Source of the DNA: Burkholderiales bacterium
Lineage (GTDB): Bacteria; Pseudomonadota; Gammaproteobacteria; Burkholderiales; Casimicrobiaceae
Direction of reading: 5' to 3'
Length of the DNA: 64,000 nucleotides
Assembly: GCA_905339295.1 (NCBI GenBank)
Contig: CAJPFI010000021.1
Location: forward strand, 124,001 to 188,000
Positions 1-64,000 of the stretch are shown piece by piece. Under the pieces are notes generated by a model that had not been told where the DNA came from, ran no database searches, and was given only the letters and a program-made list of their open reading frames with translations. The stretch's first letter is position 1. Every line of letters starts with the position of its first letter. Position numbers and translations under genes: made by a program.

Positions 1-140
1 GCTCGACTCCCGCGCCCCGGACCACGCGACCTCCGGGGCCGCCGGACGCTTCGACCGGCTCGGGCCCGGCATGTCCGCATGGTACGCGTACCCGCGAGGC
101 GCCGTCAGCGCCCATGCCCGATACGCCGCGGCGGCACCCC

Positions 141-356
141 TCAGTCCGTGCCGCCGTCCTCGGACGCCGCCGCCGGCGTCGCCTTCGCCCCGGAGCGCGC
201 CTGCCAGGCCTCCGCGGCCTCGACGAACCTGCGCGCTTCCGCGGCAGGGATGGGCGTGCCGCACTCGTAGCAGGTGTCGGTCATGCGGTCGAACCAGCGG
301 CATCCGCAGGCGTCGCAGCCGAGCTCCGGGGCCCCCGAGGGATTGCGGAAGATCAT
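141..356 (-). CDS. Small zinc-ribbon-like protein
   Basis: This 71-residue protein has two CxxC-type pairs close together (CDACG, then CYECG about 13 residues later), the spacing expected of a small zinc ribbon. A hydrophilic tail follows. No enzymatic domain is visible. It is the last gene of the salicylate/gentisate-type operon, starting 10 bases after the previous stop, with a GAGG ribosome-binding sequence overlapping the end of that gene. It could bind Zn or Fe and assist a metalloenzyme of the operon such as the dioxygenase, but that is only inference from position. No gene is supported in bases 1-140 beyond it. Confidence 0.6.
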   Translation of the reverse strand: MIFRNPSGAPELGCDACGCRWFDRMTDTCYECGTPIPAAEARRFVEAAEAWQARSGAKATPAAASEDGGTD

Positions 357-366
357 CGCGGCGGCC

Positions 367-867
367 TCACCGGCACGCCCCGAGAAAGGCGAGGCCGAGC
401 GAGTCGAGAAAGTCCTCGTAGCCCGCGTCCTGCAACTCGCCCTTCGTGCGGAACACGAAGAACATCACCGCCCCCTCGCGCAACAGCCGCTTCATCGCAG
501 GCAGCACCGCGTCGCAGGGCAATGCCTCGAGATCGGCCTGCGCGCGATCCTCGGCGACGAACAAGAGGTCGACGCCCGCGTGCTCGACGCCACCGAACGG
601 CCGCACGTCGACGCGGATGCCGCCGTCCGCCGCGTCGAACGCGAGCATCGGAGGGTCGGAGTCGTCCACGGCGGCGGCGCGCATCGCGGCGATGCGCCGC
701 CCCGCGCCGGCGTGCCACCCCGATCGTGCGACGAGCCCCATGCGCGCGCCCGGACGCAGGTCCGCGAAGAGCGCCGCGTCGCGATCGAAGGTCGCCTGCC
801 AGAGCGCGACGGCGTCCCGCCGGTCCTTCGTCCGCGAGGGGGGCGTGGCGGGCGTTTCCATCGGCAT
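367..867 (-). CDS. Hypothetical protein in the aromatic-degradation operon
   Basis: A 166-residue soluble protein with no family I recognise. It has no signal peptide or membrane segment. A low-complexity polar N-terminus is followed by a mixed alpha/beta region rich in DxR and acidic motifs. It begins 13 bases after the stop of the flavoprotein gene and ends 10 bases before the small zinc-ribbon gene, so it is almost certainly co-transcribed with the gentisate pathway genes. ATG at 867 was chosen; a second in-frame ATG lies two codons later. Codon use matches the neighbours. Function is unknown. Confidence 0.55.
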   Translation of the reverse strand: MPMETPATPPSRTKDRRDAVALWQATFDRDAALFADLRPGARMGLVARSGWHAGAGRRIAAMRAAAVDDSDPPMLAFDAADGGIRVDVRPFGGVEHAGVDLLFVAEDRAQADLEALPCDAVLPAMKRLLREGAVMFFVFRTKGELQDAGYEDFLDSLGLAFLGACR

Positions 868-880
868 CGCCCCGCGTCCG

Positions 881-2848
881 CTACAGCCTCGCGCCCAGCC
901 TGAAACCCTCGTGGATCGCCGCGTCGAGCCCGCGCGGCACGAGCGCGTCGCCGCAGCCGTGCACCTCGTCGATCATCCACTCGAAGTCGTGGAAGAGCTG
1001 CTGGTTGGGCAGGCGCGGCGTCGCGGCGATCACGGTGTCGGCGGCGAGGTGCCGCTCGCCGCCCTTCTCCGACGCGACGTCGACGCCCTGCGGCGTCACG
1101 CGCAGCACACGGGTCTGGACGAGCGTCGCGATGCCCAGCTCCTCGACCCAGCTCGCGTGGCGCCACTTGAACGACGGCATCACGTCGCCGGCGATGCGCT
1201 TGTCCTCCTCGACGATCGTGACCTTCGCTCCCTTGCTCGCGAGCGATTCGGCGACGACCAGTCCGATCTTGCCGGCGCCGATGACCACGACCTCGCGCCC
1301 GGTGGGTACGCGGCCGTGCGCGACGTCGATCGCGTCGAGCACGAGCTCCTGCCCGGCGACGATGCGCAGCCGGTCGCGGTCGATGCGCGCGCCGGCCGCC
1401 ACCACGGCCACGTCGAACTGGTGCAGCATCCCGCGCATGAGCTTGGGCGTCGCCTCGACGCCGAGGCGGACCTCGATCCCGAGCTTCTTCGTCATGACCT
1501 CGTAGTGGCGCACGATGCTCGCGAGGTCGTCGGCGCGGGCGAGGTCGTTCTGCGCGTACGCGACGAGGTTGCCGCCGATGCGTCCCGATTTCTCGAGGAT
1601 CACGACCTCGTGGCCGCGCTTCGCGGCGGTGATCGCGCACTCGAGTCCCGCCGGACCCGCGCCGACGACCATGATCTTCTTCCTCACCTCGGCCGGTGTG
1701 ATCCGGTAACCGGGCTCGACCTCGTGGCCGAGCGCCGGGTTCATCGTGCACGTGTACGGAAGGTCGCGGAACAGGCGCGACAGGCAGTTGAGCGAACCCA
1801 CGCAGCGGCGCACTTCGTCGAGCCGGTCCTCGGCCGCCTTGTGGACGAGGTCCGGGTCGGCGAGGAGCGGCCGGCACACTTCCCAGAAGTCGAACTCGCC
1901 GGCGCGGATGCACTCGTTGGCCATGACCGGGTCGGGCAGCCGGTTGCCGAAGGCGATGAGCGTGTCCGGGAACAGCTTCTTGGCCCGGGCCGCGAGGTAG
2001 TTCCAGTGCCCGGGCGCGATGTCGCGCCCGATCGACGACTCCGGCGCCTCCTGCCAGCCGACGGTGACGCTGATCATGTCGACGCCGCAGTCGACCGCCT
2101 GCTGCATCAGCTCGAAACACTCGTCCTCGGTGTTGCCGCCCCAGCGGTCCATGAGCTCGGCGCCGTTGAGGCGCACGATCAGCGGGTGGTCGGGCGTGGC
2201 CTGCTTGATCCCGTCGATCAGCTCGCGCATGAAGCGGCCGCGGTTCTCGATCGAGCCGCCGTAGGCGTCGGTGCGCTGGTTGGTGAATCGCGAGTTGAAG
2301 TTCGCCAGCAGGTAGCCCATGAAGCTGGTGATCTCGGTGCCGTCGAAGCCGGCGCGGATCGCCCGCTTCGCGGCGTCCGCGTGCTGGCGCACGACGTCGG
2401 CGATGTGCTCGACGGTCATCTCGCGCGGCGGACGGAAATGCGGAAGCGTCTGCGGGACGACCGAGGGCTGGATGCAGTAGCCCAGGTCGATCCCGCCGTA
2501 GCGGCCGGCGTGCAGGATCTGCTGGATGGCGACCGCGCCGGCGTCGTGGATGTAGCCGGCGATCTCCTCGAACTCCGGCAGGAAGCGGTCGTCGTGGATC
2601 GCGATCTGGCGGAAGTACGCCTTCCCCTCGCCGAGCGGATCCGGGTAGGCCCCCTGGTTGGTGATCATCCCGCAGCCGGTGCCGGCGATGACCCGCGTGC
2701 GCGCGAGCTCGCGCTTGCTGATGCGGCCGTCGCGCTCGTTGTAGTTCGACACGCAGCACGCGCCGTACTTGATCAGATTCTTCGTCGTGAACCTGCCGAT
2801 GCGGCCGGGCCCGAACAGCTCCGGCAGCTTGCGTTCGCCTGGCTTCAA
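881..2848 (-). CDS. NADH:flavin oxidoreductase / 2,4-dienoyl-CoA reductase-like (OYE) flavoprotein
   Basis: About 655 residues with the FadH layout: an N-terminal FMN TIM barrel of the Old Yellow Enzyme type (about 1-350), an iron-sulfur segment near 335-360, and C-terminal FAD/NAD(P)-binding Rossmann domains with a GAGPAGLE motif and a second GAGKIGL motif. The start is set at a TTG because AAGGAG lies seven bases upstream; in-frame ATGs further upstream lack a comparable site. The iron-sulfur segment reads C-V-G-S-L-N-C, so a Ser replaces the second Cys of the usual CxxC. Fourth in the operon after ligase, monooxygenase and gentisate dioxygenase. It probably reduces an aromatic-CoA-derived or unsaturated intermediate; the substrate is unknown. 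Confidence 0.88.
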   Translation of the reverse strand: MKPGERKLPELFGPGRIGRFTTKNLIKYGACCVSNYNERDGRISKRELARTRVIAGTGCGMITNQGAYPDPLGEGKAYFRQIAIHDDRFLPEFEEIAGYIHDAGAVAIQQILHAGRYGGIDLGYCIQPSVVPQTLPHFRPPREMTVEHIADVVRQHADAAKRAIRAGFDGTEITSFMGYLLANFNSRFTNQRTDAYGGSIENRGRFMRELIDGIKQATPDHPLIVRLNGAELMDRWGGNTEDECFELMQQAVDCGVDMISVTVGWQEAPESSIGRDIAPGHWNYLAARAKKLFPDTLIAFGNRLPDPVMANECIRAGEFDFWEVCRPLLADPDLVHKAAEDRLDEVRRCVGSLNCLSRLFRDLPYTCTMNPALGHEVEPGYRITPAEVRKKIMVVGAGPAGLECAITAAKRGHEVVILEKSGRIGGNLVAYAQNDLARADDLASIVRHYEVMTKKLGIEVRLGVEATPKLMRGMLHQFDVAVVAAGARIDRDRLRIVAGQELVLDAIDVAHGRVPTGREVVVIGAGKIGLVVAESLASKGAKVTIVEEDKRIAGDVMPSFKWRHASWVEELGIATLVQTRVLRVTPQGVDVASEKGGERHLAADTVIAATPRLPNQQLFHDFEWMIDEVHGCGDALVPRGLDAAIHEGFRLGARL

Positions 2849-2956
2849 CTCGCCACTCCTTCGATCGTTGGTCGACTCCTGCCGGCGCACGCACGCCGCC
2901 CCGGGCGTCCCGGAAAGGCATCGCCCGCGCATGGACGCGCGCAACGCTTCCCGGCG

Positions 2957-3982
2957 TCAGCCGCGTTCCCCGCTCTCCTCGCGCAACAGGCCGAGAACCT
3001 CCTGCACCGGCCGGTCGGAGTAGCAGAACAGCACCGACTCCTCGTGCGCCTCGAGCGACCGTGCCTGCCACGACGGGACCACGAAGACGTCGCGCGGTCC
3101 CCACTCGAACGCGTCCTCGCCGACCCGGGCGCGGCCGCGACCTTCGGCGCAGCAGAACACGGTCGCGTCGGTCGACCGCGCCGGCACGCCCCGAAACCCC
3201 GCCGGAAGCCACTGGAGCCACGTGCCGAGCGTCGGCATCGCCCACCCGCCGGTGACCGGGTTCACGTAGCGCATCCGCACGCCGTGCGCCGCGTCGATGC
3301 CGCCTCCCGCGCCGACTGCCGCCAGCGCGGCGCGGCTTCGCGCGTAGGGGTAGCTGAACACGGGCGATGCGCGCGTCCCATGATCGCGATCAAGGAGCGC
3401 CATGTTCGATCCCCAGCGCGCCCCGCTGTCGCCCTCCGGCCGAGCGAGCGGCTGGACCGGCGCCGGATAGCGCTCGGCGAATTGCGCGTCGTGCAGGGCG
3501 ACGATCGGGATGTCGAGGCCGTCGAGCCAGATCACCGGTTCGTCGCCATCGTTGCCGTGGTCGTGCCAGGTCCACGACGGCGTGACGAGGAAGTCGCCCG
3601 GCGCCATCGTCGCGCGCTCGCCGTCGACCGACGTGTAGGCGCCGCGGCCCTCGACGACGAAGCGCAGCGCGCTCTGCGTGTGCCGGTGCGACGGCGCGAC
3701 CTCGCCGGGCAGGATCAGCTGCAGCCCGGCGTAGAGCGCGCCGCTCACCCGCGACGAGCCGGGCAGTCCCGGATTCTCGAGGATCAGCACGCGCCGCACC
3801 GCTTCCATCGCCGTGATGAGCTCGCCCGACTCCATCAGCACCGGGCGGACCTCGTCGTAACGCCAGATCGCCGCGGTCGCGGCCGGGCGCGGGGACGGCG
3901 GCACGAGGTCGTCGAGAACGTCCCATAGCGGCCTCAGGTGCCGTCCGGCGATGCGGGTGGCGAACGCGGCGCGATCGTTCAT
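2957..3982 (-). CDS. Gentisate 1,2-dioxygenase
   Basis: A 341-residue bicupin protein, the usual size for gentisate dioxygenases. It opens the gentisate ring between carbons 1 and 2 to maleylpyruvate using Fe(II) and O2. The N-terminal cupin carries the family signature ENPGLPG and the metal-binding HRHTQSALRF segment (HxH plus a downstream His in WTWHDHG). The C-terminal cupin is degenerate. Its ATG overlaps the stop of the upstream monooxygenase gene (ATGA), so the two are translationally coupled. A 108-base gap separates it from the next gene. A hydroxynaphthoate dioxygenase is the main alternative. Together with the ligase and hydroxylase upstream it fits a CoA-dependent salicylate-to-gentisate route. 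Confidence 0.9.
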   Translation of the reverse strand: MNDRAAFATRIAGRHLRPLWDVLDDLVPPSPRPAATAAIWRYDEVRPVLMESGELITAMEAVRRVLILENPGLPGSSRVSGALYAGLQLILPGEVAPSHRHTQSALRFVVEGRGAYTSVDGERATMAPGDFLVTPSWTWHDHGNDGDEPVIWLDGLDIPIVALHDAQFAERYPAPVQPLARPEGDSGARWGSNMALLDRDHGTRASPVFSYPYARSRAALAAVGAGGGIDAAHGVRMRYVNPVTGGWAMPTLGTWLQWLPAGFRGVPARSTDATVFCCAEGRGRARVGEDAFEWGPRDVFVVPSWQARSLEAHEESVLFCYSDRPVQEVLGLLREESGERG

Positions 3983-5121
3983 GGCGGCGGTCCTTCGGGA
4001 TGGAGGGCATCGTAGGCGGCGGCGAGCGCCGGGTCGCGCCGGCGTATGTCGTCGTGCGACACGCGGCCGGTGCGGCGCAGGTAGTCGTAGGCGAAGGACA
4101 CCGGGTCGAGCGCGAGCCTGTCGCGCACCGACTCGTACCACTCGGTGCTGCGGATCGCCGCCGCCTGCAGCGCGTCCGATCCGGGACGGCGCCGCAGCTC
4201 GAAGTCGGCCAGCGCGGCCGGCACGTCGCGCGGCGCCGCGACGCAGGCCTCGAACAACGCGATCGAATCCTGCATCGCGAGCCGCGTTCCCGAGCCGACC
4301 GACGGATGGCCTGTCCGCAGCGCATCGCCCAGCAGCACGACATTGCGCCAGTGCCAGCGCCGGTTGCTCACGATCGCGTAACGGAACCAGTCGGAGCGGT
4401 TCGACAGCAGCGGCTCGCCGTCGAGGTCGTCGCGAAACGCGTCTGCGCAGGCCGCGAGGCTCTCGCCGGCGCTCATCCGATCGAAGCCGGCCGTCCGGAA
4501 AGTCTCCGGGTCGCACTCTACCAGGAACGTGCTGTGCGTGGCGCTGTAGCGGTAGGCGTGCGCGATCATCAGGCCTGCCGGAACGGAGCGGAAGATCAGC
4601 GTCAGTGGGTCGAACAGGCGCGTCGTCCCGTACCAGGCGAGCCAGTTGGGGCGCAGGTCGAGCGCCGGCCCGAACTCCCCGGCATGGCGCGTGCGGATCG
4701 CGCTGCCCGCGCCGTCGGCGGCGACCACGAGGTCGCAGTCGGCGAACTCGTCCAGCGCTTCGACGCGGCGACCGTACTCGATGGCGATGCCGCGCAGCGC
4801 GCACTGCGCGCGCAGCGTGCGCAGGAGGTCGATGCGCGCCATCCGGTGGAACGGATTGTTGGGCAGCATCACTTCCTGGCCGCGGTGCACGATGCGCATC
4901 GCATCGTGCCGCAGCTGGCCGCGAGTGATCTCCGCGTGGAGCTCCGGCGCGATGTCGCGCACGAACGACAGCGCGACGTCGGAAAAGACCACGCCCCAGC
5001 CGTAGGTCGCGTCGGCCGGATCGCGCTCGACGATGCGGATGCGATGCGATGGATCGTGCCGTTTCACGAGCCAGGCGAAGAACAGCCCGGCCGGTCCGCC
5101 GCCGACGATGCCGATGTTCAT
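3979..5121 (-). CDS. FAD-dependent salicylyl-CoA 5-hydroxylase-like monooxygenase
   Basis: A 380-residue single-component flavin monooxygenase. It has an N-terminal dinucleotide-binding GGGPAG motif (residues 7-12), the segment WGVVFSD characteristic of salicylyl-CoA 5-hydroxylase (SdgC) and the monooxygenase half of anthraniloyl-CoA monooxygenase, and a later FAD-ribityl motif LLGDALRTGHPS followed by GSGTRLAMQD. Benzoate-type hydroxylases acting on free acids lack WGVVFSD, so a CoA-thioester substrate is likely. Start ATG overlaps the ligase stop by four bases and its own stop overlaps the dioxygenase start, making a coupled trio. The product would be gentisyl-CoA, hydrolysed to gentisate. 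No thioesterase is present in the operon. Confidence 0.85.
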   Translation of the reverse strand: MNIGIVGGGPAGLFFAWLVKRHDPSHRIRIVERDPADATYGWGVVFSDVALSFVRDIAPELHAEITRGQLRHDAMRIVHRGQEVMLPNNPFHRMARIDLLRTLRAQCALRGIAIEYGRRVEALDEFADCDLVVAADGAGSAIRTRHAGEFGPALDLRPNWLAWYGTTRLFDPLTLIFRSVPAGLMIAHAYRYSATHSTFLVECDPETFRTAGFDRMSAGESLAACADAFRDDLDGEPLLSNRSDWFRYAIVSNRRWHWRNVVLLGDALRTGHPSVGSGTRLAMQDSIALFEACVAAPRDVPAALADFELRRRPGSDALQAAAIRSTEWYESVRDRLALDPVSFAYDYLRRTGRVSHDDIRRRDPALAAAYDALHPEGPPP

Positions 5122-6791
5122 GCGCCGGGCCCGCGCGCCGCTTCCTCGGCGAGCTTCGCCGTGATCCGCTCGCGCAGCTCTCGCTTCAGGATCTTGCCCA
5201 CCGGCGACAGCGGCAGCTCGCCGACCAGCTCGAGGCGCTCGGGCAGCTTGAACGACGCGATGTTCTGGGCGCGCAGGAAGGCGATCAGCTCGTCGAAGGA
5301 CAGCGTCTCCCCCGGCCGCGGGACGACGAACGCGCAGGCCTTCTCGCCGAACAGCGGGTCGGGCATCGCGACCAGCGTGGCCACGCGCACCTTGGGATGT
5401 CCGTAGATCAGCGCCTCGACCTCCTCGCAGCTGATCTTCTCGCCGCCGCGATTGATCAGGTCCTTGCGGCGCCCTTCGGTCCACAGGTGGCGGCCGCGAC
5501 GGCGCACGATGTCGCCCATCCGGTACCAGCCCTCGGCGGTGAACGCCTCGCGGTTCTTCTCCGCCGCGCGGTAGTAGCCGCGGATCGTGTACGGGCCGCG
5601 CGTCAGGAGCTCCCCCGCCTCCCCGTCCGCGACCTCGCGGCCGTCGTCGTCGACGACCATGATCTCGTCCTCGCCGGAAACCGGCGCACCCGAGCTGTCG
5701 AGCAGGAGGTCGTCGGGGTCGTCCAGCCGCGTCATGTTGATGAGCCCCTCCGCGGTGCCGTAGATCTCCTGGGGAATGCACCCGAATCGATCGCGCAGCC
5801 GCGCGCGGAGCTCGGGGGCGAGCCGCGCCCCTCCGTTCTGGATCACGCGCAGCGACGAATGGTCATGGCGGTCCGCCGCGGGCGAGGCGAGCCACGCGGA
5901 GATCAACGGAACGACGGCGGCGATCGTCGTCACGCGCTCGGCCTCGACCAGCCGGAACACCGCGTCGGCGTCGCCCGACGGGGCGAGCACCACGGTGCCT
6001 CCGTGGAAGAACGCGCCGAGCATGCCGGGAGAGGCGAGGTTGTAGTTGTGCCCGAGCGGCAGGATCGCCATGTGGACGGTCGACGCGTCGAAGCCGCCGG
6101 CGGCGCCGCACAGCCGCGCGTTGAGCACGTAGTCGTCGTGCGTGCGCGGGATGAGCTTGGACAGCGACGTCGTGCCGCCCGACAGCAGCATGGTCGCGAC
6201 CTCCGACGGATCGGGACGCACGCCGGCGAGCGTCGACGCGACCTCCGCGTCGCCTCGTGCGTCGTCGATCAGGGGTCCCAGCGCGCGCTGCCCGCGCGCC
6301 GGCTCGCCCGCGACGAACACCGTGCGAAGCGCCGGCGCCTGCGGCGCGAGCTCGAGGGCCATCGCGCGATAGTCGAAGTCCCTGACGCGGTCGGGAATCA
6401 CGTACGCGACCGCGCCCGACGCGCGCAGGAAGTGGCCGACCTCGGTGTGCCGGTGCGCGCGCAGTGCGGTCACCGGGATCGCGCCGATGCGGACCAGCGC
6501 GAAGTACGTGTAGACGAACGCGGGCGTGTTGGGCAGCTGGACGACCACGCGGTCGAGCGGCCGGATGCCGCACTCGAGGAAGCCGCACGCCAGCCGGGCC
6601 GCAATGCGCTCGATCGCCGCGTAGCTGATGCGCTCGCCACCGTGCACGAGCGCCGTGTGCGCCGGGCGCAGCGCGGCCGTTCGCGCGAGCATCCCGGCGA
6701 TCGTGACGCCCTCCCAGAGCCCCTGCGCGCGGTAGCGTCGAGCGAGGTCCGCGGGCCAGGGCGTGCATCCGTCGAGCATGTCGGCCTCCAT
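5118..6791 (-). CDS. Aryl-AMP/CoA ligase (salicylate or 2,3-dihydroxybenzoate type)
   Basis: A 557-residue ANL-superfamily adenylating enzyme. The P-loop-like core is SGGTTSLSKLIPRTH, near-identical in layout to EntE/DhbE/SdgA aryl-acid ligases. The aromatic-acid pocket segment LPLGHNYNLASPG contains the Asn typical of 2-hydroxybenzoate-activating enzymes. Further motifs are YGTAEGLINMTRLDD, the hinge DLINRGGEK and the C-terminal catalytic Lys in SPVGKILKREL. It is the first gene of the operon, immediately divergent from a NahR-type LysR gene. In the Streptomyces sdg pathway the acyl-AMP product goes to a second CoA-transfer enzyme (SdgB); no such gene is visible here, so this protein may carry out both half-reactions. 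A siderophore role is less likely given the neighbours. Confidence 0.88.
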   Translation of the reverse strand: MEADMLDGCTPWPADLARRYRAQGLWEGVTIAGMLARTAALRPAHTALVHGGERISYAAIERIAARLACGFLECGIRPLDRVVVQLPNTPAFVYTYFALVRIGAIPVTALRAHRHTEVGHFLRASGAVAYVIPDRVRDFDYRAMALELAPQAPALRTVFVAGEPARGQRALGPLIDDARGDAEVASTLAGVRPDPSEVATMLLSGGTTSLSKLIPRTHDDYVLNARLCGAAGGFDASTVHMAILPLGHNYNLASPGMLGAFFHGGTVVLAPSGDADAVFRLVEAERVTTIAAVVPLISAWLASPAADRHDHSSLRVIQNGGARLAPELRARLRDRFGCIPQEIYGTAEGLINMTRLDDPDDLLLDSSGAPVSGEDEIMVVDDDGREVADGEAGELLTRGPYTIRGYYRAAEKNREAFTAEGWYRMGDIVRRRGRHLWTEGRRKDLINRGGEKISCEEVEALIYGHPKVRVATLVAMPDPLFGEKACAFVVPRPGETLSFDELIAFLRAQNIASFKLPERLELVGELPLSPVGKILKRELRERITAKLAEEAARGPGA

Positions 6792-6916
6792 CGCGTCGCG
6801 TCCCGGCCGGGCGGCTCGGTCGGCGTACCGCCCGCCCGGAAGGCCGCCGTGGCGGCCAATGTAGCCGTCGCACCCATTTGCGCAATGGATGTCAGGTGAT
6901 TAATATCATTCACAGC
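6792..6916. promoter_or_regulatory. Divergent promoter region between ligase operon and LysR gene
   Basis: A 125-base region, AT-richer near the regulator start than the surrounding genes. The inverted repeat TGAT-TAAT-ATCA at 6897-6908 sits within GTGATTAATATCATTCAC, just upstream of the regulator ATG. Short interrupted palindromes with T/A ends are the usual LysR binding form, and NahR-type regulators bind between divergent genes. Operator function is inferred. Confidence 0.45.
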
Positions 6917-7825
6917 ATGAATGTCGAGGACCTCGATCTCAACCTGCTCACGGTGTTCGATCGCGTGCTGCGCGAGCGTTCGATCACGCGCGCGGCCGAA
7001 TCGCTGGGACTGAGCCAGCCGGCGGTCAGCAACGCGCTCGCCCGCCTGCGCGCGCTCACGCGCGATCGGCTGTTCGTGCGCGCGTCCGCCGGCATGGTGC
7101 CGACCGCCTACGCCGAGGGCGTCGCGCCGACGATCAGGCAGGCGCTCGACGCCATCCGGACGGCGCTGCAGCGCGGCAGCGACTTCGACGCCGCGACGTC
7201 GGACCGATGCTTCACGCTCTACGTGACCGACCTCGGCGAGGCGTACTTCCTGCCCCGGCTCGTCGCCCGGCTCTCCGCGTCGGCGCCGGGAATCCGCTTC
7301 CGGACGATGCCCACGCCGCGCGACCATCCCGCGGCCGCGCTGCAGGCGGGGACGGTCGACCTCGCGATCGGCAACCTGCCCGACCTGCAGTCCGGCTTCT
7401 ACCAGCAGCGTCTCTTCCGCGAGCGCTACGTGTGCATCGTGCGCGACGCGCACCCGTTCATCGGCGAGCGGCTGACGCAGAAGCGCTTCGAGCTCGCCGG
7501 GCACGTCCTGGCCGCGCCGTCGGGCACCGGCCACGCCGCCATCGAGCGCTTCCTGCTCGAGCACGGGGGACGCCGGGCCATCGCGGTCGAGGTGCAGCAC
7601 TTCCTGGCCGTCCCGGCGATCGTCGCGCAAACCGATCTCGTCGGCATCGTGCCCACGCGCATCGGCCGGCAGGCACTGCGCGACCACCCCGTCAGGCTCG
7701 TCGACCTTCCGATGGCGATCCCGCCGTTCGTCGTCAAGCAGTGCTGGCACGCGCGGGCGCACCACGACCCCGGCAACCGGTGGCTGCGCCGCCAGTTCGC
7801 CGAGCTGTTCGTCGAGGGCGACTGA
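6917..7825 (+). CDS. LysR-family regulator, NahR/NodD-like
   Basis: A 302-residue LysR-type activator. The N-terminus DLDLNLLTVFDRVL followed by the winged-helix segment SQPAVSNALARLR is the NahR/LinR/NodD subgroup pattern. A substrate-binding domain occupies about 90-300. NahR responds to salicylate, which matches the adjacent ligase/hydroxylase/gentisate dioxygenase operon. The start ATG at 6917 was preferred to an in-frame upstream codon because MNVEDLDLN is the conserved N-terminus. The gene is transcribed divergently from the operon with a 125-base shared control region. The likely role is salicylate-dependent activation of the catabolic operon, with the usual autoregulation of the family. 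Confidence 0.88.
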   Translation: MNVEDLDLNLLTVFDRVLRERSITRAAESLGLSQPAVSNALARLRALTRDRLFVRASAGMVPTAYAEGVAPTIRQALDAIRTALQRGSDFDAATSDRCFTLYVTDLGEAYFLPRLVARLSASAPGIRFRTMPTPRDHPAAALQAGTVDLAIGNLPDLQSGFYQQRLFRERYVCIVRDAHPFIGERLTQKRFELAGHVLAAPSGTGHAAIERFLLEHGGRRAIAVEVQHFLAVPAIVAQTDLVGIVPTRIGRQALRDHPVRLVDLPMAIPPFVVKQCWHARAHHDPGNRWLRRQFAELFVEGD

Positions 7826-8008
7826 TCCGCGACGGCGCTCCCGCGGGGCGCGCGAGAGGTCCCGCGTACCGATCGCGGCTGTCACAGAGGGCGTTCCTCA
7901 GCGCGCCGGTGCGACCGGGCCCCGCGCATCGCCGGGCCACGCGGGATTCGGTCGATCGGGCGGCGAGCGCGACCGGCCGGCGCTGGCCGTGCGGTCCTCG
8001 CGCCCGCC

Positions 8009-8494
8009 TCAGCCGCGCGCTGGCGCGCGGGAGGGGGCCGCGCGCGTTCCCGTGCCGCCCGGCATGCTCACGAGCACCCTGGCGAGCGCGCGCCGGTTGA
8101 CCATCAGGTCGGCGAGCGTGTGGCGGTCGAGGTGGTCGTAGAGGGCGTCGAAGCCCCCGACCAGCACGCGCGCGAGGCGGCACACCGGCGTGATCGGGCA
8201 GGCGTTCGCGTCGTGCGACAGACATTCGACGATCGGCCCGTCGCCCTCCGCCGCGCGGACGATCGCCCCGATCCGGATCGCTTCGGGCGCCATCGCGAGC
8301 CGGATCCCGCCGCCCTTGCCCCGCACGGTCTCGACCACGCCAGCGAGCGCGAGCTGGTGCACCACCTTCATCAGGTGATTCCTCGACACCCCGTAGGCGG
8401 CCGCGATCTCGGGGATGGTCGCGAGCCGGTCGCGGTCGAGCGCGAGGTACATGAGCACCCGCAGCGTGTAGTCGGAGAACGAGGTCAGGCGCAT
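8009..8494 (-). CDS. nsrR: NsrR-type Rrf2 nitric-oxide-sensing repressor
   Basis: A 161-residue Rrf2-family regulator. The N-terminus MRLTSFSDYTLRVLMYL and the helix-turn-helix segment VSRNHLMKVVHQLA are the NsrR pattern, and the wing region reads VRGKGGGIRLA. Cys91, Cys99 and Cys105 sit in the position of the three NsrR cluster ligands (E. coli 91, 96, 102), with two or three extra residues in the loop. Family knowledge: the iron-sulfur cluster is nitrosylated by NO, which releases DNA. Divergent from the DUF2249-reductase-ferredoxin operon, which is its probable target. No NO dioxygenase or NO reductase gene is in the window. The 183 bases between it and the upstream LysR gene hold no visible gene. 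Confidence 0.85.
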   Translation of the reverse strand: MRLTSFSDYTLRVLMYLALDRDRLATIPEIAAAYGVSRNHLMKVVHQLALAGVVETVRGKGGGIRLAMAPEAIRIGAIVRAAEGDGPIVECLSHDANACPITPVCRLARVLVGGFDALYDHLDRHTLADLMVNRRALARVLVSMPGGTGTRAAPSRAPARG

Positions 8495-8740
8495 CGGGGG
8501 CTCGGTGGACTCGGCGGGCTCGGTGGATTGTGAAGATGTAGAAAAGATATTGCTTTTGGCGTGCCGGGCTGCTAGTCTTAACCGGTATCGATAATACCTG
8601 TTATAGAACCGACCTGCCATCCGTTCCCGATGCCGGCCCCTGCCTGCGGCAGCCTCCCCGCTCCGGTCATGCCGCCGGGGCGCAGCCGCCCGCCTGCGGC
8701 CAAGCCGGCGCCCACCGCCCGCCCCGCGTAGGAGCCTCCC
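8495..8740. promoter_or_regulatory. Divergent nsrR / DUF2249-operon control region
   Basis: This 246-base gap contains an AT-rich block at 8525-8610. An imperfect palindrome spans 8580-8602 (AACCGGTAT, five-base centre, ATACCTGTT; one mismatch between arms), a 23-base span like the 11-1-11 layout of NsrR sites. A separate half-site-like AAGATGTA lies at 8533-8540. Both are candidate operators only. Just upstream of the operon the sequence becomes GC-rich and shows no further feature. Confidence 0.4.
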
Positions 8741-9046
8741 ATGACCCCGACCGCCACGACCCTCGCACCCGCGACGCTCGACGTCCGCACGATCGCGCCG
8801 CGCGACCGCCACCCCCTTATCTTCCGTACCTTCGACGAACTCGCCCCGGGCGCGTCGCTCGTGCTCGTCAACGACCACGACCCGAAGCCGCTCTACTACC
8901 AGTTCCGGGCGGAGTCGACCGCCGAATTCACCTGGGATTACCTCGAGCAGGGCCCCGAGGTGTGGAGGGTCGCGATCGGCAAGGTCGGCGCCGCGCCCTC
9001 CGCCGTCGCGGAGCCCCGCGGCTGCAGCTGCAAGGGCGACCACTGA
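8741..9046 (+). CDS. DUF2249 protein with Cys/His tail
   Basis: A 101-residue protein matching the DUF2249 pattern: LDVRTIAPRDRHPLIFRTFD, then the conserved NDHDPKPLYYQF and a WxVxIGK ending. Its C-terminus adds a short CSCKGDH tail with possible metal-binding Cys and His. DUF2249 proteins occur beside hemerythrin, denitrification and NO-stress genes, but their biochemistry is not established. First gene of an operon divergent from the NsrR-type repressor, with 31 bases to the reductase gene. A role in NO or redox stress is inferred from that context. Confidence 0.8.
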   Translation: MTPTATTLAPATLDVRTIAPRDRHPLIFRTFDELAPGASLVLVNDHDPKPLYYQFRAESTAEFTWDYLEQGPEVWRVAIGKVGAAPSAVAEPRGCSCKGDH

Positions 9047-9077
9047 CGCGGCGTCCCGGACGTCCGCCGCCGTCCCT

Positions 9078-9932
9078 GTGAACGCGCCACGCGAACCGCT
9101 GCCGGCGTTCGAGGCCCCGACACCGTCGCCCGGGTCGGCCCCCGGCGCCGCGCCGCGTCCGGAGAAGGCGACGCGGGAGTCGATCGTGTCGATCCGTCGA
9201 TGGACCGACACGCTGCTGTCGGTCCGCGTGACGCGCGATCCGGCGTTCCGCTTCACCGCCGGCCACTATGCGCGGCTCGGCCTCGTCGGACGCGAGGGCG
9301 AGGCCGTCGTGCGACCGCTGTCGATCGCATCGGCGGCGACCGATCCGCATCTCGATTTCCTGTGCACGCTCGTTCCGGGCGGCGCATTCTCGGCGCTGCT
9401 CTCCGCATCGATGGCGGGCGACGCCGCGGAGGTCGACCGCGCGAGCTATGGCTTCCTCACCGTCGGCGCGCTCGCGCCGGGGCCCGATCTCTGGCTCCTC
9501 GCGAGCGGCACCGGGCTCGCGCCGTTCCTGTCGATCCTGCTCGAGCCGACGGTGCGGACCTCGTTCGAGCGCATCGTCGTCGTGCACAGCGTGCGCATCG
9601 CGGCCGAGCTCGCCGCGGCAAGGGACGTGGCCCGGCTCGAGCGCGAGCCGGCGATGCCCGGCCGCGCATGTCTGCGCTACCTGCCGGTGGTCACGCGCGA
9701 GCCTGGCGCATCGACGCTCTCGTCGCGCATCCCCGCGCTGCTGGAGGACGGACGGCTCGCCGCGGCCGCCGGCATCCCGATCGACGTCGAGCGTTCCCGC
9801 GTCATGACCTGCGGCAACCCCGCGATGGCGCGGGACGTGCGGCGGATCCTCGCCGCCCGCGGTTTCCGTCCGACGCGCCGCAGCGCGCCCGGACAGATGG
9901 TCTTCGAGAACTACTGGCAGGAGCGGCCATGA
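9078..9932 (+). CDS. Ferredoxin-NADP+ reductase-like flavoprotein
   Basis: A 284-residue FNR-family protein of the bacterial Fpr class. The FAD-binding segment is VVRPLSIAS (Arg-Pro-Leu-Ser in place of RxYS), the NADP-binding motif is GTGLAPFLS, and the C-terminus is [10 protein letters not shown], close to the aromatic-containing C-terminus of Fpr enzymes. The first 40 residues are Pro/Ala-rich and not part of the fold, so a later start is possible. Its TGA overlaps the ferredoxin ATG (ATGA), giving a coupled reductase-ferredoxin pair that would move electrons between NADPH and the 7Fe ferredoxin. The likely consumer is an NO- or oxidative-stress function. Confidence 0.85.
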
Positions 9933-10258
9933 CCTATGTCGTCACCGAGGCGTGCATCAGGTGCAAGCACACCGACTGCGTCGAGGTGTGTCCGGTCGAC
10001 GCGTTCCGAGAGGGCGCGAACTTCCTCGTGATCGATCCCGACGAGTGCATCGACTGCACGCTGTGCGTACCCGAGTGCCCTGTCGAGGCGATCTATGCGG
10101 AGGACGACGTGCCCAGGTCGCAGCGCGACTTCACGGCGCTGAACGCCGAACTCGCGAAGGACTGGCCGCCGATCATCGCGAAGAAGGCGCCGCCACCCGA
10201 CGCCGAGCAGTGGGCGCAGGTGAAGGACAAGCGCGCGCTGCTCGACCGCGCAAGATAG
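9929..10258 (+). CDS. fdxA: FdxA-type 7Fe ferredoxin
   Basis: A 109-residue ferredoxin with Cys at 9, 12, 17, 21, 40, 43, 46 and 50, matching the Azotobacter FdxA ligand layout shifted by one. By family precedent Cys9, 17 and 50 hold a [3Fe-4S] cluster and Cys21, 40, 43 and 46 a [4Fe-4S] cluster. The long C-terminal helix region ([14 protein letters not shown]) is also typical. Start ATG overlaps the FPR stop. Electron partner is most likely the coupled reductase. Confidence 0.92.
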
Positions 10259-10315
10259 GACAAGCGCCAGTTTCCCGAAAAGGGATCCGGTTTTTTGACG
10301 ACGAGGACACGACCG

Positions 10316-10576
10316 ATGAACCAGGCACCGCACCTGCACCTTCACGCCGACGCAATCTACCCGTTCGACGCGCGCGCGATTGCCAAGCGCTTCCGGCACG
10401 CCGCGATCTTCGGCGCGCTCGACGCGCTGCACCCCGGCGAGACGATGCGCTTCGTCAACGACCACGATCCGCTGCCGCTGCTCGACCAGCTCGTGGCACG
10501 CTACGGGGACGCCGTTTCGATCGAGTACCGGCAGCGCGATCCAGGCGCGATCGTGATCGACTTCGTCAAACGCTGA
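10316..10576 (+). CDS. Second DUF2249 protein
   Basis: An 86-residue DUF2249 protein with the signature NDHDPLPLLDQL and a C-terminal IVIDFVK strand. ATG at 10316 was chosen because GAGGA lies about eight bases upstream; an in-frame TTG at 10295 is weaker. It closes the operon nsrR // DUF2249-FPR-fdxA-DUF2249. It differs clearly from the first copy: shorter, and without the Cys-rich tail. The two are therefore old paralogues rather than a recent duplication. Function unknown beyond the shared NO/redox context. Confidence 0.75.
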   Translation: MNQAPHLHLHADAIYPFDARAIAKRFRHAAIFGALDALHPGETMRFVNDHDPLPLLDQLVARYGDAVSIEYRQRDPGAIVIDFVKR

Positions 10577-10591
10577 GCGCCGGAGCTGTCA

Positions 10592-10940
10592 GTCGGGCTG
10601 AAGCCCGACCCACGGGATCGGCGCCATGCAGTGGGTCGGGCTTCGGCCCGACGCCTTGTCCCGCCGAAGCCGCACTCCCGGGTTCCGCGCAATTTGGTGG
10701 GTCGGGCGTCAGCCCGACGCCTTGTCCCGCCGAAGCCGCACTCCCGGATTAGGCGCAATGGGTGGGTCGGGCTTCAGCCCGACGCCCTGTCCCGCCGAAG
10801 CCGCACTCCCGGGTTCCGCGCAATTTGGTGGGTCGGGCTTCAGCCCGACGCCTTGTCGTTAGGCCGGGCTTCCGCCCGACGCCTCGTCGTTGGGCCGGGC
10901 TTGATCCCGACATCCTGTCCGGCTGAAGCCGGACCCGCAG
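10592..10940. repeat. REP-like palindrome array with 65-66 base period
   Basis: Copies of a palindrome with core GTCGGGCTTCAGCCCGAC or its complement occur at about 10592, 10631, 10697, 10762 and 10828, with more diverged copies at about 10863, 10892 and 10920. The copies at 10631, 10697, 10762 and 10828 are spaced 65-66 bases apart because the intervening sequence (containing CCGCCGAAGCCGCACTCCCG) is repeated too. The array lies between the DUF2249 operon and ispG, where it may terminate or protect transcripts. No ORF here is credible. Confidence 0.9.
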
Positions 10941-10995
10941 GTGTAAAATTCCACGTTTCGCCCCGCGCAGGGGCCCTGCGCGAAGCCATCGTCCC

Positions 10996-12285
10996 ATGAG
11001 CGGATTCAGCCGACCCGACATCCTCCGACGGCGCACACGCACCGTTCGCGTCGGCAACGTCGCCATCGGCTGCGATTCGCCGATCGTCGTCCAGTCGATG
11101 ACCAACACCGACACGGCCGACGTCGCGGCGACCGTCACGCAGGTGAAAGCGCTCGCCGACGCGGGCTCCGAGCTCGTCCGCGTCACCGTGAACACCGCCG
11201 AGGCCGCGGACGCCGTCCCCGCGATCCGCGACCGGCTCGACGCGCTGGGCTGTCCTGTCCCGCTGATCGGCGACTTCCATTTCAACGGCCACAAGCTGCT
11301 GTCGAATCACCCGGCTTGCGCGGAGGCGCTCGCGAAGTACCGGATCAATCCCGGCAACGTCGGCAAGGGGTCCAAACACGATACGCAGTTCGCGGTGATG
11401 ATCGAGCGCGCGATCGCGCACGGCAAGCCGGTGCGAATCGGCGTCAACTGGGGCAGCCTCGACCAGGACCTGCTGTCGGGCCTGATGGACGACAATGCCC
11501 GGTCCGCCGCGCCGCTCGACGCGATGCAGGTGACGCGCGAGGCGCTCGTGCAATCGGCGCTTCGAAGCGCGGCGCTCGCCGAGTCGATAGGCCTCCCGGG
11601 CGACCGCATCGTGCTCGCCTGCAAGGTGTCGAGCGTGCAGGACCTGATCGCCGTCTACGCCGAGCTCGCGCGCCGCTGCGACTACCCGTTGCACCTCGGG
11701 TTGACCGAGGCCGGCATGGGCACGAAGGGCATCGTCGCGTCGACCGCGGCGCTCGCCATCCTGTTGCAGCAGGGCATCGGCGACACGATCCGCGTCTCGC
11801 TCACGCCCGAGCCCAACGGAGACCGCACGCGCGAGGTGACCGTCGCGCAGGAGATCCTTCAGACGATGGGGCTTCGCTCGTTCGCGCCCCTCGTCTCGGC
11901 GTGCCCGGGTTGCGGCCGCACGACCAGCGTCGTGTTCCAGGAGCTGGCCGAGCGCATCCAGTCGTGGCTGCGCGCGCAGATGCCGCAGTGGCGCACGCGC
12001 TATCCGGGCGTCGAGGAGATGACCGTCGCGGTCATGGGCTGCGTGGTGAACGGCCCGGGCGAATCGAAGATGGCGAACGTCGGCATCAGCCTGCCCGGCA
12101 CCGGCGAGGTCCCGGTCGCACCGGTGTTCGTCGACGGACGGAAGTCCGTCACGCTCAAGGGCGACCGGATCGCCGAGGAATTCGGCGCGATCGTCGCCGA
12201 CTACGTGCGCGCCACCTACGGCGGCGAGACGCCCGCGCCCCACTTACGACCCGAGCGCAAACCGATCGGCGTGAAGCAGGTGTAG
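10996..12285 (+). CDS. ispG: 4-hydroxy-3-methylbut-2-enyl diphosphate synthase (IspG)
   Basis: A 429-residue protein of normal bacterial IspG length. It converts methylerythritol cyclodiphosphate to HMBPP in the MEP isoprenoid pathway, using a [4Fe-4S] cluster and reduced ferredoxin or flavodoxin. Visible features are the TIM-barrel start [20 protein letters not shown], the RINPGNVG loop, and cluster ligands in [10 protein letters not shown] and [11 protein letters not shown] with the conserved Glu after the last Cys. The start ATG is preceded by a short AT-rich segment after the repeat array. It stands alone as a housekeeping gene upstream of tRNA-Leu. Confidence 0.97.
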
Positions 12286-12342
12286 CTTCGCGTCATGGTC
12301 GCATCCGTCCGCGCGAGGCCGGATGCCATGGTCGGGATCAGC

Positions 12343-12427
12343 GCCCGGGTGGTGGAACGGTAGACACAGTGGACTTAAAATCCGCCGCCGCGAAAGCGGC
12401 ATGCCGGTTCGATTCCGGCCCCGGGCA
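12343..12427 (+). tRNA. tRNA-Leu (anticodon UAA)
   Basis: A class II cloverleaf. The acceptor arms GCCCGGG (12343-12349) and CCCGGGC (12420-12426) pair perfectly, with discriminator A. The anticodon arm GTGGA-CTTAAAA-TCCGC has anticodon TAA. A long variable arm (CCGCCGCGAAAGCGGC region) and a T arm GCCGG-TTCGATT-CCGGC follow. The sequence continues CCC, so the full CCA end is not encoded. Confidence 0.96.
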
Positions 12428-12574
12428 CCCTCCTGCATGGCGCGAAGCGCAGCGCGGGGACCGTCCAGGCGTTCCCGTTCGCCCACGTTTCGCGTTCCGC
12501 GTCCCGGTCGACGGGTCCGGCCCCGGTTTTCGCCGGGCCCGATTCGCGAGGCGCCTCGCGAACGACGCCGCGAT

Positions 12575-12931
12575 CTACGCTTCGCGCGTGCGCGTTGCCG
12601 CCTCCGGGGCCGCGCCGTCGTCGGGGCTCGCCGCCGCGACGACCGCGAACTCCTCCGGCCGGTGCGCGAGCAGCGCCTTCGCGTGCTCCTGCATCGAGCG
12701 ATAGGACGCTTCCCACCGGCCGTCGCGCGGCGTCGTCCCCGAGAGCCGGCGCAGGAACGCACGCAACGCGGCGGCATCCTCGATCGCGCGCGTGAGGCGC
12801 TCCTGCGCCTCGACGAGTTCCGCGGCGTAGACGAACTCGACCTTGCGGTCGCGGCACACGCCGATGCAGTTCTGCGGCCCCTCGATGCGGCCGCAGCCGA
12901 TGCATTGCCACGCCTTGATGGTCTCGGTCAT
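12575..12931 (-). CDS. Hypothetical protein with N-terminal four-Cys motif
   Basis: A 118-residue protein beginning MTETIKAWQCIGCG, then NCIGVCRDRKVEFVYA. Two Cys pairs (CxxC and CxxxC) separated by nine residues suggest a zinc or iron-sulfur knuckle. The rest is an amphipathic helical region with a coiled-coil look (VEAQERLTRAIEDAAALRAF) and a disordered Ala-rich tail. ATG at 12931 was chosen because CAGGAG lies seven bases upstream; an ATG 33 bases further up lacks a site. It stands alone downstream of the tRNA on the opposite strand. I do not recognise the family. Confidence 0.6.
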   Translation of the reverse strand: MTETIKAWQCIGCGRIEGPQNCIGVCRDRKVEFVYAAELVEAQERLTRAIEDAAALRAFLRRLSGTTPRDGRWEASYRSMQEHAKALLAHRPEEFAVVAAASPDDGAAPEAATRTREA

Positions 12932-13159
12932 CGGCGGCTCCTGCGCGCGATCGTTCACCCGCATTATAACAAGTATCCCGCGTGCTTCTTTTGCGAGCGC
13001 GTGCGCGGCGGGCCCCGGTGCCGCCTATGCCGATCGTGGTAGCCGCCACCCCGCCTTCCGGCGGACCGCGGGCATGCCGTCCGTGGAATTCACGCGTGCC
13101 GGCCGGTCGCGCACGATGCCTCCGTCGCAAGCATCGCGACGACGAACCGGAGAACGACC

Positions 13160-13447
13160 ATGAACCGAACGACAATCGACCGTGACGGTGGATTCCAGGC
13201 CTCGACCGCGCGCGCGCTGGTGGCGACCGCGTTCGTCATGGGCCTCGCCGCGCTCGTGTGGGTCCACGTCGATCTCGAGGTCGGCACGGTCCCGATCGTC
13301 GAGCGCGCGCTCGCGCCCGCCGCCGGATGCGCGGGCAACGATTGCCTCCACGCGCCGGCCGGCGATCCCTCGGTGCCCGCTGCCGACGGCGTGCTCGACC
13401 CGAGGGCGTCATCGACGCTCGACGCCCCGCCCGTCCCGACGTTCTGA
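13160..13447 (+). CDS. Small single-pass membrane protein, hypothetical
   Basis: A 95-residue protein with one hydrophobic segment (about residues 20-38, LVATAFVMGLAALVWVHV) after a short charged N-terminus, then a periplasmic-looking Pro/Ala-rich tail holding two Cys (CAGNDC). GGAG sits seven bases before the ATG, which supports translation. It could be an inner-membrane protein with a disulfide in the tail, or a secreted peptide. No homologue is recognised and no operon partner is obvious. Confidence 0.45.
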   Translation: MNRTTIDRDGGFQASTARALVATAFVMGLAALVWVHVDLEVGTVPIVERALAPAAGCAGNDCLHAPAGDPSVPAADGVLDPRASSTLDAPPVPTF

Positions 13448-13754
13448 CGGAGGTCGATCATGCTGCCGAGCCGTCGGTGCCGATGTGCGCCGGCCGGTGC
13501 GCTTTTTCCAGGCCCCACGCTTCCGCCGGCGCGCTGGAAGTCGTTTTCGATGCCGCACGCGAGCGCCACGCGGTGGACATCGCCGGCATCGCGACCTGCG
13601 AAGGCGGGAGGACGGTCAAGCCCGGCAAGTCGACCGAGGCCCGACGCGCCTCCGCGCGTGCGGACTCCGCGTGGACGCCGGCGGGGGGACGGGACGAACG
13701 CTTCGCGCCCGGCATGGGGGTCGCGCCACGCGCCGACGCTGGGGCCGTCGGGAC
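13448..13754. other. Intergenic region without supported gene
   Basis: About 307 bases between the small membrane protein and the response regulator. Open frames exist on both strands, but none has a ribosome-binding site, a recognisable domain or a natural start. I see no strong palindrome or promoter-like hexamer pair. Confidence 0.5.
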
Positions 13755-14387
13755 TCAGCCCAGGTAACGCTGCGCGGCCAGCACGGCGGCGGTCCGGTTG
13801 CGCACGTTGAGCGCGCGGAACACGGCGATCAGGTGGACCTTGACGGTCCCTTCGCTGACGCCCAGCGCACTCGCGATCGACTTGTTCGGCAGTCCCTGCG
13901 CGAGAAGGCGCAGCACTTCGACCTGGCGCGGCGTCAGTCCCGGCACGCCTGCGTCGGGCCACGCGCCCGCGGCAAGCAGGCGCGGCGGAACATAGGTGCC
14001 GCCCGCCAGCACGATCCGCACCGCCGAGACGATCACGGCAAGCGGTTCGCTTTTCGGCAGGTACCCGGAGATGCCGAGCGCCATGAGTGCCGCGACATGC
14101 GAAGGATTCTCCTCCGCCGACACGACGACCACCGGAACCTGCGGCGCGCGCTCGCGCAGCGCGCGCACCGTGTCCAGCCCGTTCGCGCCGGGCATCCTCA
14201 GGTCGACGAGCAGCAGGTCGAGGTCCGGGTGCTCGTCGAGCATCGAGAGCGCACCCGACGCGTCCGACGACTCGACGAAGTGCGGCGAGTCGAGCTCGCG
14301 CAGCGCCGCGGCCAGCGCGGCACGCATGATCGGATGATCGTCCGCGAGGCCGATCTTCCATCTCGTTGCGGACAACGCGTCGCTCAT
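13755..14387 (-). CDS. NarL/FixJ-type response regulator
   Basis: A 210-residue two-domain response regulator. The receiver domain (about 10-125) has acidic pocket ADDHP, phosphoacceptor Asp62 in LLLVDLRMPG, conserved Thr/Ser in VVVVSAEE and Lys in YLPKSEP. A LuxR-type helix-turn-helix (about 145-205, LTPRQVEVLRLLAQGLPNKSIA) follows. It is divergent from a hybrid histidine kinase with 73 bases between the starts, so it is probably that kinase's regulator partner, although the kinase also has its own receiver. Target genes are not identifiable. Confidence 0.93.
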   Translation of the reverse strand: MSDALSATRWKIGLADDHPIMRAALAAALRELDSPHFVESSDASGALSMLDEHPDLDLLLVDLRMPGANGLDTVRALRERAPQVPVVVVSAEENPSHVAALMALGISGYLPKSEPLAVIVSAVRIVLAGGTYVPPRLLAAGAWPDAGVPGLTPRQVEVLRLLAQGLPNKSIASALGVSEGTVKVHLIAVFRALNVRNRTAAVLAAQRYLG

Positions 14388-14460
14388 TGCCCGGCTCCTG
14401 CACCGATTGCGCGCGTCCGGCGCGCGAGGGCATTATAGGGGCCGCCTCCGCGCCGCGCCG

Positions 14461-16827
14461 ATGCGCCTGTTCCGCGAATTTTCCCGTCTTGCCGCCGGCA
14501 TGATCGGCGCAATATTGCTCGTCCAGGCGACGGTGCACGCGGAACCGTCTCCGGGAACGCAGGAGATCGCCGCCGGGCGGATCGTCCTCGACGCGTCGCC
14601 GCTTCCGCCCGTCGACGGCGTCGCTTCGCTGGCCGGGACGCCGATCCGCCTTCCCGATCCGTGGCCGGTCCATCGACCGGAAACCACGGGCTTCGCCTGG
14701 TACCTCTTCGACTGGACGCTGCCCGAGCCGCCGGACGAGGTCTACGCCATCTACCTGCCCGGCACGAACGTGCAGGCGCAGGTCTTCGTCAACGACATTC
14801 TCGTCGGCGCGACCGGTGATCTCACCGGACGCCGCCCTCAGAGCTGGGAGCGCTCGCAGGCCTTCGCGCTGCCGTTCGCGCTGCCGCATCGGGGCGCGAA
14901 CCGCATCGCGATCCGCGTCCACGTTCCGCACGCCTCGCTGGGCGGCCTCGAGCCGATCGTCGCCGGGCCGGCGATCGACGTGCGGCGTATCGCGTTCCAG
15001 GACCTGCTCGTCCATACGATCGGTCCGGCGCTGGTGTCGGTGACCATCATCGTTCTCGGGCTGTTCATCCTCGTGCTGTGGGTGCGCCGGCGCGACCCGA
15101 CCTACGCGCTCTTCGCCGGCGGCGCCATCCTGTGGGGCATCCACACGCTCCTCTCGGAGCTCCCGTCCGCGCCGATCCCGCAGCCTCACTGGGGCGTCTG
15201 GTGGCACGGCATGTACCTCGCGTTCGTGTGCGTGCTGTCGCTATTCTGTCTCCGCTTCACCGGCGTCGACTGGCGGGCCTACCGGCACGCCGTGATCGCC
15301 TACGGCTTCGCCGTCGTCCCGGTGCTCTACGCCGCGCACGCCGCGAGCGTCCTCGCCCAGGCCGCCGTCTGGATACGCGCGGGCGGCATCCTCATCGTTC
15401 TCGTGGCGCTGCTCGCGGTCGCGCGCTACGCGGTGCGGATGCGCAACACCGAGAGCGCGCTGCTGCTTGCCGCCGGCGTCGTCTCCGCGGCCTTCGCGAT
15501 CCACGACTGGCTGGTCGCCAACGACCCCTACACGATCCGCGAGGTCTGGCTCGTGCCCTACGCGGCGCTCGCCTTCCTCGTGTTGGTCGGCTGGATCCTC
15601 GTCGACCGATTCGTCCGCGCGCTGAACGACGCGGAGCGGTCGAACGCGGAGCTGGAGCGGCGCGTCGACGAGAAGAGCGCGGCCCTCGCGCTCCAGCTCG
15701 CGCGCACGCAGGAGGCGCGCGACGCCGCCGAAGCGGCGAACCGAGCGAAGTCGCGCTTCCTTGCCGCCGCGAGCCACGACCTGCGTCAACCGCTGCACGC
15801 GCTGGGGCTGTTCGCGGCGAAGCTGCCCGAGCACGTCGGCGACGCCGAGGGCGCGGCGCTCGCCGACCGGATGCGCCATTCCGTCGCGTCGCTGGATAGC
15901 CTGCTGTCGGCCCTGCTCGACATCTCGAAACTCGACGCCGGCGCGATCGAGGCGCAACCGCAGGCGGTCGCGCTCGACGCGATCTTCCACCGGATCGCGG
16001 GCGACTTCGCCGCCGTCGCGCTCGAACGCGGCCTCAAGCTCGCCTTCGTGCCCACGCGCCGCGTCGTGCGCTCGGACCCCGTGCTGCTCGAGCGCATCCT
16101 GCGCAACCTGGTCGACAACGCGCTCAAGCACACGCGTTCGGGCGGCGTGGTCGTCGGCACGCGGTCGCGAGGCGACTGCGTCGCGGTCGAGGTGCACGAC
16201 AGCGGCCCCGGCATTCCCGCCGCGGAGCGCGAGCGCGTGTTCGAGGAGTTCTACCAGATCGGCAACGTCGAGCGCGACCGTTCGCGGGGTCTGGGTCTCG
16301 GGCTCGCGATCGTTCGGCGGCTCGCCGACCTGCTCGGCCATCGGATCGAGGTCGACACGCGCCTCGGGCGAGGCTCGGTGTTCCGCGTTGTCGCTCTGCG
16401 CGTCGACCCCGCGCGCGTCGCGCCGCACGTCGCGATGCCGGAGGCGGTCGGCTCGCTCGCGGGGCGCCGGTTCCTGGTCGTCGACGACGAAGAGGACGTG
16501 CGGACCGGGACCGCGACGGTGCTCGCCTCCTGGGGCAGCCAGTGCCTCGTCGCGGCAAGCGTCGACGACGCGCTGCGTGGGGCCGGCGGGCAGGCCCCGG
16601 ATGCGATGATCGTCGACTGGCGGCTCGCGGCAGGCGCGACCGGGCTCGACGCGATCGAGCGCCTGCGCACCGCGTTCGGCGCGCCGATTCCGGCGCTGAT
16701 CGTCTCCGGCGCCAGCTCGCCCGAGGACCTCGCGCGGATCAAGGCAACGGGCGTGCCGCTGCTGCACAAGCCGGTCGCGCCGGCGCGCCTGCGCAGCGCG
16801 CTCGCGTTCGTCCTCGGCGGGCGCTGA
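14461..16827 (+). CDS. Hybrid sensor histidine kinase with 7TM region
   Basis: A 788-residue membrane kinase. A signal-like N-terminus is followed by a periplasmic beta-rich domain (about 60-180) of the 7TMR-DISM extracellular type, seven hydrophobic segments (about 185-390), a coiled-coil linker (LERRVDEKSAALALQLARTQ), a HisKA domain with phosphoacceptor His439 in AASHDLRQPLH, an HATPase domain with NALKHT and GLGLGLAI boxes, and a C-terminal receiver with VVDDEEDVR and Asp719. ATG at 14461 was chosen because the upstream in-frame extension is not hydrophobic and would overlap the divergent promoter. By analogy the DISM domain senses small ligands such as carbohydrates; the ligand here is unknown. 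Confidence 0.9.
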   Translation: MRLFREFSRLAAGMIGAILLVQATVHAEPSPGTQEIAAGRIVLDASPLPPVDGVASLAGTPIRLPDPWPVHRPETTGFAWYLFDWTLPEPPDEVYAIYLPGTNVQAQVFVNDILVGATGDLTGRRPQSWERSQAFALPFALPHRGANRIAIRVHVPHASLGGLEPIVAGPAIDVRRIAFQDLLVHTIGPALVSVTIIVLGLFILVLWVRRRDPTYALFAGGAILWGIHTLLSELPSAPIPQPHWGVWWHGMYLAFVCVLSLFCLRFTGVDWRAYRHAVIAYGFAVVPVLYAAHAASVLAQAAVWIRAGGILIVLVALLAVARYAVRMRNTESALLLAAGVVSAAFAIHDWLVANDPYTIREVWLVPYAALAFLVLVGWILVDRFVRALNDAERSNAELERRVDEKSAALALQLARTQEARDAAEAANRAKSRFLAAASHDLRQPLHALGLFAAKLPEHVGDAEGAALADRMRHSVASLDSLLSALLDISKLDAGAIEAQPQAVALDAIFHRIAGDFAAVALERGLKLAFVPTRRVVRSDPVLLERILRNLVDNALKHTRSGGVVVGTRSRGDCVAVEVHDSGPGIPAAERERVFEEFYQIGNVERDRSRGLGLGLAIVRRLADLLGHRIEVDTRLGRGSVFRVVALRVDPARVAPHVAMPEAVGSLAGRRFLVVDDEEDVRTGTATVLASWGSQCLVAASVDDALRGAGGQAPDAMIVDWRLAAGATGLDAIERLRTAFGAPIPALIVSGASSPEDLARIKATGVPLLHKPVAPARLRSALAFVLGGR

Positions 16828-16913
16828 TGCCGCCTATCCGCCCCGCCCCCGCGTCGAGACGCCGGGAGTCCTTCCGCGCGACCGGGCACGCGCCCGGCCG
16901 CAGCGAGGCGACG

Positions 16914-17582
16914 CTAGCCGTGCCGTCCGGTCTTGGGCATCTGGCCCATGCGCGTGAAGTCGGCCAGCACCTTCTGCATGTGCTCGAACGCGTTGCCGCC
17001 CGACCCGACGACGCCCTTCATGGCCTCGACGACGTTCTGCATCGGCTTCAGGTCGGGCAGCGCCGCCATCGCGGCCTTCGCCTGCCGGACCCCAGGCATG
17101 CTCTCGGTCTGATTCTCGATCAGCGAGAACACGCGCTTCTGGATCTCGCTGATCAGGTCGAACATCTCGCCCCAGTAGCGCATCGACTTCTCGAGCGCCT
17201 CCTGGGCGGTGTCCTGCGAGACCGCCATCAGCGACTGTGCGTCCTTCGCCCCGGCCGCCGACCTGACCGCCTTCTTGTGGAACGCGCGCGCCTCCTCCTC
17301 GCCCGCGAACTGCAGCCGGCGCAGCTTCGCGGTGCTCTCGATCGCCGCGTTGATCACGTCGAGCGCCATCTGCGCGTTGGCCTTGTACAGCTCGATCGCC
17401 TGCTCCGGCGTGAGCACGTTCGCCATCCGCGACATGTCGTCGTATCCGACGCCGGGCGGCATGGCGAACCCGGCCGTGCCGAGCGCCTTCTTCGCGGGCG
17501 GCCGCCGCTTGGCCGAGGTGCGCGGTTTCGCCTTCGCCTGCTTCGCGGCGGCGGTCGCTGCCGCTGACTTCTTCGTAGCCAT
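16914..17582 (-). CDS. Phasin-family protein
   Basis: A 222-residue protein with a Lys/Ala/Pro-rich N-terminal tail (about 1-35) typical of histone-like or PHA-associated phasins, then an all-helical amphipathic domain containing ELYKANAQMALDVINAAIESTAKLRRLQ, the phasin signature region. Phasins coat polyhydroxyalkanoate granules. The basic tail may additionally bind DNA or the granule-associated nucleoid. It is monocistronic, with a 46-base gap to the alcohol dehydrogenase gene upstream. No PHA synthase is in the window. Confidence 0.85.
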   Translation of the reverse strand: MATKKSAAATAAAKQAKAKPRTSAKRRPPAKKALGTAGFAMPPGVGYDDMSRMANVLTPEQAIELYKANAQMALDVINAAIESTAKLRRLQFAGEEEARAFHKKAVRSAAGAKDAQSLMAVSQDTAQEALEKSMRYWGEMFDLISEIQKRVFSLIENQTESMPGVRQAKAAMAALPDLKPMQNVVEAMKGVVGSGGNAFEHMQKVLADFTRMGQMPKTGRHG

Positions 17583-17628
17583 GGTCGACTCCTGGGGGTC
17601 AAGCGAGGTGGGAGGAGTCCAGTTGACG

Positions 17629-18630
17629 CTAATCGGCTGGCATCGTCAAGACGGCCGCGCCCGCGACGCGACCCGCGCGGAGGTCGTCCAGCGCCTCGTT
17701 GGCGCGCCCGAGCGCGTATGCCGTCACATGCACGTCGAGTGCAACGCGCGAGGCGACGGCCATGAATCCCTCGCCGTCCGCGCGCGTCAGGTTCGCGACC
17801 GAGCGCAGCGTGCGCTCGCGCCACAGCAGCCGGTACGGGAACGACGGGATGTCGCTCATGTGGATGCCCGCGCACACGACGGTCCCGCCCGGACGCGTCG
17901 CGCCGAGCGCGACGGGAACCAGCCCGCCGACGGGCGCGAACAGGATCGCGGCGTCGAGCGGCGCGGGGGACGGCTCGTCGCTGCCGCCGGCCCACGCGAC
18001 GCCCAGGCCGCGCGCAAGCGCCTGCGCCGCCGCATCGCCCGGACGCGTGAACGCGTACACGTCGCGTCCCTCGGCGATCGCGAGCTGTGCGATCAGGTGC
18101 GCGGCGGCGCCGAAGCCGTAGAGGCCGAGCGCCGCGCCCGCGCCCGCCGTCGCGTAGGCGCGGTAACCGATCAGGCCCGCGCACAGGAGCGGCGCGGCGT
18201 GCACATCGTCGTAGCGATCGGGCAGTGGAAGGACGTAGCGTGCATCGGCGAGCGCGTGAGTCGCGAAGCCGCCGTCGCGCGTGTATCCGGTGAAGCGCGC
18301 GGACTCGCACAGGTTCTCGTGCGCGTTCGCGCAATCGCGGCAATGCCCGCAGGCCGACGCGAGCCAGGGAATGCCGACGCGCTCGCCGACGCGCCATCGC
18401 TCGACGCCCGGCCCGACGGCGAGGATCCGGCCCACGACCTCATGGCCGGGCACCACCGGAAGCAACGGGTCGGGCAGTTCGCCGTCGACGAGGTGAAGGT
18501 CGGTGCGACAGACGCCGCACGCGGACACGTGGACCAGCACCTCGCCCGGCGCGGGTACCGGGACCGGGCGCTCGCGCTCGGCGAGCGGCCGCCCCGGCGC
18601 CACGAGCACCATTGTGCGCATCGCGTCCAC
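17629..18630 (-). CDS. Zinc-dependent alcohol dehydrogenase
   Basis: A 333-residue medium-chain dehydrogenase. Catalytic zinc ligands are CGVCRTDLH and GHE (PVVPGHEVVGR). The structural zinc lobe is CGHCRDCANAHENLC, all four Cys present. The NAD-binding loop is GLYGFGAAAHL, a variant of GxGxxG. The layout matches the AdhA/propanol-preferring branch that lacks N-terminal extensions. The start ATG at 18630 has a further in-frame ATG three codons later. Neighbours (phasin and a REP cluster) do not indicate a specific substrate. Confidence 0.9.
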   Translation of the reverse strand: MDAMRTMVLVAPGRPLAERERPVPVPAPGEVLVHVSACGVCRTDLHLVDGELPDPLLPVVPGHEVVGRILAVGPGVERWRVGERVGIPWLASACGHCRDCANAHENLCESARFTGYTRDGGFATHALADARYVLPLPDRYDDVHAAPLLCAGLIGYRAYATAGAGAALGLYGFGAAAHLIAQLAIAEGRDVYAFTRPGDAAAQALARGLGVAWAGGSDEPSPAPLDAAILFAPVGGLVPVALGATRPGGTVVCAGIHMSDIPSFPYRLLWRERTLRSVANLTRADGEGFMAVASRVALDVHVTAYALGRANEALDDLRAGRVAGAAVLTMPAD

Positions 18631-18740
18631 TCGCCCTCCGGGAACCGGCCGATGCGCGGATGCTAGCAGTGCGCCGGCGCGCGGCGTTGATGCGCGTCAA
18701 CGGGGCGGACCGACCATCGTCCGACTACAGCCGGAAAGGC

Positions 18741-18824
18741 GTCGGGCTGAAGCCCGACCCACAGGCACGGCGTCGGGCTGAAGCCCGACCCACAGCGAAG
18801 GCGTCGGGCTGAAGCCCGGCCCGC
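18741..18824. repeat. Three REP-like palindromes in a row
   Basis: Three copies of GTCGGGCTGAAGCCCGAC (third slightly diverged) start at 18741, 18772 and 18803, spaced 31 bases apart. They lie in the gap upstream of the alcohol dehydrogenase and downstream of the TauD-type gene. The same palindrome forms the array at 10592-10940 and a single copy at 36151. Confidence 0.92.
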
Positions 18825-18828
18825 GAGC

Positions 18829-19713
18829 CTACATCGTCGTGCCGGAGAAGCGCGGCGCGATCACCGCGCCGGCAAGCGCGGGCTCCTTGACGGTGATCCG
18901 CCACAGCGTGCGCGGGTCGTCCGGATCGGTGAGCGTGGCGGAGTGCAACAGCGACGCATTGTCCCAGACGACGACGTCGCCGGGCCCGTAGGTGAACGCG
19001 TAGCAATACCTGGGATGCGTCGCATGCGCCGCGAGCTCGTCGAGCAGCGCCCGCGCCTCGCCGTCCGGCATCCCGACGATCCCGAACGAGCTGCCCGACA
19101 CGGCGTAGAGCGCCTTTCGTCCGGTCACCGGGTGCGCGCGCACGATCGGGTGGGTCACCAGCGGCATCCGCGCCTCCTGGTCCGCCGACAGCACCGAGGC
19201 GACGGTGCGGGTCGCGTCGTCGAGGTTGTTGCGGTTGCCGTAGTGATGGATCGCGACGAGCGGATCGATGCGGCGCTTCGTCGCGTCGGGCAGGTCGTCG
19301 TACGCGGCGACCTGGTTCGCGAAGAGCGTGTCGCCGCCGCGGCTCGGCACCTCGATCGAGTAGAGCAGCGTCGCCCGGGCCGGCACCGGGAGATACGAGT
19401 AGTCGGTGTGGAAGTAGGTGCCGGCGTCGGCGAGACCCACCGGCCGGCCGTCGCGCCTGCGGTTCGAGAGGATCAGGATGTTCGGATCGTCCGGATGGTG
19501 GAACTGGTCGATGACGTGCGGCTCGGGCGGACCGAAGCGGCGCGCGAGGGCGACGAACTCGCGCGGCGCGAGCGTCTGCGCGCGGATCGCGAGCACATGC
19601 CCGCGGAAGAACGCGCACTCGAGCTCCGCGAACGCCGCGTCGTCGAGCGTCGCGAGGTCGATGCCGCGGGCCTCGACCCCGAGGCCGTCGGACAGCGGTG
19701 CGAACGAGATCAC
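18829..19713 (-). CDS. TauD/TfdA-family Fe(II)/2-oxoglutarate dioxygenase
   Basis: A 294-residue dioxygenase of typical TauD length. Iron ligands are His102 and Asp104 in YFHTDYSY and a distal His in NASLLHSAT. The 2-oxoglutarate-binding Arg is in the following DDPRTLWRI segment. The family hydroxylates taurine, sulfonates, phenoxyacetates and other small acids. It lies 16 bases downstream of dctM and is probably the last gene of the TRAP operon, so it may act on the transported organic acid. The substrate is not inferable from sequence. Confidence 0.88.
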   Translation of the reverse strand: MISFAPLSDGLGVEARGIDLATLDDAAFAELECAFFRGHVLAIRAQTLAPREFVALARRFGPPEPHVIDQFHHPDDPNILILSNRRRDGRPVGLADAGTYFHTDYSYLPVPARATLLYSIEVPSRGGDTLFANQVAAYDDLPDATKRRIDPLVAIHHYGNRNNLDDATRTVASVLSADQEARMPLVTHPIVRAHPVTGRKALYAVSGSSFGIVGMPDGEARALLDELAAHATHPRYCYAFTYGPGDVVVWDNASLLHSATLTDPDDPRTLWRITVKEPALAGAVIAPRFSGTTM

Positions 19714-19729
19714 GGCCGCACCCCCGGGC

Positions 19730-21052
19730 CTACCTCAGGAAATCCGGCGAAATGAGCCGCGGCAGGAACAGCGACACGTCGGGCCAGACGATCACCAGCA
19801 TCAGCACGCCGAACATCGGCATCAGCATGATCCCCACGTCCTTCAGCACCGTGTACATGCGCACGCCCGCGATCGAGCACGAGATCATCAGGCAAAGCCC
19901 GTACGGCGGCGTGACCAGCCCGAACGCGAGCGAGACGATGCCGATCATCGCGAAATGGATCGGGTCCATCCCCACGCTCCTGGTGAGCGGCTCGAGGATC
20001 GTCCCGACGATGATGATCGCCGGGATCGCGTCGAGGAAGCAGCCGACGACGAGGAACACCGCGGCGATGAAGAATCCGGTGGCGACGAGCCCCATCTCCC
20101 AGGACGCGACGCCGGCGAGCAGCGCCTTGGGAACCTGGTAATAGGCGAGCATCCATCCGAAGGCCGACGCGGTCCCGACGCAGAACAGCGCGATCCCGGC
20201 AAGCCTGCCGGTATCGAGCAGCGCCGTGTGCAATCCCTTGAGGTTCATCTCGCGGTAGACGAAGGTCGACAACGCCGCCGCGTAGAGCACCGCGATGCAC
20301 GCCGACTCGGTCGCCGTGAACCATCCGAAGATCTTGCCGCCGATGATGATGACCGGCGTCATCAGTGCCGGCACCGAGACGGCCAGCGAGCCGACGACCT
20401 CGCGCGCCGTCGAGCGCGCGTAGGTCGGGTAGCCGCGCATCTTGGCGTAGGCGTGCACGGTGCCCATCTGCACGAGCCCGATCAGGAGCCCCGGGACGAT
20501 GCCGGCCAGGAAGAGGCCGCCGATCGACACGGTGAGCAGCCCGCCCCACACGATCATCAGGATCGACGGGGGGACGATCACCGCGAGCACCGAGGATACC
20601 GCCGTGATCGCCACCGAGAAGCTGTCGTCGTAGCCTTCCTTGCGCTGCGCCTCGATGAACAGCTTCGACTGGCTCGCGGCGTCGGCGGTCGACGATCCCG
20701 AGATGCCGGCGAAGAAGATCGAGAGCACGACGTTGACCTGCGCGAGCCCGCCCGGGAAGTGGCCGACGAGCGACCGCGACAGGCGCACCAGCCGGTCGGT
20801 GATGCCGCCGACGTTCATCAGGTTCGCGGTGAGCAGGAAGAAAGGTACGGCGAGGAGGATGAACGAGTTGTACGCGTTGAACGTCTCCTGCACGAGCGTG
20901 GTCGGCGACAGCCGGTCCTCGAGCACGAGCACCGGCAGACAGGCGAGTCCCAGCGCGAAGGCGATCGGCACGCGCAGGATCATCAGCGAGAAGAACAGCC
21001 CGAACAGCACGAGGCTCGCCTCGGCCGGCGTGAACAGCGCGCCGCCGGTCAT
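19730..21052 (-). CDS. dctM: TRAP transporter large permease (DctM)
   Basis: A 440-residue membrane protein with about 12 hydrophobic segments and the DctM signatures GISGSSTADAA and IVPPSILMIVWG. It forms the Na+-driven permease with the DctQ subunit and receives substrate from the DctP receptor. ATG at 21052 overlaps the stop of the preceding 39-codon ORF (ATGA), with GGAGAGG as the ribosome-binding site inside that ORF. Normally dctQ and dctM adjoin or are fused; here two small ORFs lie between them. Confidence 0.95.
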   Translation of the reverse strand: MTGGALFTPAEASLVLFGLFFSLMILRVPIAFALGLACLPVLVLEDRLSPTTLVQETFNAYNSFILLAVPFFLLTANLMNVGGITDRLVRLSRSLVGHFPGGLAQVNVVLSIFFAGISGSSTADAASQSKLFIEAQRKEGYDDSFSVAITAVSSVLAVIVPPSILMIVWGGLLTVSIGGLFLAGIVPGLLIGLVQMGTVHAYAKMRGYPTYARSTAREVVGSLAVSVPALMTPVIIIGGKIFGWFTATESACIAVLYAAALSTFVYREMNLKGLHTALLDTGRLAGIALFCVGTASAFGWMLAYYQVPKALLAGVASWEMGLVATGFFIAAVFLVVGCFLDAIPAIIIVGTILEPLTRSVGMDPIHFAMIGIVSLAFGLVTPPYGLCLMISCSIAGVRMYTVLKDVGIMLMPMFGVLMLVIVWPDVSLFLPRLISPDFLR

Positions 21053-21168
21053 CGCGCCGCCTCTCCGAGCGGTTCCCCGGGACGAGGCGCCCGCGCGTCG
21101 GCGGCCAGCGCGCACTCGCCCTCGTCGATCCCCGTGCTTCGCACGGGGCCCCTCGCCGTGGGGCTCAT
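21049..21168 (-). CDS. Coupled 39-codon sORF, second copy
   Basis: Encodes a 39-residue peptide starting MSPTARGPVRSTGIDEG and ending EAAR. Its ATG overlaps the stop of the first copy and its TGA overlaps the dctM start, both as ATGA. It differs from the first copy at only a few residues (RPGEPLGEAAR versus HPGERLKEAAR). The peptide is hydrophilic with one Cys and no membrane segment. It may be a real peptide or a translated spacer that couples dctQ to dctM translation. A stable hairpin (CCCCGTGC, GAA loop, GCACGGGG on the coding strand) lies inside it. Confidence 0.5.
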   Translation of the reverse strand: MSPTARGPVRSTGIDEGECALAADARAPRPGEPLGEAAR

Positions 21169-21282
21169 CGCGCCGCCTCCTTGAGCCGCTCCCCGGGATG
21201 AGGCGCCCGCGCGTCGGCGGCCAGCGCGCATTCGCCCTCGTCGATCCCCGTGCTTCGCACGGGGCCCCTCGCCGTGGGGCTC
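21051..21282. repeat. 116-base tandem duplication between dctQ and dctM
   Basis: Two head-to-tail copies (21051-21166 and 21167-21282) differ at about seven positions by eye, roughly 94 percent identity. Each copy contains one 8-base-pair hairpin with a three-base loop and one 39-codon ORF. The period of 116 equals 120 coding bases minus the four-base overlap. Confidence 0.93.
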
Positions 21283-21284
21283 AT
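21165..21284 (-). CDS. Coupled 39-codon sORF, first copy
   Basis: Encodes the first copy of the 39-residue peptide (MSPTARGPVRSTGIDEG through ERLKEAAR). The ATG overlaps the dctQ stop by four bases, and a perfect AAGGAGG near its end serves the next ORF at seven-base spacing. That both copies keep an open frame, the ribosome-binding site and exact four-base overlaps suggests selection for translation. However, a 116-base duplication of an ORF that already had these features would produce the same arrangement, so selection is not proven. Confidence 0.5.
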   Translation of the reverse strand: MSPTARGPVRSTGIDEGECALAADARAPHPGERLKEAAR

Positions 21285-21811
21285 CGCGCTCCCCCGCCCA
21301 CGCGCCACCGCCCGGTGGCGATGCGGAGATCGTCGAGGAAGCGCTCGCCGCCGAACACGATCCACGTGAGGCCGGCCAGCGGCCAGGCGACGTGGATCAT
21401 CCACAGCGGCAGCTCGGCGAGCTCGGAGATCCGGTAGCGTGCGTCGATCGTGAATTCCCATCCGAACCACAGGAACACGATCGCCAGCGCGAGCACGCCC
21501 GCGCCCGCGAACAGCCGGAGCAGCGCCTGCCCCCGCACCGAGAGCTTCGGCCACAGGTCGACCTCGAAGTGCGTCCCCTCGCGTATGCCGACCATCGCGC
21601 CGAGCATGATCGCCCAGACGAACATCAGCCGGGCCATCTCCTCGGTCCAGATGAATGTCGGGATGAAGGTCGTGAAGCGGGCGAAGATCTGCAGCGTCAC
21701 CGGCACGATCAGGATCGCGACGGTGGCCACGAGCAGCCACGACAGCAGGCGCGCGTAGGCGGCGGTGAAGCGGCGCCAGCCGCGGCGGACGGGGGATGCG
21801 GGGGAAGTCAC
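21281..21811 (-). CDS. dctQ: TRAP transporter small permease (DctQ)
   Basis: A 176-residue protein with four hydrophobic segments and the DctQ signature FIPTFIWTEEMARLMFVWAI. It is the small integral subunit that pairs with DctM. ATG at 21811; its TGA overlaps the ATG of the first 39-codon ORF. A GC-rich stem-loop separates it from the upstream receptor gene dctP. Confidence 0.93.
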   Translation of the reverse strand: MTSPASPVRRGWRRFTAAYARLLSWLLVATVAILIVPVTLQIFARFTTFIPTFIWTEEMARLMFVWAIMLGAMVGIREGTHFEVDLWPKLSVRGQALLRLFAGAGVLALAIVFLWFGWEFTIDARYRISELAELPLWMIHVAWPLAGLTWIVFGGERFLDDLRIATGRWRVGGGAR

Positions 21812-21844
21812 GGAAGGCGCCGGCTCGTGGCGGAGGCATGCAAA

Positions 21845-21882
21845 CGCCCGGGCGGCCGCGCGGCGCGCGCGGACCCCGGGCG
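21845..21882 (-). terminator. Stem-loop between dctP and dctQ
   Basis: The perfect 8-base arms CGCCCGGG (21845-21852) and CCCGGGCG (21875-21882) enclose a GC-rich loop, 14 bases after the dctP stop. No U-run follows. It is more likely an mRNA-stabilising or attenuating hairpin that raises receptor over permease synthesis than a full terminator. Confidence 0.5.
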
Positions 21883-21895
21883 CTCTCGGGACGGG

Positions 21896-22888
21896 CTACT
21901 TGATCGCGTTGATCTTGGCGAGGATCGCGTCGGCCTCGATCTCCCTGGCATATGCCGCCATCACCGGATCGACCGCCTGCTTCATCGCCGCGCGGTCCGC
22001 GAACGGGATGCGCTTCAGCTTGCCGGCCTTCTCCATCGCGTCGAGCTTCGCGGTGTCCTCGGACGACTCGATCTGGCGGCCGTAGGCGCCGGCTTCCTTG
22101 CCGGCCCTCAGGATGGCGGCCTGGAGGTCGGCGGGCAGCTTCTTGAACGTCTTCCCGGAGAAGCACAGCGGACGGATGGTGATCGCGTGCTGGGTCATCG
22201 ACAGGTTGGGCGCGACCTCGAAGAACTTCATCTGCTCGACGCCCGCCGCCTCGTTCTCACCGGCCTGGATGACGCCGTTCTGGATCGCGTTGTACACCTC
22301 GTTGTAGGCGATCACCGAGGGCGCCATGCCCGTCGCGGCGAACGTCCGACTCCAGATCGGCGCACCCTGGACGCGCACCTTGAGGCCCTTGAGCTCGGCC
22401 ATGTTGCGTACCGGCTTGTTGACGAAGATGTTGCGCGTGCCGCCGCCGGCGTAGCCGATGAGCATCACGTCGGCCTTCTGCGCGATCTCGTCGGCGACCG
22501 GCTTCAGCACGTCCGCGTCGAGCACCTTGTTCCAGTGATCGAGGTCGCGGAACAGGAACGGCGCGTCGATGAACGGCGCCGCCTTCGAGAACGTCGACAT
22601 GTGCGCCGGCGACACGATCGCGTAGTCGACCGCCTTGCCCTGCGCCATGTACTCGAAGTACTGCTTCTCGAGGCCGAGCTCGCTGTTCTTGTGCAGCACG
22701 AAGTTGATCGGCTTGCCGTAGTACTTCTTCACCAGCTCCTCGAACTTGGCCATCGACTTGGTGAAGGCGTGGTCGTCGTTGAACTGCGAGGCGCCATGGA
22801 GCGTGATCGGCTGCGCGGCGGCGGAAAGCGAGGCGCCGAGCGCGAGCGCGGCGATGCCGCGCAGGGCGGCGCGAATCGTGCGGTGCAT
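21896..22888 (-). CDS. dctP: TRAP transporter substrate-binding protein (DctP)
   Basis: A 330-residue periplasmic receptor. A signal peptide occupies about residues 1-24 (AALALGASLSAAAQP). The mature domain carries the DctP pattern with the substrate carboxylate-binding Arg region KVRVQGAPIWSRTFAATGMAPS and NEVYNAIQNGVIQAGENE. ATG at 22888 was chosen because GAGGACACC precedes it and it gives a proper signal peptide; an upstream in-frame ATG adds a non-signal extension. First gene of dctP-dctQ-sORFs-dctM-tauD. The substrate is an organic acid of unknown identity. The 242 bases upstream hold no visible gene. Confidence 0.94.
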   Translation of the reverse strand: MHRTIRAALRGIAALALGASLSAAAQPITLHGASQFNDDHAFTKSMAKFEELVKKYYGKPINFVLHKNSELGLEKQYFEYMAQGKAVDYAIVSPAHMSTFSKAAPFIDAPFLFRDLDHWNKVLDADVLKPVADEIAQKADVMLIGYAGGGTRNIFVNKPVRNMAELKGLKVRVQGAPIWSRTFAATGMAPSVIAYNEVYNAIQNGVIQAGENEAAGVEQMKFFEVAPNLSMTQHAITIRPLCFSGKTFKKLPADLQAAILRAGKEAGAYGRQIESSEDTAKLDAMEKAGKLKRIPFADRAAMKQAVDPVMAAYAREIEADAILAKINAIK

Positions 22889-23130
22889 CGTGGTGTCCTC
22901 CGGGTACGCCACCCGCGGGGCCGGTCGCCAGGCGGCGCCGGGGCCATGGTCAGGTGGTAAGGCCATTGAACCGGCAAATCCCCGGCGCTGTCAACGCATT
23001 CCGCATGGTGCCGTGCAGCATCGCGCCGGCCGGGCCGTGCGCGCCGGCGTCGCGGCGATGCCGGTGTTGACCTGCGCGACCGCGCCGGGGCACGATCGGC
23101 GCGCCGACCCGCACGTCCGGAGACGTCCCC

Positions 23131-24021
23131 ATGAGCATTGCACCCGTTCTCGCCCTCGCCCTCGCCGCCACGCTCGCGCCGATCGCCGCGGCGCAGTCAC
23201 CCGCCCCGGCCACGCCGGCGCCGTACGCGACCACGAAGGTCGCGGACAACGTCTACGTGTTCCGCGCCGGCGGATACCAGTCGATGTTCGTCGTGACGCC
23301 CGAAGGCGTGATCGCGACCGACCCGATCTCCTACGCGAACCCGCAGGCGTCGGCCGTCTACCTTCAGGAGATCCGCAAGATCACGCAGGCGCCGATCAAG
23401 TACGTGATCTACAGCCACCACCACTACGACCACGCGGCCGGCGGGAAGCCGTTCAAGGACGCGGGCGCCACCTTCGTGTCGCATCGCAACGCGCACGCAC
23501 GGCTCGCCGCGCTTGCATCGCCCGACGTCGTGCTGCCCGACATGATCGTCGACGATGCCGGCAGCACGATCCTGCTGGGCGGCATGCGCATCGACCTGCT
23601 GCACGTCGGCAACAACCACTCCGACAACACGCTCGTGATGCTGCTGCCGAAGGAGCGGATCATCTTCACCGTCGACTGGATCCCGATCCAGGGCCTGCAG
23701 TTCCGCGACATGGCCGACGGCTACATTCCGGACTGGTTCGCGGGACTCGACCGCGTGCTGGCGATGGAGTGGGACCGCATGATCCCGGGGCATCCGGGAC
23801 CCGGCGGGCGATTCGGCACCAAGGACGACGTGCGCGCGCTCAAGGAATACATGGTCGACGTGTCGAACGCGGCGAAGCAGCTCGCCGCCGAGAAGAAGTG
23901 CCTGAACGACGAGGCGATGCGCGCGGTGAGGCTGCCGAAGTACGAGGGCTGGGGCGCCTACGGCATCTACCTGTTCGGCAACGTCGAGCGCTTCTGCGAG
24001 TACTGGAGCCGCGGCATCTGA
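23131..24021 (+). CDS. Secreted metallo-beta-lactamase-fold hydrolase
   Basis: A 296-residue protein with a signal peptide (about 1-21, AATLAPIAAAQS). Zinc ligands are in SHHHYDH, where His96, His98, Asp100 and His101 form the HxHxDH motif. Later ligands are in VGNNHSDNT and the final IPGHPGP. Likely periplasmic. The family includes quinoprotein-relay and SoxH-like hydrolases as well as lactonases. It is divergent from the TRAP operon and adjacent to the NRPS gene on the other strand. The substrate is not inferable, and a true beta-lactamase role is unlikely from overall sequence. Confidence 0.82.
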   Translation: MSIAPVLALALAATLAPIAAAQSPAPATPAPYATTKVADNVYVFRAGGYQSMFVVTPEGVIATDPISYANPQASAVYLQEIRKITQAPIKYVIYSHHHYDHAAGGKPFKDAGATFVSHRNAHARLAALASPDVVLPDMIVDDAGSTILLGGMRIDLLHVGNNHSDNTLVMLLPKERIIFTVDWIPIQGLQFRDMADGYIPDWFAGLDRVLAMEWDRMIPGHPGPGGRFGTKDDVRALKEYMVDVSNAAKQLAAEKKCLNDEAMRAVRLPKYEGWGAYGIYLFGNVERFCEYWSRGI

Positions 24022-24109
24022 CGCCGCGGCGGGCGCGACGCGGGCGCTTCTGCAGCCGGACCGGCGACGCCGGAAAAGGCCGCCGTGCCGCGGCGCCCGG
24101 CGTCGCCGC

Positions 24110-27100
24110 TCACGCGTCGTTCCCTGCGATTGCGCGATCGATCACGCCCCGGATCACCGCCGCGAACCGTTCGCCCCCCTCCTCGAGCACGAGCGTGATG
24201 TGATCGCCGGGCAGGACATGCAGCTCCATGCTCGACGCGAGGCCCTCCCATTCGTCGTCGTGGGCCGACGCGCTGCTTTCCCCGGAGCGGACGACGACCA
24301 GGTGGACGCCCGCGCGCCGGCCGCGATAGCCGCGCATCGCCCGATGCAGGCGATGCGCGAGGTCGCTCACGCGATCGGTTGGCGGCGGGACGCCGGGCGC
24401 GGCGAGCGTCGCGGCAGCACGCGGATCCCCGGGCGCGATGGCGGACGCCGCGCTCGGCGCCGCGGCATCGACCACGATCACGGCAGGCACTTCCTCGCCC
24501 TCGGCAAGCAGCAGGCGCGCCAGCTCGAACGCCACGAACGCGCCGTTGCAATGACCACCGACGACGTAGGGTCCGTGCGGTCGCAGCGCCCGCAATGCCC
24601 GGAGACGCTCGCCCGCCATCGCCTCGATCGTCGTCGGGACCGAACCGCCTGCGAGTCCGTGCGGATGAACGACGTAGACCGGCTGGTCCGGTCCGAGCAG
24701 GCGCGCCAGCACATGGCAATGGAATCCGCCTCCGAAGAAGTCGCCGTGCACGTAGACGAACGGCAGGCGCGATCCGCCTTCGTGCAACGGGACGACCTCC
24801 GCGTGGGCGGCGAGCGCCCCCTCGCGGATCGCGTTCGCGACGCCGGCGACCGTGTCGTCGACGAACATCGCCGTGAGCGGCACGCGGATCCCCGTCTCGC
24901 GCTCGTAGTCGTCGGCCATGCGGGCCGCCAGCAGCGAGTGCCCGCCCAGGTCGAAGAAGTGATCGAAGACGCCGAGGCCCGCCTTCCCGAGCGTCGCCTC
25001 CCAGTGACGGACGAGATCCTGCTCGAGCGGATCGCGGGGCGCGACGCGGATGCCCGCGTTCGCCGCCGGCGAAACGTCGACCGGGGGAAGCGACCTGCGG
25101 TCGACCTTGCCGCTCGCGTTGAGCGGCAGCGCCGGCAGCCAGGCGACGGCCGACGGCACCATCACGGCAGGCAGCAACTTGCGCAACTCGCGCGTCAGGT
25201 TGGCCGGCGGAGGCGCGCGCGGATCCGACGCGACCGCGTACGCGACGATGCGGCGCGTGTCGCTCGTGTCGCCATCCACGACCGCGACCGCCTCGCGCAC
25301 GCCAGGCACGCGCGCGATCGCGGCCTCGACGTCGCCGAGCTCGATGCGATGGCCGCGGACCTTGACCTGCCCGTCCGTGCGGCCGAGAAACTCGATCGCG
25401 CCGTCGTCGCGGACGCGCGCCCGGTCGCCGCTCCGGTAGAGGCGGCGTGGCGGCAGGTCGCCGACGCGCGCTTCCACGAATCGCGCCGCGTCGCGATCCG
25501 ACGCGCCGAGATACCGCAGCGCGAGACCTGCACCTCCGATGCAGATCTCCCCCGGTTCGCCCGGGGCGGCCGGCGCGCCGTCCGAGCGAAGCACGTAGAC
25601 CTCTGCGTTCGCGATCGCCCGGCCGATCGGCACGGTCGAGGCGTTCTCCCGCACCGCGCGCGCCTCGTGCCACGTCGCGAACGTCGTCGTCTCGGTGGGG
25701 CCGTAGACGTGCAGCAGGCGGCTCGGCGGGTTCGCGCGCAGCACGTCGGCGACGCGGCGCGGCTCGGCCGCCTCGCCTCCGAACAGCACGGTGCGGCACG
25801 GCCCGAAGGCGGCGGGCGCCTCGCGCGCGATCGCATTGAACAGCGCGGTCGTGACGAAGAGCGTCGTGATCCGCTCGTGCGCGATCGCGGCGGCAAGGGC
25901 GCGCGGCGCGATCGCCGTCGCCTTCGGGACCGGCGCGAGCCGAGCGCCGTTGAGCAGCGCCCCCCAGAACTCGAACGTGGACGCGTCGAACGCGGGATTC
26001 GCGAGCTGCGCGACCACATCGTCCGGGCCGAGCAGCACGTAGTCGGTGCCGCACACCAGGCGCACGACCGCCTCGTGCGGAACGACCACGCCCTTCGGTC
26101 GCCCGCTCGACCCCGACGTGCCGATCACGTAGGCCGGATCGCGAGGCCGGGGCGCTCCCGGCGGCGCGACGGCGGCATGCGCGGCAATCCTCTCCGACTC
26201 CCGCTCCGGCCGCACGACGTCGACGCCCGGGCGCGCGAACCGCGTCGCCATCGCCTCGTCCGCGATCGCGTGCGCGACCCGCGCGTCGTCGAGCATGTGC
26301 GCGAGTCGTTCGGCGGGCAGCTCCGGATCGATCGGCATGTACGCGGCGCCGGCCTTCAGCACCGCGAGCCAGGCGGTCGCGATGTCCGCCGTCGCGGCGC
26401 GTGCCACGGCGACGAACGCTCCGGGGGCCACCCCTCGCGCACGCAGCTCCGCGGCGAGCCGGTTGGCGGCGGCGTCGAGCCGCGCGTAGTCGAGCGTGCC
26501 GATCGCGATCGCCGACGGCGTCGCCGCCGCCTGCGCTTCGAAGCGTGCGGTGATCGTGGGCTCGCGGGGCGGCCCGGTGACCGGACCGGCCGACGCCGCC
26601 ACGATCCGGCGCCGGATCGCATCGTCCATCATCGGCAGCGAGGCGACCGGCCGGCCGGGCTCGCGCGCCATCGCCTCGACCAGCGCCGCGTACTGATGCG
26701 CCATGCGCTCGATCGTCGCGCGCTCGAACAGGTCGGTGCAGTATCCCCAGTACGTCTCGATGCCGTCGCCGCCGTCGAGCAGCGTGAGGGCAAGGTCGAA
26801 GCGCGCGTGCCCGAGACCAAGCTCCTGGCGGCGGACCGTGCAGCCGGCCAGTTCGAGGTCGCCCAGCGCGCGCTTGCGCATGCCGAAGGCGACCTGGAAC
26901 AGCGGGTTGCGCGAGGCGTCGCGCGGCAGGCCAAGCGCGTCGACCAGCCGCTCGAACGGCACCTGCTGCGCCTCGATCGCCGCACGCGTCGCGGCATGCA
27001 TGCGCCGTACCGCCTCCATCGCCGACGGCGCGCCGGACAGGTCGACACGACACGCGACCGTGTTGGCGAAGAACCCGACGACCTGCGCGAGCTCGGGCAA

Positions 27101-27961
27101 CGGCCGCGCGGCCACCGGCATGCCGATCACGAGATCCGTGTCGCCGGAAAGTCGCGACAGCAGCACGGCGTACACCGCGAGGAACGAAACGTACGAAGTG
27201 GCTCCGGCGTCGCGCCCCGCCGCCCGCCACGCGGCGACCGCATCCGGGGCGAGGCGCGCGCGAACGAGGTCGCCTCGAAAGCTCTGCGTTGCCGGCCGGC
27301 GGAAGTCGGTCGGAAGCGCGAGCGTCGGCGCGTTGGCGAGGCGGGCCCGGCAGTCGTCGAGACGCTTCGCGGCTTCCGGTCCGGCGAGATCGTGCGCCAG
27401 GTGCGCCGAGTACGTCAGGTAATCGAGCGGAAGCGAGGGCAGCTCGACGGGCGCGCCCGCCAGCGCCGCGGCGTACGCGCGCGACAGGTCGTCGTTCAGC
27501 GCCCGCCCGGACAGCGCGTCGCCGAGAATGTGATGCCAGACGCGGACGAGCGCATGGCGATCGTGCTCGAGCCTGAACAGCGCCCATCGGATCGGCGTCG
27601 CCGCCGCGAGATCGAACGGCTGCATTGCGCGCTCGCGCGCAGCCGCCTCGAGCGTGCGCTCGCCGCCGTCCCCGCACGCCGGCAGGTCGACGCATTCGAG
27701 CACCGTGCGCGCCGCATCGTCGACCGCCTGGCAGGGCACGCCGTTGATCGTCGGGAAGCGCGTGCGGAGCATGGGCTGGCGAACCGCCACCGCGTCGAGT
27801 GCCGCGCGCAGTGCGCCGACGTCGATCGCCCCGTCGATGTGCCACAGCGCCGCCTCGTTGTAGGCGGCGCTCGACGGGTCGAGGCGCTGCAGGAACCAGA
27901 CGCGCGCCTGGCAATGCGAGAGCGCGGCCGGTTCCGCATGCCTGGCCATTCCTTCATCCAT
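24110..27961 (-). CDS. Single-module non-ribosomal peptide synthetase (C-A-T-TE)
   Basis: About 1283 residues holding one complete module. A condensation domain (about 10-430) has HHxxxD at His143-His144 and Asp148, reading HHILGDA so the usual Gly after Asp is Ala. The adenylation domain (about 460-950) has the core TSGSSGRPKGV, YGPTETT and the hinge YRSGDRARVRDDG. The carrier domain has LGGHSLL, and the C-terminal alpha/beta hydrolase thioesterase has GGHCNGA, so a Cys replaces the nucleophile Ser. My by-eye specificity positions read D-A-F-L-L-G-V-T-F-K, resembling branched-aliphatic (Ile/Val) codes. ATG at 27961 is one of three nearby in-frame ATGs. No tailoring genes or phosphopantetheinyl transferase are close by. 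Confidence 0.88.
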   Translation of the reverse strand: MDEGMARHAEPAALSHCQARVWFLQRLDPSSAAYNEAALWHIDGAIDVGALRAALDAVAVRQPMLRTRFPTINGVPCQAVDDAARTVLECVDLPACGDGGERTLEAAARERAMQPFDLAAATPIRWALFRLEHDRHALVRVWHHILGDALSGRALNDDLSRAYAAALAGAPVELPSLPLDYLTYSAHLAHDLAGPEAAKRLDDCRARLANAPTLALPTDFRRPATQSFRGDLVRARLAPDAVAAWRAAGRDAGATSYVSFLAVYAVLLSRLSGDTDLVIGMPVAARPLPELAQVVGFFANTVACRVDLSGAPSAMEAVRRMHAATRAAIEAQQVPFERLVDALGLPRDASRNPLFQVAFGMRKRALGDLELAGCTVRRQELGLGHARFDLALTLLDGGDGIETYWGYCTDLFERATIERMAHQYAALVEAMAREPGRPVASLPMMDDAIRRRIVAASAGPVTGPPREPTITARFEAQAAATPSAIAIGTLDYARLDAAANRLAAELRARGVAPGAFVAVARAATADIATAWLAVLKAGAAYMPIDPELPAERLAHMLDDARVAHAIADEAMATRFARPGVDVVRPERESERIAAHAAVAPPGAPRPRDPAYVIGTSGSSGRPKGVVVPHEAVVRLVCGTDYVLLGPDDVVAQLANPAFDASTFEFWGALLNGARLAPVPKATAIAPRALAAAIAHERITTLFVTTALFNAIAREAPAAFGPCRTVLFGGEAAEPRRVADVLRANPPSRLLHVYGPTETTTFATWHEARAVRENASTVPIGRAIANAEVYVLRSDGAPAAPGEPGEICIGGAGLALRYLGASDRDAARFVEARVGDLPPRRLYRSGDRARVRDDGAIEFLGRTDGQVKVRGHRIELGDVEAAIARVPGVREAVAVVDGDTSDTRRIVAYAVASDPRAPPPANLTRELRKLLPAVMVPSAVAWLPALPLNASGKVDRRSLPPVDVSPAANAGIRVAPRDPLEQDLVRHWEATLGKAGLGVFDHFFDLGGHSLLAARMADDYERETGIRVPLTAMFVDDTVAGVANAIREGALAAHAEVVPLHEGGSRLPFVYVHGDFFGGGFHCHVLARLLGPDQPVYVVHPHGLAGGSVPTTIEAMAGERLRALRALRPHGPYVVGGHCNGAFVAFELARLLLAEGEEVPAVIVVDAAAPSAASAIAPGDPRAAATLAAPGVPPPTDRVSDLAHRLHRAMRGYRGRRAGVHLVVVRSGESSASAHDDEWEGLASSMELHVLPGDHITLVLEEGGERFAAVIRGVIDRAIAGNDA

Positions 27962-28035
27962 GTCGCCTATGCTATCGGCTTCCGGCACGGGGACGAAACG
28001 CGGCGCGCGTCACGCGAGCCGCCGCCATCGGGACC

Positions 28036-28998
28036 ATGAGAGCCTTCGCACTCCTCTTCGTCGCGCTCGCAGCGACCGCGGCCTGGGGCGAGCCGTTCCC
28101 GGTCCCCGGCAAGCCGGTGCGCATCCTCGTCGGCTTCGCGGCCGGCGGCGGGACCGACCTGCAGGCGCGGATCGTCGCGCCGAAGCTCGCGGACGCGCTC
28201 GGCGTGCCGGTCGTCGTCGAGAACCGCCCGGGCGCGAGCACGATGCTGGCGGCGCAGGAAGCGGCACGCGCCGCGCCGGACGGGCACACGCTGCTCTACA
28301 CGTTCAACGGCACGTTCACGCAGAATCCGCACACGCACGCACGCTTGCCGTACGACCCGTTCCGCGATTTCACGCCCGTCTCGCTCGGCGCGCGCGGTCC
28401 GCTGCTGCTCGTCGTGCACGCCTCGGTCCCGGCGCGCGATGCGAAGGAGCTCGTCGCGTGGGGCCGCACGCACCCGGGCGCTCTCAACGTCGCGTCGTTC
28501 GGCGTGGGAACCTCGTCGCACCTCTTCGCCGAGCTCTTCGTCCGCCAGTCGGGCGTGCCGATGACCCACGTTCCCTACAAGGGCGCGGCGGACGCCGCCA
28601 GGGACCTCCTGTCGGGACAGGTCCAGGTCATGTTCGATTCGGCGGCGTCGGCGATCCCGAACGTGAATTCGGGGAAGGTGCGCGCGCTGGGCGCGGTGGC
28701 CGACGCCCGGTCGCCGTTCCTTCCGGACCTGCCCACGCTCGCGGAGCAGGGGTTCCGCGATATCGATCTCACGGGCTGGCTCGGGTACTTCGGCCCGGCC
28801 GACCTGCCGCCGGAGGTCGTCGAGAAGCTCAACGCCGCGCTGGCGATCGCGCTGGCGTCGCCCGGCGTCAAGGAAGCGTTCGCGCGAGGCGCGTACGAAG
28901 CCGTCGGCTCGAGCCCGGCGGCGCTCGCTGCCATGACGAGGGACGACTACGAGCGCTGGGGCCGGATCGTCCGGGAGATCGGCTTCGTTCCGCAATGA
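28036..28998 (+). CDS. Bug-family (TTT) substrate-binding receptor
   Basis: A 320-residue tripartite tricarboxylate transporter receptor. A short signal peptide (about 1-18) is followed by VRILVGFAAGGGTDLQAR, the Bug-family motif, and HVPYKGAADAARDLLSGQVQVMFD. Such receptors are typically over-abundant in Burkholderiales and often orphan. No TctA/TctB permease is adjacent. It is divergent from the NRPS gene (74 bases apart) and convergent with the acyl-CoA ligase. The ligand is probably a carboxylate. Confidence 0.92.
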   Translation: MRAFALLFVALAATAAWGEPFPVPGKPVRILVGFAAGGGTDLQARIVAPKLADALGVPVVVENRPGASTMLAAQEAARAAPDGHTLLYTFNGTFTQNPHTHARLPYDPFRDFTPVSLGARGPLLLVVHASVPARDAKELVAWGRTHPGALNVASFGVGTSSHLFAELFVRQSGVPMTHVPYKGAADAARDLLSGQVQVMFDSAASAIPNVNSGKVRALGAVADARSPFLPDLPTLAEQGFRDIDLTGWLGYFGPADLPPEVVEKLNAALAIALASPGVKEAFARGAYEAVGSSPAALAAMTRDDYERWGRIVREIGFVPQ

Positions 28999-29007
28999 GC
29001 CGCCGCG

Positions 29008-30534
29008 TCACTGGGCCGGAAGCCCGAGCGCGACCTTCCGTAGCGACATCCGGTCCGCCTTGCCGTTGGCGAGCGTCGGCAGATGCGGGACGATCCGCAG
29101 CAGCCCCGGCTGCTTGTGGTCGGCGATCCGCCCGGCGAGGAACGCCGCGAGGTCGGCGGGCGTGACGCTCGCGCCGTCCTCGAGCTGCGCGAACGCCACG
29201 ATCTGCTCGTCGGCGCCGTGCGGGCGGCCGACCACCGCGCAGGTCGCAACCGCCGGATGCGCGTTGAGCGCGGCCTCGACGTCGGCCGGGTACACGGTGT
29301 AGCCCGAGTGCTTGATCAGGTCCTTGAAGCGGCCCGCGATGTGCAGGTCGCCGGCGCGGTCGACGCGTCCGAGGTCGCCTGTCCTGAACCACCCTTCCGG
29401 CGTGAACGCGGCGCGCGTCTCGTCCGGATTGCGGTAGTAGCCTGGAAACACGTTCGGACCGCGCACCTGGATCTCGCCGGTCTCGCCCGGCACCGCGTCG
29501 CAGCCGTCCGCATCGACGATCCGCACGCGCACGTCCGGCAACGGCCGTCCGACCGACGTGTCGCTCCGCCGGTCGTCCAGGCGCGTCTGGCACACGACCG
29601 CGCTGGTCTCGGTGAGCCCGTAGCCGTTCTGCAGCGGCAATCCGTAGAGCGACTCGATGGCGGCCTTCACCGTGGCATCGAGCGGCGACGAGGCCGACGT
29701 CACCATGCGAGCCCGCGGCGCCGAGAAGGCGTCCGGATGCTCGCGCACCCAGGCGGCGAAGCGTGCGTGCAGCGCCGGCACGCCCGGGACCACGGTGACG
29801 CCATCCTCGCGCAGCGCGCGCGCGAGCTCCTCCGGCGCGAACCGCTGCGCCAGATGCACGCAGCCGCCCGCGACGAGCGTGCTCATCGTGATCGACGCCA
29901 GCGCGCCCGCGTACGCGATCGGCATCGGCAGGTAGACACGGTCGTGCGGCCCGTAACGGCGTAACCGGCGCTGCGCCTGCGCGATGAACAGGATGTTGGC
30001 GTGCGTGAGCATCGCCGCCTTCGGCGCGCCGGTCGTGCCGGACGTGCAGATCATCGCCGCGACGCCGTCGCCCGGGCGCGCGGGCGGAGGCTCGGGCTCG
30101 GGATCGCCCGGGGGACGCTCGACGTGCATCGTGCCGAGCGGCGCGAGTTCGACCGCGGAGGCGCCCCTGCGTGCGGCGTGGCCCGCGGCGGCCTCCGACC
30201 TCGCGGAGAGGTAGAGCGCGAGTCGCGGCTCGCACAGGACGGCGATCGCGTCGATCTCGCGCGCGCCGAGCCGCGCGGCCGCGAGAAGCGGCCACGCGTC
30301 GAGGCGGCCGACCGCGAACAACAGGACGATCGCCTCCGCGCCGTTCTCCGTGACGACGATCACGCGATCGCCCGCGCGGACGCCGAGCGCTGCAAGGCCC
30401 GCCGACGACGCCTCGACGCTGCGGGCGAGGTCGAGGTAGGTCAGGACGCGGTCCCCGTCCCGAAGTGCGGGGCGATCGGCGAACCGGGCTGCGCCTCGGT
30501 CGACGACATCGGCAATGCGCTGGACGGACGACAT
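29008..30534 (-). CDS. Acyl-CoA synthetase (AMP-forming)
   Basis: A 508-residue ANL enzyme with the P-loop CTSGTTGAPKAAMLTH, the motif YGLTETSAVV, the hinge FRTGDLGRVDRAGD and GRFKDLIKHSGYTVYP, and the catalytic Lys in LANGKADR. It lacks the aryl-acid features of the ligase at 5118, so a fatty or other carboxylic acid is likely. ATG at 30534 begins the conserved N-terminus MSSVQRIADVVDRGAARF; longer upstream reading frames are unsupported. It lies beside a Bug receptor and is divergent from a Gfo/Idh dehydrogenase. Confidence 0.88.
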   Translation of the reverse strand: MSSVQRIADVVDRGAARFADRPALRDGDRVLTYLDLARSVEASSAGLAALGVRAGDRVIVVTENGAEAIVLLFAVGRLDAWPLLAAARLGAREIDAIAVLCEPRLALYLSARSEAAAGHAARRGASAVELAPLGTMHVERPPGDPEPEPPPARPGDGVAAMICTSGTTGAPKAAMLTHANILFIAQAQRRLRRYGPHDRVYLPMPIAYAGALASITMSTLVAGGCVHLAQRFAPEELARALREDGVTVVPGVPALHARFAAWVREHPDAFSAPRARMVTSASSPLDATVKAAIESLYGLPLQNGYGLTETSAVVCQTRLDDRRSDTSVGRPLPDVRVRIVDADGCDAVPGETGEIQVRGPNVFPGYYRNPDETRAAFTPEGWFRTGDLGRVDRAGDLHIAGRFKDLIKHSGYTVYPADVEAALNAHPAVATCAVVGRPHGADEQIVAFAQLEDGASVTPADLAAFLAGRIADHKQPGLLRIVPHLPTLANGKADRMSLRKVALGLPAQ

Positions 30535-30716
30535 GCTGGGCAGGGCAGCCTTCGGCGGGCGGGAAGCCCGATACGGTAAAGCGCCGGACGCGCCGCGTCG
30601 AGTCGCCGGGCCGCGGGAAGGCCGCAGGCGGACGCTTCGCCGCCCGCTCCCGCGATCGTCTATGATCGCAGGCCCGCGCGTCCGGCGCGGCGATGACAGC
30701 GGTAGGCGGAGGCGAC

Positions 30717-31871
30717 ATGGCAGCGTTGCGCGAACGATTCGGTCGGCCGTTGCGGCTCGCGATCCTGGGCGGCGGTCCGGGCTCGTGGATCGGCCACATG
30801 CATCGCAGCGCGGCGGAGCTCGACGGCTGGTGGCGCGTGGTCGGCGGCGTGTTCTCGAGCGATCCCGAGCGCTCGCGCGACGGCGGCGCATCGCTCGGTT
30901 TCGACCGCGCGCGCTGCTACGGCACGCTCGACGAGTTGATCGCGAAGGAGCGCGGGCGTCCGGATCCGGCGGAAGCCGTCGCGATCATGACGCCCAACGA
31001 CACGCACTATCCGCTCGCCGCCGCCGCGCTCGACGCCGGCCTCGACGTCGTGTGCGACAAGCCGGTGACGCACGATGCGAACGAGGCGCGGGACCTGGTC
31101 GAGCGCACGCATCGGCACGGTCGCCTGTTCGCCGTCGCGCACGGCTACTCCGCCTATCCGATGACGCGCTACGCGCGCCATCTGGTGGACGCCGGCGCGC
31201 TGGGCGAACTGCGCTACGTGCAGGTCGAGTACATCCAGAGCGGACTCGCGATGCGCCTCGACGACGGGCCGCAGAACAACCGTCTCAGGTGGCTGCTCGA
31301 TCCGCGGCGCAGCGGCCTCGCGCTGGTGATGAGCGCGATCGGCTGCCACGCGCAGCAGCTCGCGTCCTTCGCGGTCGACCGGCGCGTCGCGCGCGTGTGC
31401 GCCGACGCGCTCGCGGTCGGGCCGAACCGGCGCGTGATCGACACCGTGTCGGCCCTGCTGCGCTTCGACGGCGACCTCGCGGGCACGTTCACCGCGTTCC
31501 AGGCGGCGGCCGGCAGCGAGAACGACATCCGGCTGCGCATCTACGGCGACAAGGGGATGATCGACTGGTCGCACCGCGACGCGTCGCACCTCGGGATCGC
31601 GCTGCTGAACGAGGGACCGCGCGTGGTGGGCCGCGGCGACGCCAACCTGCCTCCCGGGATCGTCGCGCTCGGCCGCGCGCCGCGCGGCCATCCGGAGGGC
31701 CTGCGCGAGGCTTTCGCCAACATCTACGCCGAGGTCGCGCAGGAGCGCATGCTGCGCACGCTCGGCGAGCCGCTGCCGGCCTTCCGCTATCCGCGCATCG
31801 AGGAAGGCGCGCACACGATGGCGTTCATCGAGGCATGCGTCGCCTCGCAGGGGCGCTGGGTCGACGTATAG
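30717..31871 (+). CDS. Gfo/Idh/MocA-family oxidoreductase
   Basis: A 384-residue NAD(P)-dependent dehydrogenase. The N-terminal Rossmann motif is AILGGGPGSWIGHMH, followed by VCDKPVTHDANEARDLV (the EKP-like catalytic Lys), then an alpha/beta C-terminal domain. ATG at 30717 was chosen because GGAGGCG sits just upstream; an ATG 24 bases earlier lacks a site. These enzymes act on sugars, inositols or related hydroxy acids. It is convergent with an FlK-like thioesterase gene, 16 bases away. Confidence 0.88.
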   Translation: MAALRERFGRPLRLAILGGGPGSWIGHMHRSAAELDGWWRVVGGVFSSDPERSRDGGASLGFDRARCYGTLDELIAKERGRPDPAEAVAIMTPNDTHYPLAAAALDAGLDVVCDKPVTHDANEARDLVERTHRHGRLFAVAHGYSAYPMTRYARHLVDAGALGELRYVQVEYIQSGLAMRLDDGPQNNRLRWLLDPRRSGLALVMSAIGCHAQQLASFAVDRRVARVCADALAVGPNRRVIDTVSALLRFDGDLAGTFTAFQAAAGSENDIRLRIYGDKGMIDWSHRDASHLGIALLNEGPRVVGRGDANLPPGIVALGRAPRGHPEGLREAFANIYAEVAQERMLRTLGEPLPAFRYPRIEEGAHTMAFIEACVASQGRWVDV

Positions 31872-31887
31872 GGGCCCGACCGCGGAT

Positions 31888-32313
31888 TCAGACCCCTTGC
31901 CCACTCGCCTTCGCCGCGAGCCTCGTGTCGAACGTCGCGCGCACGATCACGGCGCGTTCGTGCGTGCCGCGCGCGATCAGGTCGACGCCGTCGTCGGCCT
32001 CGACCTCGAAGCGGAGCTTGCGGCCGTCGACGCCGACGAGCTTGGCGCGCGCGGTCACGACCAGCCCCGGCGGCGTCGCGGCCTCGTGGCTCACGGCCAC
32101 GCGCGTCCCGACCGTCTGCTCGCCAGGGTCGAGGTGCGGTTTCGCGACGAGCAGGCACGCCCACTCGAGGAAGCCGACGAGGTAGCCGGTCGCGAACACC
32201 GCAGGCATCGCCTGGAAATCGGGCGACTCGGGATAGAGCGCCGGCACGGTCTTCGACGCCGTCACGACGAAGCGCAACTCGTGCTCGAGGCCGGGTTTCA
32301 GCGATTCCTTCAC
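31888..32313 (-). CDS. FlK-like hotdog thioesterase
   Basis: A 141-residue single hotdog protein closely resembling fluoroacetyl-CoA thioesterase FlK: KTVPALYPESPDF, MPAVFATGYLVGFLEWAC, SHEAATPPGL and GTHERAVI. Thr42, Glu50, His76 and Arg120 fall on the residue numbers I recall for the FlK catalytic set. Position 36, the Phe gate of FlK as I remember it, is Met here. It should hydrolyse a short acyl-CoA; whether a fluorinated one is doubtful. It sits beside a Gfo/Idh dehydrogenase and near an acyl-CoA ligase. No resistance or fluorination genes are visible. Confidence 0.8.
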   Translation of the reverse strand: MKESLKPGLEHELRFVVTASKTVPALYPESPDFQAMPAVFATGYLVGFLEWACLLVAKPHLDPGEQTVGTRVAVSHEAATPPGLVVTARAKLVGVDGRKLRFEVEADDGVDLIARGTHERAVIVRATFDTRLAAKASGQGV

Positions 32314-32419
32314 GGGGACCTCCGCGGGCGATCCGCGAAGGATATCGAATCCGGGAGGCGGGGCGTCGCGGCAAACGGGGTCAGGCGCCGGGTCTGACAG
32401 CGGGCCTCGCGCGGCGACC

Positions 32420-33199
32420 TCAGCGCGCCGCGCCCGGCTTCACGATCGTGACACGGCGCGTCGCGGACGGCGCGGCGACGGTCCGAGGCGCGGGCGGTTG
32501 CAGCGCGGCGTGCAGCAATCCGACGATCCGCACGTACTCCTGCGTCTCGGGGAACGGCGGAATCCCGCCGTAGCGGTCGACGGTCCCCTCGCCCGCGTTG
32601 TACGCGGCGAGCGCGAGCCTCACATCGCCTGCGAATCGCGCGATCAGGTCCTTGAGATAGCGTGCACCGACGCGCACGTTGATCGCCGGCTCCTTCAGCT
32701 TGTCGGTGACGCTGCGCTTCGCATCTCCCGCGACGCCGTAGCGCGCGCCGGTGTCGGGCATCACCTGCATCAGTCCCACCGCGCCCTTCCCCGACACCGC
32801 CGACGGCTCGTAGCCGGACTCCACCGCGATCACCGCCTTCACGAGCAGCGGGTCGAGCCCGTTGGCGCGCGCGTTCCGCGCGACCAGCGCCGCATAGCGC
32901 GCGACGTTCGGGCCGTCGACGCGCTTCCAGGCCGGATGGTCGCGCACCGCGTCGACCGGCGAGGGTTCCGGCGGCGGCACGGGCACGGGGTCGAGGCTCG
33001 AGCGGCCCTTGAAGAACAGCGCGTAGCGCGCGTCGACCTGCTCGGTCGCGAAGTGCGCCTTCCCCTGCTCGTCGACGTAGGCCCAGAGGTCCGCGCGCAC
33101 GGATGGCGACGCGGCGAGGAGCGCGGCAAGGGACCAGGCGCGCGCGAGCCGTGCGAGCGACCGGCGGTGGCGGCGAACGGAAAAGGTCGAGGCGATCAT
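32420..33199 (-). CDS. Lytic transglycosylase (SLT family) with DUF4124-like N-terminus
   Basis: A 259-residue secreted murein hydrolase. A signal peptide (about 1-36), an N-terminal DUF4124-type segment (LWAYVDEQGKAHFATEQVD), then the Slt catalytic domain (about 95-225) with catalytic Glu in AVESGYEPSAVSGKGAVGLMQVMP and the conserved AAYNAGEGTV. It cleaves the MurNAc-GlcNAc bond to form 1,6-anhydro ends. ATG at 33199. A short GGGGTC-containing stretch with a near-complementary GTCTGAC lies just downstream (32380-32400), a possible repeat remnant. Confidence 0.92.
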   Translation of the reverse strand: MIASTFSVRRHRRSLARLARAWSLAALLAASPSVRADLWAYVDEQGKAHFATEQVDARYALFFKGRSSLDPVPVPPPEPSPVDAVRDHPAWKRVDGPNVARYAALVARNARANGLDPLLVKAVIAVESGYEPSAVSGKGAVGLMQVMPDTGARYGVAGDAKRSVTDKLKEPAINVRVGARYLKDLIARFAGDVRLALAAYNAGEGTVDRYGGIPPFPETQEYVRIVGLLHAALQPPAPRTVAAPSATRRVTIVKPGAAR

Positions 33200-33410
33200 C
33201 GATGCCTGCGGGCGCGGTCGGCGGCGCGCGCCGCGAGATAGTGTCCGCGACGGCGCGGCGCACGCAAGCCCGCGAAACGCCATTCCGCCTTTGTCGGACC
33301 CCGGGGTCACGGTCGAGTTCACCCCGCGCGGCGACCGGGGCGCGGACGTCCGGCGCGCGACCGGCGGCGCCGGTACCGGATGGCGCGGATCGCCGCCATC
33401 GGCCAGGGGA

Positions 33411-33445
33411 TTGACGTCGGCCGAGTACCGTCTATAATGACGGTA
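33411..33445 (+). promoter_or_regulatory. lexA2 promoter with overlapping palindromic operator
   Basis: TTGACG at 33411-33416 and TATAAT at 33433-33438 are separated by 16 bases, a near-consensus sigma-70 promoter and exceptional in this GC-rich window. The palindrome TACCGTC-N6-GACGGTA at 33426-33445 is centred on the TATAAT, so a bound repressor would block polymerase. The same operator form precedes dnaE2. A second, degenerate copy may lie at 33445-33464 (one clear arm, TACGGTA at 33458). The preceding bases 33200-33410 contain no gene and no other clear signal. Confidence 0.8.
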
Positions 33446-33494
33446 GCCGCATATCCATACGGTATCCGGATTCGGCCCTCTCCCGCGAGTGGGA

Positions 33495-33524
33495 GAGGAG
33501 ACAGGAATCATGGCCGTTCGCTGA
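33495..33524 (+). promoter_or_regulatory. Ribosome-binding site and 4-codon leader ORF before lexA2
   Basis: GAGGAG at 33495-33500 is positioned nine bases before an ATG at 33510 that opens Met-Ala-Val-Arg and stops at 33522-33524. The lexA2 ATG follows five bases after this stop and has no good site of its own. Reinitiation after the mini-ORF is the simplest reading; an error in the sequence or a non-canonical lexA2 start are alternatives. Confidence 0.4.
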
Positions 33525-33529
33525 CCCCG

Positions 33530-34222
33530 ATGCCCCGCCCTCCCGTCCGCCGCCCGTTCGCTCGCCTGACCGCCGACGCCCTGGCCGGCACTCCGACCGA
33601 CGCGCCGCGCCTCACCGCACGGCAGCAGCAGATCCTCGACTGGATCCGCATGCACATCGAGACGGCGGGCATGCCGCCGACGCGCGCCGAGATCGCGGCG
33701 GGCCTCGGGTTCTCGACCGCGAGCTCGGCCGAAGACCACCTGCAGGCGCTCGCGAGGAAGGGAGCGATCGAGCTGAAGCCGGGCGCCTCGCGGGGGCTCA
33801 GGCTGCGCGACCTCCCCGGCATGCCGATGCAGGGCACGCTCCCGCTGGTCGGGCGCGTCGCCGCCGGCAGCCCGATCCTCGCGGCCGAGCACATCGAGGG
33901 CCGCTACCGCGTCGATCCGGCGCTGTTCACGCCCGCCGCCGACTTCCTGTTGCGCGTGCGCGGCGCGAGCATGCAGGATGCCGGCATCCTCGACGGCGAC
34001 CTCCTCGCCGTGCACAAGACGGCGGAGGCGCGGTCGGGGCAGATCGTCGTCGCACGGCTGGGCGACGAGGTCACCGTCAAGCGGCTGAAGCGCCGCGGAC
34101 GCGACATCGTGCTCCTGCCCGAGAACGCGGCATACGCGCCGATCGAGGTCGACCCGGCGAAGACGCCGTTCGCGATCGAGGGGATCGGCGTGGGCCTCGT
34201 GCGCGCCGGCCGGGCGTTCTGA
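33530..34222 (+). CDS. lexA: LexA-family SOS repressor (LexA2, heading the mutasome operon)
   Basis: A 230-residue LexA. The winged-helix domain ([33 protein letters not shown]) is followed by a linker and the S24 peptidase domain with cleavage site Ala112-Gly113, nucleophile Ser147 (GASMQDAGI) and general base Lys184 (TVKRLKRR). An extra 25-residue Pro/Arg-rich N-terminus precedes the DNA-binding domain. It is the first gene of the lexA2-cdd1-imuA-dinB-imuB run, the arrangement seen in beta- and gammaproteobacteria where a second LexA controls mutagenic repair. The start at 33530 is the only ATG downstream of the promoter that reads into the conserved frame at a sensible length. Confidence 0.92.
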
Positions 34223-34327
34223 CGGACTTTCCCCGGCAATGAATCGATCGGTTGATTTCCATGGAAGCGACCGTTGCGGGGCCGGAAACGGGGGTCGCCG
34301 GACGCATCGGAGCAGGAAAGGATCGGC

Positions 34328-34690
34328 ATGAAAGCGAAAACCGTCTCCGCCTCCCGCGCGCGCCCGCTCCCGTCCCGCCTCGAGGACCTGCCGAACGTCG
34401 GCCCCGCGGTCGCGGCCGACTTCCGGCGGCTCGGCATCGGCACGCCCGACGAGATCCGCGGGCGCGATCCGTACATGCTCTACCACGACCTGTGCCGCGC
34501 GACGCGCTCGCTGCACGACCCGTGCCTGCTCGACACGTTCATCGCGGTCGTGCGCCACGTCGACGGCGGTCCCGCGAGGCCCTGGTGGCACTACACGGCC
34601 GAGCGCAAGCGCGTCTATCCGGGCACGTCGAATGGGGTCGAATGGGGTCAGAGCCGTAATACTCGCGACAGACCGCAGCGATTCCGATGA
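34328..34690 (+). CDS. Cdd1-like helix-hairpin-helix protein
   Basis: A 120-residue protein matching the pathogenicity-locus/Cdd1 family: LEDLPNVGPAVAADFRRLGI (a helix-hairpin-helix), then YHDLCRATRSLHDPCLLDTF and ending in WWHYTAERKR. The last 20 or so residues come from a repeat element (34641-34722) that has entered the 3' end. The start ATG at 34328 has AGGAAAGGA upstream. It sits inside the lexA2-imuAB operon, so it is probably SOS-regulated. Family members are annotated with mitomycin resistance, but the mechanism is unknown. Its stop overlaps the imuA start. Confidence 0.75.
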   Translation: MKAKTVSASRARPLPSRLEDLPNVGPAVAADFRRLGIGTPDEIRGRDPYMLYHDLCRATRSLHDPCLLDTFIAVVRHVDGGPARPWWHYTAERKRVYPGTSNGVEWGQSRNTRDRPQRFR

Positions 34691-34722
34691 CGAAACCCGA
34701 GTATTACGGCTCTGACCCCATT
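34641..34722. repeat. GGGGTCAGAGC inverted-repeat element at the cdd1-imuA junction
   Basis: Perfect 25-base inverted arms (34641-34665 and 34698-34722), beginning AATGGGGTCAGAGCCG, flank a 32-base loop. A short direct copy AATGGGGTC precedes the left arm. The imuA ATG (34687) lies in the loop. No transposase is present, so it is non-autonomous. Elements with GGGGTCAGA cores are commonly mobilised by REP-associated tyrosine transposases; that link is inference. Confidence 0.93.
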
Positions 34723-35487
34723 TCCCACCCGGCGATCTGGCGCGGCGGCGACTGCGCGCCGGAGCCGGCGAGCGTGCCGACCGGCTTCCCGGCGCTCGAT
34801 GCGGTGCTGCCGGGCGGCGGCTGGCCCGGCGCGGGGCTGACCGAGATGCTGGTCGGACGCGACGGCATCGGCGAGATCGCATTGACGCTGCCTGCGCTCG
34901 CGGCGTTGCAGCGCCTGCGTCGCGACGTCGTGTGGATCGCGCCGCCGCACCGCCCGTACGCGCCCGCGTTCGCCGCCGCGGGGCTCGACCTCGCGCGCTT
35001 CCACGTCGTGCGCTGCGCGCGGCCCGACGACGCGCTGTGGGCCTGCGAGCAGGCGTTGCGCGCGCCCGAATGCGGCGCCGCGTTCGCGTGGCTTCCGACG
35101 CACGACGAGCGCGTGCTGCGACGGCTGCAGGTCGCCGCGCGCGAAGGCCGCACGTTCGGCGCGCTGTGGCGTCGTCCCGGTGACCGCGGCGGCGCGATCG
35201 CCGCGCCGCTGCGGCTCGGCCTCGCTCCCTGCGACGGCCCGCGATCGAAGCTGCTCGCGGTGCACGTGCTGAAGCGCCGCGGCGGCGCGCTCGACCGCCC
35301 GGTGATCGTCGATGTCAGGAATCAGGAGCCGGGAATCAGGGATCCGATGCGGTGGCGGCGCGGGTGGCCGCGCACCGAGCGTGGCGAAACGCCGCCGATG
35401 CATGCACAGGAACCGATCCTGCCCCGCGACCGGCACAAGAGCTCGCCGCTGCCCCACCGCCGCACGGCCCTGTCGACTCGCTCCTGA
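34687..35487 (+). CDS. imuA: ImuA mutasome protein (RecA-like)
   Basis: A 266-residue ImuA. The core carries VPTGFPALDAVLPGGGWPGAGLTEML and the RecA-like fold, with no intact Walker A. It acts with ImuB and DnaE2 in damage-induced translesion synthesis. The first 12 residues (MTKPEYYGSDPI) are encoded by the inverted-repeat element, so the repeat has supplied the start codon. No ribosome-binding site is evident, but the ATG overlaps the end of cdd1. The C-terminal tail after LDRPVIVDV (about 50 residues, low-complexity) also looks accreted, with a GAATCAGG-type simple repeat in the DNA. Confidence 0.85.
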   Translation: MTKPEYYGSDPISHPAIWRGGDCAPEPASVPTGFPALDAVLPGGGWPGAGLTEMLVGRDGIGEIALTLPALAALQRLRRDVVWIAPPHRPYAPAFAAAGLDLARFHVVRCARPDDALWACEQALRAPECGAAFAWLPTHDERVLRRLQVAAREGRTFGALWRRPGDRGGAIAAPLRLGLAPCDGPRSKLLAVHVLKRRGGALDRPVIVDVRNQEPGIRDPMRWRRGWPRTERGETPPMHAQEPILPRDRHKSSPLPHRRTALSTRS

Positions 35488-35550
35488 TGTCCGGCGCTCG
35501 ATACGTCGCCACCCCGTCCGACCTCTGATCCCTGACCTCTGACCTCCGCC

Positions 35551-36123
35551 GTGCTCTCCCGCCACCTCCACGCGATGGCCTGCAACAATGCCTGGGCGAA
35601 CCACCGGCTGCTGACCGCGTGCATGCGGCTTTCGCCCGAGGCGTTCGCGGCGCCGCGCACGGGCTTCTTCCCGTCGATCGTCGCGACGCTGAACCATGTC
35701 CTGACCGTCGACTGGTACTACGTCGACGCGCTCGAGCGCTGGCAGCGGCATCGCGAGGCGAACCGCGACACGGCATCGTTCTTCACGCCGGAGGTGCCGT
35801 TCGGCGACTCGCGCGCGCTCCACGCTGCGCAGCGCGCCTGCGACGACCGGCTGGTCGCGCTCTGCGACGCGCTCGACGATGTTCGACTCCTCGAAAGCGT
35901 GCCGGTGATGCGCCGCGCGGGCCTCGAGCCCGAGCGCGCCGACCGCCTGCTCGCGCACCTGTTCCAGCACCAGATCCACCATCGCGGGCAGGCGCACGCG
36001 ATGCTCGCGGGCACCGACATCGCGCCGCCGCAGCTCGACGAGTTCTGGTGCGCGAACGAGGCGCACCTGCGCGCGGCGGAGCTGGCCGAGATCGGATTGT
36101 CGGAAGAGAAGGTCTGGCGCTGA
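35551..36123 (+). CDS. DinB-fold metal-dependent protein
   Basis: A 190-residue DinB/YfiT-fold four-helix protein. Likely metal ligands are His49 (ATLNHVL), His140 and His144 (HQIHHRGQAH), the usual DinB triad. The fold is distinct from the E. coli DNA polymerase DinB. In Bacillus, DinB proteins are damage-inducible and related enzymes are thiol transferases. It starts at GTG, 63 bases after imuA, and lies between imuA and imuB in the same direction, suggesting SOS co-regulation. Its molecular role is not established. Confidence 0.85.
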   Translation: MLSRHLHAMACNNAWANHRLLTACMRLSPEAFAAPRTGFFPSIVATLNHVLTVDWYYVDALERWQRHREANRDTASFFTPEVPFGDSRALHAAQRACDDRLVALCDALDDVRLLESVPVMRRAGLEPERADRLLAHLFQHQIHHRGQAHAMLAGTDIAPPQLDEFWCANEAHLRAAELAEIGLSEEKVWR

Positions 36124-36150
36124 GCGCCGCCCCACGACTCCACCCACGGC

Positions 36151-36172
36151 GTCGGGCTGAAGCCCGACCCAC
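36151..36172. repeat. Single REP-like palindrome before imuB
   Basis: One copy of GTCGGGCTGAAGCCCGAC plus the flanking CCAC, in the short gap between the DinB-fold gene and imuB. Same family as the arrays at 10592 and 18741. Confidence 0.93.
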
Positions 36173-36201
36173 ACGACCCACGGCCACGATCGCTCTACGC
36201 C

Positions 36202-37668
36202 ATGCTGTGGTCCGCGCTGCTCCTTCCCGACCTGCCGCTCGAGGTCTACGCGCGCGCATGGAGCGACGACGAGGCGGCGCGCCCGTTCGCGGTGGCGAGC
36301 GGCGGCTCGCGCCCGCAGGTCGTCGCGGCGAACGGCGCCGCGCGCGCGGCCGGCGTCAGGCGTGGCCAGCCGGTGGCCGGCGCGCTGGCGCTCGCGCCCG
36401 GGCTCCTGCTGCGCGACCACGATGCGGCGGCCGCAGCGCAGGCGCTCGAGGCGATCGCGACCTGGGCGCTCTCGTTCACGTCGACGGCGAGCCTCGCGCC
36501 GCCGCGCGCGCTGCTCGCCGAGATCGGCGGGAGCCTGAAGCTCTTCGGCGGGCTCGAGCCGCTCGCCGCGCGGATCGGGGACGGCCTGCGCGCGCTCGGT
36601 CACGCGCCCCGCATCGCGATCGCGCCGACGCCGCTCGCGGCGCTGGCGCGCGCCCGCGCGCGGCGCGACGAGCCGGTGCTCGCGTCGCATGCGCTGCCGG
36701 CGGCGCTCGCGGACGTCCCTCTCGCCGCGCTCGACCTCGACGCGCGCGCGCTCGACACGCTCGCGGCCGCGGGCGTGCGCACGATCGGCGCGGCGGAAGC
36801 GCTGCCGCGCGACGGGCTCGCGCGGCGCTTCGGCGCCGGTCTCGTCGCCGCGCTCGACCGCGCGCACGGGCGCGTGCCGGACCCGCGCCTGCCATGGACG
36901 CCGCCGCCGGCATACGCGGGCCGGCTCGCGTTGCCCGCGCCGGCGCACGACGCCGCCGCGCTCGGGTTCGCCGCGCACCGTCTCGCGCAGGAGCTCGCCG
37001 CGTGGCTCCACGCGCGCGGCCTCGGCGTGCTGCGCGCCGAGCTCGCGCTCGCGCACGAGCGCTGGCAGCACGCGCGCCTCGGCCGTCCCGCGACGACGGT
37101 CGCGCTCGGCTTCGCGTCGCCCGCCCGCGCGCCCGACCACCTCGCGATCGTGTTGCGGGAGCGGCTCGCGCGCGTCGCGCTGCCGGCGCCCGTCGAGGCG
37201 ATCGCGCTCGAGACGCGCGAGACCGCACCGCTCGCCGGCCGGCCGATGGGCCTGCTGCCGGGGGACGAACGCGACGCGGCGTCCGTGCCGCTCGTCGATC
37301 GCCTGCGCGCGCGGCTGGGCGACGCCGCGGTCGTGCGCTGCGCGACGAACGCCGAGCATCGTCCCGAGCGCGCGTCGTCCGAGTCGGCGTCGCCCGCCTC
37401 CGCGACGGCGAGGCCCGCACTGCCCGATGCGCCGCGGCCGCTCTGGCTGCTTTCGTCGCCGGTGCCGATCGGCGCATCGCTCGCGGCCACGCCGTGGGTG
37501 CTGCACGACGGGCCGGAGCGCATCGAGTCGGGCTGGTGGGATGGCCGCGACGTGCGCCGCGACTACTACGTCGCGGAAACGCCGCAGGGCGGGCGGGCGT
37601 GGATCTTCCGCGACCACCGACGCGGCACCGACGACGGCGAATGGTGGCTGCACGGCTGGTTCGCGTAA
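36202..37668 (+). CDS. imuB: ImuB, inactive Y-family polymerase homologue
   Basis: A 488-residue Y-family-like protein. The N-terminus LLLPDLPLEVYARAW replaces the catalytic acidic motif of active Y polymerases, and there is no SxDE palm motif; the segment is LSFTSTASLAPPRALLAEIGGS. This is the hallmark of ImuB, which acts as an adaptor between beta clamp, ImuA and DnaE2. A helix-hairpin-helix region and the C-terminal WWLHGWFA match the family ending. It contributes to SOS mutagenesis rather than DNA synthesis itself. Confidence 0.94.
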   Translation: MLWSALLLPDLPLEVYARAWSDDEAARPFAVASGGSRPQVVAANGAARAAGVRRGQPVAGALALAPGLLLRDHDAAAAAQALEAIATWALSFTSTASLAPPRALLAEIGGSLKLFGGLEPLAARIGDGLRALGHAPRIAIAPTPLAALARARARRDEPVLASHALPAALADVPLAALDLDARALDTLAAAGVRTIGAAEALPRDGLARRFGAGLVAALDRAHGRVPDPRLPWTPPPAYAGRLALPAPAHDAAALGFAAHRLAQELAAWLHARGLGVLRAELALAHERWQHARLGRPATTVALGFASPARAPDHLAIVLRERLARVALPAPVEAIALETRETAPLAGRPMGLLPGDERDAASVPLVDRLRARLGDAAVVRCATNAEHRPERASSESASPASATARPALPDAPRPLWLLSSPVPIGASLAATPWVLHDGPERIESGWWDGRDVRRDYYVAETPQGGRAWIFRDHRRGTDDGEWWLHGWFA

Positions 37669-37817
37669 GCGGGGTCGGACGCCGATTGCACCAGCGAGTA
37701 ACGGCGAATCACGCCACGAGCCCGGACGCAGTCGCCGACCCTGTTCACCCGCCACGTGACCGCCTCCGGGCATTCGCGCCGGAAAGGCCTCCCGCGCGTG
37801 CCCCGTACAATGCGGCG

Positions 37818-38819
37818 ATGACCGCAATCACCACGCATCCGTACTCGTCGCTCACGCCCGACCTCGTCCTCGACGCGCTCGACACGGTCGGCGTGCGCGG
37901 CGACGGCCGCCTGATCGCGCTCGGCAGCTACGAGAACCGCGTCTACCAGGTGATGCTCGACGACGGCCCGCCGGTCGTCGCGAAGTTCTACCGTCCCGCG
38001 CGCTGGACCGACGAACAGATTGCCGAGGAGCACGCGTTCGTGCGCGCGCTCGCGGACGCGGAGGTGCCGTCGGTGCCTCCGCGCGAGATCGGCGGACGGA
38101 CGCTGCACGCACACGGGGGCTTCCGGTTCGCCGTCTACGACAAGTGCGGCGGACGCCCGCCCGAGCTCGACCGCGACGGCGTGCTCGAGTGGCTCGGGCG
38201 CTTCCTCGGGCGGCTGCACGCGGTCGGCGCGGGCGGGCGGTTCGCCGTGCGGCCCGCGCTCGACGTCGACACGTTCGGCACCGCGCCGCGCGATTTCCTG
38301 CTCGCGAGCGACTTCATCCCCGCCGAACTGCGCGAAGCGTGGACCGTCGCCTCGGGGCTCGCGCTCGACGGCGTGCGGCGCGCGTTCGACCGCGCCGGGG
38401 AGATCGCGACGCTGCGGCTGCACGGCGACGTGCATCCCGGCAACGTGCTGTGGATCGACAGCGGCGCGCTGCGCGGGCCGCACTTCGTCGACTTCGACGA
38501 CGCCCGCACCGGGCCCGCGATGCAGGACCTGTGGATGCTGCTTTCGGGCGACCGCGAGTCGATGGAGCATCAGTTCGCGAAGGTGCTCGAGGGCTACGAG
38601 CGCTTCCACGGACTCGACCGGCGCGAGCTCCACCTGGTCGAATCGCTGCGCACGCTGCGCCTGCTGCACTACTCGGCATGGATCGCGCAGCGCTGGGACG
38701 ACCCGGCGTTCCCCTCGGCGTTCCCGTGGTTCGGCACGACCCGCTACTGGCAGGACCGCATCCTCGAGCTGCGCGAGCAGATCGGCGCGATGGACGAGAC
38801 GCCGCTCGTCGTGCCCTGA
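37818..38819 (+). CDS. srkA: Stress-response kinase A-like (SrkA/YihE/RdoA)
   Basis: A 333-residue aminoglycoside-phosphotransferase-fold protein kinase. It begins with the SrkA-type segment YSSLTPDLVLDAL, then LGSYENRVYQV (nucleotide loop), and the catalytic segments LHGDVHPGNVLW and FVDFDDARTGPAMQDLWMLL. SrkA is a Ser/Thr kinase linked to the Cpx envelope-stress response. ATG at 37818. It ends eight bases before the convergent MFS gene. It is unlikely to be part of the SOS operon since 149 bases separate it from imuB. Confidence 0.92.
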   Translation: MTAITTHPYSSLTPDLVLDALDTVGVRGDGRLIALGSYENRVYQVMLDDGPPVVAKFYRPARWTDEQIAEEHAFVRALADAEVPSVPPREIGGRTLHAHGGFRFAVYDKCGGRPPELDRDGVLEWLGRFLGRLHAVGAGGRFAVRPALDVDTFGTAPRDFLLASDFIPAELREAWTVASGLALDGVRRAFDRAGEIATLRLHGDVHPGNVLWIDSGALRGPHFVDFDDARTGPAMQDLWMLLSGDRESMEHQFAKVLEGYERFHGLDRRELHLVESLRTLRLLHYSAWIAQRWDDPAFPSAFPWFGTTRYWQDRILELREQIGAMDETPLVVP

Positions 38820-38826
38820 GCGCCCG

Positions 38827-40020
38827 TCAAGGCGGCGCCCGGCGGGCGAGCGAGCGCCTCGCCGCGGCGAGCGCGAGCGCAGTGAGCAGCGCGAGCGCCG
38901 CGCCCAGCGCGAACGCCGCGCGCGCGCCCGCGGCGTCCCACAGCGCGCCGGCGACGCCGCTCGCGACGAGCATCGCCGCGCCTCCCGCGAGGTTGAACAC
39001 GCCGAACGCGCTGCCGCGAAGGTCCTCGGGAGCATGCCCGGCGACCATCGCCGCGAAGATGCCCTGCGTGAGCCCCATGTGAAGTCCCCACAGCGCCGCA
39101 CCGGCGAACACGGCGACGGCTCCGGTGGCGAGTGCGAGGGTCGCGTGAGCCGTGGCAAGCGCCGCGACGCCCGCGTACAGCATCGCCGGTCCGCGGCCGC
39201 GATCGAGCGCCGCGCCGGCCGGATACGCGACCGCGGCGTAGACGAGCGTCATCGCGACCATCACCCACGGCGCGTGCCCGATCGCGATCCCCACGTCGGC
39301 GGCGCGCAGCACGAGAAACGCCTCCGAGCAGCGCGCGAGCGCCATCAGCGACGCAACGCCGGTGACCAGCCAGAACGCCCGCGGCAACCTGCGGGCATCG
39401 GAGAGCGCGAGCCTGCGGCCGCGCTGCCCCGGCGCGCGGCGCTCCGGTTCGTCGACGCCCAGCACGATCAGCGCGACGGCGAGGAATGCCGGGACCACGG
39501 CGACCCAGAACGCCATCTGGAAGTCGCCGGCGAACCACGCAAGCGCGGCGATCGCGGCGATCGGACCGAGCACCGCGCCCGCGGTGTCGAGCGCCTGGCG
39601 CAGGCCGAAGCTCGCGCCGCGAACGTCGGGCGGCGTGATGTCGGCGATCAGCGCGTCGCGCGGCGCGCCGCGGATTCCCTTGCCGACGCGGTCGGCGAAA
39701 CGCGCCGCGACGATCCATCCCAGGCCGGGAGCGAGCGCGAACACCGGCTTCGTCAGCGCCGCGAGCCCGTAGCCCGCGAGCACCAGCGGCTTGCGCCGGC
39801 CGACGGCATCGGACAGCACCCCCGAGAACACCTTGACGATCAGCGCGATCGCCTCGGCGGTTCCCTCGATCAGCCCGATCGCGAGCATCGACGCGCCGAG
39901 CCCGGCCGCGAGGTAGAGCGGCAGCAGCGCATGGACGAACTCGGACGACAGGTCCATGCAGAGGCTGACGAGCCCCAGCACGACCACGCCGCGCGGGATG
40001 CGTGCGCGCGAGGTCGTCAC
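38827..40020 (-). CDS. MFS transporter
   Basis: A 397-residue membrane protein with about 12 transmembrane segments and the MFS loop motif DRVGKGIRGAPRDALIAD between segments 2-4. The GTG start at 40020 gives a short hydrophilic N-terminus before the first segment VVVLGLVSLCMDLSSEFVHALLP; the long upstream open extension is non-conserved and overlaps the DUF1272 gene. Sequence resembles the YjiJ/Bcr-type permeases of unknown specificity common in Burkholderiales. No adjacent regulator indicates a substrate. Confidence 0.85.
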   Translation of the reverse strand: MTTSRARIPRGVVVLGLVSLCMDLSSEFVHALLPLYLAAGLGASMLAIGLIEGTAEAIALIVKVFSGVLSDAVGRRKPLVLAGYGLAALTKPVFALAPGLGWIVAARFADRVGKGIRGAPRDALIADITPPDVRGASFGLRQALDTAGAVLGPIAAIAALAWFAGDFQMAFWVAVVPAFLAVALIVLGVDEPERRAPGQRGRRLALSDARRLPRAFWLVTGVASLMALARCSEAFLVLRAADVGIAIGHAPWVMVAMTLVYAAVAYPAGAALDRGRGPAMLYAGVAALATAHATLALATGAVAVFAGAALWGLHMGLTQGIFAAMVAGHAPEDLRGSAFGVFNLAGGAAMLVASGVAGALWDAAGARAAFALGAALALLTALALAAARRSLARRAPP

Positions 40021-40066
40021 GCGTCGATCCGTGTCCGACCCGGTGTCCGACCCCGCCCGGCTCGGG

Positions 40067-40309
40067 TCAGGACGCGCAGCCGTGCGCCTTGACGACGCGC
40101 CGCGTCGAGGCCGGGTGCGTCGCGAGCTTTGCCGCGGGCCGCACCGGCCGGCGCACGAGCCCGCCACCGCAGTTGGGACAGACGCCGTGCAGCGCGTCGC
40201 GTGCGCAGTCTGCGCAGAACGTGCACTCGAACGAGCAGATCATCGCCTCGCGCGAGTCGGGCGCGAGGTCGCAGTCGCAGCATTCGCAGTTCGGTCGCAG
40301 CTCGAGCAT
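40067..40309 (-). CDS. DUF1272 Cys-rich protein
   Basis: An 80-residue DUF1272 protein: LRPNCECCDCDLAPDS, then CSFECTFCADCARD and GVCPNCGGGLVRRPVRP. Eleven Cys sit largely in CxxC pairs and probably bind two zinc ions. Function unknown; it is a very common small gene in proteobacteria. It lies 47 bases upstream of the MFS gene and just downstream of the M14 peptidase gene on the same strand. Confidence 0.9.
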   Translation of the reverse strand: MLELRPNCECCDCDLAPDSREAMICSFECTFCADCARDALHGVCPNCGGGLVRRPVRPAAKLATHPASTRRVVKAHGCAS

Positions 40310-40334
40310 CGGCTCCTCCGTCGCGTGCGCCGGT

Positions 40335-42029
40335 TCAGGAGAGGGTCACCTTCGCGCGCACGACGCCCGCCTTCTCGTGGCGCGCGACGAGGTCGACCGA
40401 CGCGCCGGCATTCGCGCGCACGACCCATTCGAGCTTCAAGCGGTCGTCGGTGACATGGTAGTCCGGCCAGAACGACACGCCGGTGTGCTTGTGCGCGCGG
40501 CCCTCGAGCTGCCCGTGCTCGTCGCGCGCCTTGCCGACGACCAGCGTCGCGCCATCGGTCAGCGCAATCTCCGCGACCAGCCCGCGCACGGTCTTTCGCG
40601 CGAGCGCGCGCTTCGACACGTAGGCCGGAAGCCAGCCCGTGTTCTGCACGACCAGCGTGACCTTCCAGGTGTCGCCCTCGCCTCCGCCGGCACGCTCGGC
40701 CCCCGCGTACACGAGCTCGAGCTTCGGCGAGACGAGCGCCTGCCAGACGATCCACGACGGAAAGCGCGCGATCTCGCGCTCGAGGAACGCGGGCGGAGGA
40801 TTCGAGAACGCGTGGAAGCGATTCCAGCCGCCGATCTCGACGCGGCCCAGCTGCGGATGGTCGAACGGCCGCCAGCCCTTGTGCGCGATGCCGCCGAGCT
40901 TCTCGTCGCTCCAACGGATGAGCTTCAGGTCGTCGCCGGGCGGGTGGTCGCGGAACCAGTCGATGTACTTGTAGTCCGTGATTCCGGCCTCGCGCATCGG
41001 CGACCAGATCTCGACCACCCAGACGAACGCTCCGAGATGCTCGTAGAGCCAGTCGAACGTGCCGCCGATCACGTCCTTCGGATGGTAACGGAAGTCGTGG
41101 TAGACCGAGATCGCCGGATAGCCGGTGCGCCGCTCGCCCTCGCGCCCCAGCGCCTGGTAGACCCACAGGTCCTCGGCGTGCATCTCGTCGTCGGACAGGT
41201 GCTCGAACGGGCGCAGCAGCACGCCGCTCCAGGTGTGGAACGTCGTGCCGCCGGTGATGTTGCGGTGATTGACGATGAAGTCCACGACCGCGCGAACCTC
41301 CGGCTCGGAGGCCGGGTACGGCCCGGCGCCGAGCTGCTCGAACTCCTGCCGCCAGCTCGCCGGGAAGTTGCGGTTGAGGTCGAGGCCCTCCTTCGCACGC
41401 TTGATGCGCAGCGTGTGGCCGTCATAGCCGTCGTAGCGCCCCTCGGGCAGGATGCGGTAGTAGCTGCCGCCGGCCTCGGCGGGAGCGCGGCGGACCATGA
41501 GTCGCGGGTCGTCGGGATGCGCCTTCCACAGCCCGTTCGCGTCCGGAATGCGCATCTGCAGGATCAGCCCGTCGCCGTCGACGTCCTCGACGACGAGACC
41601 CTCGGGCGCCACCTCGTCGAGCGGATACGGCCGCGTGCTCGAGCGGATCCACTTCGGCTGGTCGGCGAGCGCCCATTCGGCGCCGTCCGGGTTCGAGCGC
41701 GCGAGCACGTAGAACGCCCGCGTGTCGAGCGCGCGCGTCACGTCGGCGTCCGTGCCGTACTGCGTGAGGACCGTGTGCAGGAAATAGAGCGTGGCGGCGG
41801 ACGCGGCGACCTCGGTCGCGTGGATGTTGCCGTCGACCCAGAACGCGGGCTTCTCGTCGGCCGGGCCGGTCGCGGCATTGGTCACCGTCGCGAGCCACAG
41901 CTCGCGTCCCTCGTGACTCCTGCCGATCGACGCGACGCTGCAGAGCCCCGGATGGTCGCGCGCGAATCCGTGCAGCGTGTCGGTCAGCTCGGCGTAGCGA
42001 AGGAAGCGGTCGAACGGGGGAGCGGGCAT
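40335..42029 (-). CDS. M14-family zinc carboxypeptidase-like peptidase
   Basis: A 564-residue M14 protein. The zinc-binding HxxE is in WVDGNIHATEVAAS, the third zinc ligand His lies in GTTFHTWSG, and the catalytic Glu in VWVVEIWSP. The fold is followed by a C-terminal immunoglobulin-like region (about 445-564) of the kind found in M14 proteins that act on peptides or murein. There is no clear signal peptide, so it appears cytoplasmic, which is unusual for murein-acting members. ATG at 42029. Confidence 0.9.
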   Translation of the reverse strand: MPAPPFDRFLRYAELTDTLHGFARDHPGLCSVASIGRSHEGRELWLATVTNAATGPADEKPAFWVDGNIHATEVAASAATLYFLHTVLTQYGTDADVTRALDTRAFYVLARSNPDGAEWALADQPKWIRSSTRPYPLDEVAPEGLVVEDVDGDGLILQMRIPDANGLWKAHPDDPRLMVRRAPAEAGGSYYRILPEGRYDGYDGHTLRIKRAKEGLDLNRNFPASWRQEFEQLGAGPYPASEPEVRAVVDFIVNHRNITGGTTFHTWSGVLLRPFEHLSDDEMHAEDLWVYQALGREGERRTGYPAISVYHDFRYHPKDVIGGTFDWLYEHLGAFVWVVEIWSPMREAGITDYKYIDWFRDHPPGDDLKLIRWSDEKLGGIAHKGWRPFDHPQLGRVEIGGWNRFHAFSNPPPAFLEREIARFPSWIVWQALVSPKLELVYAGAERAGGGEGDTWKVTLVVQNTGWLPAYVSKRALARKTVRGLVAEIALTDGATLVVGKARDEHGQLEGRAHKHTGVSFWPDYHVTDDRLKLEWVVRANAGASVDLVARHEKAGVVRAKVTLS

Positions 42030-42136
42030 GGACGGTGCGGGCGGGACGCGAAGCGCGCAGTGTCGGGGCCGCATCGCGACGGCGTCAAGCGCCGGAGGCG
42101 CGGTTGCGCGGCCGCGGCGATCGGCATAGGGTGGCA

Positions 42137-42212
42137 ATCGGGTCAGGTTCGAGTGCGTGTTCCGCCCGATCCTCGTCGCTGCGCCCGGTCGGGAATTCGA
42201 GCATGACCCCAT
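42137..42212. repeat. Diverged GGGTCA inverted-repeat element
   Basis: Imperfect arms (ATCGGGTCAGGTTCGAGT at 42137-42154 and the complementary ATTCGAGCATGACCCCAT at 42195-42212) match at 14 of 18 positions. It lies in the gap between the M14 gene and the DUF1269-like gene. It shares the GGGTCA core with the cdd1-imuA and dnaE2 elements and is probably an older copy of the same family. Confidence 0.6.
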
Positions 42213-42227
42213 CGACCGGAGGGCATC

Positions 42228-42740
42228 ATGAGACGCCGACTCTACTGGCTGCTGCCGGACGTGGAGAACGCCCGGCGAATCGCGGACGACCTGCTGCTGG
42301 CGCGGGTCGAGGACCGCCACATGCACTTCCTCGCGCGCGAGGGCACCGACCTCGGGACGCTGCACGAGGCGTCGGTGCTGCAGAAGACCGATGTTCGACA
42401 CGCGGCGATCACCGGAACGCTGCTCGGCGCCCTGCTCGGCGCGGCGGCCGGCTGGCTGTTCGCGCAGAGCCCGATCGGCGGCGTGACGATCGGCGTGGGC
42501 GGCATCGTGCTGATGGCCGCGTTCGGCGCGGGATTCGGCTTCTTCGCGTCGACGCTGGTCGGCACGTCGCTGCCGAACTCGTACCTGCGCCGGTTCGAGC
42601 GCGAGATCGGCGACGGCCGCGTCCTCGCGATGGTCGACGTGCCGCTGCACCGCGTCGAGGAGATGCAGGAACTGCTCGCCCGGCGCCACCCCGAGGCGGC
42701 GTGGCGCGGCGTCGACCCGGCGGTGCCCGCGTTCCCGTAG
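42228..42740 (+). CDS. DUF1269-like membrane protein
   Basis: A 170-residue protein. The N-terminal cytosolic region (LYWLLPDVENARRIADDLLLARVEDRHMHFLA) resembles the DUF1269/general-stress-17M pattern. Two hydrophobic segments (about 60-80 and 88-110, rich in Gly and Ala: TGTLLGALLGAAAGWLFA and the following stretch) form a hairpin. A soluble C-terminus follows. ATG preceded by GAGGGCATC. Likely an inner-membrane stress protein. It sits upstream of the dnaE2 operator, but there is no reason to think it is SOS-controlled. Confidence 0.72.
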   Translation: MRRRLYWLLPDVENARRIADDLLLARVEDRHMHFLAREGTDLGTLHEASVLQKTDVRHAAITGTLLGALLGAAAGWLFAQSPIGGVTIGVGGIVLMAAFGAGFGFFASTLVGTSLPNSYLRRFEREIGDGRVLAMVDVPLHRVEEMQELLARRHPEAAWRGVDPAVPAFP

Positions 42741-42802
42741 GACAGGGGGGCCGGGAAGCCGTCCCCGGCCCGGGGCCGGCGTGTCGCACGGAGGGCGGAA
42801 AA

Positions 42803-42822
42803 TACCGTATATTCGTACGGTA
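42803..42822 (+). promoter_or_regulatory. dnaE2 operator-promoter overlapping the start codon
   Basis: The palindrome TACCGTA-N6-TACGGTA matches the lexA2 operator arm for arm (TACCGTC-N6-GACGGTA). A possible -10 (TATATT, 42808-42813) lies in its centre. The last base of the palindrome is the A of the dnaE2 ATG, so the transcript would be leaderless or nearly so. No convincing -35 hexamer is visible. Confidence 0.75.
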
Positions 42823-45800
42823 TGCCGCCCGACCTGCTCGCCCCGTACGCCGAGCTTCACTGCGTCTCGAACTTCAGCTTCCTGCGCGGGGCCTCGCACC
42901 CCGAGGAACTGGTCGAGCGGGCCGCCTCGCTGGGCTACGCGGCGCTCGCGATCACCGACGAGTGCTCGTTCGCCGGGATCGTGCGCGCGCATCTCGCGGC
43001 GAAGGACGCGGGAATCGCGCTCGTCGTCGGCAGCGAGTTCGCGCTCGACGACGGCCCGCGCCTCGCGCTCTACGCGACCGACCGCGGGAGCTACGGCGAC
43101 CTCGCGCAACTGATCACGCGCGGCCGGCGCCAGGCGACGAAGGGCAGCTACCGGCTGACGCGCGCCGACGTCGAGGCGCTCGCGTCGCGCTGCCTCGCGC
43201 TGTGGCTGGGAAACGGGGCCAGGCCCGATTCCCCGAAGGAGATCGAGCCTGGCGCCATCCGCTGGATTGCCGCGACGTTCCCCGGCCGCGCGTGGCTCGC
43301 CGTCGAGCTGTTCGCGCGCGCGGGCGACGCCGCGCGGCTCGCCGCACTGGAGGCGATCGGCCGCGAGCACGGGTTGCCGCTCGTCGCCGCGGGCGACGTC
43401 CACATGCACATGCGCGCACGGCGCGCGCTGCAGGACACGCTGACCGCGATCCGCCTGCGCACGCCGGTCGCGCAATGCGGGTACGCGCTGTTCCCGAACG
43501 CCGAGCGCCACCTGCGCTCGCGCGCGCGCCTCGCGACGGTCTACCCGCCTGCGCTGATGGCGGAAACGCTCGCGTTCGCCGGACGTTGCCGTTTCTCGCT
43601 CGACGAGCTGCGCTACGAGTATCCGGAGGAAGTCGTGCCGCCGGGCGAGACCCCCGCCTCGCACCTTCGCAAGCTCGTCGAGGCCGGGCTCGCGCGGCGG
43701 TACGCACGCGGTACCGGAAGTGGCGAGGGGGACTTCCTGCGCGGCGACGCGGCCTTCCGCTGCCTCTCCGCGCCCGCCGACGTGCGCGAGCTGATCGAGC
43801 ACGAGCTCGCGCTGATCGCCGAATTGCGCTACGAGCCCTACTTCCTCACCGTCCACGACATCGTCGCGTTCGCGCGCTCGCAGGACATCCTGTGCCAGGG
43901 GCGCGGCTCGGCGGCGAACTCGGCGGTCTGCTACGCGCTCGGCATCACCGAGGTCGATCCCGCGCGCATGTCGATGCTGTTCGAGCGCTTCATCAGCCGG
44001 GAGCGGAACGAGCCTCCGGACATCGACGTCGACTTCGAGCACCAGCGGCGCGAGGAGGTGATGCAGTACGTCTACGCGAAGTACGGCCGCGACCGCGCGG
44101 CGCTCGCCGCGACGCTCGTCACCTACCGGCCGAAGAGCGCGGTGCGCGACGTCGGCAAGGCGCTGGGCCTCGACCTCGCGCAGGTCGACCGGCTCGCCGG
44201 CGTGTTCGCATGGTGGGACGGCCGCGCGATCCAGGCCGAACGCATCCGCGAGGCCGGCTTCGACCCGGAGAGCCCGCTCGTCCGGCGCCTCGTCGCGCTC
44301 GCGAGCGCGCTGACGGGCTTCCCGCGCCACCTGTCGCAGCACGTCGGCGGCTTCGTGATCGCGCGCGGACTGCTCGAGCGGATGGTGCCGGTCGAGAACG
44401 CCGCGATGGCCGATCGCACGGTGATCCAGTGGGACAAGGACGACCTCGACGCGATGGGGCTCCTCAAGGTCGACTGCCTCGCGCTCGGGATGCTCTCGGC
44501 GATCCGGCGCTGCCTCGACTTCGGGGTCAGAGCCGTTACTCGCGATGAAGTGCCCGGGGGCGGAGTATCGGTCTCCACGCGAATGACAGCTCTGACCCCG
44601 AAGTCGATGCCGCGCAGCATGCAGGACATCCCCGCCGAGGACCCCGAGGTCTACGCGATGATCCAGCGCGCCGACACGATCGGCGTGTTCCAGATCGAGT
44701 CGCGCGCGCAGATGTCGATGCTGCCGCGCCTGCGGCCCGCGAACTTCTACGACCTCGTGATCGAGGTCGCGATCGTGCGCCCCGGGCCGATCCAGGGCGG
44801 CATGGTGCATCCGTACCTGAAGCGGCGGCAGGGCAGGGAGCCGGTGACCTACCCGAGCCCGGCCGTCGAGGCGGTGCTCGCGCGCACGCTCGGCGTTCCG
44901 ATCTTCCAGGAGCAGGTGATGCAGCTCGCGATCGTCGCGGCGGGCTTCTCGCCCGGCGAGGCGGACCAGCTGCGGCGCTCGATGGCCGCGTGGCGGCGCA
45001 AGGGCGGCCTCGAGAAGTTCGAGGAGCGCCTGATCGAGGGGATGGCGAAGCGCGGCTACGACGCGGCGTTCGCGCGACAGATCTACCAGCAGATCCTCGG
45101 CTTCGGCGAATACGGCTTCCCCGAGTCGCACTCGGCGTCGTTCTCGCTGCTTGTCTACGTGTCGGCATGGCTCAAGCGCTACCACCCCGCCGCGTTCACC
45201 GCGTCGTTGCTGAACTCGCTGCCGATGGGCTTCTACGCGCCCGCGCAGCTCGTCGCCGACGCGCGGCGCCACGGCGTCGAGGTGCGCGGACCGGACGTGG
45301 CGGCGAGCGGCTGGGACTGCGCGCTCGAACACCGCCCGGCTGAAGCCGGACCCACAAGCTTCGATGAGGCGTCCCGAGATCCTCGTGGGTCCGGCTTCAG
45401 CCGGACGCCTTCCGCCGATTCGACCTTCCTGCAGTGGGGCGCCGGCGGTCCCGCGCTGCGCCTGGGGCTGCGCATGGTGAACGGCCTCACCGAAGCCGGC
45501 GCGCGGCGGATCGAGGACGCGCGACGCGCGAGACCGTTCGCCGACGTCGTGGATCTCGCGCAGCGCGCGCGCCTGGAACGACGCGATCTCGAAATGCTCG
45601 CCGACGCGGACGCGCTCGCATCGCTCGCGGGCCATCGCCACGCCGCGGTGTGGGACGTCGCCGGCGTCGAGAAGCTTCCCGGGGTGCTCGCGGAAGGACG
45701 TTTCGACGAGACCGCGCCCGATCTCGCGCAACCCACCGAGGGCGAGGACATCGTCGCCGACTACCGGCGGCTCGGACTGACGCTGCGCCGCCATCCGGTC

Positions 45801-46154
45801 GCGCTTCTGCGCGCCGAGCTCGCGAAGCGCCGCCTCGCCACCGCCGCCGACCTCCTGCGCACGCCGCACGGCCGCCTCGCGCGCACCGCCGGCATCGTGA
45901 TCGGGCGCCAGCGCCCGGACACCGCGAGCGGCGTCGTGTTCGTCACGCTCGAGGACGAGACCGGCGCTACCAACGTGATCGTCTGGCGCGATCTCGGCGA
46001 CCGCCAGCGCCGCGAGCTGCTCGGTTCGCGCCTGCTCGCGGTCTACGGCAAGGTCGAGCGCGAGGGCGAGGTCGTCCACCTGATCGCCGGGCGGCTGGTC
46101 GACCTCACTCCCATGCTGGGATCGCTGCCCACGCGTTCGCGGGATTTCCATTAG
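42822..46154 (+). CDS. dnaE2: Error-prone DNA polymerase III alpha subunit DnaE2
   Basis: A 1110-residue family-C polymerase. The PHP domain begins YAELHCVSNFSFLRGASHPEELVERA. The polymerase core contains PPDIDVDFEHQRREEV, IQWDKDDLDAMGLLKVD and VIEVAIVRPGPIQGGMVHPY, with the helix-hairpin-helix and OB-fold region at the C-terminus. DnaE2 forms the SOS mutasome with ImuA and ImuB and makes most damage-induced mutations. It starts directly at the LexA2 operator. Two repeat elements (44516-44606 and 45336-45404) are inserted in frame, adding about 30 and 25 residues in linker positions. The protein remains open and of near-normal length. Confidence 0.95.
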   Translation: MPPDLLAPYAELHCVSNFSFLRGASHPEELVERAASLGYAALAITDECSFAGIVRAHLAAKDAGIALVVGSEFALDDGPRLALYATDRGSYGDLAQLITRGRRQATKGSYRLTRADVEALASRCLALWLGNGARPDSPKEIEPGAIRWIAATFPGRAWLAVELFARAGDAARLAALEAIGREHGLPLVAAGDVHMHMRARRALQDTLTAIRLRTPVAQCGYALFPNAERHLRSRARLATVYPPALMAETLAFAGRCRFSLDELRYEYPEEVVPPGETPASHLRKLVEAGLARRYARGTGSGEGDFLRGDAAFRCLSAPADVRELIEHELALIAELRYEPYFLTVHDIVAFARSQDILCQGRGSAANSAVCYALGITEVDPARMSMLFERFISRERNEPPDIDVDFEHQRREEVMQYVYAKYGRDRAALAATLVTYRPKSAVRDVGKALGLDLAQVDRLAGVFAWWDGRAIQAERIREAGFDPESPLVRRLVALASALTGFPRHLSQHVGGFVIARGLLERMVPVENAAMADRTVIQWDKDDLDAMGLLKVDCLALGMLSAIRRCLDFGVRAVTRDEVPGGGVSVSTRMTALTPKSMPRSMQDIPAEDPEVYAMIQRADTIGVFQIESRAQMSMLPRLRPANFYDLVIEVAIVRPGPIQGGMVHPYLKRRQGREPVTYPSPAVEAVLARTLGVPIFQEQVMQLAIVAAGFSPGEADQLRRSMAAWRRKGGLEKFEERLIEGMAKRGYDAAFARQIYQQILGFGEYGFPESHSASFSLLVYVSAWLKRYHPAAFTASLLNSLPMGFYAPAQLVADARRHGVEVRGPDVAASGWDCALEHRPAEAGPTSFDEASRDPRGSGFSRTPSADSTFLQWGAGGPALRLGLRMVNGLTEAGARRIEDARRARPFADVVDLAQRARLERRDLEMLADADALASLAGHRHAAVWDVAGVEKLPGVLAEGRFDETAPDLAQPTEGEDIVADYRRLGLTLRRHPVALLRAELAKRRLATAADLLRTPHGRLARTAGIVIGRQRPDTASGVVFVTLEDETGATNVIVWRDLGDRQRRELLGSRLLAVYGKVEREGEVVHLIAGRLVDLTPMLGSLPTRSRDFH
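44516..44606. repeat. GGGGTCAGAGC inverted-repeat insertion inside dnaE2
   Basis: Perfect 18-base arms (CGACTTCGGGGTCAGAGC at 44516-44533 and its complement at 44589-44606) flank a 55-base loop, with partial further pairing just inside the arms. It shares the core TCAGAGCCGT with the cdd1-imuA element. In frame within dnaE2, between the conserved CLD and MQDIPAEDP blocks. Confidence 0.93.
45336..45404. repeat. Paired REP-like palindromes inside dnaE2
   Basis: Two 20-base perfect inverted arms (45336-45355 and 45385-45404), each itself palindromic with core CCGGCTGAAGCCGG or complement, enclose 29 bases. It lies in frame within dnaE2 just after the conserved WDCALE segment. The arm is a variant (CCGG in place of TCGGGC) of the intergenic REP family. 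Confidence 0.93.
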
Positions 46155-46309
46155 CCGCCCGAGCCGCCCGTCGTCGCGCTTCGCCTGGCCCGTCCGGGAA
46201 GCCCTCTGCGGCGCTTCCTTCGCTGCGCCGTGGCATCGGCCTATGTAAGATCGCCGTTTTGCGGGACGACCCAGCGGGAGCGCGGCGTTCCCGCACGGGG
46301 GAGGCGACC

Positions 46310-47740
46310 TTGGCACGACCCGACTTCGACATCGTGGTGATCGGCGGCGGTGCAGGCGGGCTGGTCGTCGCCGCGGGCGGCGCGTCGCTCGGCGCCCGCG
46401 TGGCGCTGGTCGAGAAACACAGGATGGGCGGCGACTGCCTCTGGTACGGCTGCGTGCCGTCGAAGACGCTGATCAAGTCGGCGCACGTCGCGAACGCGAT
46501 GCGCCATGCCGACCGCTGGGCGCTCGCGCCGCACGACCCGAAGCCCGACCTCGCGCGCGTGATGGAGCGCGTCGCGTCGGTCATCCGCGGCATCGAGCCG
46601 AACGACAGCCCCGAGCGGTTCCGCTCGCTCGGCGTCGACGTCGTGCTGGGCGACGGGCACTTCGTCGCGCCCGACGCGTTCGAGGTCGACGGCCGCCGGC
46701 TGACGGCGAAGACGTTCGTGCTCGCAACCGGCTCGCGTCCCGCGATGCCGCCGATCCCGGGCCTCGCCGAGTCGGGCGCGCTCACCAACGAGACCGTGTT
46801 CGACCTGCGGGAGAACGTGCCGCACCTCCTCGTCGTCGGCGGCGGACCGATCGGAAGCGAGATGGCGCAGGCGTTTCGCCGCCTCGGCAGCGAGGTCACC
46901 GTCGTCGACGTCGCGCCGCGCATCCTGCCGCGTGAAGACACGGACACCGCCGGCGTCGTCCATCGCCGAATGCTCGAGGAAGGCGTGCGCTTCCACCTCA
47001 TGGCCTCGATCGCGAAGGTCGAGGGCGCGCGCGGCGACGTGCGCATGACGATCAGGGGCAAGGACGGCGCCGAGGGCGTCATCGCCGGAACGCACGTCCT
47101 CGTCGCGGCGGGACGCAAGGTCAACATCGAGGGCCTCGGGCTCGACGCCGCGGGCGTGAAGGTCGAGAACGGGCGCATCGTGACCGACGCGCGGTTGCGC
47201 ACCACCCATCCGCGTGTCTACGTCGTCGGCGACGTCGCCGGCGGCTACCAGTTCACGCACGTCGCCGAGCACCACGCCGGCATCGTGCTTCGCCAGGCGA
47301 TCTTCCACCTGTTCTGGACCAGGCCGTCGACGGTCGTCCCGTGGTGCACGTACACCGATCCCGAGCTCGCGCGCGTCGGCCTCTCCGAGGACGAAGCGCG
47401 GCAGCAGAAGATCGAGCACAGGGTCTACCGTTTCGCATTCGACGAGATCGACCGCGCCCGCGCCGAAGGCGAGACCGAGGGGTTCGCGAAGCTCGTCACC
47501 GATCCGAAGGGCCGCCTCCTGGGCGCGGCGATCGTCGGCCCGCACGCGGGCGAGCTGATCGCCGAATGCGTGCTCGCCGTGTCGAAGGGCATGAAGGCCG
47601 GCGACCTCTCGGCCGCGATCCACGCCTACCCGACGCTCGTGTCGATCAACCGCCGCGCGGCCGACCAGCGCCTGAAGGAGGGCCTGACGCCCTCGTCGAA
47701 GACGTGGATCAAGCGGATCTTCGGCCTGCGGGGGGTGTGA
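46310..47740 (+). CDS. Flavoprotein disulfide-reductase family oxidoreductase (MerA-like)
   Basis: A 476-residue class-I pyridine nucleotide-disulfide reductase. The FAD motif is VIGGGAGGLVVAAG, the redox-active Cys43 and Cys48 lie in GGDCLWYGCVPSKTL, and the NAD motif is VVGGGPIGSEMAQAF. The usual HPT-x-x-E base pair is replaced (IHAYPTLVS), as in MerA-like relatives. The TTG start at 46310 has GGAGG seven bases upstream. First in a run with TVP38, DUF547 and a glycosyltransferase gene that resembles the auxiliary part of arsenosugar-biosynthesis clusters. The substrate may be a metal or organoarsenic disulfide, but that is inference. Confidence 0.85.
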   Translation: MARPDFDIVVIGGGAGGLVVAAGGASLGARVALVEKHRMGGDCLWYGCVPSKTLIKSAHVANAMRHADRWALAPHDPKPDLARVMERVASVIRGIEPNDSPERFRSLGVDVVLGDGHFVAPDAFEVDGRRLTAKTFVLATGSRPAMPPIPGLAESGALTNETVFDLRENVPHLLVVGGGPIGSEMAQAFRRLGSEVTVVDVAPRILPREDTDTAGVVHRRMLEEGVRFHLMASIAKVEGARGDVRMTIRGKDGAEGVIAGTHVLVAAGRKVNIEGLGLDAAGVKVENGRIVTDARLRTTHPRVYVVGDVAGGYQFTHVAEHHAGIVLRQAIFHLFWTRPSTVVPWCTYTDPELARVGLSEDEARQQKIEHRVYRFAFDEIDRARAEGETEGFAKLVTDPKGRLLGAAIVGPHAGELIAECVLAVSKGMKAGDLSAAIHAYPTLVSINRRAADQRLKEGLTPSSKTWIKRIFGLRGV

Positions 47741-47742
47741 CG

Positions 47743-48477
47743 ATGGCCGGCGAGCCTCCCGTGCGCGACCGGCCGGCCCGGGCCGGCCGGTGGGGCAGGC
47801 TCGCGATGCTCGCGCTCTTCGTCGGCGGCGTCGTCGCGTTCTTCGCGTTCGGCGGACAACGCTACCTCACGCTCGAGACGATCAAGGCGAACCGCGACGC
47901 CATGCTCGCGTTCACCGAGGCCCGCTTCGCCGCCTCGCTCGCGATCGCGTTCCTGGTCTACGCCGGCGCCGTCGCGTTCAGCCTGCCCGGCGGCCTCGTG
48001 CTGTCGCTGGCCATGGGATTCGTCTTCGGCCGATGGGTGGGAACGGTGCTGGTCGTGATCGCAGCCACGGTCGGCGCGACGATCGTGTTCCTCGCCGCGC
48101 GCTACGTCTTCGCGGACGCCGCGCGCAGGCGTCTGGGTGCGCTCGGCGAGCGCATCAACGCCGGCTTCACCGAGAACGCGCTCAGCTACCTGCTGTTCCT
48201 GCGCCTCGTGCCGGCGTTCCCGTTCTTCCTCGTCAATCTCGCGCCCGCGTTCTCGACGATACCTCTCGGGACCTACGTGCTCGCGACGTTCGTCGGCATC
48301 ATCCCGGGCACGTTCGTGTTCGTGAACCTCGGCCAGTCGCTCGGGCGCATCGATTCGCTCCAGGGCCTCGTCTCCGCCGAGACGCTGGGCGCGTTCGCGC
48401 TGCTCGGCGTATTCGCGCTGGTGCCCATCGCGATCCGCAAGTGGCGCATGCGCCGCGCCGCGGCGCCGGACGGCTGA
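47743..48477 (+). CDS. TVP38/TMEM64 (SNARE-associated) membrane protein
   Basis: A 244-residue membrane protein with five to six hydrophobic segments and the TVP38/DedA-related signature AFSLPGGLVLSLAMGFVFG and later LRLVPAFPFFLVNLAPAF. ATG at 47743, immediately after the preceding TGA. In arsenosugar-type clusters a TVP38 protein is a standard neighbour of the flavoprotein, DUF547 and glycosyltransferase. It may be a transporter or scramblase. Confidence 0.9.
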   Translation: MAGEPPVRDRPARAGRWGRLAMLALFVGGVVAFFAFGGQRYLTLETIKANRDAMLAFTEARFAASLAIAFLVYAGAVAFSLPGGLVLSLAMGFVFGRWVGTVLVVIAATVGATIVFLAARYVFADAARRRLGALGERINAGFTENALSYLLFLRLVPAFPFFLVNLAPAFSTIPLGTYVLATFVGIIPGTFVFVNLGQSLGRIDSLQGLVSAETLGAFALLGVFALVPIAIRKWRMRRAAAPDG

Positions 48478-48503
48478 CCCTCGACCTTCGGAAAGGCGTG
48501 CCC

Positions 48504-49283
48504 GTGCCCGTTCCCGCCACCCTAGCCGGCCCGATCGCGCGATGGCGCGCGCGGCTCGCCGGCCTCGTGCTGTGCGTCGCACTGCCGCTCGCAGCCGGCT
48601 CCGCGGTCGCGCAGGGCATCGACCACGCGCCGTTCGACGCGCTCCTGCGCCAGCACGTGCGAAACGGCGACGTCGACTACCGCGGCTTCCAGGACAGCGC
48701 GGCCTTCAAGGCCTACCTCGCCGCCCTCGCAGCGCCCGCAAGGCTCGAGACCAGGGCCGAGCGGCTCGCCTACCACATCAACGCCTACAACGCCTTCGCG
48801 ATCCAGGGCATCCTCGACGGGTTGTCGCCGTCCTCGCTCCTCGGCCGCGTGCGCTACTTCCGGTTGCGCGAGTGGCCGCTGGACGGACGCAGGATCACGC
48901 TCCAGGGCCTGGAGCACGAGGTCCTGCGCCCGATGGGCGAGCCGCGCATCCATTTCGCGATCGCGTGCGCGTCGAAGTCGTGTCCGCCGCTGCGCCAGGA
49001 AGCCTACGTTTCCGCGAAGCTCGACACGCAGCTCGACGACCAGGCGCGCCTGTTCGTCAACGATCCGTTCCGCAACAGGTACGACAAGGCATCGCGCATC
49101 GCGGAGCTCTCGGAGATCTTCAGGTGGTTCGGGGAGGATTTCCGCGGCGCGGGCTCGGTGCAGAAGTACATCAGCCGTCATGTCGCGGACGCCGACGTCG
49201 CCGCGGCGCTGGCGCGCGATGCCTACCTGGTCGAGTGGATCACCTACGACTGGACGCTGAACGGGACGCCGCCGCGGCGCTGA
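48504..49283 (+). CDS. DUF547 secreted protein
   Basis: A 259-residue protein with a signal peptide (ending about AAGSAVAQG) and a DUF547 domain containing AYHINAYNAFAIQGIL, then HFAIACASKSCPPL with the two conserved Cys and the C-terminal VEWITYDWTLN. The GTG start at 48504 has GGAAAGG seven bases upstream; an in-frame GTG two codons earlier is too close to that site. Likely periplasmic. DUF547 proteins recur with TVP38 and TIGR04283 glycosyltransferases, but their activity is not established. Confidence 0.88.
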   Translation: MPVPATLAGPIARWRARLAGLVLCVALPLAAGSAVAQGIDHAPFDALLRQHVRNGDVDYRGFQDSAAFKAYLAALAAPARLETRAERLAYHINAYNAFAIQGILDGLSPSSLLGRVRYFRLREWPLDGRRITLQGLEHEVLRPMGEPRIHFAIACASKSCPPLRQEAYVSAKLDTQLDDQARLFVNDPFRNRYDKASRIAELSEIFRWFGEDFRGAGSVQKYISRHVADADVAAALARDAYLVEWITYDWTLNGTPPRR

Positions 49284-49317
49284 CGCCCCGGAGCCGCCGC
49301 GACCGGCCGTGCCGACC

Positions 49318-50637
49318 ATGCCCGGATCGAGAGTGTCGATCGTGGTCCCCGCGCTCGACGAGGCGCCGCGAATCGCGGCCGCGCTCGACGCGCTCGCGCC
49401 GCTGCGCGCGCAGGGGCACCAGGTCGTCGTCGTCGACGGCGGCAGCGGCGACGCCACGGTCCCGCTCGCGATGCCGCGCGCCGATCGCGTGCTCACCGCG
49501 CCGCGCGGGCGCGCGTCGCAGATGAACGCCGGCGCGGCCGTCGCGACGGGCGACGTCCTCCTGTTCCTGCACGCCGACTCGCGCCTGCCCCCGGACGCGA
49601 TCGAGGCCATCTCGCGCGCGAACCGCGCCGGCCGCCGCTGGGGACGCTTCGACGTGACGATCGACGGACGCTCGCCCCTGCTGCCCGTGGTCGCGATGGC
49701 GATGAACTGGCGCTCCCGGCTGACCGGCATCGCGACCGGCGACCAGGGAATGTTCGTCGAGCGTGCGCTCTTCGCGTCGGTCGGCGGCTTCCCGCGGATC
49801 CCTCTGATGGAGGATGTCGAGCTGTCGCGGACGCTGAAGCGCCGTGCCGGGCGTCCGGCATGCATCGCGTCGCGCATCCGCACGTCCGGGCGACGCTGGG
49901 ACGACGGCGGCGCATGGCCCACGATCGCGCTGATGTGGCGTCTGCGTGCGGCCCACGCCCTCGGCGCCGATCCCGCCCGGCTCGCGCAGGCCTACCGCAT
50001 GCCGCCCGGTCGGCGGCGGCGCATCCTGCAGGTCTTCGCCAGGGCGCCGGAGCCCGGCAAGGTCAAGACGCGTCTCGCCCGCTCGCTGGGCGACGAGCCG
50101 GCGGCGGATGCCTATCGCGATCTCGCGCTGCACGCGCTGAGCGTGGCGAAGCAGGCGCGCGAGCGCGGTGTCGTCGCGTCGATCGAGCTGTGGTGCACGC
50201 CCGACATCGCGCACCCGTCGCTGGTCCAATGGGCGCGCGACGCCGGCGCGACGCTGCACGGCCAGCACGGAAACGACCTCGGCGCGCGCATGCGCCATGC
50301 GCTGGGCTGCGCGCTCGCCCGCGGCGACGTGCCGATCCTGATCGGCACCGATTGCCCTGCGATCGACGCGGACTACCTCGCCTCCGCGTCGGAGGCGCTC
50401 GACGAGTGCGACGCCGTGATCGGCCCGGTCGAGGACGGCGGCTACGCGCTCGTCGGACTCGCGCGCGACGTCGACGCGTTCGCCGGCATCGCGTGGAGCA
50501 CGCCCGCGGTGATGTCCGCAACGCGCGCGGCGCTGGCGCGCGCGGGGGCGAGCTGGGCCGAGCTTCCGCTGCTGTGGGACGTCGACACCGCGGACGATCT
50601 CGCGCGCTGGCGCGATCCGCCGGCCGGGCGCGCGTGA
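49318..50637 (+). CDS. Fused TIGR04283 + TIGR04282-like glycosyltransferase
   Basis: A 439-residue protein joining two domains normally encoded separately. The N-terminal GT-A domain (about 5-215) has VSIVVPALDEAPRIAAAL and the DxD-like LLFLHADSRLP, matching TIGR04283. The C-terminal domain (about 235-435) begins RILQVFARAPEPGKVKTRLA and contains GTDCPAIDADYL and GPVEDGGYALVG, matching TIGR04282/DUF2064. Both families are annotated as arsenosugar-biosynthesis glycosyltransferases. ATG at 49318; a GTG nine bases earlier is also possible. The fusion would keep the two steps together. Last gene of its run; the next gene is on the other strand. Confidence 0.87.
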   Translation: MPGSRVSIVVPALDEAPRIAAALDALAPLRAQGHQVVVVDGGSGDATVPLAMPRADRVLTAPRGRASQMNAGAAVATGDVLLFLHADSRLPPDAIEAISRANRAGRRWGRFDVTIDGRSPLLPVVAMAMNWRSRLTGIATGDQGMFVERALFASVGGFPRIPLMEDVELSRTLKRRAGRPACIASRIRTSGRRWDDGGAWPTIALMWRLRAAHALGADPARLAQAYRMPPGRRRRILQVFARAPEPGKVKTRLARSLGDEPAADAYRDLALHALSVAKQARERGVVASIELWCTPDIAHPSLVQWARDAGATLHGQHGNDLGARMRHALGCALARGDVPILIGTDCPAIDADYLASASEALDECDAVIGPVEDGGYALVGLARDVDAFAGIAWSTPAVMSATRAALARAGASWAELPLLWDVDTADDLARWRDPPAGRA

Positions 50638-50671
50638 AGCCGTGCGAAACGATCCGGGGGCCCGGCGGCGG

Positions 50672-50956
50672 TCAGGACTGCCGGACCAGCTCCCCGACCT
50701 GCCAGTTGTGGATGCCGCGGGTGATCCAGACGTAGCGGCGCAGCGCGTCCATGCCGAGGTCGGCATGGCGCTGCAGCCTCTCGCGTTGCGCCGCCGTCAC
50801 CTTCGCGTCGGCGCGGATCTCGACCCGGCGCTCGGTCGCCGTGGCATCCCGGGGCGCCTGCGCCCACGCGAGCGTGCTTGCGCAGGCCGCGGCAACGAGG
50901 ACCGCCCGCGCCACGCGCGGGCACGCCTTCGCGAAGGCGGGGGTGCCCACGGTCAT
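50672..50956 (-). CDS. Small secreted protein, hypothetical
   Basis: A 94-residue protein with a signal peptide (ending about STLAWAQAP) followed by a 65-residue mature region rich in Arg and helix formers, with WITRGIHNWQVGELVR near the end. ATG at 50956 overlaps the xdhC stop (ATGA), so it is translationally coupled to a molybdenum-cofactor chaperone. No family recognised. Periplasmic location beside cytoplasmic cox maturation genes is unexpected. Confidence 0.55.
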   Translation of the reverse strand: MTVGTPAFAKACPRVARAVLVAAACASTLAWAQAPRDATATERRVEIRADAKVTAAQRERLQRHADLGMDALRRYVWITRGIHNWQVGELVRQS

Positions 50957-51975
50957 GCCCCTTGGGCGATCGAGCATGCGGCCGTTGCGGCCTGGTCGGC
51001 CTTCGCGATCGCGACGTTGACGCGCACGTTCTCGGGCACGCCGTTCTTGACCGCCGTGATCTCCGCGAGGATCGAGATCGCGATCTCCGGCGGCGTGCGG
51101 CTGCCGATGTAGAGCCCGATCGGGCCGTGCAGGCGCGCGATCTCGGTCGCGCTCAGGTCGAGCTGCAGCAGGCGCTCACGACGCTTCTCGTTGTTGGCTC
51201 GCGAGCCGAGCGCGCCGATGTAGAACGCACGCGACTTCAGCGCCTCCATCAGCGCGAGGTCATCGAGCTTCGGGTCGTGGGTGAGCGCGACGACCGCGCA
51301 GCGCTCGTCGAGGCGCATCGCGTGCACGGTGTCGTCGGGCATCGTGCGCACGAGCGTCACGCCGGGAACGTCCCAGGTCTCGGTGTACTCCTCGCGCGGA
51401 TCGCAGACGGTGACCTGGTAGTCGAGTCCCACCGCGATCTGCGCGAGGTACTTCGACAGCTGCGACGCGCCGATCACGAGCATCCGGTATCGCGGCCCGT
51501 GGATCGTCACGAGCGTCCGGCCGTCGAAGGCGAGCCCGTCGGTCGCCTTCGCCGGGTGCAGCGTCGCGAATCCGCTGCCGATGTCGAGCTTGCGCGCGAC
51601 GAGATGCCCCGCCTCGATCTCGCGCAGCAGCGCGAGGATACCCGATTCCTTCGAGAGCAGCTCGAGCACGAGCTGGATCGTCCCGCCGCAGGGCAGGCCG
51701 AAGCGCCGCGCCTCGTCCGCGGACACGCCGTAGGTGACGACCGACGACGCCTGCGCCGTCAGGCCTTCGCGGCGCACGCGGTCGATGATGTCGTCCTCGA
51801 TGCAGCCGCCCGATACCGAGCCGACGACGTGGCCGTCGTCGCGCACGGCCAGCATCGCTCCCTCGGGCCGCGGCGAGCTGCCCCAGGTCTTCACCACGGT
51901 GACGAGCAGCACGCGGCGGCCGGCCTCGACCCACTCCGCGCTGCGCTTCAGGACCTCGAGATCGACGCTGTCCAT
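50953..51975 (-). CDS. XdhC/CoxF-family molybdenum-hydroxylase maturation protein
   Basis: A 340-residue protein with the XdhC_CoxI layout: an N-terminal region with TWGSSPRPEGAMLAV and GSVSGGCIEDDI, then a C-terminal Rossmann-like domain with MLVIGASQLSKYLAQIA and YIGALGSRANNEKRRERL. XdhC chaperones bind and sulfurate the molybdenum cofactor before insertion into the large subunit. It lies ten bases after a CoxG-type gene in the cox locus. It overlaps the following secreted-protein gene by four bases. Confidence 0.93.
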   Translation of the reverse strand: MDSVDLEVLKRSAEWVEAGRRVLLVTVVKTWGSSPRPEGAMLAVRDDGHVVGSVSGGCIEDDIIDRVRREGLTAQASSVVTYGVSADEARRFGLPCGGTIQLVLELLSKESGILALLREIEAGHLVARKLDIGSGFATLHPAKATDGLAFDGRTLVTIHGPRYRMLVIGASQLSKYLAQIAVGLDYQVTVCDPREEYTETWDVPGVTLVRTMPDDTVHAMRLDERCAVVALTHDPKLDDLALMEALKSRAFYIGALGSRANNEKRRERLLQLDLSATEIARLHGPIGLYIGSRTPPEIAISILAEITAVKNGVPENVRVNVAIAKADQAATAACSIAQGA

Positions 51976-51985
51976 CGAACGCTCC

Positions 51986-52570
51986 TCAGAATCGCACTCC
52001 GCCGGTCGTCGCGAGCCAGAGGATCAGCGCGACGATGGCGGCGATCGCAGCATACCGCACCCAGGTTCCGCTGACGGGCGTCTCCGGCAGCAGCGGCGCG
52101 GGCGCCGGCGTCGCGAGATCCGCGCCCGCCGTCGGCGCAACGCGCTCCGACAGGCGCGCGAAGAAGTCGTCGGCGAGCTTCGCGGCCGCGCCGTCGACCA
52201 GGCGCGAGCCGATCTGCGCGAGCTTGCCGCCGATCTGGGCGCTCGCCGTGTACGACAGCGTCGTCCCCCCGACCGCCGGCGCGAGGGTCACCTTCGCGCT
52301 GCCACTCGCGAAGCCGGCCGCCCCGCCCTGCCCGTTGAACTTGAGCGTATAGCCGTTCGGCGCGTCGACGTCGGCAAGCTCGACCCGTCCGGCGAAGCGC
52401 GCCGACACCGGGCCGATCTTCGTGGCGACCGTCGCCGACCACGTGCCGTCGGCTTCCCGGACGAACGATTCGCATCCCGGGATGCAGGCCCTGAGCGCCT
52501 CGGGATCGTTCAGGGCTTCCCAGACGGTCTCGCGCGGCGCCGGGACGAAACGGGTGTGGGAAATGTCCAT
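51986..52570 (-). CDS. coxG: CoxG-type SRPBCC protein with membrane anchor
   Basis: A 194-residue protein. An N-terminal SRPBCC/CoxG domain (ETVWEALNDPEALRACIPGCESF, then LKFNGQGGAAGFASGSAKVTL) is followed by a Pro/Ala linker and a C-terminal hydrophobic anchor (about 170-190, YAAIAAIVALILWLATT). CoxG recruits CO dehydrogenase to the membrane in Oligotropha. Adjacent to xdhC/coxF, with the VWA and MoxR genes further upstream, which supports the assignment. Confidence 0.92.
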   Translation of the reverse strand: MDISHTRFVPAPRETVWEALNDPEALRACIPGCESFVREADGTWSATVATKIGPVSARFAGRVELADVDAPNGYTLKFNGQGGAAGFASGSAKVTLAPAVGGTTLSYTASAQIGGKLAQIGSRLVDGAAAKLADDFFARLSERVAPTAGADLATPAPAPLLPETPVSGTWVRYAAIAAIVALILWLATTGGVRF

Positions 52571-52624
52571 GGTATCAACGCCCGCGGCCGGGGGTCGCGG
52601 GCACGCAATATGCTACTTTAGCGC

Positions 52625-52897
52625 ATGGCCCTCGATACCGACACCCAGCCCCCGCGGGACGCCCCCGCCTCCCGCGACAGCCGTGACGTCCGCCTTGCCC
52701 AGTCGCTGATGCGGCTGGGAGCGAGCGTCGCCGTCCATTCGTCGCTCCCGCTGGCCGACCTGATCGCGCTGGCGCAGCAGGCCGCCGAACGCGGCCTGTC
52801 GCTGACGCTGCGCGGCGCCCACGAGCGTTCCACCGCCGACCTGGAGCGCGTCGCGATGGCCGGTCGCGGCCACGTGACGTTCGACCTCGCGTCCTGA
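52625..52897 (+). CDS. Hypothetical small protein
   Basis: A 90-residue soluble protein on the opposite strand between coxG and coxE. It has a disordered N-terminus (about 1-25) and a small alpha/beta region (LADLIALAQQAAERGLSLTLRGA, ending VTFDLAS). No clear ribosome-binding site precedes the ATG, although the upstream bases are AT-rich (ATATGCTACTTTA). It may be a small regulatory or anti-sigma-like protein, but could be spurious. Confidence 0.35.
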   Translation: MALDTDTQPPRDAPASRDSRDVRLAQSLMRLGASVAVHSSLPLADLIALAQQAAERGLSLTLRGAHERSTADLERVAMAGRGHVTFDLAS

Positions 52898-53018
52898 CCT
52901 CCGGTTTCCCCGGCCATCCCGCGGGCTCGCCTGGCGCGCCCGGCGGCGACCTTTCACGCCCCTTGTGCGCGCCCGCCCGCGCGGCGCGTCCCTGAGGGAG
53001 CGCGCCGGCCGCCCGGGG

Positions 53019-54296
53019 TCACCGCACCTTCCGCGGGTCGGCGCGCATTGCGCTCTCCGCACGAACGGCGCCCCGCCGGCCCGCCGCGGGCTGCGCGCGC
53101 GACAGCGTCGCCGCGAGCGCCTCCAGCGAGGCGAGGTTGTGCACCGGCAGGAAGTCGTCGACCCACGGCAGCATCGCCCGGATACCGGCCGGGCGCGCCT
53201 CGAAATCGGCATAGCGCAGCAGCGGGTTGAGCCAGACGAGCCGCCGGCACGACTTCGCGAGCCGCTCCATCTCGCGCTCGAGCCCGGCGCCCGACTCGGC
53301 ATCCAGCCCGTCGCTGATCAGCAGCACGACCGCGTTCTGGCCGAGCAGCCGCCGCGACCAGCGCCGGTTGAATTCGGCGAGCGAGGCGCCGATGCGCGTG
53401 CCGCCCGCCCAGTCCGCGACCGACGTCGCGACGCGCGCGAGCGCGACGTCCACGTCGCGGTGCTTGAGGTGCCGCGTGACGTTGGTGAGGCGCGTGCCGA
53501 ACAGCAGCACGTGGACGCGGTGGCGGTCGTTCGTGATCGCGTGCAGGAAGTGCAGCATCATCCGCGTGTAGCGGTCCATCGACCCCGAGATGTCGCACAG
53601 CACCACGAGCGGCGGCGCGCGCCAGGTGCGCGCGCGAAACGCCAGCGGCGCGGCGACCCCCGCGGCGCTCACCGAGCGCCGCAGCGTCGCGCGCAGGTCG
53701 ATGCGCGTCCCGCGGCTCGCGGGACGCGTGCGCCGCATCGGCACCGCGGGAAGCGGCAGGCGCAGGCGCGCGATCATCCGCTTCACCTGCGCGAGTTCGC
53801 CGGCGGTCATCGTCGCGAAATCGTGCGTCTGCAGCACCTCGCGCGGCGAGAATGTGAACGCCGCGTCGAGCGTCACCTCGTCGTCGTCGTCGCGGCGCGG
53901 CGTGGCGCCCGGCGGCGGCGCCATCGCCTCGGCGAGACGTGCGGGGACGTCGGGCGGCGCGTGCTCCCGGTTGGTGCGGTCGGTGACGCGCGGCAACATC
54001 GACGCGACGATCTTCTCGAGCAGCTTCGGATTTCGCCAGAACAGGTCGAACGCCTGCTCGTAGAGGTCGAGGTGCTCGCGCCGGCTGCACAGCACGGCCG
54101 CGAGCGCCTCGCGGAAATCGGTCCGGTTGGCCACGCCCACGGCCTCGACCGCCGCCAGCGCGTCGATCACCTTCGCCGGGCCGACCGGCAGGCCGGCGCC
54201 GCGCAGCACGCGCACGAAGTGCAGAACGTTCTCGGGCAGGTGGCCCTTCGGCAGCCGCGAGACGAAGCGCGCGGCCGGCGCGCCGGTCGTCGTCAC
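53019..54296 (-). CDS. coxE: CoxE-like VWA-domain protein
   Basis: A 425-residue protein. An N-terminal CoxE region (HLPENVLHFVRVLRGAGLPVGPAKVIDAL) is followed by a VWA domain with the MIDAS motif VLCDISGSMD and later LISDGLDAESG. CoxE works with the MoxR ATPase CoxD in building the [CuSMoO2] site of CO dehydrogenase. The GTG start overlaps the stop of the kinase gene (GTGA), so kinase and VWA protein are translationally coupled. In typical cox operons coxD directly precedes coxE; here a secreted protein, a CsgG-like protein and a kinase lie between. Confidence 0.9.
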   Translation of the reverse strand: MTTTGAPAARFVSRLPKGHLPENVLHFVRVLRGAGLPVGPAKVIDALAAVEAVGVANRTDFREALAAVLCSRREHLDLYEQAFDLFWRNPKLLEKIVASMLPRVTDRTNREHAPPDVPARLAEAMAPPPGATPRRDDDDEVTLDAAFTFSPREVLQTHDFATMTAGELAQVKRMIARLRLPLPAVPMRRTRPASRGTRIDLRATLRRSVSAAGVAAPLAFRARTWRAPPLVVLCDISGSMDRYTRMMLHFLHAITNDRHRVHVLLFGTRLTNVTRHLKHRDVDVALARVATSVADWAGGTRIGASLAEFNRRWSRRLLGQNAVVLLISDGLDAESGAGLEREMERLAKSCRRLVWLNPLLRYADFEARPAGIRAMLPWVDDFLPVHNLASLEALAATLSRAQPAAGRRGAVRAESAMRADPRKVR

Positions 54297-56722
54297 AGCG
54301 AGAGCTTCCTCAGCGTCTCGGGATTGGTGGTCACCGACTTCTGGCGCCCGGCCGGCGCACCGTACAGCCCCGCCGGCGGATGGGTCTCGAGGCGCGAGAT
54401 CACGTCGGCCTCGCCGCAGGCCGGGTCGAAGCGCGCGCGAACCTCGTCGCCGCTCGTCGCCCCCGGCGCGAAGCATGCCCTGCCGAGCTTGGCGTTGAGC
54501 GGCGCGAGTACGCCCGACGATACGAGGTCCGCGGCCGGGCCGCTGCCGGCGAGCACCAGGTCCCACGCACGCGGGCCCGTCCCGGCGCGCGCGCGCGCCT
54601 CGAGGACGGCGGGCAGTCCGATGAACTCGCGCCCGACGAGATCCGCCGCGTGGCCGCCGGGCAGGCCGTCGATGGTCAGCGTGACGCGCCGGCCTGCGAC
54701 GCTCACGTGCTGCAGGAAGAAATCGCGCGAGAACTCGTCGGCGATCCTCGCGCCGATCGCCTTCAGCGCCTCCTCCTCGCTCGCCCAGCTGCCCGCACCC
54801 TTCGGGAGCGCGGTGTTGTGGTAGATCTCCTCGCCCGTCGCGCGGTCGACGCACTTGATCGTCCACGACGAGAGCGCGTACTTGGTCACGGTGATCCCCG
54901 ATGCCTCGAGGCGCGTCGACAGCCGGCGCACGTTCGCCACGCCGGTCACCGCGAAGTCCGCCGCCTTGCCGGCCTCGGCGCCGTCCTCGGACCAGGTGCG
55001 GAAGCCGAACGACCTGATGCGCTCCGCGAGCAGGTTCTCGGCCACCGGCGAGCGACGTGGCGGCACGTCGGGCCGGTCGGCATCGCCTGCGACGATCGAG
55101 ATCGCGATGCGCGGGTCGCCGTTCGCGCGGATCAGCCCGACGCGCTCGCTCCTGGTCATCTCGTTCAGCGACTTCTGCACCGCCTTGACGTTGACGATCG
55201 CCTCGGTGGTCATCGACGCGAGCCCGTCCCTTCCGACGACGGGTTCGCTCTCGCGCACGACCGTCCGGATGAACTCGCCGCTCCTCGCGACGAAGCGCGT
55301 GTTCAGCATCTCGTAATGGGTCGCGAGCGAGTCGCGGTCGACGAGGAGTCCCAGCGCCTTCTGCACGAGCTGGCCGCGCGCATCCGCGCGCACGCCGCCC
55401 GCGAGCTTCGCCGCATCGCCCGCATAGCGCGGGTCGTTCGGATCGGCGAAGCCGGCCGCCGCAATCAACACGGCTCCCGGATCGGATGACGGCGCGGCCG
55501 TCGCGGGCGCGGCGGCCGGCGGCTGCACGGGCACGGGCGACGTCGGCGCTGCCGGCGCAGACTCGACGACCCCGGGCGCCGCCGAGGACGACTTCCTCGT
55601 CTCGCCGACGTCGGTCTCCATCCACCACCAGAGTCCGGCGGCGATCGCGAGCGCGACGACCGTCACGACGATCGCGATGGCGGGCCGTCGCGTTCCCGTC
55701 GGCGACGCGGGTGGCGACGACGCAGCGACGCGCGCGTACGACGGTTTCGCGGGGACCGTCGACACGCCGCCCGCCGGCGACGTTGCCGCCGGCGATTCCG
55801 GCGGCGGCGAGGCCGCCGGCTTGCGCGCCGACGGCGCGACAACGAAGGTTGCCTCGCCGTCGAAGGACGCGGCGGTCGGTGCGGATGCGGCAGCCGGGCG
55901 CGGCAAGGCCAGCGCGCGCAACGCCGTCGCGAACTCGGCAGCCGACGCGTATCGGTCCTCCGGGCGCTTCGCGAGCGCCTTCTTCACGATCGCATCCATC
56001 GCGTCGGGCAACTGCACGTTCAGCGTCGACGGCGGAAGCGGGTCCTCCTTCAGTACCTTCTGCATCGTCGTCGTGGTCGCCGCGCCGCCGAACGGCCGCT
56101 CGCCGGTGACGAACTGGTAGAGGATCACGCCAGTCGAGAACACGTCGGTGCGCCCGTCCACCGGCAGCCCGAGGATCTGCTCGGGCGACATGCAGCTCGG
56201 CGTGCCCATCACCGAGCCCGTCTGCGTGAGCGACGACGAGTCGAGGTGCGCGATGCCGAAATCCGCGACCTTGATCGTGCCGTCGTCCTGCAGGAAGACG
56301 TTGGCGGGCTTGATGTCGCGGTGGACGACGCCCTGCCGGTGCGAGAAGTCGAGCGCGTCGAGGATCTGCCCGGTGAGGCGCACCGCCTCCGCCACCGGGA
56401 AGCGCTCGCCCGCGTCGAAGCGCACCTTCAGGTCGCGGCCCGCGACGTACTCCATCGCGATGAACGACGTGCCGCCGTCCTCGTCGAAGTCGAAGATCGA
56501 GACGATGTTCGGGTGGTGCAGCCGCCCGGCGGCTTCCGCCTCGCGCCGGAAGCGCGCGACGACGACCGGCGCCTCGGCGCGGTCGAGCTGGTCGGCCCGG
56601 ATGGTCTTGAGCGCGACGACGCGCTTGATCATCGGGTCGTAGGCCTCGTAGACGACGCCCATCGCGCCGCGGCCGAGCTCGCGCCGGATCTCGTACCTGC
56701 CGAGCTTGTCGATCGAAGGCAT
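54293..56722 (-). CDS. Transmembrane Ser/Thr protein kinase with CsgG/FlgO-like C-terminal region
   Basis: An 809-residue Hanks-type kinase. The kinase domain (about 8-275) contains the glycine loop GRGAMGVVYEAYD, Lys39, HRDIKPANV (Asp136) and DFG (154-156). An Ala/Pro-rich linker, one transmembrane helix (about 345-365) and a large periplasmic region (about 410-809) follow. The periplasmic region includes two repeats of a structural pattern (LAERIRSFGFRTW ... IKCVDRATGEEIYHNTALP) also seen in the product of 57731-58423. It probably senses an envelope signal and phosphorylates a cytosolic partner, perhaps the coupled VWA protein. Such a kinase is not a standard cox gene. Confidence 0.9.
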   Translation of the reverse strand: MPSIDKLGRYEIRRELGRGAMGVVYEAYDPMIKRVVALKTIRADQLDRAEAPVVVARFRREAEAAGRLHHPNIVSIFDFDEDGGTSFIAMEYVAGRDLKVRFDAGERFPVAEAVRLTGQILDALDFSHRQGVVHRDIKPANVFLQDDGTIKVADFGIAHLDSSSLTQTGSVMGTPSCMSPEQILGLPVDGRTDVFSTGVILYQFVTGERPFGGAATTTTMQKVLKEDPLPPSTLNVQLPDAMDAIVKKALAKRPEDRYASAAEFATALRALALPRPAAASAPTAASFDGEATFVVAPSARKPAASPPPESPAATSPAGGVSTVPAKPSYARVAASSPPASPTGTRRPAIAIVVTVVALAIAAGLWWWMETDVGETRKSSSAAPGVVESAPAAPTSPVPVQPPAAAPATAAPSSDPGAVLIAAAGFADPNDPRYAGDAAKLAGGVRADARGQLVQKALGLLVDRDSLATHYEMLNTRFVARSGEFIRTVVRESEPVVGRDGLASMTTEAIVNVKAVQKSLNEMTRSERVGLIRANGDPRIAISIVAGDADRPDVPPRRSPVAENLLAERIRSFGFRTWSEDGAEAGKAADFAVTGVANVRRLSTRLEASGITVTKYALSSWTIKCVDRATGEEIYHNTALPKGAGSWASEEEALKAIGARIADEFSRDFFLQHVSVAGRRVTLTIDGLPGGHAADLVGREFIGLPAVLEARARAGTGPRAWDLVLAGSGPAADLVSSGVLAPLNAKLGRACFAPGATSGDEVRARFDPACGEADVISRLETHPPAGLYGAPAGRQKSVTTNPETLRKLSL

Positions 56723-56853
56723 TCCTCGTCCCCGCGTGACCGGTCAAGACGGCGACGCCGGCACGAGCGCCGGCGTCGGCCCGCCGCCCCCCCGCGCTTG
56801 CCGCGGTGGCCGTGTCCCCGGGGGGAAGGCTCGCGCAGCGCGCTTCGGGGGTC

Positions 56854-57681
56854 TCACTTGTACTTGCTGTCGATCTCCCAGACCGACTTCTGCACCAGCC
56901 GCTGCACCATCGTGTCGAGGCCCACGCCGCCCTTCTGCGACTGCGACACGCCGAGCACGGACTGCGAGGTCGCGCCGACCTCCATCTTCTCCTCGGTGTA
57001 GCCCTGCGCGAGCTGCTCGGTGGTCTCGGCGTTGATGATCTTGTAACGCATCCCGATGATCCAGACGCTGGTGGCCTCGTTCGTCTGGACCGACCCGATG
57101 CCGCGGCCGGCCACGGTGCCCGCCTGCGCGCCGCGCCACGATCCGCTGAACACGCCGGCGAGCGCCGCCATGTCGCCGATCGCGCGGCCGTCGAAGCCCG
57201 ACTGCGCCTGCGCGATCTGCTCGGTCTTCAGGATGTCGAACTTGACGACGTACTTGGTGCTCCTGAGCTTGCCCATGCGCAGGAACTTGCGCGCCTGGTC
57301 GGGATCGCCGAGGTTGTACGCGAGCTCGAACTCGCGCAGGACCGGCCCGAGATTCGAGCGCTCCAGCACCTGGAAGTTGGCGTTCGACAGCTCGAGCTCC
57401 GCGTAGTCCGCGATGTTGTTCGCCGTGAACTTCTGCGTGAACGTCGCGTTGTTGCTCTTGATCTCGCCGGGGATGACGACGAGCGCGGGGCCCTTCCGGT
57501 TCCGGTTCGCGTACTCGACCGACTGGTAGAGCGCCTGGTCGGCCGACTCGTTCGCCTGCTGCGAGGTCCTGCCGCCCGCGGTCGGCGACGGATTGCCGAA
57601 CGTCGGCTGGGCGACGGCGATCGGCGCCCCGAGCACCAGCGCGAGCGCGAGCGAGACGGTCATGCAGCGTCGATGTCTCAT
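56854..57681 (-). CDS. CsgG-family secreted protein
   Basis: A 275-residue protein with a signal peptide (about 1-23, LALVLGAPIAVAQP) and a CsgG-like core: LVVIPGEIKSNNATFTQKFTANNIADYAELELSNANFQVLERSNLGPVL and ATSVWIIGMRYKIINAETTEQLAQGY. No lipobox Cys is visible, so unlike curli CsgG it may be soluble or a subunit of an envelope complex. GGAGAGGAACC precedes the ATG. It is upstream of the kinase gene (131 bases, GC-rich and featureless) in the same direction. Confidence 0.82.
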   Translation of the reverse strand: MRHRRCMTVSLALALVLGAPIAVAQPTFGNPSPTAGGRTSQQANESADQALYQSVEYANRNRKGPALVVIPGEIKSNNATFTQKFTANNIADYAELELSNANFQVLERSNLGPVLREFELAYNLGDPDQARKFLRMGKLRSTKYVVKFDILKTEQIAQAQSGFDGRAIGDMAALAGVFSGSWRGAQAGTVAGRGIGSVQTNEATSVWIIGMRYKIINAETTEQLAQGYTEEKMEVGATSQSVLGVSQSQKGGVGLDTMVQRLVQKSVWEIDSKYK

Positions 57682-57730
57682 GTCGGTTCCTCTCCTGTCG
57701 TTGACGTTCGGGGGCGTCGGCCGCGACGAA

Positions 57731-58423
57731 CTATTTCTTCCTCGGCGCGGACCGGGGCGCGGTCCCCAGCCCGGCCTTGCGGCAGTAGTCGGCGTAGAGC
57801 GTGGCGACCACCTCGTCGGCCTGCTCGTTGACCAGCGTGAGCGCCATGCGCGAGACGTCGGCGCCCGCATAGGACGCCGAGTGCGCGTCGGCCGTCGAGA
57901 TCTGCCGGCCGTCGGCCCCGGTGAGCGTGAAGCCCAGGCTCACCGACACCTGGTTGACCGCCATCACCGGGTGGCGCGTCGCCTGCGACGAGATCAACCC
58001 GCGCAGCACGAAGCTCGCGCCCAGGCGCTTCGACGCCGAGAGCGCGGCGTCCGGGTCGTTGCGCATCGTGGCGTCGATCTCCGCCTGCGCGATCTGGCGG
58101 CGGATCTCCTCCGGCGTGTAGGTCCTGAGCCCCAGCGCGCGCAGCCGCCGGTTGATCGCGTCGTAGTGCGGGCCGTAGTTCCTCTGCTCGGCGGAGACGA
58201 CGCCGTCCGCACGTCGCTCGCCGATCACGACCATGATCTTCCGGTTCCTGAGATCCGAGCGGCACGGGGTCGAGAGCCGCTCCGCGATGCGGCTCTCGCG
58301 CGCCTCGCGCTCGGCGCGGTCATCCTCGTCGGGCGTCGAGAAGCTGAACCCCTGGGCGCCGGCATGCGCGGCGGCCAGCCACAGGACGAGCGCGATGACC
58401 GGTCGGGCGAGGCGCGGGGGCAT
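57731..58423 (-). CDS. Secreted hypothetical protein with FlgO/CsgG-like pattern
   Basis: A 230-residue protein with a signal peptide (ending about AHAGAQG). The mature protein starts with an acidic stretch and continues KIMVVIGERRADGV, INRRLRALGLRTYTPEEIRRQ and LGFTLTGADGRQISTADAHSASYAG. The order of strands and helices resembles the C-terminal part of the neighbouring kinase and of CsgG/FlgO-type proteins. ATG at 58423. It lies 49 bases before the CsgG-like gene and probably forms an envelope complex with it. No named family can be assigned with confidence. Confidence 0.7.
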   Translation of the reverse strand: MPPRLARPVIALVLWLAAAHAGAQGFSFSTPDEDDRAEREARESRIAERLSTPCRSDLRNRKIMVVIGERRADGVVSAEQRNYGPHYDAINRRLRALGLRTYTPEEIRRQIAQAEIDATMRNDPDAALSASKRLGASFVLRGLISSQATRHPVMAVNQVSVSLGFTLTGADGRQISTADAHSASYAGADVSRMALTLVNEQADEVVATLYADYCRKAGLGTAPRSAPRKK

Positions 58424-58572
58424 GGCGATCCGGGGACGAGTCACGCGGCGGGAGAAAGCAATCTTGGAGCCTAGCGCAACGGCCGGCGGAAATCCACGCG
58501 GAAAATCGCACTGCAACAAACGGGCGCGCCGCGATCCGGCATGCGCCGACCGCGCGCTTCCGCTGACGGGGA

Positions 58573-59502
58573 TCAAAGCCGGATGCCGGACGCCTGCGCC
58601 TCGGCGACGAGCTTCTCGGCGACCTCGGGCGTGATCGCGCCGACGTCGTCCTGGTACTTGAGCAGCACGCCGATCGTGTCGGCGACCGTCGCCGGATCGA
58701 GCGCGATGCGGTCGAGCGCGACCAGCGCCTCGGCCCAGTCGAGCGTCTCGGCGACGCCGGGCGCCTTGAACAGGTCCATCGTGCGCAGCCTCTGCGTGAA
58801 CGCGACCAGTTCGCGCGCGAGCGACTCCGGCGCGCGCGGGCACTTGCGCCGGACGATCGCGAGCTCGCGCACCGCGTCCGGGTAATCGACCCAGTGGTAC
58901 AGGCAGCGGCGCTTGATCGCGTCGTGGATCTCGCGCGTGCGGTTCGACGTGATGACCACCGCCGGAGGATGAACCGCGCGGATCGGCCCGAGTTCGGGGA
59001 TCGTCACCTGGTACTCGGCGAGCACCTCGAGCAAGTAGGCCTCGAACGGCTCGTCGGCACGGTCGAGCTCGTCGATCAGCAGCACCGGCGCGATGCCGTC
59101 CAGCGGCGCCAGCGCCTCGAGGATGGGACGCTTGAGCAGGAAACGCGTGGTGAAGATGTCGTGCGCGAGGTCGTCGCGCACGACGTGCCCGCCCGCTTCC
59201 GCGAGGCGGATCTCGATCATCTGCCGCGGATAGTTCCATTCGTAGACCGCCGACGCCGTGTCGAGGCCCTCGTAGCATTGCAGCCGCACGAGCCGACGCC
59301 GCTGCGCGTTCGCCAGGACCTTGGCGATCTCGGTCTTGCCCACGCCCGCCTCGCCTTCGAGGAACAGCGGGCGCCCGAGCTTCAACGACAGGAACACCGC
59401 CGTCGCGAGGCGGCGGTCGGCGACGTAGTCCTGCGAGGCGAGGAGGTCCAGCGTCGCGTCGACCGACGCGGGCGGGGGAACGGGGGTCAGCGGATCGCTC
59501 AT
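58573..59502 (-). CDS. coxD: MoxR-family AAA+ ATPase (CoxD-like)
   Basis: A 309-residue MoxR ATPase. Walker A is GEAGVGKT (50-57), Walker B VLLIDELDRAD, sensor 1 VVITSNRT, and the C-terminal lid domain is present. Length and the short N-terminus match CoxD. By family precedent it unfolds or remodels a molybdenum hydroxylase with the VWA partner CoxE. ATG at 59502 was chosen over an ATG four codons earlier. It is separated from coxE by three genes. Confidence 0.92.
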   Translation of the reverse strand: MSDPLTPVPPPASVDATLDLLASQDYVADRRLATAVFLSLKLGRPLFLEGEAGVGKTEIAKVLANAQRRRLVRLQCYEGLDTASAVYEWNYPRQMIEIRLAEAGGHVVRDDLAHDIFTTRFLLKRPILEALAPLDGIAPVLLIDELDRADEPFEAYLLEVLAEYQVTIPELGPIRAVHPPAVVITSNRTREIHDAIKRRCLYHWVDYPDAVRELAIVRRKCPRAPESLARELVAFTQRLRTMDLFKAPGVAETLDWAEALVALDRIALDPATVADTIGVLLKYQDDVGAITPEVAEKLVAEAQASGIRL

Positions 59503-59622
59503 GGGGGCGGGCACGGCCTACGAGCGGAGCTGCACCTTCGACGCCGCCGCGGGAGACGCCCGCAAGCATACCAAGAGTCGTCTGCCCGGCCCGGCGCGAC
59601 CTTTCCGGCGACGCCGCGCGAC

Positions 59623-61887
59623 CTACGGCGGGCCGGATTCCGCAAGCATCCGCTCCATCGCGCGCTCGAACAGCGGCACCGCCTCCACGGCGACGCGTGC
59701 CCGCTCGCGGCGGAACGCGTCGGCGAGCGTTTCCGGCGTGTGCGTCACCGCGACCGACCCGTCGCGATGCGTGAACAGCAGTTGTGTGCCGTGAGGCGAG
59801 CGCCACGCGAACCGCGCGAGCAGCGGCGCCCCCGAATCCTCGCTGGTGAACACGCACCAGTCGCCGCGCATGAGCGTCTCGACGGCCTCGGCTTCCTCGT
59901 CGCGAGGCGCGCGATCCGGCGCCGGCGCACGCGCCGCGGGCGCGACCCTGGCCGGCGGATCGGGTGTCGCGTCGTCCCCCGACGCCGGAAGCTCGGGCAG
60001 CGGCGGCTTCAGCGCCTCGATGTGCAGGTGATAGAGGCGCGTGAGGAAGATCTTGCGGCGTGCACGCCCGGCGTCGTCGGCCGGCCAGCACTCGCCGATC
60101 TTCTTCACGAGCTCGGGGATGAGCTGCACCAGGCGCCGCCGGGCCTCGGCGCCCGGCTCGGGCGCGATGCTCCAGAGGAGATCGTCGATCGTCTGCAGCT
60201 CGTCCTTCCACGCCGCGCTGTCCGGTCCGTCCGCCAGGTAGACGGCCGTGAGGCGGGCGAGCGCCTCGTGTTCTAGGAACGCGCGGAGCTCGGCAGGCAC
60301 GTCGTGCGTGGCGTGGCGGACCGCGATCGCCGTGCGGACGCGCGCGCGCGCCGCCTGCTCCTCGTCCAGCGCGACCAGAGGCGGGGTGGCCTGCGCCAGA
60401 TGCCTGTTGAAGGCGGCCCGCTCCGTGTCGAGGAACGCGTCGAGTTCCTCGCGCGCCCGATCGAAGACCCCCGGGTCGTCGTCGAAGGCGTCGCGCACGA
60501 GCGTCGCCAGGCGGTCCGCCAGGTCGATGAACGGCGTGTCCCGGGCATCCCCCGGGCGAAGCCCCACCGACGCGCCGGCCAGCGCGTCGAAGAATCGGCG
60601 CACCGGATGCGCCGGTTGCGACAGCATCCGCGGATCGAGCAGCGAGGCCTTGAGGATCGGAATCTGCAGGCGGCCGAACACGGTCTTGATCTCCGCCGGC
60701 AGGAACGGGTTGTCGAAGACCTCGTCGAGTACGGCCGACAGGATGCGCAGCGTCACCAGGTCGATCGCCGAGCCGCCGCCTTGTGCGACCGCGCCGGCGA
60801 GCGCGGGCATCGCGTTGGACGGGCCGTCGTGCAGCATCGCCGCCTCGACGCCCCGGAGGACCCTCGACGCCTCCGTGCCCGCGGCTCGGGACTCCAGCAG
60901 GCTCAGCGCACGCAGCAGCGCCGACCACGACGCGCCGGCGTGGAATCCGGCGCCCGGATCGGCATCGGACCGCAGGTCGGGCGCCCGCCCGCCACCGGCC
61001 CCGACGCCGGCGGCGAGGTCCTCGGCCCGGGCGGGCGCGCCCGCCCCCCCCGGAAGCGGCCCTCCCGTGCCGCGTTCTTGCGGCGAGGAGTCGCGGGACA
61101 GGCGCTCCAGCACCTTGTCATAGAGGCTCCGCTCGTCGCCCTGCACGGCCGGTCCGCCGCGCTTGCGCGTACGCACGCGCAACACCGGAAGAATGTCGCG
61201 CTCCTGCAGCAGCGCGTCGATCTCGCGATGGAGCGCCACCACTTCGGGCGTGAGCCCTCGCACCAGGTGCTCCATGATCGGCCGCCAGGCGTGGTCGTGG
61301 CCCCAGAGGCGCCGGCACGCATTGCCCAGCGCGTCGCACACGAGTTCGGAACCCCACGGATTCTGGTAGTCGCCGCCGGTGGGCGGTTCGCGCATGACGA
61401 TGCGCGCGCGCAGGTCGAATCCCAGTCCGACCTCGCGCGTGGCGCTCTGCATTCCGAGCACGGCGCTCTTCAGCGCGACCTGTCCGCTCAGGTCCAGGTC
61501 CTCGACGAGCGCCAGCGTCCCGCTCTCCCGGTGGCGTTGCTGGCGCTCGCGACGCCTGCCGTCCCGGCGCGCCTGGAAAAGCTCGTCGAACTCCGACCGG
61601 AAACACGAGAAGAACTTGCTGCGCTCGCGTCGCACGGCACGCGCGAGAGTCACCGCCGCCGTCTCGGGGGGTGAACCCGGCGGCGGGCCTTCCGCGTCGT
61701 CGGGTGCCGCGGTCGCCAGTTCGTCGAGCGCCCGCCAGGTGGCGGCGTCGATGCGCCGGTAGGTCAACGCGAGACATTCGCGGATGAGGCCTTCCGCTTC
61801 GGTCGGGCCGACATCGCGCGCGTCCTCGACGTCGAGGATCACGCGGCCGCCGTCCGATTCGCTGCTGGATTCGCTGGTCGTCGTCAC
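59623..61887 (-). CDS. DUF1631-family protein
   Basis: About 754 residues. The N-terminal part (LIRECLALTYRRIDAATWRALDEL, ERSKFFSCFRSEFDELFQARRDG, then LSLVEDLDLSGQVALKSAVLGMQSA-like segments) and a long all-helical middle match DUF1631, a family of large cytosolic proteins of unknown function. No catalytic motif is visible. The GTG start at 61887 is a conservative choice; an in-frame GTG at 61980 would add 31 residues. It lies between coxM and the MoxR gene, which suggests co-transcription with cox genes, although DUF1631 genes usually occur elsewhere. Confidence 0.82.
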   Translation of the reverse strand: MTTTSESSSESDGGRVILDVEDARDVGPTEAEGLIRECLALTYRRIDAATWRALDELATAAPDDAEGPPPGSPPETAAVTLARAVRRERSKFFSCFRSEFDELFQARRDGRRRERQQRHRESGTLALVEDLDLSGQVALKSAVLGMQSATREVGLGFDLRARIVMREPPTGGDYQNPWGSELVCDALGNACRRLWGHDHAWRPIMEHLVRGLTPEVVALHREIDALLQERDILPVLRVRTRKRGGPAVQGDERSLYDKVLERLSRDSSPQERGTGGPLPGGAGAPARAEDLAAGVGAGGGRAPDLRSDADPGAGFHAGASWSALLRALSLLESRAAGTEASRVLRGVEAAMLHDGPSNAMPALAGAVAQGGGSAIDLVTLRILSAVLDEVFDNPFLPAEIKTVFGRLQIPILKASLLDPRMLSQPAHPVRRFFDALAGASVGLRPGDARDTPFIDLADRLATLVRDAFDDDPGVFDRAREELDAFLDTERAAFNRHLAQATPPLVALDEEQAARARVRTAIAVRHATHDVPAELRAFLEHEALARLTAVYLADGPDSAAWKDELQTIDDLLWSIAPEPGAEARRRLVQLIPELVKKIGECWPADDAGRARRKIFLTRLYHLHIEALKPPLPELPASGDDATPDPPARVAPAARAPAPDRAPRDEEAEAVETLMRGDWCVFTSEDSGAPLLARFAWRSPHGTQLLFTHRDGSVAVTHTPETLADAFRRERARVAVEAVPLFERAMERMLAESGPP

Positions 61888-62190
61888 GGGATTGCGATCG
61901 GCGAGCACGAGTGGCGCGTCGCGAGGCTCCCGGTCGGATCGGTGCCCAGGACGGCGCCCGTCGCAGCTGCGGGCGGCCACCGTGGTGACAACGCGTCATC
62001 GTCCCGCCCGCCCACCGTCGCGCCGACCCGACGGCGGCCACCCGCCAGCCTAGAGGGTCCGCCGTCCGTGTTCAAGGTCCCTGCGCCGCGTGCGAACCCC
62101 CGGCCGTCGACGAGGGATCGCGGCGGTGACGACCCGCCCGGCGGAACGGGCTCGACCCACCCGCGCCGCCCGCCGGTCATGCGGGACGCG
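61888..62190. other. Gap between coxM and the DUF1631 gene
   Basis: About 303 GC-rich bases with no credible gene. The left part may be the true 5' end of the DUF1631 gene if the upstream GTG (61980) is used. No promoter hexamers, palindrome or terminator stand out. Confidence 0.5.
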
Positions 62191-62982
62191 TCAGCCCGCC
62201 GACGTCACGGCCCGCGCGGCCATCACGCTGACCAGGTGGGCGCGATAGGCCGGCGACCCGTGCAGGTCGGCGTTGAGCCCCGCCGCGTCGACCTTGACCG
62301 CCTTGGCCGCAGCCGCAGTGAAGGACCTCGCGAGAGCGTCCTCGAGCGGCTTGCAGCGGAACACCGACGACGCGGCGCCGGTGACGGCCACGCGCACCCC
62401 CGGGCCCGACAGCGCGACGAACACGCCGACCAGCGCGAATCGCGACGCCGGATTCGGAAACTTCGCGTAGGCGGCCTTCTTCGGCACCGGGAAGCTCACC
62501 GACACGATGATCTCGTCGTCGGCAAGTGCGGTCTCGTACATGCCGCGGAAGTACTCGTCGGCCGGGACCTTGCGCTTGTTCGTGTGGACCGTCGCGTTCA
62601 GGCCGAGAACGGCCGCCGGCCAGTCGGCCGCAGGATCGTTGTTCGCGAGCGAGCCGCCGATCGTCCCCACGTTGCGGACCTGCCGGTCGCCGATGCCTTC
62701 CGCGAGCGCCGCGAGCGCCGGAATCGCGCCCTTGACGACGTCCGACGAGGCGATGTCGGCGTGCCGGCTCATCGCCCCGATCGAAACGGCGTCGCCTTCG
62801 CGCCGGATGCCCTTGAGTTCGGCCAGTCCGGAGAGGTCGACGACGTGTCCAGGCTGCGCGAGCCTCAGCTTCATCGCCGCGACGAGGCTCTGGCCGCCCG
62901 CGAGCGCCTTGCCGCCGGTCTTCGCGAGCAGCGCGGCGGCATCGGCGATCGAGGCCGGCCGGTGCAATTCGAATGGGTACAT
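62191..62982 (-). CDS. coxM: Molybdenum hydroxylase FAD-binding subunit (CoxM-like)
   Basis: A 263-residue FAD-binding subunit. FAD motifs are AGGQS (28-32) and the second motif [14 protein letters not shown]. The N-terminus [19 protein letters not shown] is typical of CoxM and of xanthine-dehydrogenase-type medium subunits. It is 13 bases downstream of the large-subunit gene. The iron-sulfur small subunit (CoxS) is not seen between or after them, so it must lie beyond the window edge or be elsewhere. Confidence 0.94.
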
Positions 62983-62995
62983 GGTCGTCGCCTCC

Positions 62996-64000
62996 TCAGG
63001 CCCGCTTCGCCGACTGGATCGCCTGCCACACGCGGTGCGGCGACGCCGGCATGTCGAGGTTCTTCACGCCGACGGCCGCCAGCGCGTCGTGGACCGCGTT
63101 CATCAGCGCGGCCGGCGAGCCGATGGCGCCCGCTTCGCCGCAGCCCTTCGCGCCGAGCGGATTGTGCGTGCACGGCGTCACCTTGGTGCCGACCTTGAAC
63201 GACGGCAGGTCGTCGGCGCGCGGCATCGCGTAGTCCATGTAGCTGCCGGTCAGGAGCTGGCCGCTCTGCGCGTCGTACACGCAGCTCTCGAGCAGCGCCT
63301 GCCCGATCCCCTGCGCGACGCCACCGTGCACCTGCCCCTCGACGATCATCGGATTGATGATGTTGCCGAAGTCGTCGCAGGCCGCGAACTGCACGACCTG
63401 CACGACGCCGGTGTCGGGATCGACCTCGACCTCGCAGATGTGCGTCCCCGCCGGATAGGTGAAGTTGGTGGGGTCGTAGAACGCGGTCTCGTTCAGCCCC
63501 GGCTCGAGCTTGTCGAGCGGGTAGTTGTGCGGCACGTACGCGGCAAGCGCGACCTCGCCGAACGCCTTGCTCCGGTCGGTGCCCGCCACGGTGAACTTGC
63601 CGTCCTTGAACTCGATGTCGCCTTCCGCCGCCTCGAGCAGGTGCGCGGCGATCTTCCTGCCTTTCGCGATCACCTTCTCGAGCGCCTTCACGATCGCGGT
63701 GCCGCCCACCGCGAGCGAGCGCGACCCGTAGGTGCCCATGCCGAACGGGATGCGGCCGGTGTCGCCATGCACGACGTCGACGTTCTCGACCGGAATGCCG
63801 AGCCGTCCGGCGACCACCTGCGCGAACGTCGTCTCGTGGCCCTGCCCGTGGCTGTGCGAGCCGGTGAACACGGTCACGCTGCCGGTCGGATGCACGCGCA
63901 CTTCGCCCGCCTCGAACAGGCCCGCGCGCGCGCCGAGCGCGCCGGCGACGTTCGACGGCGCGAGCCCGCAGGCCTCGATGTACGACGCGTAGCCGATCCC
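62996..64000 (-). CDS. Molybdenum hydroxylase large subunit (CoxL-like), partial
   Basis: The C-terminal 334 residues of a CoxL/xanthine-dehydrogenase-type large subunit, open at the window edge. The visible part contains [17 protein letters not shown] (molybdopterin binding), the segment [18 protein letters not shown], and [19 protein letters not shown] with the catalytic Glu. The active-site loop that separates true CO dehydrogenases (AYxCSFR) from form II enzymes (AYRGAGR) lies outside the window, so the substrate cannot be assigned. First gene of the run coxL-coxM-DUF1631-coxD. Accessory coxE/F/G genes in the locus show that a sulfurated molybdenum cofactor is made for it. Confidence 0.93.

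Follow-up and report, generated by a model that had tools for sequence, protein, structure and literature searches.

A dispersed repeat anchored at stop codons as a putative ribosome relay between dctQ and dctM in a Burkholderiales genome

What are the two small reading frames that lie between dctQ and dctM in a TRAP permease operon of this Burkholderiales bacterium? The window, the whole stretch of 64,000 nucleotides that was analysed, carries the operon on the minus strand in the order dctP, dctQ, sORF1, sORF2, dctM (Table 1). The identities of DctP, DctQ and DctM are confirmed by Pfam; the sORF has no match to a Pfam family. Among the 19 comparable co-directional gaps in the window, the one between dctQ and dctM is the only one that is bridged. 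Elsewhere on the minus strand, at 24110-27988, there is a 1292-aa ORF that by eye resembles a non-ribosomal peptide synthetase of one module, comprising condensation, adenylation, carrier and thioesterase parts.

The preliminary description reported a 116-base unit in two tandem copies with about seven differences, each copy holding one 39-codon ORF and one 8-bp hairpin, and this is what is found. The unit is exactly 116 nt long, the copies differ at 7 positions per 120 nt, both 39-codon frames are intact, and the hairpins (an 8-bp stem with a 3-nt loop) are the same in both copies. The junctions are exact 4-nt ATGA overlaps as described, but there are three of them (dctQ/sORF1, sORF1/sORF2 and sORF2/dctM) and not four, and the middle one is there because the unit is duplicated in tandem. 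A strong ribosome-binding site had been ascribed to the end of each sORF; copy 1 does end in a perfect AAGGAGG shortly 5' of the sORF2 ATG, but copy 2 has only the weaker GGAGAGG. Five codons differ between sORF1 and sORF2, two of them synonymously and three non-synonymously (H29R, R33P and the 3-nt change K35G). Folding of the 120-nt units as wholes is no better than that of shuffled sequence (z = 0.66 and -0.70). In total, the insertion between dctQ and dctM amounts to 232 nt.

Table 1. Features of the dctQ-dctM region, in window coordinates.
Feature	Position	Strand	Remarks
dctQ, small TRAP permease subunit	21281..21811	-	Pfam PF04290, E=3.8e-27; its TGA stop overlaps the sORF1 ATG
ATGA overlap, dctQ stop / sORF1 start	21281..21284	-	
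Repeat copy 1 = sORF1, 39 codons, MSPTARGPVRSTGIDEGECALAADARAPHPGERLKEAAR	21165..21284	-	
Hairpin 1, CCCCGTGC-GAA-GCACGGGG	21246..21264	-	Stem covaries among dispersed copies
AAGGAGG, Shine-Dalgarno motif for sORF2	21176..21182	-	Conserved AAGGAGGCCG, 3' end of the repeat family
ATGA overlap, sORF1 stop / sORF2 start	21165..21168	-	
Repeat copy 2 = sORF2, 39 codons, MSPTARGPVRSTGIDEGECALAADARAPRPGEPLGEAAR	21049..21168	-	
Hairpin 2, identical to hairpin 1	21130..21148	-	
GGAGAGG, altered Shine-Dalgarno motif ahead of dctM	21060..21066	-	
ATGA overlap, sORF2 stop / dctM start	21049..21052	-	
dctM, large TRAP permease subunit	19730..21052	-	Pfam PF06808, E=7.4e-95

In most related operons this junction is empty. 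In eighty-odd cases, nearly all of about 90 relatives of DctM (55-85% identity), dctQ and dctM overlap directly by a plain ATGA or TGATG, including an 85% identical relative from Lake Baikal (L096) and a 78% identical relative of the same genus (L037). Absence of the unit from close relatives with a plain overlap, together with a lack of ribosome occupancy, had been put forward as a sign of chance duplication; the unit is indeed absent there, but for a repeat that was inserted that conclusion does not follow. Besides the window, six dctQ-dctM loci bear inserts, of 12, 43, 8, 12, 30 and 21 codons, whose peptides are mostly unrelated. All seven bridged loci are open and have 4-nt RTGA overlaps at both ends, and their ATG-to-start distances (116 twice, 35, 128, 23, 35, 89 and 62) are all 2 mod 3. 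The 43-codon insert, from genome G008, is a dispersed repeat of that genome itself, and the 21-codon insert (L157) is a member of a second repeat family, matched 52 times in genome G025. A search of 149 relatives for homologues of the sORF peptide gave only weak, low-complexity-like matches outside the window. In Microvirga massiliensis (Alphaproteobacteria; L125), an unrelated 30-codon ORF bridges dctQ and dctM, with ATGA on both sides.

The unit belongs to a repeat family that is dispersed over the source genome. By pattern search, the core GGCGAGGGGCCC-N-GGGATCGACG has 14 exact copies there, two of them within the window, and the reversed-pattern control of this core has none; BLAST against the same genome gives seven shorter matches besides those of the window, and the genome-wide counts rest on these two kinds of search. 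The unit consists of about 15 variable bases, a hairpin segment (GGCGAGGGGCCCCG hairpin CGGGGATCGACG), GGCCGAC-N- and AAGGAGGCCG; in many copies a partial second unit comes next. The stem sequence varies among copies, and paired changes keep the pairing. Of the copies away from the TRAP operon, nine have upstream DNA that can be read, and in all nine the repeat starts right on the in-frame TAG that ends an unrelated gene; these genes encode, among others, a PilQ-like secretin, a CorA-like transporter, a YraN-like protein and response regulators (named by eye from their translations). These TAG-anchored copies do not have the form of a small ORF with 4-nt overlaps, and it is among them, and not among operon bridges, that the nearest source-genome relatives of the dctQ-dctM copy are found. 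The unit has no match in Rfam at E<=5, and a search of the literature found no description of these repeats. Near-identical units sit at contig ends (L023, L028, L030, L031, L034, L250, L254 and L286), and because of this, draft assemblies give too low a copy number.

Relatives of the unit are present across the genus and family. The pattern GGCCGAC-N(25-55)-AAGGAGGCCG occurs 24 times in genome G002, 17 in G009, 15 in G029, 12 in G047, 11 in G008 and 10 in G000, and is numerous within the family only; its scattered matches at the level of the order look like chance occurrences in coding sequence. There are two subtypes. One starts with TAGC and has the AGGGGCCCC hairpin. The other starts with RTGAGC, has GGCCCGAAGGGCGCG and ends in AAGGAGGCCGAGG directly ahead of the next gene's ATG, and 10 of 11 TGA-anchored copies lie upstream of a co-directional gene. 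The 3'-terminal AAGGAGG of the repeat is strongly conserved. The copy between dctQ and dctM is a hybrid, with the hairpin of the TAGC subtype and the operon position of the RTGAGC subtype. Chained mini-ORFs in tandem are also found elsewhere, with a period of 110 in G019 (L289) and of 77 in G025.

Some further arrangements were seen in these genomes. At three loci of G002 (L248, L256 and L260), copies in the opposite orientation lie just 5' of minus-strand genes, with CATGTCAGTG or a similar sequence at their 5' edge, which on the other strand reads as a start codon. A second dispersed repeat (ATGAGCGCGCCGGGCCGYCCCAAGCGCGAA...), the one with 52 matches in G025, was found at loci L188-L216 of that genome and at L187, L190 and L192 of G149. 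Its arrays with a period of 60 lengthen the N-terminus of the next gene in frame, and those with a period of 77 form chains of ATGA-coupled mini-ORFs. In the source genome it occurs outside the window (L331 from 1501 onward; C21:91358), where the tandem array makes up one 85-codon ORF starting at ATGA. Order-wide, the second repeat type (RTGAGCGCNCCGGGCCGNYCCAAG) is found in 2 of 150 genomes, so that its exact form is narrow in distribution.

There are 14 copies of the TGA type between unrelated operon genes, with stop-to-start distances of 104-137 nt that are 2 mod 3 in 14 of 14 cases; these copies are related to each other and not fully independent, and the frames of the genes were inferred from codon usage, not from annotation. 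Thirteen of them are open, the exception (L179) having one internal TAG. Stops are thus present in this frame in 1 of the 14, and in the other two frames in 14 and 8. Most overlap their neighbours by 4 nt, with TGATG or TAATG instead in a few. As a control, co-directional gaps of 45-260 nt that follow an RTGA stop were collected. Where the repeat core is present, 26 of 29 are bridged (and 2 more are frame extensions), versus 9 of 33 where it is absent. The 26 correspond to about 21 distinct loci, and many repeat loci were fetched by patterns starting with TGAGC, which raises the proportion of RTGA stops without affecting how well the frames agree. Among repeat copies, differences are spread evenly over the three codon positions (.275/.258/.302). 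From the sequences, it is the reading frame that is kept and not the peptide, and there is no sign that the amino acids matter.

These observations bear directly on what the sORFs are for. The preliminary description had suggested an accessory peptide of the TRAP permease, and a functional peptide, whether of this kind or a more general one, would fit the intact frames of both sORFs and their good start codons and ribosome-binding signals. The idea is not supported by the rest of the data: the DNA is a dispersed repeat that also lies beside unrelated genes, most DctM relatives have no insert, the sORF is without a Pfam match, other bridged TRAP operons have mostly unrelated peptides, and in G008 a different frame runs through the AAGGAGGCCG end. 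The comparison of synonymous and non-synonymous change, proposed as a way of detecting selection on the peptide, likewise gave no sign of its conservation, neither between the two copies, with non-synonymous change in three of the five differing codons, nor among repeat copies, where differences do not favour third codon positions. We regard a functional peptide as extremely improbable. Chance is another reading, in which a G+C-rich insertion would be open by luck and owe its ATGA overlaps to duplication of the site. At about 70% G+C, a 39-codon frame is by our own estimate open roughly half of the time, so an open frame of this length is not rare by itself, and the middle junction comes with the tandem duplication itself. 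The argument against chance is drawn instead from the comparative data, as the distance is 2 mod 3 in all seven bridged dctQ-dctM loci and in all 14 other repeats, nearly all of them open, and bridging is much commoner in gaps with the repeat than in those without. Luck is a very unlikely explanation of such a pattern.

A regulatory role deserves somewhat more weight, though we still consider it unlikely. Here, unwinding of the hairpin, the efficiency of reinitiation or processing of the mRNA would set the ratio of DctM to DctQ, and the copies would be kept for adjusting expression. Paired changes do preserve the stems among copies, the AAGGAGG is conserved at the 3' end, and tandem copies recur in G019 (L289) and G025. 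However, whole units fold no better than shuffles, most relatives have no insert at all between dctQ and dctM, the repeats adjoin genes of unrelated function, and conservation of the stem may serve dispersal and not expression.

The explanation that we find likely is that MIRU-like repeats (named after the mycobacterial elements discussed below) have inserted where a stop and a start codon overlap and that the cell tolerates them because they carry the ribosome across, the two sORFs being a tandem pair of them. A dispersed, family-specific repeat would have entered the overlapping stop/start site of dctQ and dctM, with a stop codon as its 5' end and a Shine-Dalgarno motif as its 3' end. Operon copies have an open frame that overlaps the preceding stop codon with its start and the following start codon with its stop, so that a ribosome finishing dctQ could restart at sORF1, then at sORF2 and then at dctM. 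Overlaps of the ATGA/TGATG type couple translation by termination-reinitiation, as shown in E. coli and in Haloferax volcanii, and a Shine-Dalgarno motif often assists (PMC6728339), and untranslated stretches of an operon invite Rho (PMC12548453); both coupling and protection from Rho may thus outlast the insertion. A plain insert of 232 nt should uncouple dctM, but one with its own coupled frame need not, from which we infer that a repeat lasts in an operon if it passes the ribosome on. The repeats would be mobile and spread to stop/start sites, selection would act through coupling or polarity, and the peptide would be a by-product, the reading frame being what is retained. The suggestion of a translated spacer, also made in the preliminary description, is borne out to this extent: the inserts, here and at other operon junctions, differ in sequence and keep the frame and the stop/start overlap.

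A wider proposal is more tentative, and we would put it at slightly less than an even chance. The repeats may represent an undescribed class of mobile repeats in Burkholderiales, anchored at stop codons, in which the 5' end is the stop of the host gene (TAG or RTGA) and the 3' end a ready Shine-Dalgarno motif, and which at coupled junctions become a translated relay. Such a class would have arisen independently of the mycobacterial MIRUs, and its mover would recognise stop codons or sites of translation termination. How a repeat is brought to stop codons with such precision becomes a question in its own right. If the reading is right, mini-ORFs between operon genes, annotated or overlooked, may be relays and not peptides, and inserts that vary in length and sequence may offer a natural series for testing termination-reinitiation and polarity.

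Several known systems share some of these features. REP/BIME and other RAYT-associated extragenic palindromic repeats are likewise dispersed and hairpin-bearing, with tandem and mosaic copies that often lie beside stop codons, but they are untranslated spacers, whereas the operon copies here look like translated bridges. Membership in the REP/RAYT group is not supported. A RAYT transposase was considered as the mover and rejected: none of 30 Y1_Tnp (RAYT-type) loci in the relatives and the source genome has a repeat copy within 1.5 kb, and the single RAYT of the source genome has another repeat, GGGGTCAGAGCC, at its flanks. This Y1/RAYT-type transposase (L035, C44:11656-11982) also has AACAAT alongside. 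Rickettsia palindromic elements sit within genes, whose proteins come to include them; they resemble the present repeats in persisting by keeping a reading frame, but the latter are intergenic and form ORFs of their own. Termination-reinitiation coupling at ATGA/TGATG (PMC6728339) involves overlaps of the kind seen here at either end, with the difference that the partner here is an inserted repeat and that coupling would run serially via one or two mini-ORFs.

The most extensive likeness is to the mycobacterial MIRUs, an example of which lies between senX3 and regX3. Supply is said to have noted in 1997 that tandem copies of MIRUs occur, and to have proposed their insertion at DTGA coupling sites. 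Both are short repeats present at many loci (here 14 core copies in the source genome and many in relatives), both have a small ORF that overlaps its neighbours by 4 nt (here at the window locus and in most of the 14 operon copies), and in both, insertion would be at a pre-existing overlapping stop/start (DTGA) site, as is shown here by the empty dctQ-dctM sites. However, the host is a member of Burkholderiales and not a mycobacterium, an 8-bp covarying hairpin is present here and MIRUs are described as being without dyad symmetry, and many copies here are TAG-anchored without a coupled gene, with AAGGAGG at the 3' end. MIRUs have been characterised as apparently mobile short repeats inserted at start codons, with an internal ORF coupled to the adjacent gene by a -4 overlap that probably limits harm (PMC12548453). 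Compared by description, they are the closest known system; the present family appears to work like a MIRU and is not classed as one, which suggests that the MIRU way of life, in which repeats survive within operons via a coupled frame of their own, is not confined to mycobacteria.
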